NCBI GenBank assembly: GCA_944384745.1
Contig: CALWUO010000008.1
Coordinates: forward strand, 1-64,000
Reading direction: 5' to 3'
Source: an uncultured Butyricicoccus sp.
GTDB lineage: Bacteria; Bacillota; Clostridia; Oscillospirales; Butyricicoccaceae
DNA: 64,000 bases
Shown here: piece by piece, positions 1 through 64,000 of the stretch
How positions within the stretch are numbered: the stretch's first letter is position 1
Layout: every line of letters begins with the position of its first letter
The notes under the pieces: model-generated
What the model was told of the DNA's origin: nothing
Databases searched by the model: none
What the model saw: the letters and a program-made list of their open reading frames with translations, nothing else
Made by a program: the position numbers and the translations under genes

Positions 1-91
1 TGATATTTTCTTACTGTATTTAGTGTAGTTTATTTCATTGGGTTAATTCCATTTACACAGTTTATTTTTCAGACTCTACAGGTTTTATTTT

Positions 92-1072
92 TTATCTCTC
101 ATCAGCAAAATATATTCCCGCTTTTTTTCTAGCTGTTTCTATAATTTTAGCTGACAATATACTATTTTTCAAAAGAGAATTATATAAAACATCATCTTTT
201 TCATTTATTATTCTTATAAACTCTCTGAATTCATAAATAAGTCTGTGCTCTGGCTTTTTTATAGCATAAGTTTGTTCTATTCCGTTATTTAATATAAGTT
301 TATATTCAGTAAGTGTACTTGGTGAACCTATAAAACTAATTGTTCCAAGCTCTCCCTGTATACTACAAATTGCTTGTGCATTACAGTCTTTCGCTCCTAT
401 ACATACAGCTTTAAAATCATTGTAGCTCATTACTAGAATTCCGCTTGTATCAATGCCTTTTTCTATATTAGGAAAATATTCAACATTTTTAGGTTCTCCA
501 AAAAGCCCCAAACTGGCATGAACATTATAAACATTTATATCCATTAACGCACCACCAGATTTTTTATAATCAAAAACTGGCATTATATTCCCCTGTTTAA
601 ATGCATTATACCGTGAGGAATATTGACTGTAATTTAAACTTACAATTTTAATTTTTCCTATTTTATTTAAATCATTTTTCAATGCTTTATATGCAGGTAA
701 ATGATATAGATTTACAGCCTCAAGTAAATAGACATTATTATTTTTTGCAATAGTTATAAGCTCGTTAAGCTGTGCAAAATTAGATGTAGATGGTTTTTCT
801 AATATAACATGCTTACTATTTTCTAAAGCTTTTTTTGTAAATTCATAATGCAAATGATTTGGAAGTGCAATATATAAAATGTCAACATCGCTCACAAGCA
901 TATCATCATAGTTAGTAAAACACTTAGAAATATTGTATTTTTGAGCCAAAAGTTTGGCTTTTTCTATGCTTTTTTCTGTGCTTAGAATATAAATGCTTTC
1001 AAATTCCAGTTGATTGACAAACTGTAAAACCTCTTTTGCAATCATTCCAGTTCCTAAAATGCCAAGTTTCAT
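92..1072 (-). CDS. Gfo/Idh/MocA family NAD(P)-dependent oxidoreductase
   Basis: A 326-aa protein of the Gfo/Idh/MocA family, which oxidises or reduces sugars, inositols or related polyols with NAD(P). The N-terminal Rossmann fold opens with GILGTGMIA (residues 4-12). The family EKP motif (ILEKPS, about residue 92) supplies the conserved lysine. The C-terminal half is the mixed sheet domain expected for the family. It starts 6 bases after the polA stop, so it is probably the second gene of a polA operon. The substrate cannot be told from sequence. Full length for the family. Confidence 0.85.
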   Translation of the reverse strand: MKLGILGTGMIAKEVLQFVNQLEFESIYILSTEKSIEKAKLLAQKYNISKCFTNYDDMLVSDVDILYIALPNHLHYEFTKKALENSKHVILEKPSTSNFAQLNELITIAKNNNVYLLEAVNLYHLPAYKALKNDLNKIGKIKIVSLNYSQYSSRYNAFKQGNIMPVFDYKKSGGALMDINVYNVHASLGLFGEPKNVEYFPNIEKGIDTSGILVMSYNDFKAVCIGAKDCNAQAICSIQGELGTISFIGSPSTLTEYKLILNNGIEQTYAIKKPEHRLIYEFREFIRIINEKDDVLYNSLLKNSILSAKIIETARKKAGIYFADER

Positions 1073-1078
1073 GTTATT

Positions 1079-3712
1079 TTACCCCTTAGCTGTGTACCAA
1101 TCATGTCCAAAATTTGCTTCAGCTACAAGTGGTACATCAATTTTTATTGCATTTTGCATTTCTTCTTTTAATAATTTTGTAACCTGTTCACGCTCGTCAA
1201 TTGGTGCTTCTAAAATAAGTTCATCATGTACCTGCAAAATTAACTTAGTTTTATAACCCTCTGCTTTCAAACGTTTCCAAACTCTAAGCATGGCAATTTT
1301 TATTATATCTGCTGCTGTGCCTTGAATTGGTGTGTTCATTGCCACACGTTCACCAAATGCTCTTATAGGAAAACTCTTACTTGAAAGCTCTGGTAAATAT
1401 CTTCTTCTACCAAATAATGTTTCTACATAGCCTTTTTCCTTTGCACTAGCCTTAATATCATTCATATATTTATTAACACCAGTATAAGTTTCTAAATAGC
1501 TTTTTATAAATTCTCCCGCTTGCTTACGGCTTATTCCTAAGTCTTCTGCAAGTGCAAAATCAGAAATACCATAAACAATACCAAAATTAACCGCCTTGCA
1601 ACTAGACCTCATTTGACTTGTTACATCTTCGATATTAACCCCATAAACTTTAGCTGCTGTGGCTGCGTGAATATCTTTACCATTTTTAAATGCTTCAATC
1701 ATAGCTTGGTCTTGTGCAATATGTGCAAGCACTCTAAGTTCAATTTGTGAATAATCAGCATCAATAAGCACATGGTTTTCATCTTTTGCAACGAACATTT
1801 TTCTAAGTTCTCTGCCAATGTCTGTGCGAACTGGTATATTCTGAAGATTTGGGTCTACTGATGAAAGTCTACCTGTCGCTGTCACTGTCTGCTGAAAATG
1901 TGAGTGTATTCTGCCATCAACTGGGCTTATTACCTTTAATAATCCATCTACATATGTGCTTTTTAGTTTTGTAAGCTGTCTATATTCCAAAACTGCCTTA
2001 ACTATTGGGTGATATCCTGCAATAGTTTCCAATACCTCTGCACTTGTAGAATAACCGCTTTTTGTTTTTTTCTGTGCTGGTAAACCTAATCTATCAAAAA
2101 GTATTTCTCCAAGTTGTTTTGGTGAATTTATTTTAAATTCTCCACCTGCATAATCATATATTTCATTTGTCAAAAGTTCTATATGCTCATCGAGATTTAC
2201 ACCAAATTCACGCAATAAATCAGCATTTACTTTACAACCTATTATCTGCATGTCAGCAAGAACGGTCATAAGTGGAAATTCTAATTTATAATAAAGGTTT
2301 TCAAGTTCAGGCTGTGCCTTTAATTTTGGCATAATCTCATTATAAATACATTCTATTGCTTGCGTCCATTTAGCAAGCTGTTTTGACACTTCTTCATTAT
2401 CAATTAAACCTAAAAATGCATCTTCATTATCAAATTCAGGGTCTTTTAGCTCTATCTGACAGTAAGCAAGTGCAACACGTTGCAAGTCATATGAACCTTC
2501 AGCAGGATTTAATAAATATGCCGCTAAACATGTATCGAAAGTTATACCATCTGTATTTATTCCTAAATTCATAAGATTTACAATCTGGTCTTTTGCATCA
2601 TGCATAATGACATTTAATTTAAATATTCTGCGTAAAATCTCAAACCATTCATCTTCTGTAAACTGATGAGCTTTTATAATATAATATTTATCGTCTATAT
2701 GCACACAAATTGCTGATTGAGGTTTATTTACATGCACAAAAACAGGCTTTTCATTATTTTCAAGCTGTAAATTTTTTATATCGTTGAAATCTATAATATT
2801 TAAAATTTCTATTTCTTTTTGCTCAAATGCATTGTCATTTGATGAATTCAAACCAAGTCTATTTATAAATGTTTTGAGTTCTAATTTATTGAAAATATCA
2901 AGAAGTGCAGTTTCATCAATAAATTCATCTGATAGATTTAAAGGGTTAATATCAATAGGCACATTTCTATCAATGGTTGCAAGCCAATAACTATTTTTTG
3001 CATCTTGTTCACCTAATATCAGCTTATTGTAAACACTTTTTTTAATTTGTTTGCTATCTATATTTTTATATATATTTTCTAAACTACCAAAAAGCTTTAT
3101 AAGTTCATTAGCTGTTTTTTCACCAATTCCCTTAACACCTGATATATTATCTGATGTGTCTCCCATAAGTGCTTTTAAATCTATAAGCTGAATAGGTTTA
3201 AACCCATATTTCTCTATAAAAGTCTGCTCATCATATTTAGTTGTTGTGCTTTGTCCCATTTTAGTTGTGACAAGTCTAACACTTATCCCATCATCAACAA
3301 GCTGTAAACTATCCTTATCCCCTGTTACTATAACGCATTCATTACCGCTTTCACCAACTATACGTGAGATTGTACCTATTAAATCATCAGCTTCATAACC
3401 CGCTTTTTCACATCTTGTTATACCAAGTTTATCCAGTATATCTTTCATAACAGGAAGTTGCATTGCTAGCTCATCAGGCATACCTTTTCTATTTGCCTTG
3501 TAAGTTTCAAATTTTTTATGCCTAAATGTTTTTTCTTTTACATCAAAACATACTATTGTATGTTGTGGCATTTCTTCATCTTGTAATTTAAATAAAGTAG
3601 ATAAAAATCCATAAATAGCATTAGTATAAAATCCCTCATGATTTGTAAGCAATCGCACACCATAAAACGCTCTATTAAGTATGCTATTGCCGTCTATTAC
3701 CATGATTTTCAT
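1079..3712 (-). CDS. polA: DNA polymerase I
   Basis: An 877-aa family A DNA polymerase for Okazaki fragment processing and repair. The 5'-3' exonuclease/FEN domain covers about residues 1-290 (VDGNSILNRA at the start, GDTSDNISGVKGIGEKTA helix-hairpin-helix near 190). The middle domain (about 300-470) has the 3'-5' exonuclease fold position but lacks the DxE metal ligands, so proofreading is probably absent, as in Bacillus PolA. The polymerase domain has motif A (DADYSQIELR), motif B (KAVNFGIVYG) and motif C (LQVHDELILEA). The start is preceded by GGAAGGTG. It is divergent from the fapA operon. Confidence 0.97.
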   Translation of the reverse strand: MKIMVIDGNSILNRAFYGVRLLTNHEGFYTNAIYGFLSTLFKLQDEEMPQHTIVCFDVKEKTFRHKKFETYKANRKGMPDELAMQLPVMKDILDKLGITRCEKAGYEADDLIGTISRIVGESGNECVIVTGDKDSLQLVDDGISVRLVTTKMGQSTTTKYDEQTFIEKYGFKPIQLIDLKALMGDTSDNISGVKGIGEKTANELIKLFGSLENIYKNIDSKQIKKSVYNKLILGEQDAKNSYWLATIDRNVPIDINPLNLSDEFIDETALLDIFNKLELKTFINRLGLNSSNDNAFEQKEIEILNIIDFNDIKNLQLENNEKPVFVHVNKPQSAICVHIDDKYYIIKAHQFTEDEWFEILRRIFKLNVIMHDAKDQIVNLMNLGINTDGITFDTCLAAYLLNPAEGSYDLQRVALAYCQIELKDPEFDNEDAFLGLIDNEEVSKQLAKWTQAIECIYNEIMPKLKAQPELENLYYKLEFPLMTVLADMQIIGCKVNADLLREFGVNLDEHIELLTNEIYDYAGGEFKINSPKQLGEILFDRLGLPAQKKTKSGYSTSAEVLETIAGYHPIVKAVLEYRQLTKLKSTYVDGLLKVISPVDGRIHSHFQQTVTATGRLSSVDPNLQNIPVRTDIGRELRKMFVAKDENHVLIDADYSQIELRVLAHIAQDQAMIEAFKNGKDIHAATAAKVYGVNIEDVTSQMRSSCKAVNFGIVYGISDFALAEDLGISRKQAGEFIKSYLETYTGVNKYMNDIKASAKEKGYVETLFGRRRYLPELSSKSFPIRAFGERVAMNTPIQGTAADIIKIAMLRVWKRLKAEGYKTKLILQVHDELILEAPIDEREQVTKLLKEEMQNAIKIDVPLVAEANFGHDWYTAKG

Positions 3713-4013
3713 TTTTTCACCTTCCTGTCACTAATCTTACTATTTAAATAAGTATATCATGAACTAAGCTTTAAAAACAATAGCAAAAGACGCAGCCATT
3801 TTTTACTATACTTTTCATAGTATAATAAAAGGAATATAATAAAACATTCTTAGAAAAATTTTTTAAAATGAAAATTTATTTTAAATTATTTTTAAAACCT
3901 GGTTGTATTTTGCAATATTTTCTCTTATAATTATAAATATAGGAAACAATAGTGGATTTTGTATTATTTTAGATTTTTATGTATCATTAAATAGGTGAAG
4001 GACTGAGGTTGAA
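3713..4013. other. Divergent intergenic region polA / fapA
   Basis: About 300 AT-rich bases between divergent genes. The only clear signal is a sigma-A-like promoter for the fapA operon: TTGTAT at 3903-3908 and TATAAT at 3926-3931 with a 17-base spacer. A short inverted repeat, TACTAT/ATAGTA (3804-3822), lies nearer polA. No additional gene is seen. Confidence 0.5.
3903..3931 (+). promoter_or_regulatory. Promoter of the fapA-cheX-cheY operon
   Basis: TTGTAT, a 17-base spacer, then a perfect TATAAT. It lies about 80 bases before the fapA start and points into the operon. Confidence 0.6.
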
Positions 4014-5714
4014 ATGGCTGTATGGGAAACATTATTTTCTAAGAAGAATAAAGATACTAATTTAAAAGAAAATAGCGAAAATTTAAAAACTTCAAATATA
4101 CCAAATAATAAAACGCTATCTGCTATTGTTATTTCTCCTGAACACCCGTTTTTTGTTGTTCATAAATTACATAACCCTAATATTGAACAAAATTCAATTT
4201 ATTTAAACCTAATTTGTAGCGATAAAAACTTTGATTTTGCTTCTAATTATAATTATAAATCTGAAAAAGAAATAATCCTAAAAAGTCTTGATATTGCTGC
4301 TAATCGAAGATTAAATCAAGCATTCTTAGATAAAGAGAAAAAAATCTTGAATGATTTAGATGAAGAGGCATTTGTTTACATATCTAGTGATAAAATGTTA
4401 GCATGTGTGTTAATTTTTCCACCTGTTGGAAATGGTGAGAAGCTGAAAAATTCCAAAATTCTTCAAAATGTTATTGACCGTGGTGTAAGTTTTGGTTTGG
4501 ATTTTGACCTTTTATACTCTATACCACAAGATGAAAAACGATATCTTTCTTTATATTTAATAGCTTGTGGGAAAACACCCGTTGATGGTAAAGATGGCTA
4601 TATTGTGGAGTTATATTCTACTGAAGTTTATACAAATATGGAAAAAAACGAAATAAGCCATGTTGATTATGCACACCTTAATCTAAGCCGAAGAATTCAA
4701 AAAGGTGGCGTAATATGTGAAATTGTTCCACCAACTGTTGGAGTATCTGGAATAACCGTTACAAGAGATTTGCTTGTTCCTCCACCTAAAGATGGTCAAG
4801 TAGCCGTTATACCTAAAGGGCGTAATACATGCTTATCAAAAGATGGACGATATTTAGTCGCTGAAAAAGATGGAAATGTTACTTATGTTGGCGAAAAATT
4901 TCAGGTTAAACCTATTCTTGAAATTTCTCATGACATTAAATCAATTGATGAACAACATGATATTAACTTTTTAGGTGATATTCATATTCATGGCGATATT
5001 TGTTCTGGTGTTACAATTCGTGCCACGGGAGATATTCAAATTGATGGTGTAGTTGAAGCATGTAATATAGAAGCTGGTGAAAACATTGTTGTTTTGGGTG
5101 GTGTTCAAGGGCAATATAACGCTACTCTACGTTCACATAAGGGAATCTATGCTAAATATCTTGAGCATTGTCACGTTTATGCTCAAGATGTTGTTCAAGC
5201 AGACTGTATAATTGATTGCAATGTTTATAGTAATGGCACTGTAACAGCAAAAACGGGTTTAGGTGCGATTGTTTGTGGAAAAATTCACAGTGCTAATCAA
5301 GTTTCAGCAAAAGTAATAGGTTCTAAAGCGGAACAACAAATAGATATTATTTTAGGTGGTCTTCCTTGCGATGAGACAGAAAAAGAACAGATAGAAACTG
5401 AATTAAATAAAATTTCAAATGAAATGAATATAGTATCCGCTAAACCAAAATCACCTAAAAATGATGAAATGTTATCTAAACTTAGACTTAATCAGTGTAT
5501 AGCTAAAATGAAACTAGATAAAATTCAAAAAGAATTTGATAAATATAACTTAAAAATATGTGATAATGATACTCGTCTTTTAGTATGTGATAAAATATAC
5601 CCTAAGACATGCGTTAAAATTGGAAAAGATTTTTTTGAAGTTGAATATGAAAAATCTAATTGCATAATTGGATTAAACAAAGATAAAAATATAGACTATA
5701 TCAGTAACAATTAG
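4014..5714 (+). CDS. FapA family (DUF342) beta-helix protein
   Basis: A 566-aa FapA/DUF342 protein. The C-terminal two thirds carry the family's glycine- and valine-rich right-handed beta-helix (IHGDICSGVTIRATGDIQID, about residues 325-345), followed by a coiled coil (about 450-510). The N-terminal 200 residues are less conserved. Family members are polymer-forming or scaffold-like cytoplasmic proteins often near signalling genes; their biochemical role is not settled. It is first in a three-gene run, 11 bases before a CheX-like phosphatase, which suggests a structural or localisation role for that pair. The ATG follows AGGTGAAGGACTGAGG. Confidence 0.8.
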   Translation: MAVWETLFSKKNKDTNLKENSENLKTSNIPNNKTLSAIVISPEHPFFVVHKLHNPNIEQNSIYLNLICSDKNFDFASNYNYKSEKEIILKSLDIAANRRLNQAFLDKEKKILNDLDEEAFVYISSDKMLACVLIFPPVGNGEKLKNSKILQNVIDRGVSFGLDFDLLYSIPQDEKRYLSLYLIACGKTPVDGKDGYIVELYSTEVYTNMEKNEISHVDYAHLNLSRRIQKGGVICEIVPPTVGVSGITVTRDLLVPPPKDGQVAVIPKGRNTCLSKDGRYLVAEKDGNVTYVGEKFQVKPILEISHDIKSIDEQHDINFLGDIHIHGDICSGVTIRATGDIQIDGVVEACNIEAGENIVVLGGVQGQYNATLRSHKGIYAKYLEHCHVYAQDVVQADCIIDCNVYSNGTVTAKTGLGAIVCGKIHSANQVSAKVIGSKAEQQIDIILGGLPCDETEKEQIETELNKISNEMNIVSAKPKSPKNDEMLSKLRLNQCIAKMKLDKIQKEFDKYNLKICDNDTRLLVCDKIYPKTCVKIGKDFFEVEYEKSNCIIGLNKDKNIDYISNN

Positions 5715-5725
5715 GGGGCTATTTT

Positions 5726-6256
5726 ATGGACTCGTTAACACATGAGGAAATTCAAGATGTTTTAAATTATGTAATGCTATATACAACAGAAAAAATGGCA
5801 CATATGAAAATTACAAACGAAGGCAATTCCCTTTCTAACGACCTATGTACTGTAAGTGCTATTTTTGAAGGAAATTGTGATTTAGCACTTTCACTTTGTG
5901 CAGATAAATTATTTTTTGTTCGTCTTGCTCAAGGGATTTTTCAATCTGAAGATGTAAGTGACCAAGATATTGAAGATGCAGCTAAAGAATACTTAAATGT
6001 AATTTGTGGAAGATTAGTTAATCAAGTATCACCTTTGATACATAAACCAACTAGTTTTCGTTTTCCTGTTTTCCAAACTGGAGAACATATTTTTGATGGT
6101 GATAGAGAATACTCATGCAAATCTCATTATGTGAATAAAAATGATGATGGTTTATTACTTGTTTTAGCACTTTCTGTTCTTGAAAAAGAAGAAAAACATA
6201 GTGCTAAATGTAGCCTAATTCATAAAAAAAATACTAATAATATTAAAAAGGAGTAA
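5726..6256 (+). CDS. CheX/CheC-family phosphatase-like protein
   Basis: A 176-aa protein of the CheC/CheX/FliY phosphatase class, which removes phosphate from CheY. Residues DAAKEYLN (about 87-94) fit the D/S-x3-E-x2-N catalytic signature of the family exactly, in one copy as in CheX. It lies between fapA and a single-domain CheY-like regulator that starts 6 bases later, so that regulator is the likely substrate. The start follows AGGGGGC. The last 20 residues are lysine-rich and not conserved in the fold. No other chemotaxis or flagellar gene is in the window. Confidence 0.75.
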   Translation: MDSLTHEEIQDVLNYVMLYTTEKMAHMKITNEGNSLSNDLCTVSAIFEGNCDLALSLCADKLFFVRLAQGIFQSEDVSDQDIEDAAKEYLNVICGRLVNQVSPLIHKPTSFRFPVFQTGEHIFDGDREYSCKSHYVNKNDDGLLLVLALSVLEKEEKHSAKCSLIHKKNTNNIKKE

Positions 6257-6262
6257 TGTAAC

Positions 6263-6628
6263 ATGTCAAAGAAAATCATGGTAGTAGACGATTCAAGAGT
6301 AGTACAACTACAATTACAGAAAGCATTATCTGATTCCGAATACGAGGTAGTTTCATGCTGTCAAAGCGGCGAAGAAGCTGTAAATCAGTATCAATTAGTA
6401 AAACCTGATTTAGTTACAATGGACATTCTTATGCCTGGAATGGATGGTTTAGAAGCTGCTCGCCAGATTTTACAATTAAATCCAGACGCAAAAATATTGA
6501 TGGTTTCTTCCCTAGCTTATGATGATACAATAAAAGAAGCACAAGAAATTGGTGCTAAAGGCTTTATTTACAAACCATTTGACCGTGAACAAGTCTTAAA
6601 ATCTCTGAACAATATTTTTTCTAAATAA
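6263..6628 (+). CDS. Single-domain CheY-like response regulator
   Basis: A 121-aa stand-alone receiver domain. Acidic pocket D9-D10, phosphoacceptor D54 (in MDILMPGMDG), switch Ser82 and Lys104 (YKPF) are all present, so it should be phosphorylated by a histidine kinase encoded elsewhere. No output domain. It is the last gene of the fapA-cheX-cheY operon and is followed by a strong terminator. The adjacent CheX-like protein probably dephosphorylates it. Start preceded by AAAAGGAG. Confidence 0.9.
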   Translation: MSKKIMVVDDSRVVQLQLQKALSDSEYEVVSCCQSGEEAVNQYQLVKPDLVTMDILMPGMDGLEAARQILQLNPDAKILMVSSLAYDDTIKEAQEIGAKGFIYKPFDREQVLKSLNNIFSK

Positions 6629-6638
6629 CACCATAAGT

Positions 6639-6673
6639 AATCCCTGTATTTTATCAATACAGGGATTTTTTTT
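6639..6673 (+). terminator. Rho-independent terminator of fapA operon
   Basis: A perfect 12-bp stem (AATCCCTGTATT / AATACAGGGATT) with a 5-base loop and a run of eight T. It overlaps the end of the convergent gene at 6672 and may serve both strands. Confidence 0.9.
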
Positions 6674-7847
6674 AATATTTCCAGCTTACAACAAATGCAT
6701 TTGGTAATCTTCTACCATGTGGATTATTACTTGCTGTTGTTGGGTGTGTTATCTCTCTGCCATTATAATACATAACAGATGATGAACCACCATCAAGATT
6801 TGTGGCTTGAATAGCACCATATTTTTCTAATATATCTTTACAGTCACCAACTGTTGCACCTGTTGAACGTGTACTTCTTCCATCAATTACAAGCATAAGT
6901 ACTGTTTTATCCTGTGTCTGACCAATAGCTGAACGTGGCTGGAGTCCCCAACCTGATGAAGCACTTTTTAGTTTTGACTCACCATCAACAATAAGTGCTG
7001 GACCAAATTCAATTGCGTCCCATAGATTTTCTGTAATATTTGTGTCACCTATCTGCATTAAATTATTTTGGTCGAAGCCTATAATTTTATAGTCATGACC
7101 ATAAGGCTCTTGCAATACTTCACCATCAACTTTTAAAAATCCATATGGTGTGCCGCCATTACCCATACCATCTTCATCAATAAAACCCGAGGCATTTATA
7201 GCAAGTATGGCATCATTATCTTCAGCTATGTCTTTTACATATTGACCTGTTTTATAAAGGTTTGCACAGGTTTCAATGCCTACTCTTGACTCATCTTTTA
7301 CAATCGCAAGACGTCCTTCAAATGTGCTTCCCTTTATCTCCACTATCATTATCTCTTGGTTAGCACTTATGGCTAATACATTGTCACCATGAATTGTTTT
7401 AATCCCTGTTGGTTCTGATGAATCACATTTATCTATTGCAATTTTTCCCCAACCATTTTGTAATAAGTCAGGACGCTCAGAAAGATATGCTTCAAAACTT
7501 GTTTTATCAAGTTCTGGAAATTTAGCATAAAATTGCTCCTCTTCGCTTAAAACCTCTACTTCTGGAGCTTTAGAAATAATATCATCTTCACTCCATGTTG
7601 AAGTAGCAGTTTTTTGTAGCTCATTTGTTTCTTCTCTGGTTTTCATTACTTCATCAATAATATCCTTAGGGATAATTGCAGTTGCAAGCCATTGATGTGT
7701 CATTGTGCTCATAGCGGTTTCAATATATAATGCTCTCCATTTACTTACAAATGCATTATCAGTATAAAGCAAATATGGATAAACAACGGTTGCCATAACA
7801 AGTACTACAACCAAAAAGCCCACTCCTAAACGACGTCTTATGCTCAT
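6672..7847 (-). CDS. Phosphodiester glycosidase (NAGPA) family membrane-anchored protein
   Basis: A 391-aa protein with one N-terminal membrane anchor (residues 9-27) and an extracytoplasmic C-terminal NAGPA domain (about 170-390). Typical motifs include INASGF, RSAIGQT and TNLDGGSSSVMYYNG. The family cleaves phosphodiester-linked sugars or acts in exopolysaccharide/wall glycopolymer metabolism; the substrate here is unknown. The start is preceded by AGGAAGGTGG and lies 12 bases after the DEAD-box-like gene, so the two are probably co-transcribed. Confidence 0.85.
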   Translation of the reverse strand: MSIRRRLGVGFLVVVLVMATVVYPYLLYTDNAFVSKWRALYIETAMSTMTHQWLATAIIPKDIIDEVMKTREETNELQKTATSTWSEDDIISKAPEVEVLSEEEQFYAKFPELDKTSFEAYLSERPDLLQNGWGKIAIDKCDSSEPTGIKTIHGDNVLAISANQEIMIVEIKGSTFEGRLAIVKDESRVGIETCANLYKTGQYVKDIAEDNDAILAINASGFIDEDGMGNGGTPYGFLKVDGEVLQEPYGHDYKIIGFDQNNLMQIGDTNITENLWDAIEFGPALIVDGESKLKSASSGWGLQPRSAIGQTQDKTVLMLVIDGRSTRSTGATVGDCKDILEKYGAIQATNLDGGSSSVMYYNGREITHPTTASNNPHGRRLPNAFVVSWKY

Positions 7848-7859
7848 TAAGCCACCTTC

Positions 7860-8870
7860 CTAATCTTTATTCTTTTGTTTTCTGTTCCCACGACCACGAG
7901 TTCTATTATATCTTCTAATAGGTTTTTTATTTTCTTCGGTTTTTTTATTTCTATTTAATTTTTTACGAGCTTCTTCTCTTTCTTTGAGTTTAGCTTGCAC
8001 TTTTGCTCTGATGCGAGCTGCTACTTCATCTGATAATTTAGCCGTTCTAGGAGTTGAAATATCCATTCTAAATTCATCATTTAAACGAGCTATTTTTTTT
8101 GTTTCTATGGTTTGTTTATTTAAAGTTTTTCTTATATCTGTTTTTATAACTTCAGATTTTTGAATATTTTTTTGTCTTTTTATTGATTTTTGTTCTCTAC
8201 TTGCCATTTTTATATTGGCTAAAGCTTTATGATGTTTTTTTACACTCATATCTATTCTAAAAGGTCTATAAAGCATTTTTTGAGAAAATACTCTTATTTC
8301 ACTTGATAGAACCTCTGTAAATAAAAGTGTTTGATGCTTTTTAGGAAGTTTAGATTTTATTTTTCTTATATCATTTAACAATCCTCTTTCAAGCATTTTA
8401 TCTGTATCGCAAATTACAAAACATTCAACTTCATCAAGTTTAACTAAATCTTTTTCTAAAAACTCAATTAAACGCAAAGGTGTGGCAACTAAAATATCTG
8501 CACCCCTATTTATTGCTTGAACTTGTGGAATTTCTGAAACACCACTATAAATAACCGCTGCAATTCTACCTGTATATCTGCCACATTGACAAATGTTTCC
8601 GTAAATTTGCATAGCACTTTGTCTATTAGGTGCTAAAATCAAACTTTTTATCGGTCTATATTCTGAAGATTGAGGTTTACCCATTCTTTCAAGCATAGGA
8701 ACTGCAAATGCTATTGTTTTTCCTGAGTTTTCACTCGCACAGCATAATAAATCTTTGCCTGCTTTTATTGGTGAAATAGCTTTTTGCTGAATAGGTGTTG
8801 GATTTACATATCCCATTTCATTTAATGCTCTTAAAATTAAATCATCAATCCCCAGTTGTTTAAAATTCAT
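7860..8870 (-). CDS. Degenerate DEAD-box helicase-like protein with basic C-terminal tail
   Basis: A 336-aa protein related to DEAD-box RNA helicases but with only the first RecA domain (about 1-210). The Q motif is present (GYVNPTPIQQ, 20-29). Motif I is ASENSGKT (45-52) instead of AxTGxGKT, motif II is DTDK (155-158) instead of DEAD, and SAT is replaced by FTE. The second RecA domain is missing; instead there is a Lys/Arg-rich tail to the end. It probably cannot hydrolyse ATP but may bind RNA. The start was set at 8870 (MNFKQLG, preceded by AGGAG) because the upstream in-frame extension resembles nothing. Possibly co-transcribed with the NAGPA gene. Confidence 0.75.
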   Translation of the reverse strand: MNFKQLGIDDLILRALNEMGYVNPTPIQQKAISPIKAGKDLLCCASENSGKTIAFAVPMLERMGKPQSSEYRPIKSLILAPNRQSAMQIYGNICQCGRYTGRIAAVIYSGVSEIPQVQAINRGADILVATPLRLIEFLEKDLVKLDEVECFVICDTDKMLERGLLNDIRKIKSKLPKKHQTLLFTEVLSSEIRVFSQKMLYRPFRIDMSVKKHHKALANIKMASREQKSIKRQKNIQKSEVIKTDIRKTLNKQTIETKKIARLNDEFRMDISTPRTAKLSDEVAARIRAKVQAKLKEREEARKKLNRNKKTEENKKPIRRYNRTRGRGNRKQKNKD

Positions 8871-9001
8871 ATATTTATACAGACTCCTGTCTATTCTATT
8901 TTCAATTTTCACTATAACAGCTATTTTTCCCCTCTTGTATTCATAGTTAATTCGTGATATAATGTTCCTCGATTTAGAGTTAGCAAAGGAGAACATTTAT
9001 T

Positions 9002-9862
9002 ATGCACGAAATAATACACGAACTAATACATGCTGTTACTCATTCCATTGAACACGTTTTACAAAGTGTGCCCATACTTTTTATTGTTTATGCTGTTTTA
9101 TACTTTATGGAACATAAAATGCGTTCTGCACCGAATTTAATAGAAAAAACTCAACGTGTAGGCCCTGTTATTGGTGCTTTAGCTGGAAGTATACCTCAAT
9201 GTGGTTTTTCTGCTGCTGCTTCTGCCCTTTTTGCTGAGGGGTTTTTAGCTCCTGCAACTTTGGTTGCTGTGTTTCTGGCTACATCAGATGAGGCTGTTCC
9301 ATTGCTTTTATCAGGTGGTGCAAGCCATGATGCAATATCACTTTTAATAATTAAAATTATAATTGCCGTTATTGGTGGATATTTTTTGCATTTTACTTTT
9401 CTCAAGCCTAAAAATAGAAATTCTACACCTGTTAATATGGATATAAGCCATCATGGACATAATTGTTGTGGTTCTTCACCTTTTTCTGCAATAGTACTTC
9501 GTACATTAAAAACTTGTGCATTTCTACTTTTGATTATGGTTATAATTCATATCGCAGTTGAATATGCGGGTGAAGATAGAATTGCCTCCCTTATGCTTGG
9601 AGGAAGTATTTTTCAACCTGTTATATGTGCTTTTATTGGTCTTATTCCAAGCTGTGCAATTTCTGTATTATTAAGTCAGCTTTATATGTCAGGTGTTATA
9701 AGCTTTGGAAGTATGATTGCTGGACTTTCCACTGGTGCTGGTTTTGGCTATATGATTTTGCTCCGTGAAAAATCCAGCCGAAAACGTGCATTTCCTGTTA
9801 TAATTGCAACATGGGCTGTTGCTGCAATAAGCGGTATAATATGCCAAATTATAATTAAATAA
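9002..9862 (+). CDS. ArsP_2-type putative 10-TM heavy-metal/manganese exporter
   Basis: A 286-aa polytopic membrane protein resembling the putative 10-TM exporters (ArsP_2 family, often named putative manganese transporter). Two related halves each carry a conserved Pro-Cys element in a hydrophobic helix: GSIPQCGFSAAAS (about 62-74) and GLIPSCAISVLLS (about 218-230). The N-terminus is histidine-rich (MHEIIHELIHAVTHSIEH) and a HHGHNCC stretch lies in the central loop, both candidate metal sites. A TATAAT lies about 50 bases upstream and the start follows AAAGGAG. The metal is not determined. Confidence 0.7.
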   Translation: MHEIIHELIHAVTHSIEHVLQSVPILFIVYAVLYFMEHKMRSAPNLIEKTQRVGPVIGALAGSIPQCGFSAAASALFAEGFLAPATLVAVFLATSDEAVPLLLSGGASHDAISLLIIKIIIAVIGGYFLHFTFLKPKNRNSTPVNMDISHHGHNCCGSSPFSAIVLRTLKTCAFLLLIMVIIHIAVEYAGEDRIASLMLGGSIFQPVICAFIGLIPSCAISVLLSQLYMSGVISFGSMIAGLSTGAGFGYMILLREKSSRKRAFPVIIATWAVAAISGIICQIIIK

Positions 9863-9868
9863 ATATTT

Positions 9869-9898
9869 CGCCAGATTTAAAGTTATCTGGCGTTTTTT
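9869..9898 (+). terminator. Rho-independent terminator
   Basis: Stem CGCCAGAT/ATCTGGCG with an 8-base loop and six T, directly after the exporter gene. Confidence 0.85.
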
Positions 9899-10517
9899 AT
9901 TGTTCTACACTATGAAGCAGTGAAAATGCCTCTCTTGCCCATTCAAGGTCAATTTTTATAAAATCTCTATTTGATGTATATAGTCTTTCATTGACATCTT
10001 GATATAATTTTTGATAGGTATTGCTTGGCATTGAGATATATTGTTCAACACCGTCAGATAATACAGCCACAAACCTAAAAGATGCACTTCTTTCATCTAA
10101 ATCATGGAATAAAAGTTCTACTACATCAAGGTCAAGATTTAATTGAGCAAACAGCAAATATTTCATCATTTCTACTGCTCTATCATCAAGTCCACGTTCT
10201 AAAATATTGATTTTTTCTCTAAATGAGTTAAAATCCTGTGTCCAACGTAAAGTATAACCTGCGAGTGGGTCAAAATCTGCACTTTGTGGTTTTTCTTCAC
10301 TTAGCCAAACCATAAATGAGTTTGCTAAATCATGGTATAAACAAGGCTCCATTACAAGTGATGTAACGCCACAATTAGGGCAAGTCCAACGAAAACAAGA
10401 TAAATCTTGCACTTTTGCTCTCATTTCTGGCGTTCTATCTACATTTATAGAACCAACAGTTTTATGCAGACTTTCTTTTTTACAGTGAGGGCATTCAATT
10501 TTTATTTGGCCTGCCAT
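9897..10517 (-). CDS. CpXC domain-containing protein
   Basis: A 206-aa cytoplasmic protein with the N-terminal CpXC domain: ECPHCKKES (about residues 8-16) and a second pair, WTCPNCGVTS (about 44-53), forming a likely zinc ribbon. The remaining 150 residues are alpha-helical and unassigned. CpXC proteins are widespread in clostridia with no established function. It lies 25 bases downstream of the ABC-F gene on the same strand, so probably the same transcript. Confidence 0.75.
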   Translation of the reverse strand: MAGQIKIECPHCKKESLHKTVGSINVDRTPEMRAKVQDLSCFRWTCPNCGVTSLVMEPCLYHDLANSFMVWLSEEKPQSADFDPLAGYTLRWTQDFNSFREKINILERGLDDRAVEMMKYLLFAQLNLDLDVVELLFHDLDERSASFRFVAVLSDGVEQYISMPSNTYQKLYQDVNERLYTSNRDFIKIDLEWAREAFSLLHSVEQ

Positions 10518-10542
10518 AACTGCCTCCTTAAATTTATCAAAA

Positions 10543-12153
10543 TTACTTTTTGCCTAAGCGTTCTGCTCTAAACTCAAGAAATTCATCATATGTGCATTCC
10601 TTATCCAGCACACCGTCTTCTGTTATTTCAATAATACGATTTGCAATAGTCTGCATAAACTCATGGTCATGAGATGCAAATAATACATTGCCTTTAAAAT
10701 CTCTAACGCCATTGTTTACAGCAGTGATTGATTCAAGGTCAAGATGGTTTGTAGGCTGGTCAATAACAAGCACATTAGAACCAAATAACATCATACGAGA
10801 AAGCATCATACGCACTTTTTCGCCACCAGAAAGCACATTAACTGGTTTATAAACATCATTGCCAGAGAATAACATTCTTCCAAGGAAACCACGCAAAGTT
10901 GACTCAAGTGTATCAGTTCTTGAATATGGAGCGAGCCACTCAAGCATATTTTCTTTATGACCGTCGAAAAATTCATTGTTATCCTTAGGAAAATATGACT
11001 GTGAGGTTGACACACCCCATTTAAATGTACCCTCATCAGGTTCTATTTCACCCATTAAAATCTGGAATAAACAAGTCGCTGCCCTTTCATTTTCAGCAAT
11101 AAATCCAATTTTATCGCCTTTCTTTACAATGAAAGACACATTATTAAGCAGTTTTTCACCATTAACAGTTTTAGAAATACCACTAACCTCAAGTATATCC
11201 TTGCCCGCTTCTCTATCCATTGTAAATCCTACCCATGGATAACGACGGGAAGACGCTGGGAGTTCTTCAACGCTTAATTTGTCAATCAGCTTACGTCTAG
11301 AAGTTGCTTGACGTGATTTGGATTTATTAGCTGAGAAACGCTGAATAAATGATTGAAGTTCTTTGATTTTCTCTTCATTTTTCTTGTTTTGGTCACGAAC
11401 CATACGTTGAATAAGCTGTGATGACTCATACCAAAATTCATAGTTACCAACATATAACTTTACCTTGCCATAGTCAATATCAACAATATGAGTACATACA
11501 TTATTCAAGAAGTGGCGGTCATGTGATACAACAATAACAGTACCAGCAAAATCCATTAAGAAATCTTCTAACCAATGAATAGCATCAACATCTAAGTGGT
11601 TAGTAGGTTCGTCCAAAAGTAAAATATCTGGGTGACCAAAAAGTGCTTGTGCAAGCAGAATTTTAACCTTTTCTGTGTCCTGCATAGAACTCATTGGGCG
11701 ATAAAGTGACGCTTCACCATCTAAACCCAAACCCTCTAAAAGTTGTGCTGCTTCTGTGTCTGCATTCCAGCCGTCCATCTCTGCAAATTCTGCTTCAAGG
11801 TCTGCTGCTTTGTTGCCATCTTCTTCTGTAAATGGGTCTTTTGCATACAATACTTCTTTTTCCTTGATAATTTCATATAAACGTGGATTACCTTGAATAA
11901 TTGTATCTAAAACAGTAAAATCGTCATAAGCAAAATGGTCTTGTTTAAGTACAGACATACGGGTGTTTGGCTTAATAGATACATCGCCTGTTGTTGAATC
12001 TAATTCACCTGAAAGCACCTTTAAAAATGTTGATTTACCTGCACCGTTTGCACCTATAACACCATAACAGTTGCCCTCAGTAAATTTAATATTAACGTCT
12101 TTAAATAGTGGTTCGCCTGTAAAGTTTACACTTACGTTTGAAACTGTAATCAT
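10543..12153 (-). CDS. ABC-F family ATP-binding protein (YkpA/YbiT-like)
   Basis: A 536-aa soluble tandem ATPase of the ABC-F family, which acts on ribosomes as translation or resistance factors. NBD1 has Walker A GANGAGKST (34-42) and Walker B LLDEPTNHLD. The interdomain linker (about 240-300) is basic, as needed for ribosome contact. NBD2 is unusual: the Walker A region reads GFIAENERAATCLF without GKS/T, and the Walker B glutamate is Gln (DQPTNHLD), although LSGGE is intact. NBD2 is thus probably non-hydrolytic. No transmembrane domain. Start follows AACGGAGG. Confidence 0.9.
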   Translation of the reverse strand: MITVSNVSVNFTGEPLFKDVNIKFTEGNCYGVIGANGAGKSTFLKVLSGELDSTTGDVSIKPNTRMSVLKQDHFAYDDFTVLDTIIQGNPRLYEIIKEKEVLYAKDPFTEEDGNKAADLEAEFAEMDGWNADTEAAQLLEGLGLDGEASLYRPMSSMQDTEKVKILLAQALFGHPDILLLDEPTNHLDVDAIHWLEDFLMDFAGTVIVVSHDRHFLNNVCTHIVDIDYGKVKLYVGNYEFWYESSQLIQRMVRDQNKKNEEKIKELQSFIQRFSANKSKSRQATSRRKLIDKLSVEELPASSRRYPWVGFTMDREAGKDILEVSGISKTVNGEKLLNNVSFIVKKGDKIGFIAENERAATCLFQILMGEIEPDEGTFKWGVSTSQSYFPKDNNEFFDGHKENMLEWLAPYSRTDTLESTLRGFLGRMLFSGNDVYKPVNVLSGGEKVRMMLSRMMLFGSNVLVIDQPTNHLDLESITAVNNGVRDFKGNVLFASHDHEFMQTIANRIIEITEDGVLDKECTYDEFLEFRAERLGKK

Positions 12154-12287
12154 ATAACCTCCGTTGTTTTACAAATAATAACTTTTCCGATATTTAAATC
12201 AATTATTTATATTATAACACATCTATTTTTCACTGTCATCAAACTTTTAATAAACTTTGCTCAATATTAAATTTTTGTTAGTGTTGC

Positions 12288-12316
12288 TTGAAAAAAACAT
12301 ATTAAAGCGGTATACT
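12288..12316 (+). promoter_or_regulatory. Promoter of nitroreductase-sir2 operon
   Basis: TTGAAA (12288-12293), 17-base spacer, TATACT (12311-12316), about 30 bases before the start codon. Confidence 0.7.
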
Positions 12317-12345
12317 ATAAGCAATATGAATGGAGGGTATAAATT

Positions 12346-12870
12346 ATGAGTAATCTAATGGATATTATTAAAAACCGTCGTTCAACTCGTGCTTTTGTGG
12401 AAGGCAAGCTGCCTGAACGTGAAAAAATTGAGCAAATTGTAGAAGCTGCAACATGGGCACCTACTGGCATGGGAAAACAGCTTTGGCATTTTTCTGTTAT
12501 TTATAATGCAGAAAAATCTTTAAAACTTGCAAAAACAGTTGCAAAAGCTTTAAATCGTGGTGATGAATATAATTTCTATAAAGCACCTGTACAAATTATT
12601 GTTTCTTATAAACGTGATGAAAAACACGCATTTTTAGATGGCTCTGCTGCTATGCAGAATATGTTGCTTATGGCTCAAAGCTTAGGTCTTGGCTCTTGCT
12701 GGATTAATCAAATTCGTGATTGCTGTGATGAACCTGAAGTTCGTGAACTATTGACATCTTATGGTGTACCAAAAGACCATATTGTTATTTGTTCTGCTGC
12801 TATTGGCTATATTGAGAAAGAAACCCCTGCTAAACCTCGTATGGAAAACACAATTTCTTTCAATGATTGA
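12346..12870 (+). CDS. Nitroreductase family protein
   Basis: A 174-aa FMN-dependent nitroreductase-like oxidoreductase. It begins with the FMN phosphate-binding signature NRRSTRAF (10-17) and has the later GLGSCWINQI (FMN contact) segment near 105-114. Members reduce nitroaromatics, quinones or flavins with NAD(P)H; the physiological substrate is unknown. It is at the short end for the family, the compact clostridial type. Start preceded by ATGGAGGG. The sir2 gene follows 10 bases after its stop. Confidence 0.85.
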   Translation: MSNLMDIIKNRRSTRAFVEGKLPEREKIEQIVEAATWAPTGMGKQLWHFSVIYNAEKSLKLAKTVAKALNRGDEYNFYKAPVQIIVSYKRDEKHAFLDGSAAMQNMLLMAQSLGLGSCWINQIRDCCDEPEVRELLTSYGVPKDHIVICSAAIGYIEKETPAKPRMENTISFND

Positions 12871-12880
12871 GGATAAAAAT

Positions 12881-13597
12881 ATGTCTTTAGATACATTTTA
12901 TAAATGGGTTAAGGATTGTAAAAATATAGTGTTCTTTGGTGGTGCTGGTGTTTCAACTGAAAGCGGTATTCCAGATTTCCGTTCTGTTGACGGTCTTTAT
13001 CATCAAAAATATGATTTTCCGCCTGAAACTATACTTTCCCATACATTTTTTATGCAAAACACAGAAAATTTTTATAAATTCTATCGTGATAAAATGATAG
13101 CTTTAGACGCTAAACCAAACGCTGCACATTTAAAGCTTGCAGAACTTGAAAAGGCAGGTAAACTAAAAGCTGTTATCACACAAAATATAGATGGACTTCA
13201 TCAAGCTGCTGGTTCAAAAAATGTGCTTGAACTGCATGGTTCAGTGCTTAGAAATCGTTGTATGAGTTGCAAAAAGTTTTATGATATTGACGCTATTGTA
13301 AACAGCACTGGTGTTCCAAAATGTGAATGTGGTGGTATTATAAAGCCTGAAGTTGTGCTTTATGAAGAGGGTTTGGACAACTATATTTTACAGCAAAGTG
13401 TTAAATTTATAAGCGAGGCTGATATGCTTATTATTGGCGGCACTTCTCTTGCTGTTTATCCTGCTGCTGGGCTTATTGATTATTATAATGGTGATAAACT
13501 TGTACTTATAAATAAAACAGAAACTCCAGCAGATAAACGTGCAGATTTAGTTATTCATGCACCTATTGGAGAGGTTTTCTCAAAAATACAAATATAA
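12881..13597 (+). CDS. NAD-dependent protein deacylase, Sir2 family
   Basis: A 238-aa sirtuin, which removes acyl groups from lysine using NAD. Conserved elements in order: FFGGAGVSTESGIPDFRS (NAD binding), TQNIDGLH, catalytic His in ELHGS, and a zinc site CMSC...CEC. The start was set at 12881 (MSLDTFYKW) because it follows GAGG and all sirtuin homology begins there; the in-frame region upstream reads through the nitroreductase gene in another frame. Followed by a terminator, ending the two-gene operon. Confidence 0.92.
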   Translation: MSLDTFYKWVKDCKNIVFFGGAGVSTESGIPDFRSVDGLYHQKYDFPPETILSHTFFMQNTENFYKFYRDKMIALDAKPNAAHLKLAELEKAGKLKAVITQNIDGLHQAAGSKNVLELHGSVLRNRCMSCKKFYDIDAIVNSTGVPKCECGGIIKPEVVLYEEGLDNYILQQSVKFISEADMLIIGGTSLAVYPAAGLIDYYNGDKLVLINKTETPADKRADLVIHAPIGEVFSKIQI

Positions 13598-13604
13598 TAA
13601 ATAT

Positions 13605-13649
13605 ATAGATGGCTATATACGCAACTTGTATAAAAGTCATCTATTTTTA
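13605..13649 (+). terminator. Terminator after sir2
   Basis: ATAGATG (13605-13611) pairs with CATCTAT (13638-13644), with inner TATA pairs in the loop, followed by TTTTTA. The long loop makes it moderately convincing. Confidence 0.55.
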
Positions 13650-13685
13650 TTGTCTTTTTATGTTAGTTTTTGTTGTTTATAACCG

Positions 13686-13715
13686 TTGACATATTACAAT
13701 CTAGCGTTGTATAAT
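13686..13715 (+). promoter_or_regulatory. Promoter of riboswitch-metK
   Basis: Perfect TTGACA (13686-13691), an 18-base spacer and perfect TATAAT (13710-13715), about 23 bases before the riboswitch aptamer. Confidence 0.85.
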
Positions 13716-13737
13716 AAGTTGAAAATTAAAACCGACA

Positions 13738-13887
13738 CCTTATCAAGAGTGGTGGAGGGAACGGCCCTATGAAACCCAGCAACCTGTACTTATTACAAGG
13801 TGCTAAATCCGACGGTCTTCAGTTCGATTGAAACGAACCGATAGATGAGGCTTTTGTAGCTTACTTCATCGGGGTGAGCTTTTTTTA
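13738..13887 (+). promoter_or_regulatory. SAM-I (S-box) riboswitch with terminator, upstream of metK
   Basis: The aptamer shows the conserved S-box cores: CTTATCAAGAGTGGTGGAGGG and CCCTATGAAACCCAGCAACC, then GGTGCTAAATCC and the closing P1 strand. P1 forms between CCTTATC (13738-13744) and GATGAGG (13844-13850). The expression platform is a terminator, AGCTTACTT (13858-13866) with GGGTGAGCT (13872-13880) and seven T. The P1 3' strand GATGA can instead pair with TCATC in the terminator, giving the antiterminator. High SAM should therefore switch off metK transcription. Confidence 0.96.
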
Positions 13888-13940
13888 TTGCTCATTTTCG
13901 TATTTTTTATCATGTTTTAAATGAAAGGAGCTATTCAAAA

Positions 13941-15125
13941 ATGGCAAAACATCTTTTTACTTCTGAATCAGTTACTGAAGGTCATCCAGATAAAATCTGT
14001 GACCAGATTTCAGACGCAATTTTAGACGCAATGCTTGAAAATGACCCTTATTCTCGTGTTGCTTGTGAAACCACCTGTACTACTGGTATGGTTTCTGTAA
14101 TGGGTGAAATTTCAACTAAATGTTATGTTGATATTCCAAAAATCGTGCGTGAGGTTGTGCGTGAAATCGGTTACGACCGTGCTAAATATGGTTTTGACTG
14201 TGACACTTGTGCTGTTATCACCACTATTGATGAACAAAGTGCTGATATTGCTCTTGGTGTTGATAATTCTCTTGAACGCAAAGAAGGTCAAGAAGAAGCT
14301 GAACTTGCAACAGGTGCAGGCGACCAAGGCATGATGTTTGGTTACGCTTGTAACGAAACCCCTGAACTTATGCCACTTTCCATTTCCCTTTCTCACAAAA
14401 TGGCTAAACGTCTTTCTGAAGTTCGTAAAGATGGTACTTTTAAATATTTACGTCCAGATGGCAAAACTCAGGTTACTGTTGAATATGATGAAAATCATGT
14501 TCCAGTTCGTGTTGATACCGTTGTATTATCAACTCAGCATTCCCCAGATGTATCACTTCAACAAATCCGCAAGGATATGATTGAAAATGTTATTAAACCT
14601 ACTATCCCATCTCATCTACTTGATGAAGACACTCGTTTCTTTGTAAACCCAACTGGTCGTTTTGTTATTGGTGGTCCTCAGGGTGACTCTGGTTTAACAG
14701 GTCGTAAAATCATTGTTGATACATATGGTGGTGTTGGTCGTCATGGTGGCGGTGCTTTTTCTGGCAAAGACCCAACTAAGGTTGACCGCTCTGGTGCATA
14801 TGCTGCTCGTTATGTAGCTAAGAATATTGTTGCAGCTGGTCTTGCTGACCGTTGTGAGGTTCAACTTGCTTATGCTATCGGTGTAGCTCACCCTGTTTCT
14901 GTAATGGTTGATACTTTTGGCACTGGCAAGGTTGATGAATGTGTACTTTCTGATGCTATTGCTAAGGTGTTTGACCTTCGTCCAGCTGCTATCATTAAAA
15001 CCCTTGAACTTCGTCAACCTATTTATCGTAAGCTTGCCGCTTATGGTCATATGGGACGTGAAGACTTAGGCGTAGCTTGGGAGCGTACTGACAAAGTAGA
15101 TGCTCTTAAAGAGGCTGTAAAGTAA
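13941..15125 (+). CDS. metK: S-adenosylmethionine synthetase
   Basis: A 394-aa methionine adenosyltransferase that makes SAM from methionine and ATP. All signatures are present: [21 protein letters not shown] at the N-terminus, [12 protein letters not shown] (about 130-141), [18 protein letters not shown] and [19 protein letters not shown]. Full length. Start preceded by AAAGGAG. Transcription is controlled by the upstream SAM-I riboswitch, and a terminator follows. Confidence 0.98.
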
Positions 15126-15137
15126 AAAAATTTTTAA

Positions 15138-15177
15138 AGCGTGTTTTGATTTATAATCATTACACGCTCTTTTTTTA
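15138..15177 (+). terminator. Terminator after metK
   Basis: AGCGTGT/ACACGCT stem (15138-15168) followed by eight T. Confidence 0.85.
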
Positions 15178-15186
15178 TGCATATAA

Positions 15187-15216
15187 AACAAAAAACACAG
15201 CATAACAGCTGTGTTT
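15187..15216 (-). terminator. Terminator of the tRNA operon
   Basis: On the minus strand AAACACAGC pairs with GCTGTGTTT around a 6-base loop and is followed by a T run. It lies 4 bases after the last tRNA gene. Confidence 0.8.
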
Positions 15217-15219
15217 GTC

Positions 15220-15293
15220 TGGAGGTACCACTCAGAATCGAACTGAGGATCAGGGAGTTGCAGTCCCACGCCTTACCGCTTGGCTATGGTACC
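15220..15293 (-). tRNA. tRNA-Cys (GCA)
   Basis: Cloverleaf read on the minus strand: 7-bp acceptor GGTACCA/TGGTACC, anticodon loop CTGCAAC giving GCA, TTCGATT T loop, discriminator T73 and encoded CCA. Last gene of the tRNA operon. Confidence 0.95.
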
Positions 15294-15296
15294 ATA

Positions 15297-15372
15297 TGGA
15301 GCGGATGACGAGGCTCGAACTCGCTACCTCCACCTTGGCAAGGTGGCGCTCTACCAGATGAGCTACATCCGC
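15297..15372 (-). tRNA. tRNA-Gly (GCC)
   Basis: Acceptor GCGGATG, anticodon arm CCACC-TTGCCAA-GGTGG giving GCC, T loop GTTCGAGC, encoded CCA. Only three bases separate it from tRNA-Cys. Confidence 0.96.
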
Positions 15373-15381
15373 ATTTTAAAT

Positions 15382-15457
15382 TGGTGCCTCCGGGCGGAAT
15401 CGAACCACCGACACGGGGATTTTCAGTCCCCTGCTCTACCGACTGAGCTACAGAGGC
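15382..15457 (-). tRNA. tRNA-Phe (GAA)
   Basis: Acceptor GCCTCTG/CGGAGGC, anticodon arm GGGGA-CTGAAAA-TCCCC giving GAA, GGTTCGATTCC T arm, encoded CCA. Confidence 0.96.
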
Positions 15458-15467
15458 AAATTGAAAA

Positions 15468-15544
15468 TGGCGACCCAGATGGGGCTCGAACCCACGACCT
15501 CTAGCGTGACAGGCTAGCGCTCTAACCGACTGAGCTACTGGGCC
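15468..15544 (-). tRNA. tRNA-Asp (GTC)
   Basis: Acceptor GGCCCAG/CTGGGTC (one G-U pair), anticodon arm CTAGC-CTGTCAC-GCTAG giving GTC, discriminator G73 as expected for Asp, encoded CCA. Confidence 0.96.
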
Positions 15545-15549
15545 ATAAA

Positions 15550-15625
15550 TGGTGGAAGTTAACGGGCTCGAACCGCTGACCCTCTGCTTGTAAGGCAGAT
15601 GCTCTCCCAGCTGAGCTAAACTTCC
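15550..15625 (-). tRNA. tRNA-Val (TAC)
   Basis: Acceptor GGAAGTT, anticodon arm TCTGC-CTTACAA-GCAGA giving TAC, T arm with GTTCGAG, encoded CCA. First gene of the five-tRNA operon. Confidence 0.96.
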
Positions 15626-15647
15626 GTATCAATCAGCAACGATGATT

Positions 15648-15676
15648 ATTATATAGCATATAATACCATATGTCAA
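15648..15676 (-). promoter_or_regulatory. Consensus promoter of the tRNA operon
   Basis: On the minus strand TTGACA (15671-15676), a 17-base spacer and TATAAT (15648-15653): a full consensus sigma-A promoter 23 bases before tRNA-Val. Confidence 0.92.
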
Positions 15677-15966
15677 CACTTTTTTAAAAAATTTTCTTTA
15701 TTTTTTGTATTTGTGCAAAATAAGTGCCAGTGAAATAATTTAAATCAATTACTAATCATTAGCTAAAACAATACTGTACATACTCTTTTCTACTAAATTT
15801 AAATTTTATATACTATAATGGTAACCTAATAAGTATATTATTTACAACCTCTTTTTTGTAATTTTTTTGAATTATAATTATTTTTTTGAATAACTATATT
15901 ATTTTATGTTTTTTTCTGTTATAATTATCATCAACTATTAAGTATTGTAAAGGAGTTTGTATGTAA
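15677..15966 (+). other. AT-rich leader region of the EAL gene
   Basis: About 290 very AT-rich bases. A TATAAT at 15920-15925 is a plausible -10, but no good -35 is seen at the right distance. At the end, AAAGGAG is followed five bases later by ATGTAA (15961-15966), a start-stop pair that abuts the true ATG. No other gene. Confidence 0.45.
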
Positions 15967-17940
15967 ATGAATTCTTTTTGGAATGAATCTATAATTGACC
16001 AAATTAGAGATATGGTATATGTTGTTAGTCCAAAAGATTATACTTTAGTTTCAGCTAATCACCGTTTTAAAGAACGTTTTCCTGAATATTACGACGGAAT
16101 AAAATGTCATAAGCTAATTTTTGGTAGTGATACACCTTGTGAAATTTGCGGTATAAATCAAGCCACAGAAACTACTCCTTCTATTTTAAACAAATACATG
16201 GATAACGGAGAAGTAATAGAGGTTTCATTTCAAAAGCAATTTTTAAATAATTCAGAAATTTGTGTTTGCACTGCTTCTAATTTGCCAAGTGTAACTGAAT
16301 CAATGGAAATCATGCGTGATGTTCTAAACAGTATAAATGCTGCTGCATATACAATAAACCCTAATACTTATCGTGTCACATTTGTAAATTCTTATTTACA
16401 ATCACGTTTACCAGATATGAAACGTGGTGCATTATGTTTTGATGCACTTATGAATAGAAGTTCCCCATGCCCTATATGTCCATTTAATGTTATGAAAAAT
16501 AATGGCGATACCTATCATATACCACAATCATATATAGATAAATTAAAAAAATATTTCAATATTGATGCGGTTAATATTATTCAACCTGATGGTCAAAACA
16601 GTGTTATTTTTACAGGATATGATATAACTTCACAAGTGGAAAAAGAACAGCAACTAAATAAAATCGCCTATTTAGACCTTACTGTAAATCTTCCAAATCA
16701 ACTCGCTTTTTTACGTGATACACAAAAAATTTTTGACTCAAAAAAACCGTTTTTCATATATATTTTAAGGCTAAAGAATTTTAAAAATTATAATCTTATG
16801 CTTGGTCGTAAAGCTGGTGATGAATTTATAAAAACCCTCGCTGACCATTATTGCTCAATGTATTCAGATAGAGATAAAATTTATCGCATTGGCGGTGTTA
16901 AATTTGCTTTCATAGCTACAAATGAGCTTGATAAACAAAAAATACATGAAATTGCTCTAAAACCTATTTGTAATGATGTGGGACATAGAAATAAATTATT
17001 TTTGCCTGAAGTTAATTTTGTAGGTATTGAAGTGCCTCGTTTTGCAGAAAATGCACAGCAGGTACTTCACCATCTGGAGTATACTTTGTCAAAACAAACT
17101 CAACGTGAAGCTGGTGTTATAACCTATTTTGAAACATCTGATATTGAAAAAATGGAAAGAGATAACAGAATAATAGCACTGGTTAAGGGTGATGTAAGAA
17201 AGAATGGTTTTCAAGTCTTTTATCAACCTGTGTACTCTATAAAAGATAATAAGTTTACGAAATGTGAAGCTTTACTAAGATTATATGATAAAGAACTGGG
17301 TTGGGTTTCACCTGCTGATTTTATTCCTATTGCAGAAGCTAATGGTACTATTGGTGTACTTGGTCAGTTTGTTATGGAAGAAGTTTGCAAATTGCTTGAA
17401 GAACGCAAAAAAAATAATCTTGCTGATGTTCAAATAAATATAAATGTATCCTCTGCACAGTTTTCAACCGAAGACTTTTATCAAACAGTTAAGGATACAA
17501 TAAGCCAATATGATTTTGATTACAAACTATTACATATGGAAATAACTGAAAGTATTATGATACATTCTTTTGAATATATTATAAAAGTAATGTCAAAAAT
17601 CATATCTCTTGGTATTGATTTCAGCGTTGATGATTTTGGCACAGGTTATTCAAATATAAGTTATCTGGGTGCTTTACCTCTTAGTGGATTGAAACTTGAC
17701 CGCTCATTTATTGAGCACGTAGCACATTCAGATGTTCATGCAATGATTGTACGCAATGTAGTTAAATTTTCAAAAGATTTAGGTTTTCATGTTGTAGCTG
17801 AGGGCGTTGAAAATTTAGAGCAATATAATATTTTAAAACGTCTGGGCTGTGATTATATACAGGGTTTTCTCTTTTCAAAAGCAATACCTAAGGACGATTA
17901 TAACAATTTCTTACAAGAACAATATTATTATAATATATAA
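15967..17940 (+). CDS. EAL-domain c-di-GMP phosphodiesterase with degenerate GGDEF and Cys-rich PAS-like modules
   Basis: A 657-aa cytoplasmic protein. Two N-terminal PAS-like modules each carry a Cys pattern: CHKLIFGSDTPCEIC (about 57-71) and CFDALMNRSSPCPIC (about 157-171). The GGDEF domain (about 230-385) is degenerate, with IGGVKF in place of GGDEF, so cyclase activity is unlikely. The EAL domain (about 405-650) keeps EALLR, the metal-binding DDFGTG and AEGVEN, so it should hydrolyse c-di-GMP. No membrane segment. A start-stop ATGTAA precedes the start. Followed by a terminator. Confidence 0.88.
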   Translation: MNSFWNESIIDQIRDMVYVVSPKDYTLVSANHRFKERFPEYYDGIKCHKLIFGSDTPCEICGINQATETTPSILNKYMDNGEVIEVSFQKQFLNNSEICVCTASNLPSVTESMEIMRDVLNSINAAAYTINPNTYRVTFVNSYLQSRLPDMKRGALCFDALMNRSSPCPICPFNVMKNNGDTYHIPQSYIDKLKKYFNIDAVNIIQPDGQNSVIFTGYDITSQVEKEQQLNKIAYLDLTVNLPNQLAFLRDTQKIFDSKKPFFIYILRLKNFKNYNLMLGRKAGDEFIKTLADHYCSMYSDRDKIYRIGGVKFAFIATNELDKQKIHEIALKPICNDVGHRNKLFLPEVNFVGIEVPRFAENAQQVLHHLEYTLSKQTQREAGVITYFETSDIEKMERDNRIIALVKGDVRKNGFQVFYQPVYSIKDNKFTKCEALLRLYDKELGWVSPADFIPIAEANGTIGVLGQFVMEEVCKLLEERKKNNLADVQININVSSAQFSTEDFYQTVKDTISQYDFDYKLLHMEITESIMIHSFEYIIKVMSKIISLGIDFSVDDFGTGYSNISYLGALPLSGLKLDRSFIEHVAHSDVHAMIVRNVVKFSKDLGFHVVAEGVENLEQYNILKRLGCDYIQGFLFSKAIPKDDYNNFLQEQYYYNI

Positions 17941-17941
17941 A

Positions 17942-17975
17942 AAAGTGCAGCTTTAGTTAGCTGCACTTTAATTTT
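17942..17975 (+). terminator. Bidirectional terminator between EAL gene and luxS
   Basis: AAAGTGCAGCT/AGCTGCACTTT, an 11-bp perfect stem with 6-base loop and T-rich flanks on both strands. Confidence 0.88.
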
Positions 17976-18433
17976 TACTTTTTGTAAACTAAATCTGCCT
18001 CTGTCCAATCTTTTAGAATTGGAATCATATTAGCTGCCATTTGTTTTGCACCCTGAAGGTCATGAAGTAAATAGTTACCACATTCTATTCTGCTTGCACC
18101 AGGAATTTCACCCTCATACTCAGCAACAAATTTCATAGTTTCATTTACAAGCTTAATTGCATTTTTAGGTTCAAGGTCACGAACCAGAAAGTAAAAACCT
18201 GTTTGACAGCCCATAGGACCACAATAGATTATATTTTCTGCAAATTCACTATTTCTTGCATAAGTTGCAAACAAATGTTCAAAAGTATGGGTTGCGGCTG
18301 GGTCTAAATACACACCTGCGTTCGGAATTACCATTCTTATATCATAAGTTGTGATGTCACCATCTATTCTTGATGTGTACATACCCTGTGTAAGTAAATC
18401 ATGATTTACTTCAAAACTTGCAATTCTTTTCAT
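17975..18433 (-). CDS. luxS: S-ribosylhomocysteine lyase
   Basis: A 152-aa LuxS, which splits S-ribosylhomocysteine into homocysteine and the autoinducer-2 precursor DPD during SAM recycling. The metal site HTFEH (HxxEH) and ECGNY cysteine, and catalytic Cys in GPMGCQTGFY, are intact. It starts 17 bases after the guaB stop on the same strand, so it is probably co-transcribed with guaB. metK lies 3 kb away; no SAM riboswitch is seen here. Confidence 0.97.
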   Translation of the reverse strand: MKRIASFEVNHDLLTQGMYTSRIDGDITTYDIRMVIPNAGVYLDPAATHTFEHLFATYARNSEFAENIIYCGPMGCQTGFYFLVRDLEPKNAIKLVNETMKFVAEYEGEIPGASRIECGNYLLHDLQGAKQMAANMIPILKDWTEADLVYKK

Positions 18434-18450
18434 AATTTTTGCCCTCTTGC

Positions 18451-19959
18451 TTAGTTGCGTGACGCTAAAGTTGAGTCTTTAAGCACAACATCATGTGCAC
18501 CACCCTCAACAATAGAAGTAGCAGATACAAGTGTAATTTTAGCTTTTGCCTGAAGTTCAGAAATTGACAACGAACCACAGTTACACATTGTAGAGCGAAC
18601 CTTGTTAAGTGTTAAAGTTACATTATCATGCAGAGAACCAGCATAAGGAACGTAAGAATCTACGCCTTCCTCGAAAGATAACTTTTTATCTCCGCCCATA
18701 TCATAACGTTGCCAGTTTCTAGCTCTTGCAGAGCCTTCACCCCAATATTCTTTCATAAATGTGCCACCAATTTTAACTTTATTTGTTGGTGACTCATCAA
18801 ATCTTGAGAAGTAACGACCAAGCATTACAAAATCAGCACCCATGGCAAGAGCCAAAGTGATATGATAGTCATGTACAATACCACCATCAGAACAGATAGG
18901 AATATAAACGCCTGTTTCCTTGTAGTATTCATCACGAGCTGCCGCAACTTCGATTGTAGCAGTAGCCTGTCCACGACCTATACCCTTTTGCTCACGAGTA
19001 ATACAGATAGAACCGCCACCAATACCAATTTTAATGAAATCAGCACCAGCTTCAGCAAGGAAACGGAAGCCTTCTCTGTCTACAACGTTACCAGCACCAA
19101 CTTTAACACTATCGCCGTACTTTTCACGAATCCATTTAAGTGTTCTAAGTTGCCATTCAGAATAACCCTCAGATGAGTCAATACAAAGCACATCAGCACC
19201 AGCTTCAACAAGAGCTGGAACACGCTCTTCATAGTCACGGGTATTGATACCAGCACCAACAATATAACGTTTTTTATCGTCTAAAAGTTCCAAAGTGTTG
19301 GTTTTATGGCTATCGTAGTCTTTGCGGAACACCATATAAACCAAATGTTGATTTTCGTCAACTAATGGCAGAGCGTTTAACTTATTCTCCCAGATTATAT
19401 CATTTGCAACTTTAAGAGTTGTATCAGCTGGGGCTGTGATTAACTTTTCAAATGGTGTCATAAAAGTGGATACTTTTTCGGTTGTAGCCATACGAGTTAC
19501 ACGGTAATCACGGCTTGTAACAATACCAAGAAGTTTTCCTGTTGCAGTACCATCATTAGTAACTGCCATTGTTGAGTGACCTGTTTTCTCCTTTAGTGCC
19601 AAAACATCAGCCAGAGTCATATCAGGTGTAATGTTAGAATCAGACACAATAAAACCAGCTTTATAAGCCTTTACACGGGCTACCATAGCCGCTTCACTTT
19701 CGATTGTCTGAGAGCCATAAATAAAGGAGATGCCGCCTTCCCTAGCTAAAGCAATAGCCATATTATCATCGGATACAGCTTGCATAATTGCTGAAACCAG
19801 TGGGATATTAGCATATAAAGATGCCTGTTCACCCTTTTTATATTTTACAATAGGTGTACGCAAGCTAACATTTGCTGGCATACACTCAGAAGACGAATAA
19901 CCTGGGACTAAAAGGTATTCACTAAATGTACGGGAAGGTTCTGAAAAATAAAATGCCAT
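18451..19959 (-). CDS. guaB: IMP dehydrogenase
   Basis: A 502-aa IMP dehydrogenase, the first committed step of GMP synthesis. The TIM barrel is interrupted by two CBS domains (about 100-220). The active-site loop has the catalytic cysteine in [13 protein letters not shown], and the flap region is present near 415-440. The sequence is of the divergent clostridial type; a GMP reductase-like activity cannot be fully excluded. The start was set at 19959 ([11 protein letters not shown]) after AAAAGGAG. A TATAAT at 20006-20011 and an inverted repeat CAAATC-TGC-GATTTG (19981-19995) lie in the leader. Confidence 0.92.
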
Positions 19960-20118
19960 GTTTGTTTCTCCTTTTCCGACCAAATCTGCGATTTGTTTTT
20001 GTACTATTATACTACCTAAGCACACATAAAGTAAATGCTTAGATTGTTACATAAATATAAACTTTTTTGCCTTTTTTCTATGCAAACCGCCCTTTATTGT
20101 CTAACCAACCAAACTTTT

Positions 20119-20685
20119 TTAATGTTCTAAACGGTTTTCATGAAGATATGTAGCCTCTAAATCTGATAAATGAAGTTTAACTGCTATTGGATATTTTTCA
20201 TATGCGGCTGCAATTGCAAAATTACCAACTCTTGCTGAGTCATCAAATCCGCCCATATGCCAACGTATGGCAACAGCTTCTTCATTTTTTAATTTCATAA
20301 AACGCTCAATTAAAAAAACTGATTTTTCACCGTGACCATATGGGAATTTATCATCAACAGTATAATAAGGCACTTTTTCCCATTCACCGTTTTCATTTTT
20401 TCTATTTCTATAATCCACAGTGTAAAATCCCGCTTTACATATATCATGGAGCAATGAAACTATTGTAAAACTTTCAAGGTCATCTTTTTCCATGTCAAAA
20501 TGTTTTGCAATCATAACTTCATATACATTCAAACTATGCTCAACAAGACCGCCTTCATATGCCGCATGAAATCTTGTTGAAGCAGGTGCTGTAAAAAAGT
20601 CTGTACTTTCCAGCCACTCAAGCAGTTTGTCTGCTCCTCTTCTTGTAACCTGTCTGCGAAAAATCTCCAAAAATTTCTCTTTCAT
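20119..20685 (-). CDS. HD-domain phosphohydrolase
   Basis: A 188-aa HD-superfamily protein. The metal ligands are recognisable: EHSLNVYE (about 50) and LLHDICKAG (about 79-87), with RWHMGG later. Such proteins hydrolyse phosphate esters or nucleotides. It overlaps the CCA-transferase gene by 4 bases (ATGA) and is therefore translationally coupled to it. Last gene of a three-gene operon; substrate unknown. Confidence 0.85.
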   Translation of the reverse strand: MKEKFLEIFRRQVTRRGADKLLEWLESTDFFTAPASTRFHAAYEGGLVEHSLNVYEVMIAKHFDMEKDDLESFTIVSLLHDICKAGFYTVDYRNRKNENGEWEKVPYYTVDDKFPYGHGEKSVFLIERFMKLKNEEAVAIRWHMGGFDDSARVGNFAIAAAYEKYPIAVKLHLSDLEATYLHENRLEH

Positions 20686-22001
20686 ATTTTTCCCTCTTTT
20701 ACTAAGTCTAAAAGTGTTTCTTTTTTATTATATTCAGGGTTCTCTAGTACAAACCCTAACATTTTATTTAATATATCCCCTATTTGCTTACCTTTAAAAC
20801 CGAGATTTATTAAATCATAGCCATTTACAGCTAATGTTTTAACTGTTAAACATGGTTTTTCATTTACAATATCATTTAAAAGTTTCTCAAGCTTTATAAA
20901 ATAGGGTAAATACTCTTCATGTGTTCCTCTTGATATACTATCCGCTTTTTGTAGTCTTATTAAATTTCTAAAACGAGTTTCACCAAATTTTGCAAGTTTT
21001 CTTCTTATAATATGAGGTTCATCTTTTATAAAGTTATCATGATATTCTACAAGAAATACAATTTCATCTCTTATAGCTTTTGACAATTTAAGTTGTTGTG
21101 TGCGAAACTCCGCATATTTTTTGCTGATTTTAGGGTGTGAATAAAAATGTCCTATGCCGTTTTCATCTATTGTCATACAGTCAGGTTTACCTGTATCGTG
21201 ATACAGTGCTGAAAATCTTAAAACTGGGTCGGCTTTAACCTGCTCAACAGCTCTTATTGAATGTTCTAAAACATCATAAATGTGATATGGATTTCTTTGT
21301 TCTAAACCTTTCATAGGCGAAATTTCAGGCAAAATAACACCAAATACATCTGTAAATTCTCTTAAAACCCTACCTGCATAGCGACCACATAATAAACGCA
21401 TAAGTTCGGTTGAAATGCGTTCAGCCGAAATATTTAAAAGCAAGTTAGCATTTGATTTTAAGGCATTTTTTGTGTTTTGCTCTATTTCAAAGCCATATTC
21501 TGATGACATGCGAAATCCACGAAGTATTCTAAGTGCATCTTCTGAAAAACGCTCATCAGCATTACCTACTGCCCTTAAAATTTTGTTTTCTAAATCTTTT
21601 CTACCGTTAAATAAATCTATAAAACCATCATAAGGCGAATATGCAATAGCATTTACAGTAAAATCACGTCTTGATAAATCCTCATCTATACTTTTAACAA
21701 AAGAAATGTTATCAGGACGTCTAAAATCTGTGTAATCTGTTTCTTTGCGAAATGTTGTAATTTCAAGCGGTTTATCATCAATTAAAATCGTAAGTGTGCC
21801 ATGTGAAATGCCTGTTTCGATTTTGCGTTCACAATTGAAAACCTCTTTCATTTGCTCTGGAGTTGCCGAAGTACACAAATCATAATCATGTGGCTTTTGT
21901 CCTCTAAGTGCATCTCTAACTGCACCGCCAACAACATAAGCACTAAATCCCGATTTTTTCAACATATCTATCGCATATTTTACCTCTTTTGGTAAATACA
22001 T
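20682..22001 (-). CDS. cca: tRNA nucleotidyltransferase (CCA-adding or A-adding)
   Basis: A 439-aa class II tRNA nucleotidyltransferase that builds or repairs the 3' CCA end. The head domain has GGAVRDALRG and catalytic DYDLCT (about 39-44). The second conserved block is RRDFTVNA, and RILRGFRMSSEYGF marks the RNA-binding region. A C-terminal HD domain (LYHDTGKP) is fused. The tRNA genes in this window already encode CCA, so the role may be repair. It begins one base after the DUF896 stop and overlaps the HD gene downstream. Confidence 0.94.
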   Translation of the reverse strand: MYLPKEVKYAIDMLKKSGFSAYVVGGAVRDALRGQKPHDYDLCTSATPEQMKEVFNCERKIETGISHGTLTILIDDKPLEITTFRKETDYTDFRRPDNISFVKSIDEDLSRRDFTVNAIAYSPYDGFIDLFNGRKDLENKILRAVGNADERFSEDALRILRGFRMSSEYGFEIEQNTKNALKSNANLLLNISAERISTELMRLLCGRYAGRVLREFTDVFGVILPEISPMKGLEQRNPYHIYDVLEHSIRAVEQVKADPVLRFSALYHDTGKPDCMTIDENGIGHFYSHPKISKKYAEFRTQQLKLSKAIRDEIVFLVEYHDNFIKDEPHIIRRKLAKFGETRFRNLIRLQKADSISRGTHEEYLPYFIKLEKLLNDIVNEKPCLTVKTLAVNGYDLINLGFKGKQIGDILNKMLGFVLENPEYNKKETLLDLVKEGKI

Positions 22002-22002
22002 T

Positions 22003-22212
22003 TTATTGTTTCTCCTTTTGTTTTAAGCGATAAGAAGTACCATCTGGATTTATAACTACTGTATTATCAAGCTGTGCTTTTAAACTTCCTCTAAATTCTG
22101 CAATATATTCTTCTCTAAGCAATTTTCTTTCTGCTTGTTCCTTTTCAGTTAGACCCTCTGTTTTAGCTTTTTTTGCTAGTTCATTTATTCTATCAATTTT
22201 TTTCTTATCCAT
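22003..22212 (-). CDS. DUF896 (YnzC-like) small protein
   Basis: A 69-aa protein of the DUF896 family, which forms a compact helical hairpin. Typical start MDKKKIDRINELAKK and GLTEKEQAERKLLREEYI (about 20-37). The start was set at 22212, where family similarity begins and AAGG lies upstream; the in-frame extension to 22272 has no similarity. Its function is not established (the B. subtilis paralogue is linked to the SOS operon yneA). First gene of the DUF896-cca-HD operon. Confidence 0.85.
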   Translation of the reverse strand: MDKKKIDRINELAKKAKTEGLTEKEQAERKLLREEYIAEFRGSLKAQLDNTVVINPDGTSYRLKQKEKQ

Positions 22213-22289
22213 AATAAAAATTAACCTTTCAAAACAAAAATTTTCTTTTAAATTATTATATCTTGAAAACAATCAAAATACAAGTTTTC

Positions 22290-22319
22290 TTGACCTACAT
22301 CTGTTTAACATGATAAAAT
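22290..22319 (+). promoter_or_regulatory. Promoter of metY-like gene
   Basis: TTGACC (22290-22295), 18-base spacer, TAAAAT (22314-22319). No S-box or T-box is visible between it and the gene. Confidence 0.55.
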
Positions 22320-22359
22320 AAAATCAATATAATTTTAACCAAAAAAGGGGCGTTTAATA

Positions 22360-23625
22360 ATGAATATTGAAACCAAATGTCTACACTCTGGTTATAAACC
22401 TGAAAACGGTGCTCCAGGTGTAATGCCTATTGTGCAGTCTACTACATATCGTTTTGACTCAACTGAACATATTGCTGCTCTTTTTGATATGCCAACAGAA
22501 TTTATGTATTCACGCTTTGCAAACCCTACTTGTGACGCAGTTGAAAAGAAAATTGCAGACCTTGAGGGCGGTGCGGGTGCAATGCTGACAAGTTCTGGTC
22601 AAGCTGCCTCAATGATTTCAATTCTAAACATCTGTTCTGCTGGAGATAGCTTTATTGCAGCTTCAACTATTTATGGTGGCACTATTAACCTTTTTGGTGT
22701 TACACTTAAAAAATTAGGCATTGAAGTTATCTGGGCTGATGCTGAAGCAAGTGAAGAGGAAATTCAAAAGCTATTTAAGGATAACACTAAAGCTGTTTTT
22801 GGTGAAACCCTTGCAAATCCTGCTCTTTGTGTATTTGACATTGAAAAATGGGCTAATATTGCACACAAAAACAATGTACCTCTTATTGTAGATAACACTT
22901 TTGCAACTCCTTACCTTTGCCGTCCATTTGAATTTGGTGCTGATATTATAGTTCATTCAACTTCTAAATATATGGACGGTCACGCCTTACAGTGTGGCGG
23001 TGTAATTGTTGATAGTGGCAATTTTGACTGGGTAAACTCTGGCAAATTCCCTGATTTTACTGAACCTGATGAAAGTTATCATGGTGTGGTTTACACTCGT
23101 GATTTTGGAAATATGGCTTATATTATCAAAGCTAGAATGCAGCTTATGCGTGATTTTGGCTGTTACCCTTCTGCTCACTCTGCATTTTTATTAAATATTG
23201 GACTTGAAACATTATCTGTTCGTATGAAACAATACTGTGAAAATGCACTGAAAGTTGCAAATCACCTTAAAAACCATGAGAAAATTGACAGTATTCGTTA
23301 TCCTGCTCTTGAGGGCGATGAATACAATGAAAGAGCTAAAAAATATTTACCACTCGGCACTTCTGGTGTTATGGCAATCAATATAAAAGGCGGCAGACAA
23401 GCTGCAATGAAGTTTATGGATAGTGTTAAACTCGCTTGTAATGAGGTTCATGTTGCAGATATCCGCACATGTGTGCTTCACCCTGCAAGTGAAACTCACC
23501 GCCAGTTAACTGATGAGCAACTTGTTGCTGCTGGTGTTGCACCTGCTCTTGTACGCCTTTCTGTTGGTCTTGAAAATGTTGATGATATTATTGCAGATTT
23601 AGACCAAGCTCTTGCTCAAATTTAA
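22360..23625 (+). CDS. O-acetylhomoserine sulfhydrylase / Cys-Met metabolism PLP enzyme
   Basis: A 421-aa PLP enzyme of the Cys/Met metabolism family, most like O-acetylhomoserine aminocarboxypropyltransferase (MetY), which makes homocysteine from O-acetylhomoserine and sulfide. The PLP lysine lies in HSTSKYMDGH (about 205-214), with the Asp of VDNTFATPYL (about 180) contacting the pyridine nitrogen. The C-terminal block ETHRQLTDEQL is typical. Length fits MetY rather than the shorter MetB/MetC. A methionine gamma-lyase role is the main alternative. Start follows AAAAAGGGG; a GNAT gene follows 17 bases later. Confidence 0.85.
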   Translation: MNIETKCLHSGYKPENGAPGVMPIVQSTTYRFDSTEHIAALFDMPTEFMYSRFANPTCDAVEKKIADLEGGAGAMLTSSGQAASMISILNICSAGDSFIAASTIYGGTINLFGVTLKKLGIEVIWADAEASEEEIQKLFKDNTKAVFGETLANPALCVFDIEKWANIAHKNNVPLIVDNTFATPYLCRPFEFGADIIVHSTSKYMDGHALQCGGVIVDSGNFDWVNSGKFPDFTEPDESYHGVVYTRDFGNMAYIIKARMQLMRDFGCYPSAHSAFLLNIGLETLSVRMKQYCENALKVANHLKNHEKIDSIRYPALEGDEYNERAKKYLPLGTSGVMAINIKGGRQAAMKFMDSVKLACNEVHVADIRTCVLHPASETHRQLTDEQLVAAGVAPALVRLSVGLENVDDIIADLDQALAQI

Positions 23626-23642
23626 TTTTTAGAGGTAAACTT

Positions 23643-24092
23643 ATGGAAATTCGTGAAATCCTACCATGGGACGAAAATCATTTTTATGATATGGTTAAAA
23701 AATTTTATAATAGTTCTGCCGTAGACCATAAAATTCCAGACTATCATGCTGAACGAACATTTAAACTGCTTATGAGCAATACCCCGTATGCTCGTTGTTT
23801 TATCGCTGCTGATGAGAATAATATACCTAGAGGATATTGTTTGTGTTCTATAACATGGTCAAATGAAGCTGGCGGACTTTGTGTATGGATTGATGAACTT
23901 ATGGTCGATGAGTCTATTAGATGTCAGGGCATAGGTCAAATGCTTATTGCAACTGTTGGTGAAACATATCCAAATGCTGCAAGATTTCGTTTAGAGGTTA
24001 CAAGTGAAAACACACATGCTATTAAATTATATGAAGGTTTGGGATTTAGCAAACTTAATTATAAACAAATGGTACTTGAACAACCTCAATAA
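23643..24092 (+). CDS. GNAT family N-acetyltransferase
   Basis: A 149-aa acetyl-CoA-dependent N-acetyltransferase fold. The acetyl-CoA pyrophosphate loop is CQGIGQML (about 98-105), preceded by the strand WIDELMVDESIR, with NTHAIKLYEGLGF near the C-terminus as usual. The acceptor is unknown. It lies 17 bases after the metY-like gene and probably shares its transcript. Confidence 0.88.
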   Translation: MEIREILPWDENHFYDMVKKFYNSSAVDHKIPDYHAERTFKLLMSNTPYARCFIAADENNIPRGYCLCSITWSNEAGGLCVWIDELMVDESIRCQGIGQMLIATVGETYPNAARFRLEVTSENTHAIKLYEGLGFSKLNYKQMVLEQPQ

Positions 24093-24107
24093 TAAGAAAA
24101 TTTTAAT

Positions 24108-24142
24108 GCGTGGTACAAATAACTTGTATCACGTATTTTTTT
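24108..24142 (+). terminator. Terminator between GNAT and RluA genes
   Basis: GCGTGGTACAA pairs with TTGTATCACGT (two G-U pairs), then ATTTTTTT. It serves the plus-strand operon and may also stop the converging rluA transcript. Confidence 0.8.
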
Positions 24143-25052
24143 ATTTGTCACATAGTTTTTTTAATTTATCTGATGTAATTTCTGGAAAAAATTTCTGCAT
24201 ATCTTCTGGAAGTGGGGCGAAAAATTCCAACTTTTCACCTGTTATTGGTTGAGTAATATTTAGGAACGCTGCATGAAGTGCGTGTCTTTTAATTATATTA
24301 TAGTCCGAATTATACAAAAAGTCGCCAGGTAACGGGTGACCTATATATTTCATATGCACTCTTATTTGATGCGTTCTTCCTGTATCAAGCCAAATATGAG
24401 CAAGTGAAAAACCATCTTTATATGCTATTTTTTTAAAGTGAGTCACTGCCCTTTCACCATCATCTGCAACAACTCTTGTAACTATTGATTCTGCTTCTCT
24501 CCTTATAGGTGCATTTATTGTGCCACTCTCTGGCAAATTACCACTACAAACTGCTATATATTCCCTACGCATTAACTTCTTTGATAACATATCTGATAAT
24601 ATAGCCGCTGAAAGTGGATTTTCTGCAACAACAAGTAAACCTGATGTATTTTTATCCAATCTACCAATGGCTCGAAATACAAATTCTTTTTTTTGTGTTT
24701 TAAATGCAAGTGCATTTGCAACTGTGTTTTCCCTATTTCTCGGAGATGGGTGAACAGCTATTCCCGCTTTTTTTGAAATAACTGTCATATCTTCATCTTG
24801 ATAAATAATGTCTATTTCTATATCCTGTGGTATAATATGCTCTACAAATTCACATTCTCTCACCCTTATAGTTAAATTATCACCTGTTTTTAATCTATCA
24901 ATAGTTCTAATGTGTTTATCATTGGCAGTAATTCCATCAGGTTCTTTCTTTAAATCAATGATAATTCTTCTTGAAACGCCTTTATTTCTAAGAAATCGCT
25001 CAACTGTTATATCATTTTCATCTTTTTCAACTCTATATGTAACACATCTCAT
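24141..25052 (-). CDS. RluA family pseudouridine synthase
   Basis: A 303-aa pseudouridine synthase of the RluA/RluD class. An S4-like N-terminal segment (about 12-80) precedes the catalytic domain, with the active-site aspartate in the AIGRLDKNTSGLLVVA motif (about 128-143) and the later GRTHQIRVHMKYIGHPLPGD block. It acts on uridines in rRNA or tRNA; the target base is not predictable. Monocistronic, divergent from the M42 cluster. Confidence 0.93.
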   Translation of the reverse strand: MRCVTYRVEKDENDITVERFLRNKGVSRRIIIDLKKEPDGITANDKHIRTIDRLKTGDNLTIRVRECEFVEHIIPQDIEIDIIYQDEDMTVISKKAGIAVHPSPRNRENTVANALAFKTQKKEFVFRAIGRLDKNTSGLLVVAENPLSAAILSDMLSKKLMRREYIAVCSGNLPESGTINAPIRREAESIVTRVVADDGERAVTHFKKIAYKDGFSLAHIWLDTGRTHQIRVHMKYIGHPLPGDFLYNSDYNIIKRHALHAAFLNITQPITGEKLEFFAPLPEDMQKFFPEITSDKLKKLCDK

Positions 25053-25181
25053 TATATTTTATCTCTCCTTACTATCTGATTTTACAGGCTATAATATTTT
25101 CTGTCAAATATTTTGGTTTTTATATATCTTTTCATAAATTCAGTGTTATAATATTTATAAAATAGAATAGGAGTTGTTTTT

Positions 25182-26210
25182 TTGAACCAAATAGAATCTT
25201 TGGAAAAACTGTGTTCACTTCCTGCTGTTACAGGTTTTGAACTAAACAGTTCTAAGGCTCTTGCTGAAATGCTTATGCCTTTTGTAAATAAAGTTGATAT
25301 TGATGCTTTTGGTACAGTCACAGGTATTTTAAAATGCTCTATACCAAATGCTAAAACCGTTTTACTTGATGCACACTTTGACCAAATCGGTTTTATTGTA
25401 ACTGAAGTGCTTGATGGCGGTTTTTTACGTTTTATATCTGTTGGTGGAGTAGACCCTCGCATGTTAATGGGCTGTGAAGTTACTATTTTAACTAACAATC
25501 CAATATCTGGGGTTATTTGCTCAATCCCCCCACATCTTTCAAGTGAAGAAGACCGTAAGAACGCTATACCTGTACATGAAATGCTTATTGACACAGGACT
25601 TTTAGATGCAAAAGTTCCTATTGGTACACCTATCATTTTTAGTAAACCGCTTATATCTCTTTCTAAAGATATTGTATGCTCAAAATGTTTAGATGATAGA
25701 GCAGGTATTCAAGCGATTTTACAAGCACTTAAACAGCTAAACAAATATGATTTAAAAGTAAATGTTGCGGTTTTATTCTCTGCTCAAGAGGAAATAACTT
25801 CACTTGGTGCTATAACAGGGGCTTTCCGTTTACGTCCTGATATAGCAATAGCCGTTGACGTAAGCCATGCACATACTCCTGATGCACCATCTGGAGAGAC
25901 TTTTGAATTTGGTGGTGGAACTATGATTGGTGTAGGTCCAAATATGAACACCCATCTTACAAAATCACTTATTCGTTTAGCTCGTGCAGAAGATATTCCA
26001 TATCAGCTTGAAGTTATGGAGGGTAGCACAGGTACTAATGCTTGGAATATACAAATTTCTACTTGCGGTACAGCTCAAGCACTGCTGTCTATACCGCTGA
26101 AATATATGCATACACCAATAGAAACAGTTAAACTATGTGATATTGATGCTACTGCAAATTTAATCGCTGCATTTTTAAATAACTTTGACGGAGGCTGCCT
26201 GAAATTATGA
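25182..26210 (+). CDS. M42 family aminopeptidase (1 of 3)
   Basis: A 342-aa M42 (TET-type) metallo-aminopeptidase. Metal ligands are all present: DAHFD (with Phe where HMD is usual), CLDDR, the catalytic AQEE, AVDVSHAHT and MHTP. Family enzymes form 12-mer tetrahedra that degrade peptides in the cytoplasm. It starts with TTG eight bases after GGAG; no upstream ATG fits. Its last 4 bases overlap the next M42 gene, so translation is coupled. Confidence 0.9.
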   Translation: MNQIESLEKLCSLPAVTGFELNSSKALAEMLMPFVNKVDIDAFGTVTGILKCSIPNAKTVLLDAHFDQIGFIVTEVLDGGFLRFISVGGVDPRMLMGCEVTILTNNPISGVICSIPPHLSSEEDRKNAIPVHEMLIDTGLLDAKVPIGTPIIFSKPLISLSKDIVCSKCLDDRAGIQAILQALKQLNKYDLKVNVAVLFSAQEEITSLGAITGAFRLRPDIAIAVDVSHAHTPDAPSGETFEFGGGTMIGVGPNMNTHLTKSLIRLARAEDIPYQLEVMEGSTGTNAWNIQISTCGTAQALLSIPLKYMHTPIETVKLCDIDATANLIAAFLNNFDGGCLKL

Positions 26211-27235
26211 CCGAATTATTAAATAAACTTTGCTCTCTTTCGGGTGTGTCAGGTGCTGAAGACTCTGTACGTGATTTTATACGCACTCGAGCTATAACTT
26301 TCGCTGATGATATACGCACCGATGCAATGGGAAATCTTATGGTTTTTCGTGCTGGCAAACGCTCAACTAAAAAGCCTTTAATGCTTACGGCTCATATGGA
26401 CGAAGTGGGTTTTATTATCAAGCGTATAACTGATGATGGTATGTTGAAATTTGGCTTTGTCGGTGGGATTGACCCTCGTGTTGTCATTGGTAGACATGTG
26501 CGTTTTGGTGATACAATCGGTGTTGTAGGAATTAAAGCTGTACATCTTACTAGCCAAGAAGACCGCAAACATACACCAGATGTCAAGGACTTATATATTG
26601 ATATTGGAGCTTGCAGTAAAAGCGAAGCTGAAAGCAAAATTGATATCGGTGATTATGGTGTTTTTGACTCTGAATTTTCAGAATTTGGCGATAATCTTAT
26701 TAAAGCTAAAGCACTTGATGATAGAATAGGTTGTGCAGTTTTACTTCAACTTTTAAGGAAAACGCCTCCTGTTGATACTTGGTTTGTATTTACTGTTCAG
26801 GAAGAAGTTGGACTAAGAGGTGCTACAACTGCCGCTTTTGCCATAGAGCCTGCCCTTTGCGTAAATATTGAAGGAACTGCTGCCGCTGATTTGCCAGAAG
26901 TTAAACCTTATAACAGAGCTTGTGCCATAAGAAATGGTGTCGTTTTGCCATTTATGGATAAATCAGCAATCTATGATGAAAAGCTTTTTAATCTACTTCG
27001 TAAAATAGCAGATGATGAAAAAATTAAATGGCAGATAAAAACCACTGTTTCCGGTAGTACAGATGTTGGTGCAATCCATAAATCGCTTTCTGGTGTTCCT
27101 TGTGCTTGTGTAGCTGCACCTGTTAGATATATTCATTCAGCTAATTGTGTAGCTGCACTTGAAGATATCAAATGTGTATTTAATTTAATGCAAGCCTTTA
27201 TATCACAATTTAGTGATAAAACAGATTTTATCTAA
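26207..27235 (+). CDS. M42 family aminopeptidase (2 of 3)
   Basis: A 342-aa paralogue of its neighbours. Ligands: TAHMDEVGF, ALDDR, VQEEVGLRG, and a C-terminal YIHS histidine. The position that is VD in the first copy reads NIEGTAAADLP, the variant seen in the glutamyl/other M42 subgroup, so specificity probably differs. Overlaps gene 1 by 4 bases (ATGA) and is 20 bases before gene 3, all one operon. Confidence 0.9.
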   Translation: MTELLNKLCSLSGVSGAEDSVRDFIRTRAITFADDIRTDAMGNLMVFRAGKRSTKKPLMLTAHMDEVGFIIKRITDDGMLKFGFVGGIDPRVVIGRHVRFGDTIGVVGIKAVHLTSQEDRKHTPDVKDLYIDIGACSKSEAESKIDIGDYGVFDSEFSEFGDNLIKAKALDDRIGCAVLLQLLRKTPPVDTWFVFTVQEEVGLRGATTAAFAIEPALCVNIEGTAAADLPEVKPYNRACAIRNGVVLPFMDKSAIYDEKLFNLLRKIADDEKIKWQIKTTVSGSTDVGAIHKSLSGVPCACVAAPVRYIHSANCVAALEDIKCVFNLMQAFISQFSDKTDFI

Positions 27236-27255
27236 CTCTAAGGAGATTTTTTTAC

Positions 27256-28272
27256 ATGAATAATGTATTTGAATTATATAAAGAAGTTGCTTGTGCTTTT
27301 GGTCCTTCTGGTCGTGAAAATAATGTAAGAAATGTTATAAGCTCAATAGCAAAAAAATATGTTGATGATGTTTACACTGATACTTTAGGAAATTTAATCT
27401 GTCGCAAACGCCCACCTATTGGCAGTCAAGAAAATACACGTAAAATCGCTTTTACTGCACATATGGACTCAATAGGCATTGTTGTAACTTATATTGATGA
27501 CAATGGTTTTTTACGTTTTTCTAATATTGGTGGTATTGAAATACAAGATTTTCTGCATACACAAGTTTTATTTGAAAATGGTACACGTGGTATAATATCA
27601 CACGAAGAGAAAACCGAACTTTCAAAGCTAAAAATCAACAATTTATATATTGATATTGGTGCAAAAACCCGTGAACAAGCTCAAGAAATGGTTTCAATCG
27701 GTGATTTTGCAGTGTTTACTTCGCCTATATTTAAACAAAATGATATTATTTCAGGCTGTTATATAGATGATAGAATAGGCTGTGTAGCTCTTTTAATGAC
27801 TATGATGGAATTGCCTGCAAAAGTAAACGATGATTTATATTTTGTGTTTACCGTTCAAGAAGAAGTTGGACTAAGAGGTGCTACAACTGCCTCATATGCA
27901 CTTGAACCAGATATTGCAATAGCTATTGATGTTACAGATACAGGTGACTTGCCAGAACATAAATATCCTATGGCGTGTCATATGGGAAAAGGTCCTGCGA
28001 TTAAAATTATGGACCGTTCAGTGCTTTGCAATCAAAGTATTAACTCTGCATTAGAAGAAGCGGCTTTAGTTGCCGCAATTCCTGTGCAACATGAAATTTT
28101 ACAATTTGGTGGAACTGATACCGCAGCATTTCAACGTTCTCGTGCTGGTGTTGAAGTTGGTGCTATTTCTATACCAACACGTTATATTCATACACCAAAT
28201 GAAATGTGTAGTGTGAATGATGTAATTCAAACATCTACTTTAATATTAACGGCTATAACTCAAACTCTTTAA
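27256..28272 (+). CDS. M42 family aminopeptidase (3 of 3)
   Basis: A 338-aa third paralogue. Ligands: TAHMDSIGI, YIDDR, VQEEVGLRGATT, AIDVTDTGDLP and YIHTP. Closest in its central block to copy 2 but with the Asp ligand form of copy 1. Start follows AAGGAG. A strong terminator closes the three-gene operon. The three subunits could assemble homomerically or as a mixed TET particle; sequence alone does not decide. Confidence 0.9.
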   Translation: MNNVFELYKEVACAFGPSGRENNVRNVISSIAKKYVDDVYTDTLGNLICRKRPPIGSQENTRKIAFTAHMDSIGIVVTYIDDNGFLRFSNIGGIEIQDFLHTQVLFENGTRGIISHEEKTELSKLKINNLYIDIGAKTREQAQEMVSIGDFAVFTSPIFKQNDIISGCYIDDRIGCVALLMTMMELPAKVNDDLYFVFTVQEEVGLRGATTASYALEPDIAIAIDVTDTGDLPEHKYPMACHMGKGPAIKIMDRSVLCNQSINSALEEAALVAAIPVQHEILQFGGTDTAAFQRSRAGVEVGAISIPTRYIHTPNEMCSVNDVIQTSTLILTAITQTL

Positions 28273-28279
28273 AACGCAC

Positions 28280-28310
28280 AAAACCGATGCAATCGTTTTG
28301 CATCGGTTTT
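28280..28310 (+). terminator. Terminator after the M42 operon
   Basis: A 13-bp perfect stem AAAACCGATGCAA / TTGCATCGGTTTT with a 5-base loop. T runs on both strands suggest bidirectional use with the converging VanW gene. Confidence 0.9.
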
Positions 28311-28314
28311 AATT

Positions 28315-30189
28315 TTATTCACTTTCAGTGCTTTCATCTGTTGTATCACTTGTAGTTGTGCTTTCACTTGACTCAGATGAAGATGCTGGACCAACAAGAA
28401 CTATCTTATCTCTTGATTTATAAGATGAATTGTTTGCCTTAACCTTTGTTGTCTGACCGTTTTCAGTGATAATCTTATATGTTACAGTTTTATAACCTGT
28501 CATACCAGATTGTGAAGTTTCTCTTTCACCAGCAGATAAAGATGAATCTGTTTTTTCAACTGTTTTATAATCCACAGTTTCTATAATATCTGTTGTTGTT
28601 TTAACAACTTTATCTGTTGTTTTTGTGCCTAAAATTTTAACTGACATAGAACTTCCCTCTTGCCATGCTAAAATTTTAATAGGATAATCTGTGTTATTCT
28701 TAAATCTAAAATCTGGACCGCCCCATGAAACCGTAGCATCTTCACCAAGAGGTGTATATGATACTGTTAAACTATGGTTATGTCTCTCTGTAACCTCAAG
28801 GTCTGCACGAAGAACCGCCATATAAAGAGTTGATGAAGGTTGACATACTCCACCGCCTACATCTTCTATGACTTGACCGTTTGAATATGCACCCGCTGTT
28901 TGGAAACCACGGTCTGTTGTACGTTCTCCAACAACACCATTATATGAAAATTCATCTCCTGGATTTAAAATAGTTCCATTTATATATTGGCTTGCAAGTC
29001 TTACATTGCTTGTTCTTGATTTATTGCTTGCATTTAAACTTGTAGATGTACTTGCAAGTGTGTCTCTAAAAAGCACTCCTGCAAGTTGGTCTGCTGAAAC
29101 GGCTGCTGGTGTACGCTCAATAGGGATTTTATATGTTTGCTCTGAGCCATCACCAATTATTTCTTTTGCTGTTTCCAAATCAAATTTAACACCATCTACG
29201 CTTGGAATGATAGTTGTTCCATCGGTTTTATCAACTGTTGCATTTTTAGCCTCAGTTTGTGCATTATCATATATATATTGAACATCAATAGGGTTTTGCT
29301 CAGTTGTTTTTACTTTTACATCTAAAGTGGAAAAATCCATAGTTTTTATTCTATTTTCCACCTGTTTGTTTAATTCTTCTGTATCAAATGATACACCAAC
29401 TGAGCCTTTATCAACAACTAGATAATCACCTTCCACAGTCCAAAATGGATTTACTGGCTCAGTAATTGCTTCTTGAGAGATTTCAGCAAGTTTTGCTGTC
29501 AATGCCTCATTATTTACATCTACTGAAAGTGGAGATTCATTTAAACCAAATAGTGCACCCATTGTATTTGCAATTCTTGTAAAAAATCCGCCTGTTCTTG
29601 TAAATTCATATGCATTTTTAGCTGAGTTTTTGCTATCAAGTCCATTTGCAACTTCTGGTACATTTATTTTATATTCGGTATCATAAATTTTAATTGGCAG
29701 GCTTGCATTATCAAGTACATTTGATTTCTCAATTTGTTTTTCAGCTTCTGATACACTCATTCCACCAATTTGAATAGTACCTGCACTAACTCCAAAATGA
29801 ATATTTGGATATAAATAGGTATATCCTACTGTTGCTAAACATAAAGCCGCAGCAGCTGAAGTTAAACCGATTGCTATTTTTTTACCATTTCCGCTTTTAA
29901 CTTTTTTAGTTGTTTTCTTTGTTTTTTCTGCGTTCTTTGTTGCTTTTCTGTTTTGTTTTGTAGGGCTTATTTCTGAACTTATTTCAGATTTATAATCGTT
30001 ATAATCTGTAAATTTAATTCCATCATTCATCGCTATATTGCTAGAAATTTCTGAAACTATATCTTCTTGATTTTCTGGTTTACTTATAGGAGCATATTCT
30101 GGTTTTGTTGACTCTGTTCTTGACTTTAACATAGCATCAAGGGCACTATTTCCAGTATGTCCTAACGCACTATAATTTTTTTGTGTCAT
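28315..30189 (-). CDS. VanW family membrane-anchored protein with G5 domain
   Basis: A 624-aa surface protein. The long charged cytoplasmic N-terminus (about 1-100) is followed by one membrane helix (about 105-127), peptidoglycan-binding-4-like repeats (about 140-370), a VanW domain (about 380-510, with NPGDEFSYNGVVG and GGGVCQPSSTLY), a G5 domain (about 530-600) and a Ser/Thr-rich tail. VanW/G5 proteins sit at the cell wall; the molecular role of VanW remains unclear. Start follows GAGGGGAG. No vancomycin-resistance genes lie nearby. Confidence 0.9.
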   Translation of the reverse strand: MTQKNYSALGHTGNSALDAMLKSRTESTKPEYAPISKPENQEDIVSEISSNIAMNDGIKFTDYNDYKSEISSEISPTKQNRKATKNAEKTKKTTKKVKSGNGKKIAIGLTSAAAALCLATVGYTYLYPNIHFGVSAGTIQIGGMSVSEAEKQIEKSNVLDNASLPIKIYDTEYKINVPEVANGLDSKNSAKNAYEFTRTGGFFTRIANTMGALFGLNESPLSVDVNNEALTAKLAEISQEAITEPVNPFWTVEGDYLVVDKGSVGVSFDTEELNKQVENRIKTMDFSTLDVKVKTTEQNPIDVQYIYDNAQTEAKNATVDKTDGTTIIPSVDGVKFDLETAKEIIGDGSEQTYKIPIERTPAAVSADQLAGVLFRDTLASTSTSLNASNKSRTSNVRLASQYINGTILNPGDEFSYNGVVGERTTDRGFQTAGAYSNGQVIEDVGGGVCQPSSTLYMAVLRADLEVTERHNHSLTVSYTPLGEDATVSWGGPDFRFKNNTDYPIKILAWQEGSSMSVKILGTKTTDKVVKTTTDIIETVDYKTVEKTDSSLSAGERETSQSGMTGYKTVTYKIITENGQTTKVKANNSSYKSRDKIVLVGPASSSESSESTTTSDTTDESTESE

Positions 30190-30270
30190 ATAGCTCCCCT
30201 CATAAAATTTAATTATTTATTAGAAAACGTACACCCTTTTATATTTTAGGATATGCGTTCTATTTTTCTC

Positions 30271-31374
30271 TTATACGTTAAATCTAAATAGAACTACGTC
30301 ACCATCTTGCATAACGTATTCCTTACCTTCTGAGCGAACAAGGCCTTTTTCTCTTGCCGCAGCCATAGAGCCGCACTGCATAAGAGCGTCATAAGATACA
30401 ACTTCTGCACGGATAAATCCACGTTCAAAGTCTGTATGAATTTTACCAGCTGCTTGAGGTGCTTTTGTACCTTTTTCTATTGTCCAAGCACGAACTTCTT
30501 GTTCACCTGCTGTTAAATAGCTCATAAGGCCTAACAGGTCATAACAAACTCTAATAAGTCTATCAAGTCCGCTTTCTTCAAGACCAAGTTCAGACAAGAA
30601 CATTTCTTTTTCGTCTTCCTCAAGAGTTGCAATATCTTCTTCAAGCTTTGCACAGATAGGAAGTACCATAGAACCTTCAGCCTTTGCAATCTCTTCAACT
30701 GCCGCAAGACGTGCATTTTCAGCTTTATCACCTGTAAATCCTGCCTCGTCCATATTAGCAGCATAGATAACTTTTTTAGATGTTAATAAATCGCTTTCAC
30801 TTATAACTCTTTTAACATCATCATCACTATCAAAACCTTCAAATGTTCTAGCTGGTTTACCTTCTTCAAGATGTGCTTTTAACTTTTCTAAAATTTCAAC
30901 ATCAATATTTAATTTCTTATCAGCTTTTGCCGCTTTTTTTGTGCGTTCTATACGACGCTCAATGTGTTCAATATCAGCAAAGATTAATTCAAGATTGATT
31001 GTTTCAATGTCACGAGATGGGTCAACAGAGCCATCAACATGAACAATATTATCATTTTCAAAACAACGGACAACATGTACTACTGCATCAACCTGACGGA
31101 TATGACTTAAAAATTTGTTGCCAAGACCTTCGCCCTTAGATGCACCACGTACAAGACCTGCAATATCTACAAATTCAACCACAGCAGGTACAACTTTTTT
31201 TGAATGGTAAAGCTCAGCCAAAGGTGCAAGTCTGCTATCTGGCACAGACACCATTCCTACATTAGGGTCGATTGTACAGAATGGATAGTTTGCACTTTCT
31301 GCACCTGCATCTGTAATTGCATTAAACAAAGTGGACTTACCTACATTTGGTAATCCTACAATACCGAGCTTCAT
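30271..31374 (-). CDS. ychF: Redox-regulated ATPase YchF
   Basis: A 367-aa Obg-related P-loop protein. G1 is GLPNVGKST (7-15), switch/G3 DIAGLVRGAS (about 68-77), a coiled coil follows (about 125-170), and the C-terminal TGS domain ends the protein. G4 reads NMDE instead of NKxD, which explains the family's preference for ATP over GTP. Binds ribosomes and affects stress responses. Start preceded by GGAGG. Single gene, divergent from the M23 peptidase. Confidence 0.96.
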   Translation of the reverse strand: MKLGIVGLPNVGKSTLFNAITDAGAESANYPFCTIDPNVGMVSVPDSRLAPLAELYHSKKVVPAVVEFVDIAGLVRGASKGEGLGNKFLSHIRQVDAVVHVVRCFENDNIVHVDGSVDPSRDIETINLELIFADIEHIERRIERTKKAAKADKKLNIDVEILEKLKAHLEEGKPARTFEGFDSDDDVKRVISESDLLTSKKVIYAANMDEAGFTGDKAENARLAAVEEIAKAEGSMVLPICAKLEEDIATLEEDEKEMFLSELGLEESGLDRLIRVCYDLLGLMSYLTAGEQEVRAWTIEKGTKAPQAAGKIHTDFERGFIRAEVVSYDALMQCGSMAAAREKGLVRSEGKEYVMQDGDVVLFRFNV

Positions 31375-31707
31375 AATTATTATATTCCTCCAAATATTTA
31401 TATATCAAAATTTATATAGTTTTCAATTATTTATTATAGCTGTTTTTACATTTATTCGCAAGCAAATTCCGACACAATTCGTCCAAAAAGCATACAGATT
31501 TTCACGTATGAAAGCACATTATTTTGTAAATTTTTCATATTTAGCTCAAATATATGCTTTTTAAAACTTTTATATATGTTTTGATGCCACTTTGATACAT
31601 TTATAATGCTATATACGTCATTTTTATGCATTATTTGCTTGACATATCTTTTCTAAAAGCGTATCATTACAGATATGTAAAACTTTTTAGAAAGGATAAA
31701 ATTACTT
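31375..31707. other. Divergent intergenic region ychF / M23 peptidase
   Basis: About 330 AT-rich bases without a credible gene. The one firm signal is the promoter for the M23 gene at 31639-31667. No riboswitch-like structure recognised. Confidence 0.5.
31639..31667 (+). promoter_or_regulatory. Promoter of M23 peptidase gene
   Basis: Perfect TTGACA (31639-31644), 17-base spacer, TATCAT (31662-31667), about 40 bases before the start. Confidence 0.75.
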
Positions 31708-33012
31708 ATGGATAATAATCTGAGTTTAAAGAAATCACAAAAATCAGTAAATATTAAAAAGCCATTATCGCTCAAGTTCCCTAATAAATGTTTTTTTAAT
31801 ATATACTTTAAAACTCAGCAGATAATGAATAACATTCCGACTATCCCTAAAATTAACAGGCTTGCAGCTTTGGCTATATGTGCAACTTGTTTTTTAGTGC
31901 CTTTTGCAATAACTTTTAAACCTGCATTTAATATTACATTAAATGGAAAGCATATCGGTTTTGCTAGTTCTAAAGAGAGTTTAACACTTGCTGAAAATCT
32001 TATTGAGTCCAGTTTAGCCAGATATGGACAAGCGGATTTTTCACTTTCTGATAATATACAAGTTACACCTTCTTTTTGTTTAAAAACCAATATTAAAACA
32101 ACTGATGAGCTTATATATACTATAACAAATTCGAGTGAAAATATATGCATGGCTTCAGCAATAACCGTTAATGGTGAAATATTGGGTGCTTGTGAATGTG
32201 TTGATGACATAAACTCAGTGCTTAAAAGCTTACTTGATGAGTATAAGTCAAATCCATCTGATAATGCGTCATTTGTGCAAGATGTAAAAATTAAAACAAT
32301 TCCCGTTTCGACAGATTTAGTTATGACAAGCTCGTCACTTTTACAGAGCTTAAAAACTAATAAAAATATTGATGTTCAAGTTATATCTAATGCACAACAT
32401 ACTGAAACTATTCCATATCAAACCCAAAAAATAGAAAGTGACCAAATAGAGCAAAATGTTATAAAAACAATGCAGTTTGGTAAAAATGGCATTGCCTCTG
32501 TGAGTGAACAAGTGGTGACAATCAATGGTCAAGAAACTCAACGTATGGTTTTACATCGTTCGGTTATAACACCTGCTACTGATTGTATTGTAGCTGTTGG
32601 CACTAAATCAAATGGTATAGGTTCAGGGCAATTTATTGTACCAATCAGCGGTTATAGATTTACTTCTGCTTTTAAAATCCGTGATGGTCGTTGGCATAAA
32701 GGCGTTGATTTAGCTGTACCTGTTGGGACACCTGTTTATGCTGCTGATAGTGGTATAGTTACCACTTCAAAACTATCTGACAGTTATGGATACTATATTG
32801 TTATTGACCATCAAAACGGACTTAAAACATTATATGCCCATAATAGTTCATTGCTTGTTAAAGAGGGTGATGCAATCTCCAAAGGACAACAAATTGCTTT
32901 ATCTGGTAATACTGGAAATAGCACTGGTCCACATCTTCATTTTGAAATACATAGCAATGATACTGCTGTAAATCCACAAATATTTTTAAATTTTGGAACA
33001 GAATTGTCCTAG
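31708..33012 (+). CDS. M23 family peptidoglycan endopeptidase with G5 domain
   Basis: A 434-aa secreted or membrane-anchored cell wall hydrolase. An unusually late hydrophobic helix (about 50-70) serves as signal or anchor. A G5-type domain (about 225-300) is followed by a C-terminal LytM/M23 domain (about 310-432) with zinc ligands in KGVDLAVP (HKGVD) and HLHFE. It should cut peptide cross-links in peptidoglycan. Start preceded by AAAGGA. Followed by a terminator. Confidence 0.92.
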   Translation: MDNNLSLKKSQKSVNIKKPLSLKFPNKCFFNIYFKTQQIMNNIPTIPKINRLAALAICATCFLVPFAITFKPAFNITLNGKHIGFASSKESLTLAENLIESSLARYGQADFSLSDNIQVTPSFCLKTNIKTTDELIYTITNSSENICMASAITVNGEILGACECVDDINSVLKSLLDEYKSNPSDNASFVQDVKIKTIPVSTDLVMTSSSLLQSLKTNKNIDVQVISNAQHTETIPYQTQKIESDQIEQNVIKTMQFGKNGIASVSEQVVTINGQETQRMVLHRSVITPATDCIVAVGTKSNGIGSGQFIVPISGYRFTSAFKIRDGRWHKGVDLAVPVGTPVYAADSGIVTTSKLSDSYGYYIVIDHQNGLKTLYAHNSSLLVKEGDAISKGQQIALSGNTGNSTGPHLHFEIHSNDTAVNPQIFLNFGTELS

Positions 33013-33022
33013 ACAAATTAAA

Positions 33023-33063
33023 AAGACGTTTCGCAGATTAAACTGTAAAACGTCTTATTTTTT
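33023..33063 (+). terminator. Terminator after M23 gene
   Basis: AAGACGTTT/AAACGTCTT with a 16-base loop, followed by ATTTTTTT. Confidence 0.75.
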
Positions 33064-33623
33064 TACTCTTCTATCATACTTGCTGCCATTTCCATTAGTC
33101 TTTCGCCTGAAATATATGACGGCCAAATAAGTAACACTTTGCCACTAGCAGATACAAAAAATGTGTTTGGAAAACCTGTAACACCACAGTTTATAACACC
33201 CTCTCTTTGAGTGTCAAAATATACAGGAAAAGTATATCCTTTTTCATCAATATATGCTCGTCCTTTTTCCTCTGTTTCTTTTATACCATCTACACTGTCA
33301 ATCATAATAAAATTGATTTTATCTCCATAAGTTTCATATGCGGTCTGAAAATCTGGCATTTCTTTCATGCAATATCCGCACCATGTAGCCCAGAAATTTA
33401 TAATTGTAGGTTTTCCAAGCAAATCTAAACTTGAAACTTCATTTCCGTCCATATCTATAAGTGTAAACTCTGGAAGCGTTGAATTCTCTACCTGTTCATT
33501 TGACTGTTTAAGCTGGTTTAAATCTGGTTGATTTCCCTTTGATAAATTATTATATGCAAAACTTGCAATAATTAAAATAGCAATCAATAATACAATAAGT
33601 AAAACTACCTTTTTATTTTTCAT
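33063..33623 (-). CDS. TlpA/ResA-like membrane-anchored thioredoxin
   Basis: A 186-aa thiol-disulfide oxidoreductase. An N-terminal membrane anchor (about 5-25) precedes a thioredoxin fold with active site WATWCGYCMKEMP. It works outside the membrane, probably as a reductase, receiving electrons from the CcdA protein encoded 12 bases upstream. ResA-like members serve cytochrome c maturation or sporulation; no cytochrome genes lie here. Second gene of the ccdA-tlpA pair. Confidence 0.9.
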   Translation of the reverse strand: MKNKKVVLLIVLLIAILIIASFAYNNLSKGNQPDLNQLKQSNEQVENSTLPEFTLIDMDGNEVSSLDLLGKPTIINFWATWCGYCMKEMPDFQTAYETYGDKINFIMIDSVDGIKETEEKGRAYIDEKGYTFPVYFDTQREGVINCGVTGFPNTFFVSASGKVLLIWPSYISGERLMEMAASMIEE

Positions 33624-33635
33624 TAAAACTCTCCT

Positions 33636-34304
33636 TTATATAACACTTAGCAATGATAAAAGCTTTCCAAAATAACCTGTTGCCATAAACACACCAACTA
33701 TAACAAGAAACAAACCACAAATTATATTTATTTGTCTATAATGTGATTTTATCCATGTAAATGCACCTTTAAGTAAATCTATAACGACTGCACTTATTAT
33801 AAATGGTATTCCAAGTCCTAAAGAATAGCAAAGTAACATTAAAATGCCTTTAATTGCTGAACCATGTTGTGATGCCAAAAGCAGTGCAGAGCCTAAAAAT
33901 GCACCGACACAAGGTGTCCAACCTATTGAAAATACAAATCCGAAAATCATAGATGGTAAAAATCCGTGACCAGATGGGTTAAAATTTATTCTAACAGTAC
34001 GCTCAAGCAATCCAATTTTTAAAACACCCATAAAAGATAAACCAAAAATTATAACTATAATTCCTGTTATAATATTAACTATTGTTTGATGGCTATTAAG
34101 TGCATTTCCTACTGTGCCAGCAAGTGCACCCATAAGTAAAAACATAATTGTAAAACCAATTACAAAACCTATTGCACCAAAAAGCGTTTGTTCTTTCTTT
34201 TGTTCACCACCTGCGAAGTATGACAAGTAAACAGGTAACATTGGAAGTAAACAAGGCGAAATAAATGTTATAATACCCTCTAGGAAAACTATTAAATACT
34301 GCAT
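33636..34304 (-). CDS. CcdA-type cytochrome c biogenesis/thiol electron transporter
   Basis: A 222-aa membrane protein with six hydrophobic helices of the CcdA/DsbD-beta family, passing electrons from cytoplasmic thioredoxin to extracytoplasmic thioredoxin-like proteins. The two redox cysteines lie in FISPCLLPMLP (helix 1) and GWTPCVGAF (helix 4). The start was set at 34304 (MQYLIVFLEG, after AAAGGAG), since the upstream extension is not family-like. In operon with the tlpA-like gene and divergent from a thioredoxin-reductase-like gene. Confidence 0.92.
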   Translation of the reverse strand: MQYLIVFLEGIITFISPCLLPMLPVYLSYFAGGEQKKEQTLFGAIGFVIGFTIMFLLMGALAGTVGNALNSHQTIVNIITGIIVIIFGLSFMGVLKIGLLERTVRINFNPSGHGFLPSMIFGFVFSIGWTPCVGAFLGSALLLASQHGSAIKGILMLLCYSLGLGIPFIISAVVIDLLKGAFTWIKSHYRQINIICGLFLVIVGVFMATGYFGKLLSLLSVI

Positions 34305-34466
34305 AAACACTCCTTTCTGCACAAACATACTCTTTTCATAGGCAAAGTTTTGTGCTATGATGTGCATAGAAAACATTTGCTATTTGATATAATATTATAT
34401 GTGCAATTAGCATATCACAACTTATTGCAAATGTCGAACACTTTTTATAATACGAGGTGAAAATAT

Positions 34467-35327
34467 ATGTCTAAAGTAATTATTGTAGGTGGCGGCCCTG
34501 CTGGTGTATCCGCTGCATTATATACTGTTCGTGCTGGTCTTGATACAACCATTATATCAAGTGGTGTTGGTGCTTTAGGTAAAGCCCATGCTATTGAAAA
34601 TTATTACGGTTTTGCTCTGCCTGTATCTGGTGAAGCTCTTGCAATGTCTGGTCTCGAACAAGCCCGCAGATTGGGTGTTAAAATTGTTGAAGATGAAGTA
34701 ACAAGTATAGGTTTTATGGATAAACTCACAGTTAAAACCACTTCTGATGAATTTGAAGCGGATTATGTGCTTTTATCAACTGGTTCTCCTAGAACTGCAC
34801 CTAGAATTTCTGGTTTAAGCGAAAACGAGGGCAAAGGCGTTAGTTATTGTGCTGTATGTGATGCATTTTTCCATAGGGGAAAACCTGTTGCTGTGCTTGG
34901 TGAAGGCGAGTATGCTTTGCATGAAGTAAAAGAACTTTTACCTGTTGCCTCTTCTGTAACTATGCTTACAAATAACGTTACCCCTGAAATTTCGCTTCCT
35001 GATTCTGTTCAGCTTGATACAAGAAAAATTGAAAAGATTGAACAAAATGAAGAGGGCGGCTTAAAAATTCGCTTTGAAAACGGTGGTGTACTAAATGTAA
35101 GCGGCTTATTTGTTGCTTTTGGTGTTGCTGGAAGTGCTGAACTAGCAAGAAAACTCGGTGCTATAACTGAGGGCAATAGAATTGTTGTTGATGCTACAAT
35201 GGCTACCAATGTCCCTGGTTTGTATGCCGCTGGTGACTGCACAGGTGGTATGCTTCAAGTAAATAAAGCGGTTTATGAGGGTGCTTTAGCTGCAACTGCT
35301 ATTATTAAGGCTTCTCGTTCAAAATAA
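34467..35327 (+). CDS. Thioredoxin reductase-like flavoprotein lacking NADPH motifs
   Basis: A 286-aa low-molecular-weight thioredoxin-reductase fold. FAD binding motif GGGPAGVSAA (8-17), redox CAVC (about 129-132) and the C-terminal AAGDCTGG are intact. The NADPH Rossmann motif GxGxxA reads GEGEYALHE and the HRRxxxR phosphate-binding motif is absent. This resembles the clostridial ferredoxin-dependent reductases (FFTR) rather than NADPH-TrxB, by inference. Start follows GAGGTG. Divergent from ccdA-tlpA, so likely part of the same thiol pathway. Confidence 0.85.
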   Translation: MSKVIIVGGGPAGVSAALYTVRAGLDTTIISSGVGALGKAHAIENYYGFALPVSGEALAMSGLEQARRLGVKIVEDEVTSIGFMDKLTVKTTSDEFEADYVLLSTGSPRTAPRISGLSENEGKGVSYCAVCDAFFHRGKPVAVLGEGEYALHEVKELLPVASSVTMLTNNVTPEISLPDSVQLDTRKIEKIEQNEEGGLKIRFENGGVLNVSGLFVAFGVAGSAELARKLGAITEGNRIVVDATMATNVPGLYAAGDCTGGMLQVNKAVYEGALAATAIIKASRSK

Positions 35328-35415
35328 AACATAAAATATACTTCTATTTTTAACATTTGTGTGATATAGTAGTTTTTACATTACTCTTTTTGCTCATTTA
35401 AGGAGAGGATTAAAC

Positions 35416-36360
35416 TTGTATAGAGCACGAATTAATATAGGATATAGAACAGTTAAATCAGCTCTTGCAGTAACTATTGCTTTGTTTATTGCAAATCTAA
35501 TACAATCAAATATGCCGCTTTTTTCCGCTCTTGGTGCTATGAATGCCATGAGCAGAACCCCTAATGATTCCTTAACAGCTTGTAGAAACCAACTTGTGGG
35601 AACAATATGTGGTTGTACCGTTGGTTGTATCTTTTTAATGATTTTCCCTACAATCTATCCAATAATTATTGGTTTTGGTGTGCTTATTGTAATATTTATA
35701 GGCAATAAACTAAAAATCTATTATTCTATACCGCTTTCTTGTGTTGTATTTATCTGTTTATGTCTTTATGATGCTGGTACTCCGCTTTATTATTCTATAT
35801 CACGTTTTTTTGATACTTCAATAGGTCTTATAGTTTCTCTTTGCATAAATCTGCTTATAAAACCCTATAATAACCGCAAACGTATTTCAAATATGATAAT
35901 ACATTTTATACAGGCTTTCCCTGAATATTTAGAAAAGCGTGTTATAAATGGACTTTATCCAGATTTAAAACCACTAAAGCGTATTTTAAGACGTCTTGGT
36001 GATGAAATTGATATTTTCCAGCGTCAAAAATTCCCCAAAAACCCACTTCGTAAAGAGGTATCAATATACCTTAGAGGTTGCGAACAATTAGCACAAAGAA
36101 TGTATGATGAACTCAATGCAATTTGTTCTATGGACTCGACAGGTGTTCCGTCTAAAGAATGCTATAATCGCATGAAAAGTCTTGGTTTAACAAATAAAAA
36201 TTTAGAACATTTTTGCTGTGAAAATCCGACTTTAAATGATATAGTTCTTTGTTATCATTTAAATAATGCACTTGATGCTTATGAATATCTAAAACAAATG
36301 AATGAAGCTCCAGATGAAAAACTTATTGAAGATATACCAGTTCATCAAACACATGATTAA
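35416..36360 (+). CDS. Aromatic acid exporter (ArAE/FUSC)-like membrane protein
   Basis: A 314-aa protein with about six membrane helices in the first 155 residues (YRTVKSALAVTIALFIANLIQ onward) and a helical cytoplasmic C-terminal half. The layout matches the ArAE_1/FUSC-like family of putative aromatic-acid exporters; no substrate is known. The start is TTG at 35416, seven bases after AGGAGAGG. Followed by a terminator shared with tex. Confidence 0.8.
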   Translation: MYRARINIGYRTVKSALAVTIALFIANLIQSNMPLFSALGAMNAMSRTPNDSLTACRNQLVGTICGCTVGCIFLMIFPTIYPIIIGFGVLIVIFIGNKLKIYYSIPLSCVVFICLCLYDAGTPLYYSISRFFDTSIGLIVSLCINLLIKPYNNRKRISNMIIHFIQAFPEYLEKRVINGLYPDLKPLKRILRRLGDEIDIFQRQKFPKNPLRKEVSIYLRGCEQLAQRMYDELNAICSMDSTGVPSKECYNRMKSLGLTNKNLEHFCCENPTLNDIVLCYHLNNALDAYEYLKQMNEAPDEKLIEDIPVHQTHD

Positions 36361-36388
36361 AAAATCCGCCTTTTTCGGGCGGATTTTT
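36361..36388 (+). terminator. Bidirectional terminator, ArAE gene / tex
   Basis: AAAATCCGCC/GGCGGATTTT with a 7-base loop and T runs on both strands; it lies between the two converging stop codons. Confidence 0.88.
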
Positions 36389-36390
36389 CG

Positions 36391-38544
36391 TTATTTACTT
36401 GCTTGTTTTATAGATAATGATATTCGTTTTGTCTTTGTATCAACGGACATAACTTTAACATTTACTATATCGCCAACAGTTAAAACTTCTGATGGGTGTT
36501 TTATAAATTTATCTGATATTTCTGAAATATGCACTAAACCGTCTTGATGTACTCCAATATCAACAAATGCACCAAAATCTGTTACATTTCTAACTGTACC
36601 TATCATATCCATACCATCTTTTAAATCTTCTAAATGCACAACGTCACTTCTTAAAACTGGCTGTGGAAGTGAGTCACGAGGGTCTCGCCCTGGTTTTTGA
36701 AGTTCGGATACAATATCCATAAGTGTTGGTACACCTACTTTACATTTTTCAGCTATTTGATTTTTACCGATTTCATCAATTCGTTTTGTAATATCTGATA
36801 AATTATTATTTATAACATCGTTTTCTGTGTAATTGCAGATTTTTAAAAGTTCCCTTGCTGCCTCATAAGACTCCGGGTGAACTGCGGTTCGGTCCAATAT
36901 TTCTTTGCTGTCTGGTACTCTTAAAAAGCCTGCACATTGTTCATAAGCTTTTGGCCCTAGCCCTTTTACTTTTAAAAGCTGTTTTCTGGTTTCAAAACGT
37001 CCATTTTCTTCACGAAATGTGGTTATATTTTTGGAAACTGCTTTAGTTACTCCTGCAACTCTTACTAACAAAGCTGGAGAGGCAGTATTTAAATCAACAC
37101 CAACTGCACTTACACAGTCTTCAACTACACCGTCAAGCGTTTCACCAAGTCTTGCTTGTGGCATATCATGCTGATACTGTCCAACACCTATGGCTTTAGG
37201 GTCGATTTTTACAAGCTCTGCAAGCGGGTCTTGTAAACGTCTAGCAATAGATACAGCAGACCTTAATGAAACGTCATAGTCTGGAAATTCTTCTGCACCT
37301 AGCTTAGATGCAGAATAGACAGATGCTCCCGCTTCAGATACAACCATATATTGAATATTACCGCCATATTCTTTTAAAAAATCTGCTACAAACATTTCAG
37401 ATTCTTTTGAAGCTGTGCCATTACCTATTGCAATACAACTGATATTATGTTTTTTACACAGCTTTTCAAGCACTTTTTTAGACTCATCTATTTTTTTATG
37501 TGGTGGTGTTGGATAAATTACACTTGTTTCTAATACCTTACCTGTTTCATCTACAACCGCAAGCTTGCAACCTGTTCTGTATGCAGGGTCAAAACCTAAT
37601 GTAACCTTTCCCCTAACTGGCGGTTGCATTAAAAGTGGCCTTAAATTTATAACAAATGTATGAATTGCTTGTTCATTTGCATTATCTGTTAATTCTGAGC
37701 GTATCTCTCTTTCAAGTGATGGGAAAATAAGTCTAGTATAACTATCTTCACAAATTGCACGAAGTTCTGTTTGATATGGGCTTTTTGGGTGTATTATGGC
37801 TCTACGCATAATAATTTGTGCTTGCTCATTGTCAACAATCAAACTAACTTTTAATTTATCTTCTTTTTCACCACGATTTATTGCTAATATTCTATGACTT
37901 TGAATTTTCTTAACAGGTTCTGAAAAATCGTTATACATTTTATATACACCGTCTTCTTCTTCACCTTTTGTTTGTATTATACCTGTTTTCCAGATAAGCT
38001 CTCTAAGTTTTGCCCTAAGTGTTGCATCATCGCTAAGCATTTCGGCTAAAATATCACTAGCACTGTTTAATGCATCTTCTGCTGTGTTTACCTCTTTTTC
38101 TTCATTTATAAACTGTTCTGCAAGCTCTAAAGCGGGTTTTGCAGTGCCTAATGTGTCTTTTATAAGCTCGGCAAGAGGTTCTAAACCTTTTTCTCTTGCA
38201 ATCATAGCACGAGTTCTGCGTTTTGGGCGATATGGTCTGTAAATGTCTTCTATCTCTGCAAGTGTTTGTGCATTCTCTATTGCCTTTTGAATTTCATCGG
38301 TTAATTTTTCCTGTGCAGCAATAGCAGCAGATACTTCTTCTCTACGCTCTTGTAAATTTCTAAGATATGCCAAACGGTCTGCAAGCTGTCTTATAGTTTG
38401 GTCGTCCATTCCGCCATGCATTTCTTTTCTGTATCGTGCAATAAATGGAACTGTATTTCCTTCATCTAAAAGCTTTATTACTTGTTCCACAGCGTTTTCT
38501 TGCTGTTTTAATTCCTCTGATAAAATTTTAATTATTGACTGCAT
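36391..38544 (-). CDS. tex: Tex-family RNA-binding transcription accessory protein
   Basis: A 717-aa Tex protein. Order: helical N-terminal domain (VPFIARYRKEMHGGMDDQTIR, about 32-52), YqgF-like RNase H fold (TLGFDPAYRTGCKLAVVD, about 323-340), helix-hairpin-helix region (VGVGQYQHDMPQ, KGLGPKAYEQ), and C-terminal S1 domain (about 640-715). Nucleic-acid binding protein affecting transcription and ribosome-associated processes. Full length; single gene. Start preceded by AGGAGG. Confidence 0.95.
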   Translation of the reverse strand: MQSIIKILSEELKQQENAVEQVIKLLDEGNTVPFIARYRKEMHGGMDDQTIRQLADRLAYLRNLQERREEVSAAIAAQEKLTDEIQKAIENAQTLAEIEDIYRPYRPKRRTRAMIAREKGLEPLAELIKDTLGTAKPALELAEQFINEEKEVNTAEDALNSASDILAEMLSDDATLRAKLRELIWKTGIIQTKGEEEDGVYKMYNDFSEPVKKIQSHRILAINRGEKEDKLKVSLIVDNEQAQIIMRRAIIHPKSPYQTELRAICEDSYTRLIFPSLEREIRSELTDNANEQAIHTFVINLRPLLMQPPVRGKVTLGFDPAYRTGCKLAVVDETGKVLETSVIYPTPPHKKIDESKKVLEKLCKKHNISCIAIGNGTASKESEMFVADFLKEYGGNIQYMVVSEAGASVYSASKLGAEEFPDYDVSLRSAVSIARRLQDPLAELVKIDPKAIGVGQYQHDMPQARLGETLDGVVEDCVSAVGVDLNTASPALLVRVAGVTKAVSKNITTFREENGRFETRKQLLKVKGLGPKAYEQCAGFLRVPDSKEILDRTAVHPESYEAARELLKICNYTENDVINNNLSDITKRIDEIGKNQIAEKCKVGVPTLMDIVSELQKPGRDPRDSLPQPVLRSDVVHLEDLKDGMDMIGTVRNVTDFGAFVDIGVHQDGLVHISEISDKFIKHPSEVLTVGDIVNVKVMSVDTKTKRISLSIKQASK

Positions 38545-38686
38545 GACTGTTTTTCCTCCTGTATAGCTTTATATACATTATACTGATAAGCTAAAATACT
38601 GTCAACGAAGTATAAACTATTTGATTTTTAGTATTAAATGCAGTAAACTTAAACTTAGAGTTAAATATAAAGGAGTATTCATTTTT

Positions 38687-40138
38687 ATGGACTACAAAAT
38701 TAAGGGCTATAAACCTGAAAAACTGTTTAATTTCTTTGAAGATATCTGTGCTATTCCTCATGGTTCAGGCAATGAAAAAGCTTTAAGTGATTTTCTTGTA
38801 GAGTTTGCAAAAAAGCGTAATCTTGAAGTTTATCAAGATAGTAGTTTAAATGTTGTTATTAAAAAACCTGCTTATGCTGGCTATGAAAATGCACCAGTTG
38901 TTATGCTCCAAGGTCATATTGATATGGTTTGTGAAAAACTTGCAGGTATTGACCATGATTTTGAAAAAGATGGTCTTGATTTAACAGTTGAAAATGGTAT
39001 TCTTCGTGCAAATGGCACTACTTTAGGGGCTGATAACGGTGTAGCTGTTGCCCTTATGATGACTGTACTTGATGATAATACAATTAAACACCCTGCTTTA
39101 GAGTGTGTATTTACAACTGAAGAAGAAATTGGTTTAAATGGTGCTAATAAACTTGATAAGTCTATTCTTAATGCAAAAATTATGATTAATATGGACTCTG
39201 AAGAGGAAGGTGTAGGCACTGTAAGCTGTGCAGGCGGTATGCGTTACTCTATGCTTAAAAACGCTCAAAGAGAACAAAACACGGGTTATATATTAACCAT
39301 TGCTATACGTGGACTTTTAGGCGGTCATTCTGGAATGGATATTGACAAAGAACGTATAAATGCTATCAAGCTTATGAGCAGAGTTTTAAATAGTGTTACA
39401 AAACAATTTAATTCAAAGCTTATATCTTTTTCTGGTGGTACTAAGGATAATGCAATTCCTCGTGAATGTGATGCTAAACTTTTATTTGCAGATAAAGCCG
39501 AAGCTGATAACGCTATAAATGCATTAAAAGTTATTTCTGATGAGCTTAATACAGAAATTCACCCAACAGAACCTAATTTTATACTGAACTTTGAACTTTC
39601 AAACGACATACAAACAGTAAATACCATTTGTGACGCTAAAAGCTTTATAAATGCGATTTATTTAGCACCAAATGGTGTAAGATGTAAAAACCCTAATCAA
39701 GGAAATTTTGTTGTAACTTCCTTAAATCTTGGTATTGCAAATACAGAATGTGAGCCAATGCGTATTGTTTTTGCACCTCGTAGCTCTATAAATTCCCTAC
39801 AAGAAGATACTGTTCAACTACTTGATACTCTTGCTGATACATTTGGTTTTAAAACTGAAATTGCTGGCAGATATCCTGGTTGGGCATTTGCTGAGGTTTC
39901 CCCTATTCGTGAAGTTTTTTGCAATAGCTATAAAAAGTTGTTTAATAAGGAAATAAAAATAGAAGCTATTCATGCAGGTCTTGAATGTGGTTTATTCTGT
40001 AATGCTATTCCTGAACTTGATGCAATCGCTGTTGGACCTACTCTTTGCGATGTTCACACACCAGATGAACATATAATTCTTGATTCACTTGAAAGATTTT
40101 ATATTTTGCTTACTGATGTACTCGAAAATATATTATAA
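38687..40138 (+). CDS. pepD: Aminoacyl-histidine dipeptidase (PepD-type, M20)
   Basis: A 483-aa M20C cytosol non-specific dipeptidase. Metal site blocks: LQGHIDMVCEK (about 79-89), GADNGVAVALMM, the catalytic TTEEEIGLNGA and C-terminal HAGLECG...DVHTPDE. The start was set at 38687 (MDYKIKGYKPEKLF) after AAAGGAG; 22 upstream codons in frame lack family similarity. It is the last clear host gene before the prophage. Confidence 0.94.
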   Translation: MDYKIKGYKPEKLFNFFEDICAIPHGSGNEKALSDFLVEFAKKRNLEVYQDSSLNVVIKKPAYAGYENAPVVMLQGHIDMVCEKLAGIDHDFEKDGLDLTVENGILRANGTTLGADNGVAVALMMTVLDDNTIKHPALECVFTTEEEIGLNGANKLDKSILNAKIMINMDSEEEGVGTVSCAGGMRYSMLKNAQREQNTGYILTIAIRGLLGGHSGMDIDKERINAIKLMSRVLNSVTKQFNSKLISFSGGTKDNAIPRECDAKLLFADKAEADNAINALKVISDELNTEIHPTEPNFILNFELSNDIQTVNTICDAKSFINAIYLAPNGVRCKNPNQGNFVVTSLNLGIANTECEPMRIVFAPRSSINSLQEDTVQLLDTLADTFGFKTEIAGRYPGWAFAEVSPIREVFCNSYKKLFNKEIKIEAIHAGLECGLFCNAIPELDAIAVGPTLCDVHTPDEHIILDSLERFYILLTDVLENIL

Positions 40139-40469
40139 TTTTTTATAATTAAGTTTTTAGACACCATAAAAATAAACCGTATGACCTAGTTAGAACACGA
40201 ATTCTAATGAAATCATACGGTTTTAGCATTTAATTTTTGATTTTAAAATCTACTACTTAATGCAGAAAGAATTGAATTAAATATATTTCATAACTTTTAT
40301 ACATATATAAAACATTATTCTCTCTATTTTATATCTATTTTTTTACCTATAAAACAGTGTGTTTTAATGCTCCTGCTACGATTTTGCTACGGTGATTTTT
40401 CAAACGTTTCATTTGAAAAACACAATCCTTTGTGCTAACATATTTTTATTTAAGGAAAGTGATTTTACT
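40139..40469. other. Host-prophage junction region
   Basis: About 330 bases without a gene between pepD and the first phage-side gene. It holds a pepD terminator (40174-40224), a direct repeat TGCTACG at 40374-40380 and 40385-40391 (11-base period), and a 9-bp inverted repeat TTTTTCAAA/TTTGAAAAA (40396-40420). The latter two are the kind of sequence found at integrase attachment sites, but the att core cannot be fixed without the other end. Confidence 0.4.
40174..40224 (+). terminator. Two-tier hairpin after pepD
   Basis: Outer stem AAACCGTATGA/TCATACGGTTT, inner stem TTAGAA/TTCTAA (40190-40207), then TTTTAG. Likely the pepD terminator; the short T run lowers certainty. Confidence 0.6.
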
Positions 40470-40736
40470 ATGACTAATAGAATAATTATATGTGAAAAAT
40501 ATTTACGCTTTAAGAACAGAATATACCAAGTTCTTGCTATTGCTAAGCATACTGAACTGGTGAAAAACTTGTTATTTACCAAGCTCTATATAGTGATTTC
40601 AAAATCTGTGCGAGACCTTATTTATATGTTTGCATCTGAAGTTGACCACGAAAAATACCCAGACGTAAAACACAAATATAGGTTTACGAGAATTAAATTC
40701 ATTGTTGGTGAGAAGTATCAGATTGTTGATGAATAA
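40470..40736 (+). CDS. DUF1653 domain-containing protein
   Basis: An 88-aa protein matching the DUF1653 pattern: YLRFKNRIYQVLAIAKHTE (about 8-26), the variable LYIVISK middle, and FASEVDHEKYP...RFTRI. DUF1653 is a small beta-barrel-like domain of unknown role, common in bacteria and also on phages. The start was set at 40470 after AAGGAAAG; the upstream in-frame codons are not family-like. It is on the strand opposite to the phage late operon, near the presumed attachment site. Confidence 0.7.
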   Translation: MTNRIIICEKYLRFKNRIYQVLAIAKHTELVKNLLFTKLYIVISKSVRDLIYMFASEVDHEKYPDVKHKYRFTRIKFIVGEKYQIVDE

Positions 40737-40868
40737 AGCGTTTTGAAAAATTCAAATATAAAAATTTTAGAAGTTTATAATTATATGTTTTAACAATTAT
40801 TATTTTTATCTAATTTTTAGTTTATATAACAAATAAAAATCTTACATAAATAAAATTGGAGAAATTAT

Positions 40869-41360
40869 ATGTATAAAAAGTCAAACTTATTTTTGTTAGT
40901 TTATGGAGTTTTTCTGTTACTATCATCTATTCTTTTTACTGATGAGATTTTATATAAAGTTTCACTTGCTGCTACAATATCAGGATTATTTTTCACAGTA
41001 TCTGATTTTTGTTTAGATAATGGATATAGGCTAAAAAATGAAATTACTTTATTAAAACACACTTCTATCCAACATGATTCAATAAAAAGATTAGAAAATC
41101 ATATAAATAGGCTTATTGTAATTGGCAAAATAGCATTTGTTTTGGGAGTTTTTTTATTTCTAATTATCGCTATATACTATGATGAGAAATATATTATTTT
41201 TAGAACTTTTAAAAGAACAGGAAATAGACTAACAATTATTGCATTTGCCTTAGTAATATTAAATTATTGGCTGAAAGATTGGTATACAGATTGGTACACA
41301 GAAAAAGAAAAACTTTATGTTATGGATAAAAACGATGAAAAACAAGAATCAATTGGTTAA
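40869..41360 (+). CDS. Four-helix membrane protein, unknown
   Basis: A 163-aa unrecognised membrane protein. Hydrophobic segments at about 5-20, 28-46, 80-103 and 118-134. A charged stretch between helices 2 and 3 (about 55-78) is predicted amphipathic. The C-terminal 30 residues are charged and cytoplasmic (DWYTDWYTEKEK). Start follows GGAG with good spacing. It lies at the prophage end on the strand opposite to the lytic genes, a usual place for genes expressed in the lysogen such as superinfection exclusion proteins; that role is inference only. Confidence 0.65.
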   Translation: MYKKSNLFLLVYGVFLLLSSILFTDEILYKVSLAATISGLFFTVSDFCLDNGYRLKNEITLLKHTSIQHDSIKRLENHINRLIVIGKIAFVLGVFLFLIIAIYYDEKYIIFRTFKRTGNRLTIIAFALVILNYWLKDWYTDWYTEKEKLYVMDKNDEKQESIG

Positions 41361-41423
41361 AAGTCTGTAGCTAATCTCTGAACTAAGTATTAGCAATCAA
41401 AGAATTAGCCTGTACTAATTCGA

Positions 41424-41550
41424 AAAAAAGTAGGGGCATATCTGCCCCTATGACCTCAGAAAATCAACCCACTTTCCCAATACTATTTTAGGTGTCAAAA
41501 TGACACCTACTAAGCGAGGCATAAAAAATAGGGTGTCAAATTGACGCCCC
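41424..41550 (-). terminator. Three hairpins in a convergent gap, minus-strand terminator
   Basis: H1 TAGGGGCA/TGCCCCTA (41431-41450), H2 GGTGTCA/TGACACC (41491-41507), H3 GGGTGTCA/TGACGCCC (41531-41549). Read on the minus strand, H3 and H1 are each followed by a T run and can terminate the lipoprotein transcript. H2 and H3 share the core GTGTCAAAnTGAC. Confidence 0.65.
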
Positions 41551-41582
41551 TAGTGTAAAATAGTGCTTAATTTAATGAACCA

Positions 41583-42632
41583 TTATTCCTTTTCTTCATA
41601 ATTAACCAATACATTCAAAATATCTTCAATAATTTCTGGGTTTTCATATTCTCTACCATCCATACCATATATTATTGCAGATGCAAAGTTGTCAGCAATA
41701 GCTTCTTCTGTTGTAATCACATAACCAGTGTTTTCACCAAAAACCTCCCAAAAGTTTGAAACTTGGTCAATTGTATAATACTTATCTGGATTATCATACA
41801 GTACAATACCTGGAGAAAGACTAGAAAATAAATCTTGTCCGTCTTCATAAGGATTTTTTAAAATTGTAACCACTACTGCCTTGGTCATTTCCCCGTTTAT
41901 ATTAAACATGGCATAACTATCGAATTTTTCTACATCTGGATTAGAAGCGAGAATGTTACGAATTTCTGGAGTAAAATTTGGTTCATCAGCAATTGTAAAA
42001 CCAAATACATTATATATAGCTTGTCTTAAATTAGGATTATTTCGACTTAAAATATGAAATAACTCATGAGCAATCATTTCATCAATATCAATAGGATCTG
42101 ATAGGTCTTTAATAAAATTCAGATTTTCGCTTTCCAAATAAATTTGATTGCCTTGTGTATAAGCAAGTGCTCCAAATTCATCTCCCATCTTGTTTTTTAC
42201 AAATATAATTTCTGAATTTAAGGGATAATTAAAGCCAATTTCTTTAAATCGTTCCTCGATTCGAGCAATAGAATCTGCTATCACTTGCTTTTCTTCGTCA
42301 GTGAAGGTGTCTCCTTGTTTTCTAGCCAATTCCTTAAAATCTTCTAATGTTGCACCAATTTTTCCTGTTCGATAATCTAAATCGTTTTGAGTTAATTTAT
42401 TAAAATAGCTATCATTTTGCATACGAAGTTGAATGCCTTCTTTAGCATCTGCAAATCTGTAAGAAATAGTGCTTGTATCAATTTGTTGATTTGAATTTTC
42501 GGTCGTATTATTGTTTGTAAGGTAGCTAATATTATCACTATTTATGTCATTTTCTGTGCATCCTGTTATTGTTCCAACAAGCATAAAAATAATACTCATT
42601 AGAATAATGCTTTTACTTACAACTTTTTTCAT
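41583..42632 (-). CDS. Secreted lipoprotein with zincin (HExxH) motif
   Basis: A 349-aa putative lipoprotein. The signal peptide ends in a lipobox, TITGC (Cys at about residue 25 from MKKVV). A low-complexity Asn/Ser/Thr linker follows, then a helical domain. The metal site is EMIAHELFHIL (about 188-198), and EAIADNFASA (about 310-319) may supply the third ligand, the layout of gluzincin-type peptidases. No family was recognised. The start was set at 42632 because GGAG lies 8 bases upstream. Phage-side gene on the late-gene strand but separated by its own gap and terminators. Confidence 0.7.
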   Translation of the reverse strand: MKKVVSKSIILMSIIFMLVGTITGCTENDINSDNISYLTNNNTTENSNQQIDTSTISYRFADAKEGIQLRMQNDSYFNKLTQNDLDYRTGKIGATLEDFKELARKQGDTFTDEEKQVIADSIARIEERFKEIGFNYPLNSEIIFVKNKMGDEFGALAYTQGNQIYLESENLNFIKDLSDPIDIDEMIAHELFHILSRNNPNLRQAIYNVFGFTIADEPNFTPEIRNILASNPDVEKFDSYAMFNINGEMTKAVVVTILKNPYEDGQDLFSSLSPGIVLYDNPDKYYTIDQVSNFWEVFGENTGYVITTEEAIADNFASAIIYGMDGREYENPEIIEDILNVLVNYEEKE

Positions 42633-42845
42633 TATTGTACTCCTTTGCATGGTTTAATATTTCTAAAATAAAACAAACAAAAAATGATAAAGTTTAATAC
42701 AAAAGATTATAGCCTGAAAATATCTAAAATTCAATAATAATCATTTTCACAAATTAAGAAATGAAAACTCTCAATTTTATTGCCAATAAAAATAACATAA
42801 AGTAATGTTACAATAAAATCTAGTATACCTATTAAAATGAACTTT

Positions 42846-43106
42846 TTATTTGTCTATCTCGAATTTATCACAAAGTAGCTTAGAGTATAAAACACCTATA
42901 TGGTATTTTGAATTTATTGCCTTAACGCAAACAATATAATTAGAATTTTGTTTGATAGAATTTTCAATGAAAATTTGAAAGTCCTTATCCTGTTCCAACA
43001 AATTCGTACATTGTTTTTGTAATATCTGAATTTTTTTAATCAACACGTGGATAATAAAAAGAAAAATTACTATAATTAGACTTTGAAGTATCATAATATA
43101 TTCCAT
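42846..43106 (-). CDS. Small membrane protein, unknown
   Basis: An 86-aa protein with one N-terminal membrane helix (about 5-24), a short coiled coil (about 25-50) and a soluble C-terminus (IVCVKAINSKYHIGVLYSKL). Start preceded by AGGAAG. No family recognised. Between the lipoprotein and the small-peptide cassette; 195 bases before the next gene on the strand are empty and AT-rich. Confidence 0.5.
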   Translation of the reverse strand: MEYIMILQSLIIVIFLFIIHVLIKKIQILQKQCTNLLEQDKDFQIFIENSIKQNSNYIVCVKAINSKYHIGVLYSKLLCDKFEIDK

Positions 43107-43202
43107 ATAATAATCACTTCCTATTTTGAATTCAAATATATACTAATATTTAACTGTATCTAAATTGCATAATATATATCAATTGTTTTATAAAAAAATA
43201 CT

Positions 43203-43227
43203 AAACACTATATAATACATAGTGTTT
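43203..43227 (-). terminator. Hairpin with T run
   Basis: A 9-bp stem with 7-base loop, T runs on both strands, the longer on the minus strand (seven T). No gene ends directly before it. Confidence 0.55.
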
Positions 43228-43491
43228 TTATAGCTTATATAAAACTAATCAAATTTACTTTTTTCTTTTTTTATTAAAATAGATAAATTAGTATTTTTAC
43301 CTCCTTAAAACTCAATATTTATTAAAGACAAAAAATTAAAGCTATATTATATAATTAATGAGCGTCTTTTTAGATATTTACATACCATGGCATTGGATAA
43401 ATATAACTTTTAATACTTGTATAATAAATATTAAAATTAAGATGGTTTACAAATCATGCTCAAATTTGTAAAATAAGCACAAAATAAAGAA

Positions 43492-43511
43492 CAAGGGCTA
43501 AAAAGCCCTTG
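43492..43511 (-). terminator. Terminator of the small-peptide/RHH cassette
   Basis: CAAGGGCT/AGCCCTTG with AAAA loop, 10 bases after the ribbon-helix-helix stop; downstream on the minus strand is TTCTTTATTTT. Confidence 0.7.
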
Positions 43512-43521
43512 AAAAAAATTA

Positions 43522-43701
43522 CTATTTATCTTTTGATTTACAATATTCATCAATAAATTTTTTAATTTCAGTTGTTGGGGTTGTGTTGTTTTGCTTACAA
43601 ATTCTTTTAAATTCCTCTAAGACATCGGGTTTAAGGTCAAGAGGGAAACGCACATAATTTTTACGGATATGCTTTTGTTGTGCTGAATAATCTTTTTGCA
43701 T
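43522..43701 (-). CDS. Ribbon-helix-helix (Arc/CopG-like) protein
   Basis: A 59-aa protein. A basic strand KNYVRFPLDL (about 14-23) is followed by two helices, PDVLEEFKRICKQNN and TPTTEIKKFIDEYCK, the beta-alpha-alpha layout of ribbon-helix-helix DNA-binding proteins. It begins 3 bases after the preceding 31-aa gene with a strong AAAGGAGG inside that gene's end. RHH proteins often repress their own operon by binding palindromes; the 18-bp palindrome 330 bases upstream is a candidate site (inference). Confidence 0.75.
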   Translation of the reverse strand: MQKDYSAQQKHIRKNYVRFPLDLKPDVLEEFKRICKQNNTTPTTEIKKFIDEYCKSKDK

Positions 43702-43704
43702 AAA

Positions 43705-43800
43705 TTATTTCCTCCTTTTGATTTGTAAAATTGAAAGAACAATGGAAATGCTAGATAAAACGATACTAATTGCTAAAAGAATATAAATTATGGTATCCAT
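43705..43800 (-). CDS. 31-aa single-helix membrane peptide
   Basis: A short reading frame coding 31 residues: MDTIIYILLAISIVL then a hydrophobic continuation to about residue 25, ending QIKRRK, a typical positive-inside membrane peptide. It has no clear Shine-Dalgarno, but its last codons (AAAAGGAGGAAA) are the ribosome binding site of the RHH gene, so the overlap may couple translation. Resembles holin-like or type I toxin peptides only in general layout. Confidence 0.5.
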   Translation of the reverse strand: MDTIIYILLAISIVLSSISIVLSILQIKRRK

Positions 43801-43840
43801 ATTCAATTGACGTTAAGCTAATATAATGTTATAATTTTTT

Positions 43841-43873
43841 AAAGGTTAGGGGGATTTTCTCCCCCTGTCCTTT
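43841..43873 (-). other. Long imperfect hairpin in the small-peptide cassette
   Basis: AAAGG-AGGGGGA pairs with TCCCCCT-CCTTT around a 5-base loop with one internal 2x2 mismatch. It overlaps the stop codon of the 41-aa gene. No T run follows on either strand, so it looks like an mRNA-stabilising or attenuating structure, not a simple terminator. Confidence 0.5.
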
Positions 43874-43997
43874 ACTTGGTTAGCTTTTCTATTAGCATTA
43901 GAAGAGCTATAACAAGGTTTAGTATTGCGGTAATGAGATTGACTTTGCTTTCTGTTGACATCTTGTTACCGCTTTTCTTTTTACGTTTTTTACTCAA
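43872..43997 (-). CDS. 41-aa holin-like membrane peptide
   Basis: Forty-one residues starting at TTG, eight bases after GGAGG. A lysine-rich N-terminus (KKRKKKSGNK) is followed by one membrane helix (about 19-36) and ends IEKLTK. The second part, from an internal ATG (MSTESKVNLI), resembles the putative holin-like toxins of Firmicutes in layout. It is driven by its own promoter (44022-44050) and ends in a strong hairpin. Too short for similarity to be decisive. Confidence 0.55.
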   Translation of the reverse strand: MSKKRKKKSGNKMSTESKVNLITAILNLVIALLMLIEKLTK

Positions 43998-44021
43998 CGT
44001 CTTGACCTCCTTTCTGATATT

Positions 44022-44050
44022 ATTATACTATATACGTACGTATATATCAA
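44022..44050 (-). promoter_or_regulatory. Promoter with 18-bp palindromic operator
   Basis: On the minus strand TTGATA (44045-44050), 17-base spacer, TATAAT (44022-44027). The spacer is filled by the perfect palindrome TATATACGTACGTATATA (44029-44046), a layout expected for a repressor site that blocks RNA polymerase. It lies 25 bases before the 41-aa gene. Confidence 0.7.
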
Positions 44051-44123
44051 TAGATTTTATAAAAATATTTTTATCCGACATATAAAATAATTTATAATAT
44101 ACCTAATAAATTTCCATAGAAAT

Positions 44124-44156
44124 AGAGGATTGCACCTGTTGTGGTTGCAACCCTCT
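44124..44156 (-). terminator. Terminator of the phage late operon
   Basis: AGAGG..TTGCA pairs with TGCAA..CCTCT (one mismatch, one bulge), 9 bases after the amidase stop; a CTCTATTTCTAT tail follows on the minus strand. Confidence 0.6.
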
Positions 44157-44164
44157 TTTTGTAC

Positions 44165-44884
44165 TTATCCAATTAACTTTAAAATTTCAGGATTTTCTAA
44201 TAACTTCATCAGTTCTGGTAGCTTTTCAATTTTACCGCCAGTTAAACGGTCAAGATACATAATAGGCTGAATAGAGCTTTCTTCAACAGCCATAGCACCA
44301 GTGCTGTCAGTAGAGATAACACCAGTTTTAAACAGTCTTGTAAAAGTGTCTTGTGCATAGTCAGGCATATCTGGAACGTATTTATAAACTTTCATTTGTT
44401 CAACCTCACATAATTTATTTTTGAAATTTATCCATAAAGTTTCGTTTTCGACCATTGGAGCAGGACAATCTTTACCTGTAACATCAAAGTGTCTAATCAC
44501 ATTGTCCTTGCTTATGCTGTATTTTTGCATTAAATAGCTTGTAAGCTGAGCAGCTTTATTTATACTAGCTTGTACAACTTGACCTTTAGAATTAAGCATA
44601 CATATCTCAATGCCTAAGCTGTTAGTATTTCGACAGTATTTGTGCTTATAGTTTTTAGCTCCACAGTGCCAAGCAATATCAGCATCATGAACGCTTTGCC
44701 ATATTTCTTTACTATCAACAAAGTAATGTGCAGATGTTTTTGTAACTTCTCTTGCAAAATAATCTGCATTATTTTTAGCAGTATCGCCCTTGTTGGCGGT
44801 ATAGTGAATAACAATATATTCAACATCTCTTGAATTGCACTCTTGATAGTTACCAGAGTTACACTGTTTAAAGTTTATCTGCAT
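44165..44884 (-). CDS. Phage N-acetylmuramoyl-L-alanine amidase (endolysin)
   Basis: A 239-aa endolysin. The amidase_2 domain (about 1-160) has zinc ligands in YIVIHYTA (about 26), HFDVTGKDCPAP (about 148-159) and the intervening WHCGAKN segment. It cuts the bond between MurNAc and the stem peptide. The C-terminal 75 residues are a separate helical region that may bind the wall; no known binding repeat is seen. No signal peptide, so export relies on the holin encoded just upstream; the two genes overlap by 17 bases. Confidence 0.92.
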   Translation of the reverse strand: MQINFKQCNSGNYQECNSRDVEYIVIHYTANKGDTAKNNADYFAREVTKTSAHYFVDSKEIWQSVHDADIAWHCGAKNYKHKYCRNTNSLGIEICMLNSKGQVVQASINKAAQLTSYLMQKYSISKDNVIRHFDVTGKDCPAPMVENETLWINFKNKLCEVEQMKVYKYVPDMPDYAQDTFTRLFKTGVISTDSTGAMAVEESSIQPIMYLDRLTGGKIEKLPELMKLLENPEILKLIG

Positions 44885-45296
44885 TTTGATTGTCCTCCTT
44901 ATTTTCCTTGAGCTGTTCTAATACTTCCTTTAGTTTTTCAGGGTACGGAACACCAAGCTTACCAGCGTTTTCTAGTATGCTTATACCCTCATTAGCAAGG
45001 TAGAAAGCAATAACAACGCCCCTAACTACACCAGAACCACCCATAACATGGGTATCAAGTATATTAGCAATGAGGACTAAAAGTAGAATAAATACTTTTT
45101 TAGCAAGTCCTTTAAAGCCAGTAGAGCTGTTAAGTGTCTTGGTAGAAATACCAACCATCAAGCCAGTTATGTAATCAATGCTTATAAATATAAGCAGGGC
45201 GAGCATAACCCCGTCTAATTTGCCCCAAAGCAGACCACAAAAGCCACCAATGGCAGCGGAAACAGCTTTAACTGTTAAAATTATATTATTTTCCAT
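44868..45296 (-). CDS. Phage holin (holin_4/TcdE-type)
   Basis: A 142-aa holin of the TcdE/toxin-secretion holin family (Phage_holin_4). Three hydrophobic helices (about 5-22, 28-50, 65-85) and the signature IDYITGLMVGI. The C-terminal 40 residues are charged. The start was set at 45296 (MENNIILTVKAV, after AAAGGTG), within the last codons of the tail gene, giving an 11-base overlap. Confidence 0.9.
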   Translation of the reverse strand: MENNIILTVKAVSAAIGGFCGLLWGKLDGVMLALLIFISIDYITGLMVGISTKTLNSSTGFKGLAKKVFILLLVLIANILDTHVMGGSGVVRGVVIAFYLANEGISILENAGKLGVPYPEKLKEVLEQLKENKEDNQNADKL

Positions 45297-46119
45297 TTTT
45301 GTCACCTTTCTTACCAGCATAAATGTACGCTGTAATATTTTCATTACCATAGTGTATGTTTGGTGTAGATTCCATGAGTTTTAAAAGTTCTATATACTCT
45401 TTAGGTACGCTTTGACCGTTACATTTAAGCCATTCATCACTTGGAGTGGTTGCTAAAAACTGTATCTCTCCAACCTCTGTCTTAATTCCTGCAAGTGCTA
45501 TATCTTGTTCAGTGGCTGATACAACGTTCTCACAGTCTAATATGATATCGTTGCTTTTATCTATAAGCTCCTGTACACATTCATCAATACCAGACGTGAG
45601 AAAATTGTAAATGTAGCTTATCTGATTAGCAACGGTTGAAAAACTTTCTATAATACCGCAAATATCCCTATTTGGTCTAGTATTTACAATATGTTCTTCA
45701 AGTACCTGTGTAGAGCCTAAAGGTACAAATATATGACAAAGTACAATCTCATACACTGTATCATTACGCACAGGCACATATTCACTGGGAAACACACTTG
45801 CATGACCTGTTATAACCACTGGTTCAACTGTTTTTTTTACCTTATCTGCTCTTAAAATCACAGCGTCGTAGCGGTCGTATTTGTTATCTGGTACAGCAAC
45901 GGTCAATGTTATTTCTTCATCATTTTGGATATATGTACCGCCCACAAGTGCAAAACCTGTTTCTAGCGTTACATTACGTGATGTGGTAGAGAGTACAGCA
46001 TATTCCTGCCCGTATCCCTTACACACTCCATCACCTAAAAGAGCCTTAAACGCACCACCAAACTGTGAAGTGTTATATTGTGAATTTTCCTCGCCTAAAC
46101 AAAAGCCATAAGATAACAT
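45286..46119 (-). CDS. Phage tail tip/collar protein (short paralogue)
   Basis: A 277-aa structural protein. The N-terminal 110 residues (MLSYGFCLGEENSQYNTSQFGG) are related to the start of the next upstream gene. Near the C-terminus VGEIQFLATTPSDEWLKCNG is a phage tail-collar signature. The start at 46119 shares one base with the upstream stop (TAATG) and follows AAAGGAAG. It probably sits at the tail tip and contributes to host binding. Confidence 0.8.
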   Translation of the reverse strand: MLSYGFCLGEENSQYNTSQFGGAFKALLGDGVCKGYGQEYAVLSTTSRNVTLETGFALVGGTYIQNDEEITLTVAVPDNKYDRYDAVILRADKVKKTVEPVVITGHASVFPSEYVPVRNDTVYEIVLCHIFVPLGSTQVLEEHIVNTRPNRDICGIIESFSTVANQISYIYNFLTSGIDECVQELIDKSNDIILDCENVVSATEQDIALAGIKTEVGEIQFLATTPSDEWLKCNGQSVPKEYIELLKLMESTPNIHYGNENITAYIYAGKKGDKNGK

Positions 46120-48200
46120 TATTCCACTTCCTTTGCTTTTATCCACGCTGGAACACCATCACTAGCAATTAAAGGTAACCATGCACCGTCATTTGCGTAA
46201 TCATATAGCGTATTTAATACGATTTTAACAACTTTAATTTTATTTGTGGTATCTTGCCCCATGATATATAGTACACCTGTTTGGTCATCGTACCTCAAAT
46301 CACCATATTGATTTACAACACCCATAACAGATGTGGTGTCAAGATAGCCGATATCGTTTGTAGAATTGAAAGTTCTGGAAAATACCAAACCTGTACCAAC
46401 AAAGATAAAATACATATCTTTATCAAACAAATATATGCCTGCATCTAAAAATATTCTCGCTGCATTTGGCACATCAATTAAAGGTATTGTTTTTGATGTA
46501 TCGCTTAATTTGGATATTGTATTTATTTTTTCAAGATTAAAAGCAGCTAGAGTTATGTCATAGCCTGCTATATTCATAGGAATATTTGAACTAGGCGTAT
46601 TCCAACTGTCATTTTCACCATATCCATCAAAAATGCCGTTAGGAAATGAACGCACATAATACTTGTCTTCATATATAGTGTTAGTACTAATCGAGTAAGA
46701 CATCACCACTATCTCACCTTTATTCTTATCACTAAATCCAGCTCTACCTGCTAAATTGTCGCCATTCTTCCCAGTATTAACTGTATCACATTCTGTATTT
46801 TCTTCATTCCATTCCAAAGCACATATACCTTTTCCGTCGTAACTAGCACGTTTAGTTTGTGTGGAATAAGTTAATCTAATATAACTACCTATCGCACAAT
46901 AATATATTTCTTTTCCGTCTTTATTTATAGATGTAACATAAGGTAATGTCAAATAACTGTACGTTGAAACAGTATTTGAAACATAATTAAGATAAACACC
47001 ACTTTCTTCAGTTTGTGCTTCACTTTGCTTTATGGTTTCAAAAGGACGGCTGACATTTATGGTGCTTGTTGATGATATAAAATCTGCACCAAAAATCAAT
47101 AAGGCATCTAAAAACGATGTGGTCGTAACGTTTTTAAGACTTTCAAAATACTGTAAATATGTAGAGTTAATAGGCTGTATGTAGTTATCTTTTATTATCT
47201 GTGACAAAAACATTTTAGCACCCTCTTTGGTTTTGCTTGCAAAGATTGATAATGCGAGAGGATTTTCAAAGCTTGTTGGCTTAAAATTATTAAAACGTGT
47301 ATCATCACAAGTAATGTTTATGGTTTTAAGTTGACCACTATTTACTGGAATACCGTATAAGGTCTTGTTTGAAAGACAAAAAGTCCATAGATAATCTTCA
47401 AATAGTACAAAATTAGTAACGCCTGTTGATGGAATTTCGCCAACATAATCAATAAGCTTAAATTTATCACCACTTGGGGTTAATTTACCTAACGCTGCGA
47501 CTAATTCTGGATATTGGCTTTCGCTGATGAAAGAACCGTCACACTTTAGCCAGCCATCTTCTATGGTGCTACTTGCACTAAATTTAACTGTGCCTATTGG
47601 AGGTGGTGCGATTTTAGCAATTAAAGAATTAGCTTCATCAAGTTTACTGTTGATAATATCAGACTGGTTTTGTAAATCTTGCTCAATCTGCTGTAATTTG
47701 CTTTCTATTCCAGTATCAATGTAGTTGATAGCATATTCAATCTTAGTCGATAGACTGCCAACAGCGTCAATAACACCGCAAATATCAGCATTATAGCGTG
47801 TATATTGAACACTTAGTACACCACTCGTAATTGTAACATATGCTAATATAAGGGTATCGCTATAGCTTTCAGCCTTTGCCATTTGTCCTAACTCTATAAG
47901 TCTTGCACCTAGATTTAACTTTGCGTAGACAGCATAAACACCATCACCAACACCTGTAAAAGATATTGTATAATCACTGTCATTCTTGAGCCAATAGCCA
48001 CGAATAAACAGATAACCACTTGTAACAATTGTATTTGTACCAGATATAGATACTTTAAAGCTGTCTGGATTGTTATAGACGCATACTCCTGAACCTATGA
48101 ATTTTTCAAAATAGCCTGTGAAATCACCGCTGTTATATGTACGGTCATAAGTGCCTGCTGTTTCGTCAAATGCTGCGTCAAAAAAACCGTAGTAAATCAT
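46119..48200 (-). CDS. Phage tail tip/fibre protein with collar domain (long paralogue)
   Basis: A 693-aa protein, a candidate receptor-binding protein. N-terminal head-like domain (about 1-150, MIYYGFFDAAFDETAGTYDR), a short coiled coil (about 160-195), a collar signature PPIGTVKFSASSTIEDGWLK (about 197-216), then a 450-residue beta-rich domain with kelch/propeller-like repeated aromatic blocks and no recognised family. Start overlaps the upstream stop in TAATG. The large unique C-terminus is expected to determine host range. Confidence 0.75.
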   Translation of the reverse strand: MIYYGFFDAAFDETAGTYDRTYNSGDFTGYFEKFIGSGVCVYNNPDSFKVSISGTNTIVTSGYLFIRGYWLKNDSDYTISFTGVGDGVYAVYAKLNLGARLIELGQMAKAESYSDTLILAYVTITSGVLSVQYTRYNADICGVIDAVGSLSTKIEYAINYIDTGIESKLQQIEQDLQNQSDIINSKLDEANSLIAKIAPPPIGTVKFSASSTIEDGWLKCDGSFISESQYPELVAALGKLTPSGDKFKLIDYVGEIPSTGVTNFVLFEDYLWTFCLSNKTLYGIPVNSGQLKTINITCDDTRFNNFKPTSFENPLALSIFASKTKEGAKMFLSQIIKDNYIQPINSTYLQYFESLKNVTTTSFLDALLIFGADFISSTSTINVSRPFETIKQSEAQTEESGVYLNYVSNTVSTYSYLTLPYVTSINKDGKEIYYCAIGSYIRLTYSTQTKRASYDGKGICALEWNEENTECDTVNTGKNGDNLAGRAGFSDKNKGEIVVMSYSISTNTIYEDKYYVRSFPNGIFDGYGENDSWNTPSSNIPMNIAGYDITLAAFNLEKINTISKLSDTSKTIPLIDVPNAARIFLDAGIYLFDKDMYFIFVGTGLVFSRTFNSTNDIGYLDTTSVMGVVNQYGDLRYDDQTGVLYIMGQDTTNKIKVVKIVLNTLYDYANDGAWLPLIASDGVPAWIKAKEVE

Positions 48201-49948
48201 TATATCCCTGCCTTTCGTAGTCTTTGTGATAACAAAGGAGTAGAATAACCAAAGGTAATTGAAAATTGTTCGCCTTGTGAACTGATTGAACGCTGCACAC
48301 TTTCTACTACTGCGTCAATGGTAACACTTAAATTTTTATCAATAACTGTAATAGTATCACCTAAGAAAAAGTCTTTGCCATATACATAAGTAGGATTTAT
48401 TGTGCGTATGCTTGTGTCAAAGTTTTGGACCAATTGTGTATCAGATAGCTTTTCTTGACCTCTTGTGTTAAGTGCTTGCAAATATTCTTCATCAGTCATA
48501 GGGTGTTCAGGGTCTGAGTTTTTCTGCAAATCTTTAGCATCAATATACATTTCGTAACGTGATATACCTTGTGGTTCATTTGAATTAATGGTTGCTTTTG
48601 TTTTTACAACTTCATTTCCTGCTATAAATTCACCTGTTCCAGAATTACCATAAAACTTAGCTCCATAAATCTCATACATTCCAATGTTACCATCTGGATT
48701 TTTACATGGAATGAATTTATAATCACGTTCCTTAGCAATACTAACTTCAAATATTCTTGAACTTGATTTCATAAGTATTTGTTCACTGTCGCTTGAAGCA
48801 CCGAATAATATAGGATAAGTGCCTTCAAATTCCGATTTAGTAAATATAATTTCTTCATCGTTTACATAAAATATATTTCCGTTAGATAAAAAAGTGAACG
48901 GTTGCAAAGGGTCTGTATTAACAGCGTATTTTGTTTGAATACTCGCCCCATAATCAATTCGTATTCTTTCACCCTCTGCACTTTCGCTTGGTGGCAAATA
49001 AATTGCAGTAGAATTTATATAAGGCGACATTTCACGAGAGCCAAATAACGATTGATGTGTTTTTTCAAATTTTAAAAACTGAAATTTTCCTTTAATTTTT
49101 AATTTACCATCTGGAGCAATTCCAGTGTTTATCCACTGAGTTCCGCTTGTTTCGATATATTCTAATTGCGTATAACCATTTGGCAATAATGATGGTTCTT
49201 CTGGTAATATTGTTTCGATTTCTTTGTATATAGTAGTATTAGTACGGTTTACACCCTCTCCCTCACCTTGTACAAAAGCAACGTTTTTGTAATTACTTGC
49301 ATCATATGAATAGTTAGCACTTAAAACGTCATCAAGTTCAGTGGAATAAAAAACAGGTTCATTCACTGATTGATGTATTGTGCGATTTTTGCAAGGTCGA
49401 CACCAAAACTTCATTTTAAAGTCAAGTGGGTCAAACGCTACACCAAAAGCTGTGTTAGTTGCTTGCCCTATTTCCTCACAAAAAGAAAGTAAATCACCGC
49501 CTGTTTGCTGTTTTCGGATTATTCGAGTGTCCTCTAGTTGCTCTTTTAAGGAAAAATTAGCTATCTTTCTAGCGGTTACATTACCCCTAGTTGGAGATAT
49601 CATACAATCAGTTACAGTGTCGTACATTATTTTAGTAGGGCTTGCGTTGTAATTATACAAACCCCATAAAACTCTACGTTTTAAAAGTCCAGTTAATAAA
49701 CTGCCTTTAATTGTAAAGGAAATACCATATTCATCGGATATTTTATCGAAATACTCTATTATTCCTGCTGTTTCATCATCAAACCATATGATATTATCTT
49801 CTTTGAATAGGTTTCTTGTATTATCATTCAACGTGGAATCAAACGAAAATGAACCAGATGTAAATGCACAATCTTCTATAATCAAGTTATCCCAGTTTTC
49901 AAGTATGTCTATTAACTCCAAATTGGGAGTGTATACCTCCATTTTCAT
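48200..49948 (-). CDS. Gp37-like siphophage tail protein with LamG-like insertion
   Basis: A 582-aa protein matching siphovirus Gp37-like/tail endopeptidase-type proteins in residues 1-245 (YTPNLELIDILENWDNLIIE, SFCEEIGQATNTAFGV) and 450-582 (VYGKDFFLGDTITVID). Between them (about 247-447) is an inserted domain beginning LPNGYTQLEYIETSGTQWI and ending NIGMYEIYGAKFYG, a LamG/concanavalin-like module common in gut phage and surface proteins. A proline-glutamate linker (LPEEPS) marks the junction. Start follows GGAGGTGG. Confidence 0.8.
   Translation of the reverse strand: MKMEVYTPNLELIDILENWDNLIIEDCAFTSGSFSFDSTLNDNTRNLFKEDNIIWFDDETAGIIEYFDKISDEYGISFTIKGSLLTGLLKRRVLWGLYNYNASPTKIMYDTVTDCMISPTRGNVTARKIANFSLKEQLEDTRIIRKQQTGGDLLSFCEEIGQATNTAFGVAFDPLDFKMKFWCRPCKNRTIHQSVNEPVFYSTELDDVLSANYSYDASNYKNVAFVQGEGEGVNRTNTTIYKEIETILPEEPSLLPNGYTQLEYIETSGTQWINTGIAPDGKLKIKGKFQFLKFEKTHQSLFGSREMSPYINSTAIYLPPSESAEGERIRIDYGASIQTKYAVNTDPLQPFTFLSNGNIFYVNDEEIIFTKSEFEGTYPILFGASSDSEQILMKSSSRIFEVSIAKERDYKFIPCKNPDGNIGMYEIYGAKFYGNSGTGEFIAGNEVVKTKATINSNEPQGISRYEMYIDAKDLQKNSDPEHPMTDEEYLQALNTRGQEKLSDTQLVQNFDTSIRTINPTYVYGKDFFLGDTITVIDKNLSVTIDAVVESVQRSISSQGEQFSITFGYSTPLLSQRLRKAGI
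48608..49210 (-). other. Inserted LamG-like (carbohydrate-binding-like) domain
   Basis: Coding segment of about 200 residues inside the Gp37-like gene; boundaries are set by the PEEPS linker and the return of Gp37 homology at VVKTKATIN. Beta-sandwich layout inferred from alternating hydrophobic strands. Confidence 0.65.
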
Positions 49949-50836
49949 CTATTCCACCTCCAAATATAAGATATTAAAACTTACTTCAACTTTTATGTTT
50001 TTTCTTTCTTCTGGATTTTCACACTCAATAGCCCAAATATTTTCACCTGTGGCAAGTTGTAGCCATTCTGTTTCTATATGACGATATTTTATAAGATTTT
50101 CAGTGCTTTCGTCCTCATGTTTGACAGTCATAGATTTAGAACCGTTAACAGTAACGATAGTTAATACATCATCAGTAACAAAGTGATAGTTTACGCCTAT
50201 CATTTCATTGGTTTTTAAATCTCTAATTTTAGGGTTAGATACCTCACCAATAAATTTGACTCTTATTGTTACCCCAGTAGGAAAACCGCCTGCATTATAG
50301 ATTGATGTATTATAGAGTGTTTCAGTTAGTGCAAAAACAATCGGTGCAGATTGTCCAAAATTGGTTGGAAATTTAAACTTTTTGTTACTAAAGTCAAAAG
50401 GTACAATAGTAGGAGAAATCTGTGAAAATAAAGGATTAGGGCATGTTGCTTGTATTAAAAATTGACGCATTACAATGTTGTTTACAGTGTAATCATGCCC
50501 ATATTTTATAGATGCATCAGGATTGAATTTAATTTGATAGCCTTTATATTTTAAAAGATATGTTTCAGATGGTGAGATAAAGCGATTAAGCCTATCACAC
50601 CTAACTTGTAAAGGGGTTTCGTCCTCGATTGCCCAGCCTGTGACAGACAAAGAACGTGTAAGAATGGTTGTAGAAGTTATATTGCTACCAATTAAGGTAG
50701 ATGATGTATATGAGTTATGTTGTCCCTCTACCTGCCCCCAGTCAACAGTTTCTAACCAATATTCCTGCCAATCGTCCATACCTATGGTAATTTCTTCACC
50801 ATTTGATAGTGACTGGATTTTTATTTCTTCAATCAA
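49949..50836 (-). CDS. Distal tail protein (Dit-like)
   Basis: A 295-aa siphovirus tail component that caps the tail tube and carries the tip. N-terminal Dit features: WLETVDWGQV, TRSLSVTGWAIEDETP and RCDRLNRFISPSETYLL. It lies between the tape measure and the Gp37-like gene, exactly where Dit is expected. The start is TTG at 50836 after GGGGGTG. Confidence 0.8.
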   Translation of the reverse strand: MIEEIKIQSLSNGEEITIGMDDWQEYWLETVDWGQVEGQHNSYTSSTLIGSNITSTTILTRSLSVTGWAIEDETPLQVRCDRLNRFISPSETYLLKYKGYQIKFNPDASIKYGHDYTVNNIVMRQFLIQATCPNPLFSQISPTIVPFDFSNKKFKFPTNFGQSAPIVFALTETLYNTSIYNAGGFPTGVTIRVKFIGEVSNPKIRDLKTNEMIGVNYHFVTDDVLTIVTVNGSKSMTVKHEDESTENLIKYRHIETEWLQLATGENIWAIECENPEERKNIKVEVSFNILYLEVE

Positions 50837-50848
50837 GATTGCACCCCC

Positions 50849-53677
50849 TTACACGAAACCTAACATAACTTGTTGTTTAGCTTTCTTCATTTCTCTTGCA
50901 GCACTTACAGGGTCAAGAGCCTTAGGAGAATAGAAGTTATAAGTATCTCCACCACTTGAAGTACGACGGCTATTTTGTTCCCTAGTTAGTACTGCTTCAC
51001 CCTCGTGTAGCTTGTAAAGTCCATCAGATGGAACATAATCAAGACCACTTGCATAAGAGCCTTTAACTTTTGCAGGACTACCACCAAACAGACTGGTAAC
51101 ACTATCTACAATAGAGCCTACCTTGTCACTCACCCAACCAGTAAAGCTATCCCATGCTCCCAAAATTCCATCTTTAATAGCGTTAACTATATCACTACCA
51201 ATATCTTTAAAATGTTGCCATAAGTCACCAAAAATATCTTTAATGCTTTCCCAGATATCAGAAAAGAAATCAACTACGCCATTCCAAGCGTCCTTTATAC
51301 CATCAACAGCCTTTTCAAATAACCCTTGAATGAAATCAATAGCGGTTGAAAAAGCGTCTTTTATTTTACTAGCTATATCTTTGAAAAACTCGACAATTTT
51401 TTCCCATGCTTTTTTTATAGCGTCAATTAACTTTTCCCATAGTTCCTGTATAGTGTTTAAAGCGTCAATAAAAGCATTTTTAACACGTTCTAAAATCTCA
51501 ACAAAGAAATCGTATATAGCGTTCCATATTGCTTGTATCTTATCGGATAACTTACTAAATAAATCCACTATAAACTCTGTAACGGCTGCAAATACCTTTT
51601 GTATGCCATCACATACACCTTGAAAAAAGTCAACCACAACTGACCAAACAGTCTTGATTCTTTCCCATGCTTCAGTAAATATGTTTGCAAAAAATTCAAC
51701 TACAACAGAAAATACAGCCTGTATACCGCCCCAAACACTCTGAAAAAAGTCTACAACTACCGACCATATAGCTTTGATAGCTTCCCATGCTCTAGCAAAG
51801 ATATCAGAAAAGAAATCTACAACAGCCGCAAATACTGCCTTGATACCCTCCCAAATAGCAGAGAAAAAGTCAACAATGGCACTCCATACGGTCTTGATAA
51901 TTTCAACTGCTGAGCTAAAAACATTAATGAAAAATTCTGCAACACCAGAAAATACAAGTTTTATTCCCTCCCAAATGAGAGCGAAAAACTCAACTATACC
52001 ATTCCACAAGGCTTTTATTGCATCTATGCAACCAGTAAATATAGTTACTATAAGTTCTGCTATACCTGTTAAAGCTTCACCTATCATAGAACCTAGCGAG
52101 ATGAAAAACTCGCCAATCGCTGATAATGCACTCATGATATGTTCGCCCATGTTAGAGAAAAAGCCGATAACAGCTTCTACAAATCCCATGACTAAATCTC
52201 TAAACCATTCGCAATTATTCCATAATAGAATGATAGCTGCAATAATAGCGGTAATAATAGCTATAATAGGGTGTGCCATAATCAGTGTAAATAAACCGCT
52301 AACAGTGGTACTAATACCACTCATAACCATAGATATAAGAGAGCCTAAACCACTAATAACGCTAACTACATTTTTAATAGCACCGCCTATTGTGGATATT
52401 GTAGATACTACGGTTGATATACCAGTTATGACTTTGCCTATAATTAAAAGTACAGGTCCAATAGCAGCAATAAATAAACCAACCGCAACCACAACCTTTT
52501 TTACAGGTTCAGAAAGTCCGTTAAATTTATCTGCTAAATTCGCTATAAATTCAATTATCACTTGCACATAAGGAATGAGGTATTCACCTAAATCAGCAGC
52601 AAAAGATGTAATTTGTCGTGTCAATCCACCGATAGCACTTTCTAAGTTATCGTATTTAATCTCTTTAAGATTATCCATTGCACCCGCTGCGTCAATAGTT
52701 GAGTTTGTAACATCTTTAAGCTGTGTTACTACTTCAGGTCCTAAATCTTCCCACATAGTACCAAAAAGGTTAACACCTGCAGTATTTTGAGCAAGTGGGT
52801 CTTCCATATCAGCTAAGGCAGTAATTACTTGGTCAAACGCTTGTCTTGCACTGTCACCACCTGCTGCAAATTTAGCCATCATTTCTTCATAGTTTAAACC
52901 TATCGCTTCATAGCCCTCAACAGTAGTGTCTGAAGCGTCAATAGCACGAATAGCAAATTCCTTAACAGCGTCACCAATTTTGTCTAGATTCCATGCTCCT
53001 GTATCTGTTCCTTGTTTGAAGATTGCAAACATATCATCAGCAGACATACCTACTTTACCAAACTGGACAGAATATTCATTGATAGTGTCGAGAAATTCAC
53101 CTGAAAAATCTAAGCCTTGCTGCTGTCCTTTGACGATATAGTCAAAAGCCTGCTCAGATGTTAAACCAAAGTTTTGCATGAGAGTATCAACAGCTCTTAT
53201 GCTTTCAGATGTTTCATATCCAAAACTATCCCTGAGTGCAAATGCACTTTCAGTCGTTTGTTGTAAACTTGATGGATCTAATTCCCCCATTTGGGTTACA
53301 ACATTCGCCATGGCATCAGCTATATCGTCAAAACTTTCACCGTAGTTGTTTTTATAGATGTCCTCCATGACATTTTTATATTCTTCGGTACTGCCTTTAA
53401 CTTCGCCTACTCTTGCTTGAAACTGTGAAAAACCACTTTCAGCATCACCTGCAAATTTTAGAATTGCTGTACCCGCACCCGCCAAAGGTAAGGTTACACC
53501 CTTTGTTAGTGTTGAGCCTACTGAGCTTAAAGAATTACCTACTACTGCTATCTTATTAGTGCTATTTTCGGTATCAGCTATAAAACCAGTTAATTCATTA
53601 CCTGCACCTTGTAGATTAGAAACAAAATCGGAAGTGTCTAATAATAGATATCCGACCGCTGAGCCTATATCAATCAT
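50849..53677 (-). CDS. Phage tail tape measure protein
   Basis: A 942-aa tape measure protein that sets tail length. N-terminal PhageMin_Tail region (about 70-340, GTDTGAWNLDKIGDAVKEFA, SARQAFDQVITALADM), hydrophobic helices (about 385-490), then eight 40-residue tandem repeats with W and FF at fixed places (about 518-820), and a C-terminal SGGDTYNFYSPKALDPV segment. The length suggests a tail near 140 nm at 1.5 angstrom per residue (family rule of thumb). Start follows AGAGGAAG. Confidence 0.95.
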   Translation of the reverse strand: MIDIGSAVGYLLLDTSDFVSNLQGAGNELTGFIADTENSTNKIAVVGNSLSSVGSTLTKGVTLPLAGAGTAILKFAGDAESGFSQFQARVGEVKGSTEEYKNVMEDIYKNNYGESFDDIADAMANVVTQMGELDPSSLQQTTESAFALRDSFGYETSESIRAVDTLMQNFGLTSEQAFDYIVKGQQQGLDFSGEFLDTINEYSVQFGKVGMSADDMFAIFKQGTDTGAWNLDKIGDAVKEFAIRAIDASDTTVEGYEAIGLNYEEMMAKFAAGGDSARQAFDQVITALADMEDPLAQNTAGVNLFGTMWEDLGPEVVTQLKDVTNSTIDAAGAMDNLKEIKYDNLESAIGGLTRQITSFAADLGEYLIPYVQVIIEFIANLADKFNGLSEPVKKVVVAVGLFIAAIGPVLLIIGKVITGISTVVSTISTIGGAIKNVVSVISGLGSLISMVMSGISTTVSGLFTLIMAHPIIAIITAIIAAIILLWNNCEWFRDLVMGFVEAVIGFFSNMGEHIMSALSAIGEFFISLGSMIGEALTGIAELIVTIFTGCIDAIKALWNGIVEFFALIWEGIKLVFSGVAEFFINVFSSAVEIIKTVWSAIVDFFSAIWEGIKAVFAAVVDFFSDIFARAWEAIKAIWSVVVDFFQSVWGGIQAVFSVVVEFFANIFTEAWERIKTVWSVVVDFFQGVCDGIQKVFAAVTEFIVDLFSKLSDKIQAIWNAIYDFFVEILERVKNAFIDALNTIQELWEKLIDAIKKAWEKIVEFFKDIASKIKDAFSTAIDFIQGLFEKAVDGIKDAWNGVVDFFSDIWESIKDIFGDLWQHFKDIGSDIVNAIKDGILGAWDSFTGWVSDKVGSIVDSVTSLFGGSPAKVKGSYASGLDYVPSDGLYKLHEGEAVLTREQNSRRTSSGGDTYNFYSPKALDPVSAAREMKKAKQQVMLGFV
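51221..52126 (-). repeat. Eight 120-bp tandem coding repeats in the tape measure gene
   Basis: Units begin at 52126, 52006, 51886, 51766, 51646, 51526, 51406 and 51286 (last one partial), exactly 120 bases apart. Each encodes 40 residues in an 11+11+11+7 pattern, starting W-x-x-V-V-D-F-F. Middle copies are most alike at DNA level. Confidence 0.85.
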
Positions 53678-53692
53678 TTAAACACTTCCTCT

Positions 53693-53884
53693 CTATTGAT
53701 ATTGAGCATATAACTCTGTAAAACTTGTATATTGAGGTCTGAAACAGATTTCCTCGCCTCTATCCAGTTGATTAACGATATACAAACACGCCTCATCAAG
53801 ACAATATGCCGTGTATGGGTCATCAATCGCTAATATCTCAGATGGGCGGATATTAAACCGCTGCATCATTCCCAGCACTGTCAT
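53693..53884 (-). CDS. Small tail protein, probable second tail assembly chaperone
   Basis: A 63-aa frame (MTVLGMMQRFNIRPSEIL...) overlapping the end of the 142-aa gene by 32 bases in the +1 frame, directly before the tape measure gene. This position is that of the G/GT tail chaperone pair, where the second part is made by ribosomal frameshifting. The ATG at 53884 has no Shine-Dalgarno, which favours frameshifting over independent initiation. Not recognised by sequence itself. Confidence 0.6.
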   Translation of the reverse strand: MTVLGMMQRFNIRPSEILAIDDPYTAYCLDEACLYIVNQLDRGEEICFRPQYTSFTELYAQYQ

Positions 53885-54281
53885 TATGTTCTGGGATCTT
53901 ACGAAAGGATTTTAAACTTTCAACACCTTTTTGCGTGTAATTAAATACAAACAACATTTGTTCGTCTGTTAGATTTACTCCAGCCGCCTTTATATCATCA
54001 TATTTAGGTTCAAGAAAAGTTGCTCGACACATAGTTTCAATAACTTGGAAAATCTCAGACATTGCATTATCTTTTTTCGTATTCATTCGGCTACCAGTAA
54101 ATAAATCACCCGCTGTGCTCAATAAAGCGTTAGGAATACTGCCACTCTTGGCAAGCTCTAACATTGATGGTCTGCCTAGACGTGCAATAAAAGGCTGTCC
54201 ATCTGCAAAAGGTGGTAATTCTACAATCTGACCCTGTGCATATTGTTTTAATTCCTCTAGTGTTGTTACTTTTAAATCCAT
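53853..54281 (-). CDS. Tail assembly chaperone (gpG-like)
   Basis: A 142-aa protein between tail tube and tape measure genes, the usual place of the gpG-type chaperone. MDLKVTTLEELKQYAQGQIVELP followed by a helical region. Start follows GGAGG. Assignment rests on position and size as much as on sequence. Confidence 0.7.
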   Translation of the reverse strand: MDLKVTTLEELKQYAQGQIVELPPFADGQPFIARLGRPSMLELAKSGSIPNALLSTAGDLFTGSRMNTKKDNAMSEIFQVIETMCRATFLEPKYDDIKAAGVNLTDEQMLFVFNYTQKGVESLKSFRKIPEHNDSAGNDAAV

Positions 54282-54291
54282 TGTTTACCTC

Positions 54292-55194
54292 CTAGATTAC
54301 TGTAAATGTATAAATAATAGTACCATCTGAATAATTGCCGCTTTGACCGTCAAGCTGATTAGCAGTAATTTCTTCCTCAAGCTCATAACCTGCCTGTGCT
54401 GTGATATCTATGGTCAGTTCATAATTGCCACTACTGATTGTATGGCTGCTTGGGTTCGTGACAGGTGAACTATCCTTTTTCCAACTAAACACAGCATCAA
54501 CACCTGCTGATATAATGCTTAATATTGGTAAATTACCATCAGTTTCAAGTGCTTTCATACCGTCAATCTGTACGCTTGATACTTTTTTGAGTGGTGCTGC
54601 CTGTACTTCTGGTAATTTCTTAGGATAAGTAATAACATATGGTGCTTCCCCTGTCTTAGGTGCTGAGTTGATAGTATATTCAGATACACGAAAAACACCA
54701 TCTTCACTTGATAGTGCTACTGGTGTACCTTGACAATTTGGATATGATATTTTTTCATAAAATTCAATAGTACCAGCACTATTATAAGATGGTGAATATG
54801 CATTAAGTTTAAATGGTGTACCTTTATCATTAGAGCCTACAACAGGTGGAGCGTATGATTTAACGCCATAACCTAAATCAGTATCGCTTTCACTTTCGCC
54901 TGTATCATCAGCATAGTATTTAATAGTGCCACCTTGTAGAACTTTAACTAATTCTGGTATAAATGTATTATCAGTTAATGTAAGTGTATGGCCTGTTATC
55001 GTTGTTGTAGATTGTTTTTGTGCTATAAGTCTACCTTTTACAATCAACTGAACAGCATCTTCTGTTTTTGTTTGTGGAGAAACCCCAATTTTTGAAGCTG
55101 TGTCCAATGCTAGTTCATTTTCTACGCCTTGCACTTCGATTGTAACTAGAGCAACATCAATTGTTGCTATTTCACGACCCTTTTGGGCTGTCAT
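54292..55194 (-). CDS. Major tail tube protein with Ig-like C-terminal domain
   Basis: A 300-aa protein. Residues 1-200 resemble siphophage major tail proteins (IATIDVALVTIEVQGVENELA, ELVKVLQGGTIKYY, FRVSEYTINSAPKTGEAPY). Residues about 205-300 form an extra beta-rich module, Ig-like by layout, probably displayed on the tail surface. Start follows AAAGGAG. Position before the chaperones fits. Confidence 0.8.
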   Translation of the reverse strand: MTAQKGREIATIDVALVTIEVQGVENELALDTASKIGVSPQTKTEDAVQLIVKGRLIAQKQSTTTITGHTLTLTDNTFIPELVKVLQGGTIKYYADDTGESESDTDLGYGVKSYAPPVVGSNDKGTPFKLNAYSPSYNSAGTIEFYEKISYPNCQGTPVALSSEDGVFRVSEYTINSAPKTGEAPYVITYPKKLPEVQAAPLKKVSSVQIDGMKALETDGNLPILSIISAGVDAVFSWKKDSSPVTNPSSHTISSGNYELTIDITAQAGYELEEEITANQLDGQSGNYSDGTIIYTFTVI

Positions 55195-55207
55195 TTTATC
55201 GCTCCTT

Positions 55208-55552
55208 TCAAATTTTTTGATAATTTCTATAAGTTTCCGAAATCATATAAGCCTTTACATTGTCATCATATTTTGATGATGTACGCTGATGAGTAGTTTT
55301 TACATTATTCATACCTTTCATGGCATTTGCCACGCTTTCTACAAAAGGTTCTAACATACTAAATTGATTATATGGCACATAATGCATAATATCGTAATAA
55401 TGCACAGTGCTAGAATAATCTAAGAATTTAGACGATGACACATCTTTTATTACCATGTAAGGTTCTGTACATTCGCCTTGTTTTTGAGATGGGAAATACA
55501 CATTAAAACCTTGCTGTTTCAAAAATAGATAAATGGATTGTATTATTGTCAT
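55208..55552 (-). CDS. Tail terminator-like protein
   Basis: A 114-aa protein of the connector/tail completion set. Contains PYMVIKDVSSSKFLDYS and a helical middle. Position, fourth in the head-to-tail connector cluster just before the tail tube, suggests the tail terminator. Five bases separate it from the previous gene. Confidence 0.6.
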   Translation of the reverse strand: MTIIQSIYLFLKQQGFNVYFPSQKQGECTEPYMVIKDVSSSKFLDYSSTVHYYDIMHYVPYNQFSMLEPFVESVANAMKGMNNVKTTHQRTSSKYDDNVKAYMISETYRNYQKI

Positions 55553-55556
55553 TACA

Positions 55557-55904
55557 TCACCTAAATCTGTTTAGTAAACCTTGAAAACCTTGCATGACTT
55601 CATTTGATTTTTCTAAAATAGTAGGCTGTATAACAGCATATCGTTTTTCATAATCAAGCTCCAGATTTATGCCATATTCAACACCATGAGCAAGCTCAAT
55701 CTGATATCCGTTTTCGACCTTTTCAGACTTTGCGGACAATCTTCGTCTTGCTTCACCTGTTCTATCAGTCCATGGTGCAGTGTTTTTCATGTGGCTTTGT
55801 AGCATTTGGGCCGCTGTATCAGCATACATTCCTAAAGCTTGTTCTTGCCTTTCGGAAAAGACTTTTAAACCATTAGCTAATTCGCCTTGCCATTTAATTG
55901 ACAT
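55557..55904 (-). CDS. HK97 gp10-like tail completion protein
   Basis: A 115-aa protein with MKNTAPWTDRTGEARRRLSA (about 40-59) and YGINLELDYEKRYAVIQP, the HK97 gp10-like pattern. The ATG at 55904 shares its A with the upstream stop (TGATG) and is seven bases after GGAG; a GTG one codon upstream is less likely. Confidence 0.8.
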   Translation of the reverse strand: MSIKWQGELANGLKVFSERQEQALGMYADTAAQMLQSHMKNTAPWTDRTGEARRRLSAKSEKVENGYQIELAHGVEYGINLELDYEKRYAVIQPTILEKSNEVMQGFQGLLNRFR

Positions 55905-56263
55905 CACACCACTCCTTCCAATGATATTGCAGCTATAAGTTTTGACTCTGTTATATCTTTGATATTACCGATTGTATATTTAGCACCATTAAAAGTAAGC
56001 CTATCGCTTGTATTTAGCTTTTTGGCATCTTGCCATAAAGTTAAAATCATAGGTTGATACTTACCCTCAGTTGTTGCATTTTCTGCAATAGTTTTGGTTA
56101 TGTATGAAAAGTCTTCATGATATATCCCTTTGATATTTATAATTTCAGTTACTCCGTTAGGCTCTCCAAATTCATTAACTCCATCACGTTCAAAGTCAAA
56201 ACTTATGCCATATGTGTTTATTGCTCTTTGTACTTTCGGTACTTGGAAAGCGGAAAAAATCAC
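55904..56263 (-). CDS. Head-tail joining protein (head closure-like)
   Basis: A 119-aa protein ending in a beta-rich segment (DRLTFNGAKYTIGNIKDI). Third connector gene, so a head-closure role is likely by position. The start was set at GTG 56263, spaced well from GAGGTGG; another GTG at 56272 would overlap the previous gene. Confidence 0.55.
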   Translation of the reverse strand: MIFSAFQVPKVQRAINTYGISFDFERDGVNEFGEPNGVTEIINIKGIYHEDFSYITKTIAENATTEGKYQPMILTLWQDAKKLNTSDRLTFNGAKYTIGNIKDITESKLIAAISLEGVV

Positions 56264-56264
56264 A

Positions 56265-56519
56265 TTAACCACCTCGCAAAGTGCCTGAATTGTTCGGACG
56301 GTACTGTGTAGCCAATCGACGAAAATAACTTGACGTATCGCCTAGATTAAGCCCTGATACTGATAAGGTGGTATCTTCAGCTTTTACAAGCAAGCACTGA
56401 TAAGCAGTTGCTTCATAATCGTTTTTGTTTTCTTTTAGATAAAATTTAAGCTCTTCATCTGTAAAAAATGGCACTTGTTTTTCTCTAAGTATAATTTTTA
56501 AATCTTCGATTGACTGCAT
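56265..56519 (-). CDS. Head-tail connector protein
   Basis: An 84-aa helical protein (MQSIEDLKIILREKQVPFFT; YEATAYQCLLVKAED), resembling small siphophage head-tail adaptors. The start was set at 56519 after AGGTG. First of the four-gene connector cluster. Confidence 0.65.
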   Translation of the reverse strand: MQSIEDLKIILREKQVPFFTDEELKFYLKENKNDYEATAYQCLLVKAEDTTLSVSGLNLGDTSSYFRRLATQYRPNNSGTLRGG

Positions 56520-56523
56520 TTTT

Positions 56524-56787
56524 TCACCTACCTCTAATTGCATCACGTAAAGCCTTTACAGTCTTGAGATTATCAGTTTGTATTCCTAGTTTTTCTGCAT
56601 GTTCCTTTAACTGTTGTAAATTCATTTCACTTATTGGAATTTCGTATACTGGAGTTTCAGAAATTTCATTTACAGGCAAACTTTGCTTTTCTTCAACAAT
56701 TTCAAAACCATTAGGCTTATATTTTTTCTCGAATGATTTATAAGGTATATTTAAAACCATACTACCTTTTTTGACTTTTACAATCAT
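56524..56787 (-). CDS. Small phage protein with HeH/SAP-like C-terminus
   Basis: An 87-aa protein. The C-terminal MNLQQLKEHAEKLGIQ...TVKALRDAI (about 55-85) is a helix-extended-helix/SAP-like motif, common in small proteins next to phage capsid genes. The ATG at 56787 fits GAGGG better than the GTG one codon upstream. Confidence 0.65.
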   Translation of the reverse strand: MIVKVKKGSMVLNIPYKSFEKKYKPNGFEIVEEKQSLPVNEISETPVYEIPISEMNLQQLKEHAEKLGIQTDNLKTVKALRDAIRGR

Positions 56788-56847
56788 CACGTTACCCTCG
56801 CTATTCCTATCGTTGCCCTGCTGATTACACTATTATTTTCGGGCAAT

Positions 56848-57888
56848 TTAGGAATTAGAAATGTCAAGAATATATACTTGGTCAGCTTGTTCAAAAGATG
56901 GTAAGCAAATCATTGTTACTTTAGTTTCGACTGTTACAGGGTCTGTGTGCTTTATAGTGGTTACAGCTACACCTGTATCAACAATAGATACCATTGCATT
57001 TGTACCATTCATAAGGTCGCTTTCCTCTGGAGTAGTGCCAAACCATGTCTTTCCTAACTCACCACTTGGGAATAATACAACCGTATCTTCATCAAGATAG
57101 CGTATAACTTTGCCCTTATCATCTTTGTAGCGTTTTTCATTCTTAATAAGCTCTAATCCTAGCTCATCAAGCAGTAACTGGCTTAGGCGGTTATCATTTA
57201 CAGCAACATTTCCACCTGCATTTAGATATACAGCACTTACAATACCTGCATTACGTCTTAGGTATCCCCATGCTTTGGCGGAAATCATTCCACGAGTAGG
57301 GCGAATACCTGTATCATCTTCGATTTTATCAAGTGCAGCTCTTAAATCTTCTAATGGTGTACTTGCTTCAGTATCACTCCATGAAGTGGTTACGGTCGAT
57401 TTATGGTCTGATGGTAAATCATAATCAAATTCAAAACTTTGACCATTGCCCTCCATAGCTATGGCACCAGTAGTTAACATCATCATACGCATTTGCTCTC
57501 TTCTAGCTCTTGCACCTTCTAAAAGGTCGGTCTGGTCGTCAAAGATACGGTTAGCAATTACGTCAATGTATGCTTGATTGTCTGTTTGTAAAATCACGTT
57601 CAGTTCTTGACGTAATTTTTCATCAACTCGCTTGCTTTCTTTAAAAAACGGCATATCCGCTTCTAGTTTTGAAAAGCCTATACGTTGTCTGATTGTTGAA
57701 TTTGCATCAAATGCAGATGATTTTAGCACCACTGGCACACCATTTGCACCTTTTATCCAGCCAAGTTTCAAACCTAATTGTTTATCGTTTGGGAACAGTT
57801 CTTCACCAATGAAAGGCGGTCTGTTTTGAGCGTTATTGTTCCAAAATACAGCTACCTCATTAGCAGTTACCACATCAAATATAGTCAA
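56848..57888 (-). CDS. Major capsid protein (phage capsid E family)
   Basis: A 346-aa major capsid protein. Signature regions: FIGEELFPNDKQLGLKLGWI (about 25-44), RQRIGFSKLEADMPFFKESK, and LEDLRAALDKIEDDTGIRPTRGMISAKAW. The start is TTG at 57888, well spaced from GGGAGGAA. Preceded by a decoration protein and scaffold genes. Confidence 0.92.
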   Translation of the reverse strand: MTIFDVVTANEVAVFWNNNAQNRPPFIGEELFPNDKQLGLKLGWIKGANGVPVVLKSSAFDANSTIRQRIGFSKLEADMPFFKESKRVDEKLRQELNVILQTDNQAYIDVIANRIFDDQTDLLEGARARREQMRMMMLTTGAIAMEGNGQSFEFDYDLPSDHKSTVTTSWSDTEASTPLEDLRAALDKIEDDTGIRPTRGMISAKAWGYLRRNAGIVSAVYLNAGGNVAVNDNRLSQLLLDELGLELIKNEKRYKDDKGKVIRYLDEDTVVLFPSGELGKTWFGTTPEESDLMNGTNAMVSIVDTGVAVTTIKHTDPVTVETKVTMICLPSFEQADQVYILDISNS

Positions 57889-57901
57889 TTTTATTCCTCC
57901 C

Positions 57902-58294
57902 TTACTTTAAGAATGTAATATTGCCTTTTAAAGCTTTTCTGACATCAGCAGTTAACATTGTACTTTCTACTGTACTATCTACCATATCAAGATTTACATA
58001 TCCAGCTATCATCAATGTTGCGTTTGTATCACCACCAGTAACATCAATATCATTGTAAGCAATGCCTACAACATTACTATCAGTGTCGGTACTTGCCTTA
58101 GTAAATGCTGTTTGTCTTGCAGTTAAATCACCCGTTAGCGGTGTACCTGCCTTAACAATGGTTTTCCCCCCAACGTTTTCGCCCGCTGATTGAGATACTA
58201 CCACACCAACACCAATATATCCCTCTGAGCAAAATAAAATTTGTTTTTCACTGATATAATCTGTTTTTTTAATACCTGATTGATTTAAATTCAT
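57902..58294 (-). CDS. Phage head decoration-like protein
   Basis: A 130-aa beta-rich protein with KAGTPLTGDLTARQTAFTKA and VVGIAYNDIDVTGGDTNATL, resembling capsid decoration proteins that precede E-type capsid genes. Start follows AAAGGACAATAACAA. Confidence 0.75.
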   Translation of the reverse strand: MNLNQSGIKKTDYISEKQILFCSEGYIGVGVVVSQSAGENVGGKTIVKAGTPLTGDLTARQTAFTKASTDTDSNVVGIAYNDIDVTGGDTNATLMIAGYVNLDMVDSTVESTMLTADVRKALKGNITFLK

Positions 58295-58310
58295 TTGTTA
58301 TTGTCCTTTC

Positions 58311-58952
58311 TTATGTATTTTTAAAAAATGAGCTTTTAACAGTCTGTTGCTGCTTTTGAGCAAGTCTTTCCGCTATGCTTTGAGTTTGACCGCCACGACC
58401 TCTTGGAGGATTGTGAGTTCCTCCTGTGCCTTGCGACTGTGGTTCATTGATATAAAACATGGGGTGAGTTGTTTTCATTTCTTCAATCACTTTGTCAATA
58501 GTCTTTGTCTCAGTTACTTTAGTTTTTGCCAATATTACAAGGTCATCAACCATTTCAGGATTAACTCCCGCTTGAATTGCTGCAAGTTTAATTTCAGCAG
58601 TTTCAGCTCTTGCTAATGCATTAGCCTTTTCAGTTTGTTCTGTTTGTAATTGAGTATTTAAGCGTTCTTCATTACTCTGATTTTGTTCTATAAGCTTTTT
58701 ATAGCGTTCAATAGCACCTTTATCATCTGGGTTAATGCCTAGTTCACGTAATACAGCCGCTCTACCTTGTTCATTTTCACGACTTGCAATCTTATTTAAT
58801 TCCTCTTGAGTAAATGTTTTGGGTTGTGACTGCGACTGTGAACTAGGCTCTGTGTTAGGTTTTGGTTCTATACCATTGTTGGGTTGTTGTTCTGGATTAG
58901 ATTCTGGCTCTGCAAAAAACTGCAAACCTATGCGTTTAAAAAAATTACTCAT
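58311..58952 (-). CDS. Phage scaffolding protein (DUF4355)
   Basis: A 213-aa scaffold. Low-complexity Asn/Pro/Gln/Ser region (17-45), then FTQEELNKIASRENEQGRAA (about 46-65), a coiled coil (about 75-125) and a helical C-terminus, the usual DUF4355 layout. Begins with a KRIGLQFFAE segment typical of scaffold/capsid operons. Start follows AGGAGG. Confidence 0.85.
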   Translation of the reverse strand: MSNFFKRIGLQFFAEPESNPEQQPNNGIEPKPNTEPSSQSQSQPKTFTQEELNKIASRENEQGRAAVLRELGINPDDKGAIERYKKLIEQNQSNEERLNTQLQTEQTEKANALARAETAEIKLAAIQAGVNPEMVDDLVILAKTKVTETKTIDKVIEEMKTTHPMFYINEPQSQGTGGTHNPPRGRGGQTQSIAERLAQKQQQTVKSSFFKNT

Positions 58953-58997
58953 AATATCCTCCTGTAGTGATTTATAAAAACAAAATAAAAAGCACCT

Positions 58998-59351
58998 TTA
59001 TTGGTGCTTAATTTCTTCATCTGGATTTAATTCAAAAGTGTGTATTACTCCCGCAAGTTCAAACGAACCGCCTTGCCATTCATCTATTAGCTTCTTACGT
59101 ACATTTGCAAAACGTTCTTCATGTTTTCTTTTTACGCTTTCAGTTTTGGCTTCAAGTTTTCTCTTTGCATAGTAAAGACTTTTCTTATCATCTAGCATAG
59201 CTGGCTTAATTTCGCCACAATTTGGACACTGAAAATATATTAAACGCAAAATTGCACGTCTTTCACCTTTAGTCATTTCTATGCGTTCATCTAAAAGAGT
59301 TTTATCTGTTATATCATAATTATGATTACAGTATTTACAGTTTATAATCAT
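58998..59351 (-). CDS. Phage zinc-ribbon protein
   Basis: A 117-aa protein with a cysteine pair CKYCNH near the N-terminus and a second CPNCGE (about 42-47), forming a likely zinc ribbon, followed by a basic coiled coil. It lies between the MuF and scaffold genes. The start was set at ATG 59351; two upstream GTG codons are possible alternatives. No function is known. Confidence 0.65.
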   Translation of the reverse strand: MIINCKYCNHNYDITDKTLLDERIEMTKGERRAILRLIYFQCPNCGEIKPAMLDDKKSLYYAKRKLEAKTESVKRKHEERFANVRKKLIDEWQGGSFELAGVIHTFELNPDEEIKHQ

Positions 59352-59366
59352 TTTCACCACTTCAAT

Positions 59367-60722
59367 CTATATTTTTGATTTCATTCTAATATATAAAACA
59401 CCATCTTTTTTATATTCTCCTATTTTTACATATTTAGCCCCTTTCGGTAATAATACGCCTGTATCTATTTCTAATCCTTTTGAATTTTCAAGCACTAATA
59501 CAGTCATTCCATGTGTAGCTGTAATTTGTGTACTGGCAAGTGTCAATGTATCTGTTATATAGGTTTCACCCACTTTTTCCACTGCTAAATAGAGAGTTTT
59601 GTATTTGCTTCTATTGGTTGATGCTTGTTCTTGCAATGTTAAGGCTTGTGCTTTAATTTCTTTATCCGCATCATTTGCAACTGCTATATATGTAGCTATT
59701 TCTTTACCATGGCTTTGCCACGCATTTTTAGCTACATTCAATGTTATTTGTGGTAAATTTTCAAGCGTTATAAGTGTACCAGTCAACTTAGCTAATTTAA
59801 TTTGCTCTAAACCCATTCCATACCCATCAGTCAAACTTCTTGCATATTCGTCAATTAGTTTATCTTGGTTTCCATTAGCCCAATTTGCTAGTCTATTAGA
59901 TATCTGTGACATATTATTTGTCATTATAATAGTAAAATAGCATATACCATTTGGGTGGTCTAATGGCAGTGTATTAGGAGTGTAAATTTTCCCATTCCTA
60001 GCTTTACATATAGGGCAAACTCTATCGCTATTAGATATATTCCATTTAATTCCCTTGATAAAAGGATTTTTTTGAGTAGTTAAAACTAAACTTTGCTGAT
60101 ATGCGTGTTGTGGCAATGTCCTAGCCAATCTTTGTGCAGAATAATCTACCTTTTTATTAGTGCCTGGATATACTTTTGACCATTTCCATGTTTTTTTAAC
60201 TGATGGACTTACATACTTTTCGATATCTTTAGCTATATCGTATGTACTTTTTTGTTGTGCAATTCCTGTGGCTATAACCTTTCTAATATCATCATGCACT
60301 TTTTGTACATTGCCCCATATTCGCTTACTTAAACTCCAATTACCCTTGTACACTGAACCTTTTACAATTTTTTTAATCACTTCATCAGGTACAGTTGAAT
60401 ATATACCTATTACATTTATACCTACTTTTCCTAAAAAATCACTTGTTGCCGCTATTGTATTATTTATTACAGATTTAATACTTTCATTCGTAGAAATTTC
60501 TAATTCAGCGGTTGCTTTTTTAAGTTCTTTTTCAAGTTGCTTTTGCAATTTATTAAGATATTGTTTTTTTCTTTTCTCATTAAAATCTTTTCCCTTTAAT
60601 TTTTCAGCTTGCTTTTTAACTATATGGCTTGCTTTCTTGTAAATCTGTATAATATCTTTACTTTGTTTTTTGGTTAGCTGAGTTCTTTTACTCTCAACAT
60701 TATTTAGTTCAAATACCGCCAT
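59367..60722 (-). CDS. MuF-type phage minor head protein with C-terminal ART-like region
   Basis: A 451-aa minor head protein. A lysine-rich coiled coil (about 12-85) precedes the MuF domain (about 190-285), which has RVCPICKARNGKIYTPNTLP and DHPNGICYFT. The C-terminal 150 residues (LYLAVEK, ASTQITATHG, LEIDTGVLLPKGAKYV) recall a VIP2-type ADP-ribosyltransferase but with the Arg and STS/ExE positions altered. The start was set at 60722 after AGAGGA; a GTG eight codons upstream is possible. Confidence 0.8.
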   Translation of the reverse strand: MAVFELNNVESKRTQLTKKQSKDIIQIYKKASHIVKKQAEKLKGKDFNEKRKKQYLNKLQKQLEKELKKATAELEISTNESIKSVINNTIAATSDFLGKVGINVIGIYSTVPDEVIKKIVKGSVYKGNWSLSKRIWGNVQKVHDDIRKVIATGIAQQKSTYDIAKDIEKYVSPSVKKTWKWSKVYPGTNKKVDYSAQRLARTLPQHAYQQSLVLTTQKNPFIKGIKWNISNSDRVCPICKARNGKIYTPNTLPLDHPNGICYFTIIMTNNMSQISNRLANWANGNQDKLIDEYARSLTDGYGMGLEQIKLAKLTGTLITLENLPQITLNVAKNAWQSHGKEIATYIAVANDADKEIKAQALTLQEQASTNRSKYKTLYLAVEKVGETYITDTLTLASTQITATHGMTVLVLENSKGLEIDTGVLLPKGAKYVKIGEYKKDGVLYIRMKSKI

Positions 60723-60760
60723 AATTCCTCTTAGCAAAAAAGCCACAATAAATGCGGCTA

Positions 60761-62266
60761 TTAATCTAATATATCTTCTATTGGCTCGTCTTCAGTTGTT
60801 TCTGTGGATTTTTGTGTAAATCCATAGGAGTCTTCTAATAGTTCACGTTCTTTGGCAATCTGTGCAAGCTCTTCATCTGCTTCATCATCAGTCATTTTGT
60901 GCCATTTTCTCATGTATGCACGTCTTGACATTGTCTGTGCTTCAACTTCTGATAAATCAAGCTGTTTTTCTTCTGCTATATCTTCTGGCAATGAGTAGTT
61001 GTTTTCTACCTCTATACGATAATCTATATCTGGTACATTGTCAGTATATGACCTTGTGCTTTCTGGGTACAACTTAGCACCATCAATAATGCATTTAATA
61101 ATAAATTGTATGGCTGGTTGCCACGTCAACATTTTTTCATTACAACGAACTATTAAATCCCAATAAATAGCTTTGAGCGTTTTACCACTTGTAACTACAC
61201 CTTGCATAGCAGACGGTGAAACGTTCGGGACTGCTACTTGCTCATACATTGATTGTTTGATACGGTCAAGTGTGGTTGATAGTGCACCGCTATAACCTGT
61301 ATCAGATGATAATACACCTACTTGTGCAGTTTTGCTCTCAGCTCCAAATTCATTACTTGTTAAATCCCAAAATGCACCTGCGTTAATTGGTAGGTTCTTT
61401 GTTGATTTTTTACTTGCATCAACGGTGTATCTTATAGGATTCATACCCATTCTTAAAGCGTCAATATCTGCATTAGCCATTTTACTTAGCCATGACTCAT
61501 AGTTAGCTAATAGTTCAATCTCACTACGACCGCTTAAATCACCTGTTAAGCCATCATTAACAATAATCACAGCAGGAATGTATGTAAATAATAGTTTAGT
61601 TTCTGGCATTATATCCTCAAGTTTATACCCGCTACCATCAAATAACGCTTCATCAACGTAGCAAAAATCGTCATCACCTAACCAATAACGCTTACGGTAT
61701 ATTCTTTGGTCTTTTAATTGCTTTTCATCATTTGTATTATAAAAGATAACTAACTTTGTGATTTTATCAGCGTTATTTTCATCAACATCGTATACAAACT
61801 CTAATGACGGCATAAAAGATACTGCTATACCATCAGCATTAAAATTCGCAACTATTGCTACACGTTTACCAATAAAACAATCTCTCGCACCTCTGATTAA
61901 ATCACGGTTAAAATTATTTGATTTTAAAACGGTATCAACAAAATTTTGTAGCTGTGACAGCTCTTTCTTTTGGGTTTTGCCTTGCTCTGCATTTATAGGC
62001 TTTATGCTGATATCTGGTGGAGTTGAGAACAAAAATCTAACTTCTTTGTCCATTATGCTAGCCGATGAACAAAAATGCAAATCAGCAGGTATGTAATCCT
62101 CTGCATTTGACTTAAAATCTGCACCTTTTTCATAAATTTTATAATATGCTATGATTTCGCTCATTTCGGATAATACTTTACTGCCATAAATACCCGATAT
62201 TTCTTCTGTTATTAAATTTCGTGGTATTGGCGGTTTAAAGTTACCGTAATAATCTATATCTATCAT
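60761..62266 (-). CDS. Phage portal protein (SPP1 gp6-like)
   Basis: A 501-aa portal protein. Typical parts are DKEVRFLFSTPPDISIKPI (about 65-83), VAIVANFNADGIAVSFMPSLEFVYD, and DRIKQSMYEQVAVPNVSPSAMQGVVTSGKTLKAIYWDL (long helix region). The start was set at 62266 (MIDIDYYGNF, after AGGAGG). It begins just after the terminase stop and is followed 38 bases later by the MuF gene. Confidence 0.93.
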   Translation of the reverse strand: MIDIDYYGNFKPPIPRNLITEEISGIYGSKVLSEMSEIIAYYKIYEKGADFKSNAEDYIPADLHFCSSASIMDKEVRFLFSTPPDISIKPINAEQGKTQKKELSQLQNFVDTVLKSNNFNRDLIRGARDCFIGKRVAIVANFNADGIAVSFMPSLEFVYDVDENNADKITKLVIFYNTNDEKQLKDQRIYRKRYWLGDDDFCYVDEALFDGSGYKLEDIMPETKLLFTYIPAVIIVNDGLTGDLSGRSEIELLANYESWLSKMANADIDALRMGMNPIRYTVDASKKSTKNLPINAGAFWDLTSNEFGAESKTAQVGVLSSDTGYSGALSTTLDRIKQSMYEQVAVPNVSPSAMQGVVTSGKTLKAIYWDLIVRCNEKMLTWQPAIQFIIKCIIDGAKLYPESTRSYTDNVPDIDYRIEVENNYSLPEDIAEEKQLDLSEVEAQTMSRRAYMRKWHKMTDDEADEELAQIAKERELLEDSYGFTQKSTETTEDEPIEDILD

Positions 62267-62274
62267 GTTACCTC

Positions 62275-63591
62275 CTAACTGCCCTTGCGTGTATTGCGTG
62301 GGATTTCTTTGATGTCTGCTACTGTGTAATGGTCTAACGCATACCATAGTGCTGAAAATGTGTGTGCATCAATATTAAATTCATCATATATCAACTCATC
62401 ATTGCGTTTATTTTTGGCATATACCAGAGTTGATAATTCTCTTATAGTATTTACACATTCTGGAGAACAATAAATATGCCTAAAACGTTTTATCTTCTTG
62501 GTATTTTCTAAACGGGTTAGTTTATAGCATTTACGCATCTGAAAACCCTCTTGAGCATAGAAAGTTATAGACTTAGGTTCTGCACAATCAGTGGATATGG
62601 ATATTTTATCTGTACCTAATTCTTTTAGTTCTTTTGATATTTCCACATCTGTTAGATGATTCTTGTACCATTCCCAATAGATATATAAATCTTTGTTTTT
62701 ATCGTCTACTGCACAACGTATAACCGCATTGTATGAAACTTCAAAACCAAAATCCATACCATTAAATTTAAAACGCTCTGAAATACCATTAACCCTTGCC
62801 ATTACCCATTCATGGCTTTCTGCTACCTCAAACTGTGGTAACACTTTTAAACCGTTAACTCCAAATCTGCCCAAACGTGCCACACGATACAAGTCAGGGT
62901 CATAATTCTTCATATCATCTAGCGTATCAATATAGTCGGACGGCAGGAAATAGTTATCATCTGCAACGGAATGATGATAATACACATTATTGCAAACTAT
63001 GGTTTTACGCTTATAAAGTTCATTATCATCAAGTATAATACGTTCTTTACCTTGCTCATCTACAGATTTGAAAAAGTGAGTATATACCCATGTTTCAGTT
63101 CCAACAGGGTTAGTTGTGAGTATAAAATGTAAACTTTGTGTAGGGTGTCTTAAACGTCCTAAAAGTTCTTTATATCCTGCATACTTAATTTCGCTACATT
63201 CTTCAAGCCAAACAATAGATACACCATTGATAGATTTTAATTTATCTGGCTTGTCCATGCCCTTAAAGATAATCTGTGACCCGTTAGGAAATCTTATTTT
63301 CATAGGTGATATGGTGCATTTGACCTTGTATTTTCCATCACCTACTAAATCCATATTGGTTAAAATTTCAACAAGTAAATCATAACAACTATCTCTTAGT
63401 GTATCGAATACTTCACGTACCACTAATAGTTTACGTTTTTCTTCTAATAGTTTGATAATAAGTTTAAACGCTGTGTTGTAACTTTTAGAAGAACCGTAAC
63501 CACCTACTAAAAGATATATTTTGTAATCCCAGTCATAAATATAATTTTCAAAACGTGGGTTAATGACCTTATTTATCGTCACTTTCTTCAC
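62275..63591 (-). CDS. Phage terminase large subunit (PBSX/XtmB type)
   Basis: A 438-aa packaging motor. ATPase: LVGGYGSSKSYNTAFK (Walker A, about 28-43) and VSIVWLEECSEI (Walker B, about 124-135), then the nuclease domain with FNGMDFGFEVSYNA and STDCAEPKSI. The start is GTG at 63591 inside the end of the small subunit gene (23-base overlap); GTG three codons later is also possible. Confidence 0.94.
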   Translation of the reverse strand: MKKVTINKVINPRFENYIYDWDYKIYLLVGGYGSSKSYNTAFKLIIKLLEEKRKLLVVREVFDTLRDSCYDLLVEILTNMDLVGDGKYKVKCTISPMKIRFPNGSQIIFKGMDKPDKLKSINGVSIVWLEECSEIKYAGYKELLGRLRHPTQSLHFILTTNPVGTETWVYTHFFKSVDEQGKERIILDDNELYKRKTIVCNNVYYHHSVADDNYFLPSDYIDTLDDMKNYDPDLYRVARLGRFGVNGLKVLPQFEVAESHEWVMARVNGISERFKFNGMDFGFEVSYNAVIRCAVDDKNKDLYIYWEWYKNHLTDVEISKELKELGTDKISISTDCAEPKSITFYAQEGFQMRKCYKLTRLENTKKIKRFRHIYCSPECVNTIRELSTLVYAKNKRNDELIYDEFNIDAHTFSALWYALDHYTVADIKEIPRNTRKGS

Positions 63592-63979
63592 CCGCTCGGC
63601 TTATAACTACATGAATTTCTTTATCCTCTTTATCTGCTGGAGTCATATTAACAAATTTATCTATCAATGTACCCATAGCCGTTGTTATTTGTTGCGGTTG
63701 AGCTTTGGCAAGTTTTTCTTCATCGTTTAAAATTGTTAGGCATTTACCTATAATTTCACATACAACACCCTTTTGATTTTCCATATATTCTAAGATATCA
63801 GCAGAATTTTGTTCTTTTTTCTGTTCGGCTTTTTTCATAAAACCATCATCATTTGTAACTATGCGTTTAACAGTTTTATCGCTTATTTTATGTTTTTTTG
63901 CTACTGCGTTATAACTACCCAGCTCCACATAGTCAGCTATAATACGTTTACGCTGTTTATCTGTTATTCTATTTGCCAT
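63569..63979 (-). CDS. Phage terminase small subunit
   Basis: A 136-aa DNA-recognition subunit. An N-terminal helix-turn-helix (RKRIIADYVELGSYNAVAKK, about 10-29, then ISDKTVKRIV) is followed by a helical oligomerisation region. Start follows AGGTGG. First visible gene of the late operon; upstream sequence lies outside the window. Confidence 0.88.
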   Translation of the reverse strand: MANRITDKQRKRIIADYVELGSYNAVAKKHKISDKTVKRIVTNDDGFMKKAEQKKEQNSADILEYMENQKGVVCEIIGKCLTILNDEEKLAKAQPQQITTAMGTLIDKFVNMTPADKEDKEIHVVISRAGEESDDK

Positions 63980-64000
63980 ATAACGCCACCTGCCTTTACT

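Follow-up and report, generated by a model that had tools for sequence, protein, structure and literature searches.

The gene at 7860-8870 of the window (that is, of the whole stretch of 64,000 nucleotides analysed here) probably encodes a pseudohelicase, in which a RecA1 platform without an ATP cycle would be held on an RNP or on a partner by an inherited basic tail; we assign this reading a probability of about 0.6. Tentatively, and at slightly less than even odds, we further suggest that a bacterial RNA helicase became a one-RecA-domain pseudohelicase at its original locus, with the tail as its most strongly selected part. The features on which the argument draws are:

6672..7847 (-): phosphodiester glycosidase (NAGPA) gene, next to the helicase gene in 12/14 relatives
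7860..8870 (-): gene of the reduced RhlE-type DEAD-box protein, 336 aa, stop included (ORF list, Pfam)
8241..8870 (-): RecA1 domain, residues 1-210 (Pfam DEAD; AlphaFold2 pLDDT ~94; VIA-align Z ~33 to the RecA1 domains of Hera and CshA)
8715..8738 (-): motif I, ASENSGKT, residues 45-52 (AQTGTGKT in the 12 long relatives aligned)
8400..8411 (-): motif II, CDTD, residues 154-157 (DEAD in the 12 long relatives)
8310..8318 (-): motif III, TEV, residues 185-187 (SAT in the 12 long relatives)
8082..8240 (-): basic linker, residues 211-263, in the place of RecA2 and the old linker; poorly conserved, with low pLDDT over most of its length
7971..8081 (-): inherited tail element, residues 264-300, DEFRMDISTPRT..LSDE.AARIRAKVQAKLKEREE (from the alignment; predicted helix 281-309)
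7875..7913 (-): Arg/Gly end RYNRTRGRGNRKQ, residues 320-332, identical to the window's protein at 13/13 positions in G003, 13/13 in G004 and 12/13 in G006
8871..8903 (-): conserved 5' leader, 33 nt before the ATG, identical in the window, G003 and G004, and at 31/33 positions in G006
9002..9862 (+): ArsP_2 permease gene, divergent neighbour in 14/14 relatives
9897..10517 (-): gene of a CpXC protein, beyond ArsP_2, conserved neighbour in 14/14 relatives

The frame on the minus strand runs from the ATG at 8870 to the stop at 7860-7862 over 336 codons without an internal stop, and comprises 378 codons if counted from the upstream ATG. Pfam assigns to the 336 aa protein a single domain, namely DEAD (PF00270; residues 25-185 at 102.7 bits); no other model is matched at E <=0.001, so that Helicase_C is missing at this threshold, as it is from the other three reduced proteins described below at E <=1. 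This bears out the preliminary description of an intact 336-codon frame with RecA1 only. The best NCBIfam model is RhlE (NF007882; 183 bits over residues 1-211), the curated cut-off of which (743 bits) the protein misses; ten further helicase models, among them RhlB (NF002340) with a matched stretch as far as residue 297, all score below RhlE, and one marginal DEXH model matches as well. A PADLOC match to BrxHI (residues 16-132, 35 bits) was set aside as general helicase similarity. The genome itself (2.40 Mb in 105 contigs) holds one other match to the reduced-protein query, a 596 aa frame (C21; 33% identical) which, by its appearance, we take to be DeaD-like.

Upstream of the gene, the DNA preceding the 33-nt leader varies more than the leader itself across the reduced-form genomes, and most of the leader is absent from the intact relative G001. 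Its AGGAG sits 13 nt from the ATG, which is an unusually long spacing; for a hairpin around this Shine-Dalgarno sequence, the window's leader folded no better than shuffles (z -0.35). An in-frame GTG lies at 8910-8912 (-), 42 nt upstream of the ATG, and aligns with GTG in G003 and G004 and with ATG in G006; a start at this codon, and with it an N-terminal extension of 14 residues, is possible on the alignment.

The surroundings of the gene were compared in 14 relatives, reduced and full-length forms taken together. The ArsP_2 and CpXC genes flank the locus in all 14, which identifies the reduced gene as the positional ortholog of an intact RhlE-type helicase. On the other side, the glycosidase gene follows the helicase gene in 12 of them, the exceptions being G002 and G024. 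An ABC-F type ATPase gene at 10543-12153 (-) is 97-99% identical between the window and the three other reduced-form genomes, and is the most conserved of four neighbours compared.

When aligned to 12 full-length relatives, the reduced proteins follow RecA1 to about residue 210, continue with the linker, and then enter the tail element that is found after RecA2 in the intact helicases. The position of this element in the intact proteins implies that the tail is ancestral and that RecA2 was lost from the stretch preceding it. The tail is Lys/Arg-rich, as had been proposed earlier (net charge +14 over the last 35 residues; whole-protein pI 10.1), but it did not replace RecA2. Identity between the window's protein and that of G006 amounts to 34/37 positions in the tail and 131/210 in RecA1. 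The tail yields no specific match in Pfam, NCBIfam or PADLOC, and a search for it in a second protein of the seven genus genomes returned only noise outside the reduced or intact helicase gene (best E 0.09). That RecA2 was split off as a separate short gene was rejected: every Helicase_C match in these seven genomes lies in a frame of at least 425 aa.

The helicase motifs of RecA1 are eroded in all four reduced proteins (given here in the order window, G003, G004, G006). Motif II reads CDTD, CDAD, CDAD and DDAH, so that none of the four retains D-E-A-D; motif III reads TEV, TEN, TEN and TQV, and S-A-T is likewise retained in none; TPGR has become TPLR in motif Ib of all four. For motif I, the sequences are ASENSGKT, ANEGLGKT, ANEDLGKT and SQSGSGKT. 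The Walker A pattern is [AG]x4GK[ST]; it still fits motif I in three of the four proteins (the exception being SQSGSGKT of G006), and GKT is kept in each. To judge from these sequences, motif I is altered but not clearly dead. The preliminary description had thus read ASENSGKT correctly but gone too far in calling it dead, and it was right about the loss of motif III (SAT to TEV); its motif II, DTDK, lies one residue out of register with the CDTD that alignment to intact relatives places at residues 154-157, and is not conserved among the reduced proteins. The helicase-motif sites vary at 0/33 positions in the 12 long relatives vs 17/33 in the four reduced proteins. The 12 long forms agree without exception at 109 RecA1 columns, of which 52 are preserved by every reduced protein and 20 by none; split by site, 13/33 motif positions vs 39/76 others are preserved. 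Motif residues thus fare no better than the remainder of this once invariant set, and no surface for contact with RNA or nucleotide stands out.

Of the features that define a DEAD-box RNA helicase, the reduced protein lacks the D-E-A-D of motif II, the S-A-T of motif III and RecA2 with motifs IV-VI, and has the RecA1 fold by Pfam match and predicted model. The established mechanism of DEAD-box proteins is an ATP-driven closing cycle. Because RecA2 is absent, motif II altered and motif III gone, such a cycle is not expected here, and the protein would probably be devoid of ATPase and unwinding activity; this supports the earlier proposal of a derivative of a DEAD-box helicase without a helicase cycle. 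Inasmuch as pseudohelicases are recognised by lost catalytic motifs, motifs II and III would place all four reduced proteins among them; of the helicase fold, the predicted model shows RecA1, and the sign of a retained function is purifying selection.

The AlphaFold2 model of the reduced protein has a pLDDT of ~94 over residues 1-207 and a helix at 281-309 (83-85 over residues 281-300), with low values for most of the remainder. For the intact G001 ortholog, the model shows RecA1 as well as RecA2, and the tail element again forms a helix, at 469-496. VIA-align superimposes the reduced model on 2gxs_B with Z 33.1 and an rmsd of 1.3 over 207 residues, and the best solved-structure matches include the RecA1 domains of Hera and CshA. 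The predicted structure is compatible with a RecA1 fold; since the alignment behind the model included intact homologs, pLDDT and fold match are weak when taken alone.

The reduced form is present in four of seven genus genomes, that is, in the window's own genome, G003 (80% identity), G004 (76%) and G006 (56% over residues 1-245), and finding the same architecture in four genome assemblies rules out an assembly error. Two genus genomes carry the full-length form (G001, 534 aa frame; G002, 586 aa). In G005, which is 69% complete, no ortholog was matched and only the ABC-F part of the cluster was matched strongly, so that the missing ortholog is no evidence of absence. A RecA1 tree of 44 sequences and 207 columns unites the four reduced proteins in one clade with an ultrafast bootstrap of 100, which is consistent with a single loss of RecA2; within it, the three close ones group together (100), as do G003 and G004 (97). 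With supports of 46 for the four plus G001 and of 36 for the four plus G001 and G002, RecA1 does not settle the sister of the reduced clade. The RhlE-type side of the tree, reduced forms included, is split from four DeaD-like paralogs with support 100. By descent, as judged from 14/14 loci and from this side of the split, the reduced protein belongs to the RhlE-type helicases of its bacterial family.

A search of 87 family genomes, 81 of them with a match, and of 295 order genomes sampled from a larger group (51 with E <=1e-35) brought up no other recognisable reduced form. Besides the four reduced forms, the family matches include the following frames shorter than 410 aa. The 395 aa frame of G084 runs off the contig start by its coordinates, and a 297 aa frame on a second contig, interrupted by one stop, matches the tail region; the matches in G088 (168 and 344 aa) and G093 (154 aa) start within the first 9 bases of contigs; and the frames of G071 (380 and 393 aa) are two-domain helicases with DEAD and HRIGRTGR. 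A 287 aa frame of G014 (residues 151-209) and a 328 aa frame of G036 (residues 223-305, E 6e-4) are partial matches only. In the order sample, a frame of G325 below 410 aa runs off its contig, and on contig C13 of G213 a helicase with AQTETGKT, DEAD and SAT intact has its RecA2 cut by an unrelated frame; this RhlE-type helicase (L070) is a real disruption, unlike the reduced form. The GC content of the sequences from reduced-form genomes is 0.33-0.37 vs 0.54-0.60 in the two full-length genus relatives (window 1-64000, loci L032-L036), and motor loss thus coincides with a strong AT shift in the lineage.

Codon models were fitted to nine taxa and, separately, to the three close reduced species (window, G003 and G004) and to five long forms; fits with the window and G003 grouped, and then with the tree's grouping of G003 and G004, agree. 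As the stem from long to reduced forms is saturated and base composition differs between the clades, stem omega was left unused, and linker omega against G006, which did not converge, was left out. For RecA1, omega in the nine-taxon fit is 0.205 in the reduced clade (2dlnL 120 vs omega=1) as compared with 0.106 for the long forms; the separate fits give 0.090 for the three close species (2dlnL 137 vs omega=1) and 0.057 for the five long forms. At the 33 helicase-motif sites it is 0.273 in reduced vs 0.001 in long forms (nine taxa; 0.091 vs 0.001 when fitted apart), and in tail residues 264-300 it is 0.049 vs 0.109 (0.030 vs 0.103 apart). In these fits, constraint has shifted from the helicase motifs to the tail in the reduced clade, and selection, as estimated here, preserves the tail element first and RecA1 second; that the tail should be conserved and under purifying selection, which had been put forward as a check, is hence what we find. 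Among the three close species, motif-site omega (0.091) is close to that of the rest of RecA1 (0.094), which indicates that the altered motif sites are under constraint again.

Residues 301-336 are hardly constrained as a block (omega 0.635, 2dlnL 1.4 for nine taxa; 0.263, 2dlnL 6.0 for three), yet residues 320-332 within it are nearly identical in all four proteins. Pairwise omega for RecA1 is 0.08-0.12 among the three close species vs 0.007-0.063 in four neighbouring genes, which leaves RecA1 under constraint, though under a weaker one than the genes beside it. Conservation of the tail exceeds that of RecA1 in 5/6 reduced pairs vs 5/66 long pairs, a contrast that is fair mainly for the G006 pairs, as all five such long pairs are among the eight closest (RecA1 identity at least 0.83). 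With five of eight close long pairs likewise showing the tail above RecA1, tail identity itself is not unusual, and it is RecA1 and its motifs that changed most.

It could be argued that function was lost together with RecA2, and that the gene is eroding slowly in an AT-rich lineage and seems constrained because little time has elapsed. Such decay would account for an omega of RecA1 that is about twice that of the long relatives in the reduced clade, for neighbouring genes that are far more conserved (faster RecA1 evolution could in part be decay), and for the AT-rich sequences of the clade (GC 0.33-0.37 vs 0.54-0.63). However, none of the four reduced copies contains a stop and each is in frame to its conserved end, whereas the G003 copy, when evolved neutrally in a crude simulation with 0.35 or 0.7 substitutions per site, acquired a mean of 14 or 19 internal stops and stayed open in 0/2000 runs at either rate; moreover, the low RecA1 omega among the three close species refers to the time after the loss, and the tail is tighter than in the intact relatives. 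We thus regard slow decay as unlikely and, given a RecA1 omega of 0.09 with 2dlnL 137 in the three close species, consider a decaying pseudogene unlikely as well. The preliminary description had held that this gene would be a pseudogene of a normal helicase if relatives had DEAD and RecA2 intact at this position. Such relatives literally exist, but the conclusion does not follow, because the reduced form is common to four species and under purifying selection, which supports the view that it is maintained rather than decaying. What had been observed is thus partly confirmed, and the interpretation as a non-catalytic RNA-binding factor derived from a helicase is partly supported.

A protein that is maintained might still respond to nucleotides, with RecA1 using its Q motif and GKT to bind ADP or ATP, which it would not hydrolyse, and thereby altering its grip on RNA or a partner. 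Residues F3, G20, P24, T25 and Q28 of the Q motif as well as G50, K51 and T52 are retained in 4/4 reduced proteins, and isolated Hera RecA1 has been solved with AMP; yet the P-loop residues 46, 48 and 49 differ even among the three close reduced proteins, and retention of GKT lies within the background retention of invariant columns (52/109), so that we give such a switch as little credence as slow decay. Distinctly less probable still is a role as partner or inhibitor of the remaining DeaD-like helicase (C21), e.g., by sitting at the same RNP site: in addition to the reduced gene, every one of the four genomes contains a single further DEAD-box match, in a frame of 596-634 aa, but no genomic link is seen and the two genes lie on different contigs. 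Compatible with such interplay, chimeras of B. subtilis DEAD-box helicases were lethal in some mutant backgrounds (PMC6178137). Finally, the glycosidase start at 7847 lies 12 nt downstream of the reduced gene's stop at 7860, and with the adjacency of the two genes in 12/14 relatives the frame might be thought to be kept mainly for translation coupling and not for the protein; this would leave the amino-acid-level constraint on RecA1 and tail unexplained, and we deem it highly improbable.

For the preferred reading, a pseudohelicase held in place by its tail, we propose the following course of events. The ancestor at this locus was an RhlE-type DEAD-box RNA helicase of full length, and its tail would have parked it on an RNP target, possibly a ribosomal precursor, a structured RNA or an RNA-decay partner. 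In one AT-rich clade of the genus, RecA2 was lost in frame and the RecA1 motifs for ATP hydrolysis and RNA coupling eroded, the order of these events being our suggestion. What is left would be a folded RecA1 platform, a basic linker and the inherited tail with its conserved helical element and Arg/Gly end. Most probably, this tail still parks the reduced protein on the ancestral target, where it would bind RNA or RNP as a passive chaperone, placeholder or scaffold.

If true, this would mean that the tail-mediated RNP function of a DEAD-box protein can outlive the motor. Explanations of DEAD-box proteins usually centre on the ATP-driven core. In the present case, half of that core is gone and its motifs have drifted, and constraint on the tail element in the reduced lineage is at least as strong as in intact relatives. 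Related genomes carry both the intact form and, in G006, a more weakly eroded reduced form. They hence form a natural series for separation of function, from intact (G001, G002) through mildly eroded (G006) to strongly eroded (G003, G004 and the window's own protein), in which one can ask what a DEAD-box tail does without its motor. The observation of a lineage-specific pseudohelicase with such an evolutionary series is real, and of modest reach, with a putative function. As a warning for annotation, PF00270 matches labelled RNA helicase may be non-enzymes.

Among known families, the RhlE-type helicases (NF007882) are close: the reduced protein has RecA1 and the tail element in common with the full-length orthologs of its locus, but it scores far under the cut-off, lacks RecA2 and has altered motifs II and III. 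Among the matches listed from the open-licence literature, no RecA2-less bacterial DEAD-box protein appears in the titles or the beginnings of abstracts. DEAD-box helicases are brought to their substrates or to proteins by flanking regions (PMC6178137). In CYT-19, a basic unstructured C-tail follows the DEAD-box core and is thought to tether structured RNA (PMC4211656); the core of CYT-19 is active while that of the reduced protein is altered, and the two tails are likened by their basic character alone. PriA of Deinococcus radiodurans, called the first pseudohelicase in PMC9539457, is likewise, by its description there, a bacterial helicase kept after loss of activity, but it acts at DNA replication forks and is no DEAD-box RNA helicase. 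Utp25/Def, a pseudohelicase of the yeast SSU processome that PMC9539457 judges non-catalytic, retains both RecA-like domains and is eukaryotic, whereas the reduced protein is without RecA2; both have vestigial motifs on a DEAD-box fold, which for the reduced protein is a predicted RecA1, and both are maintained.
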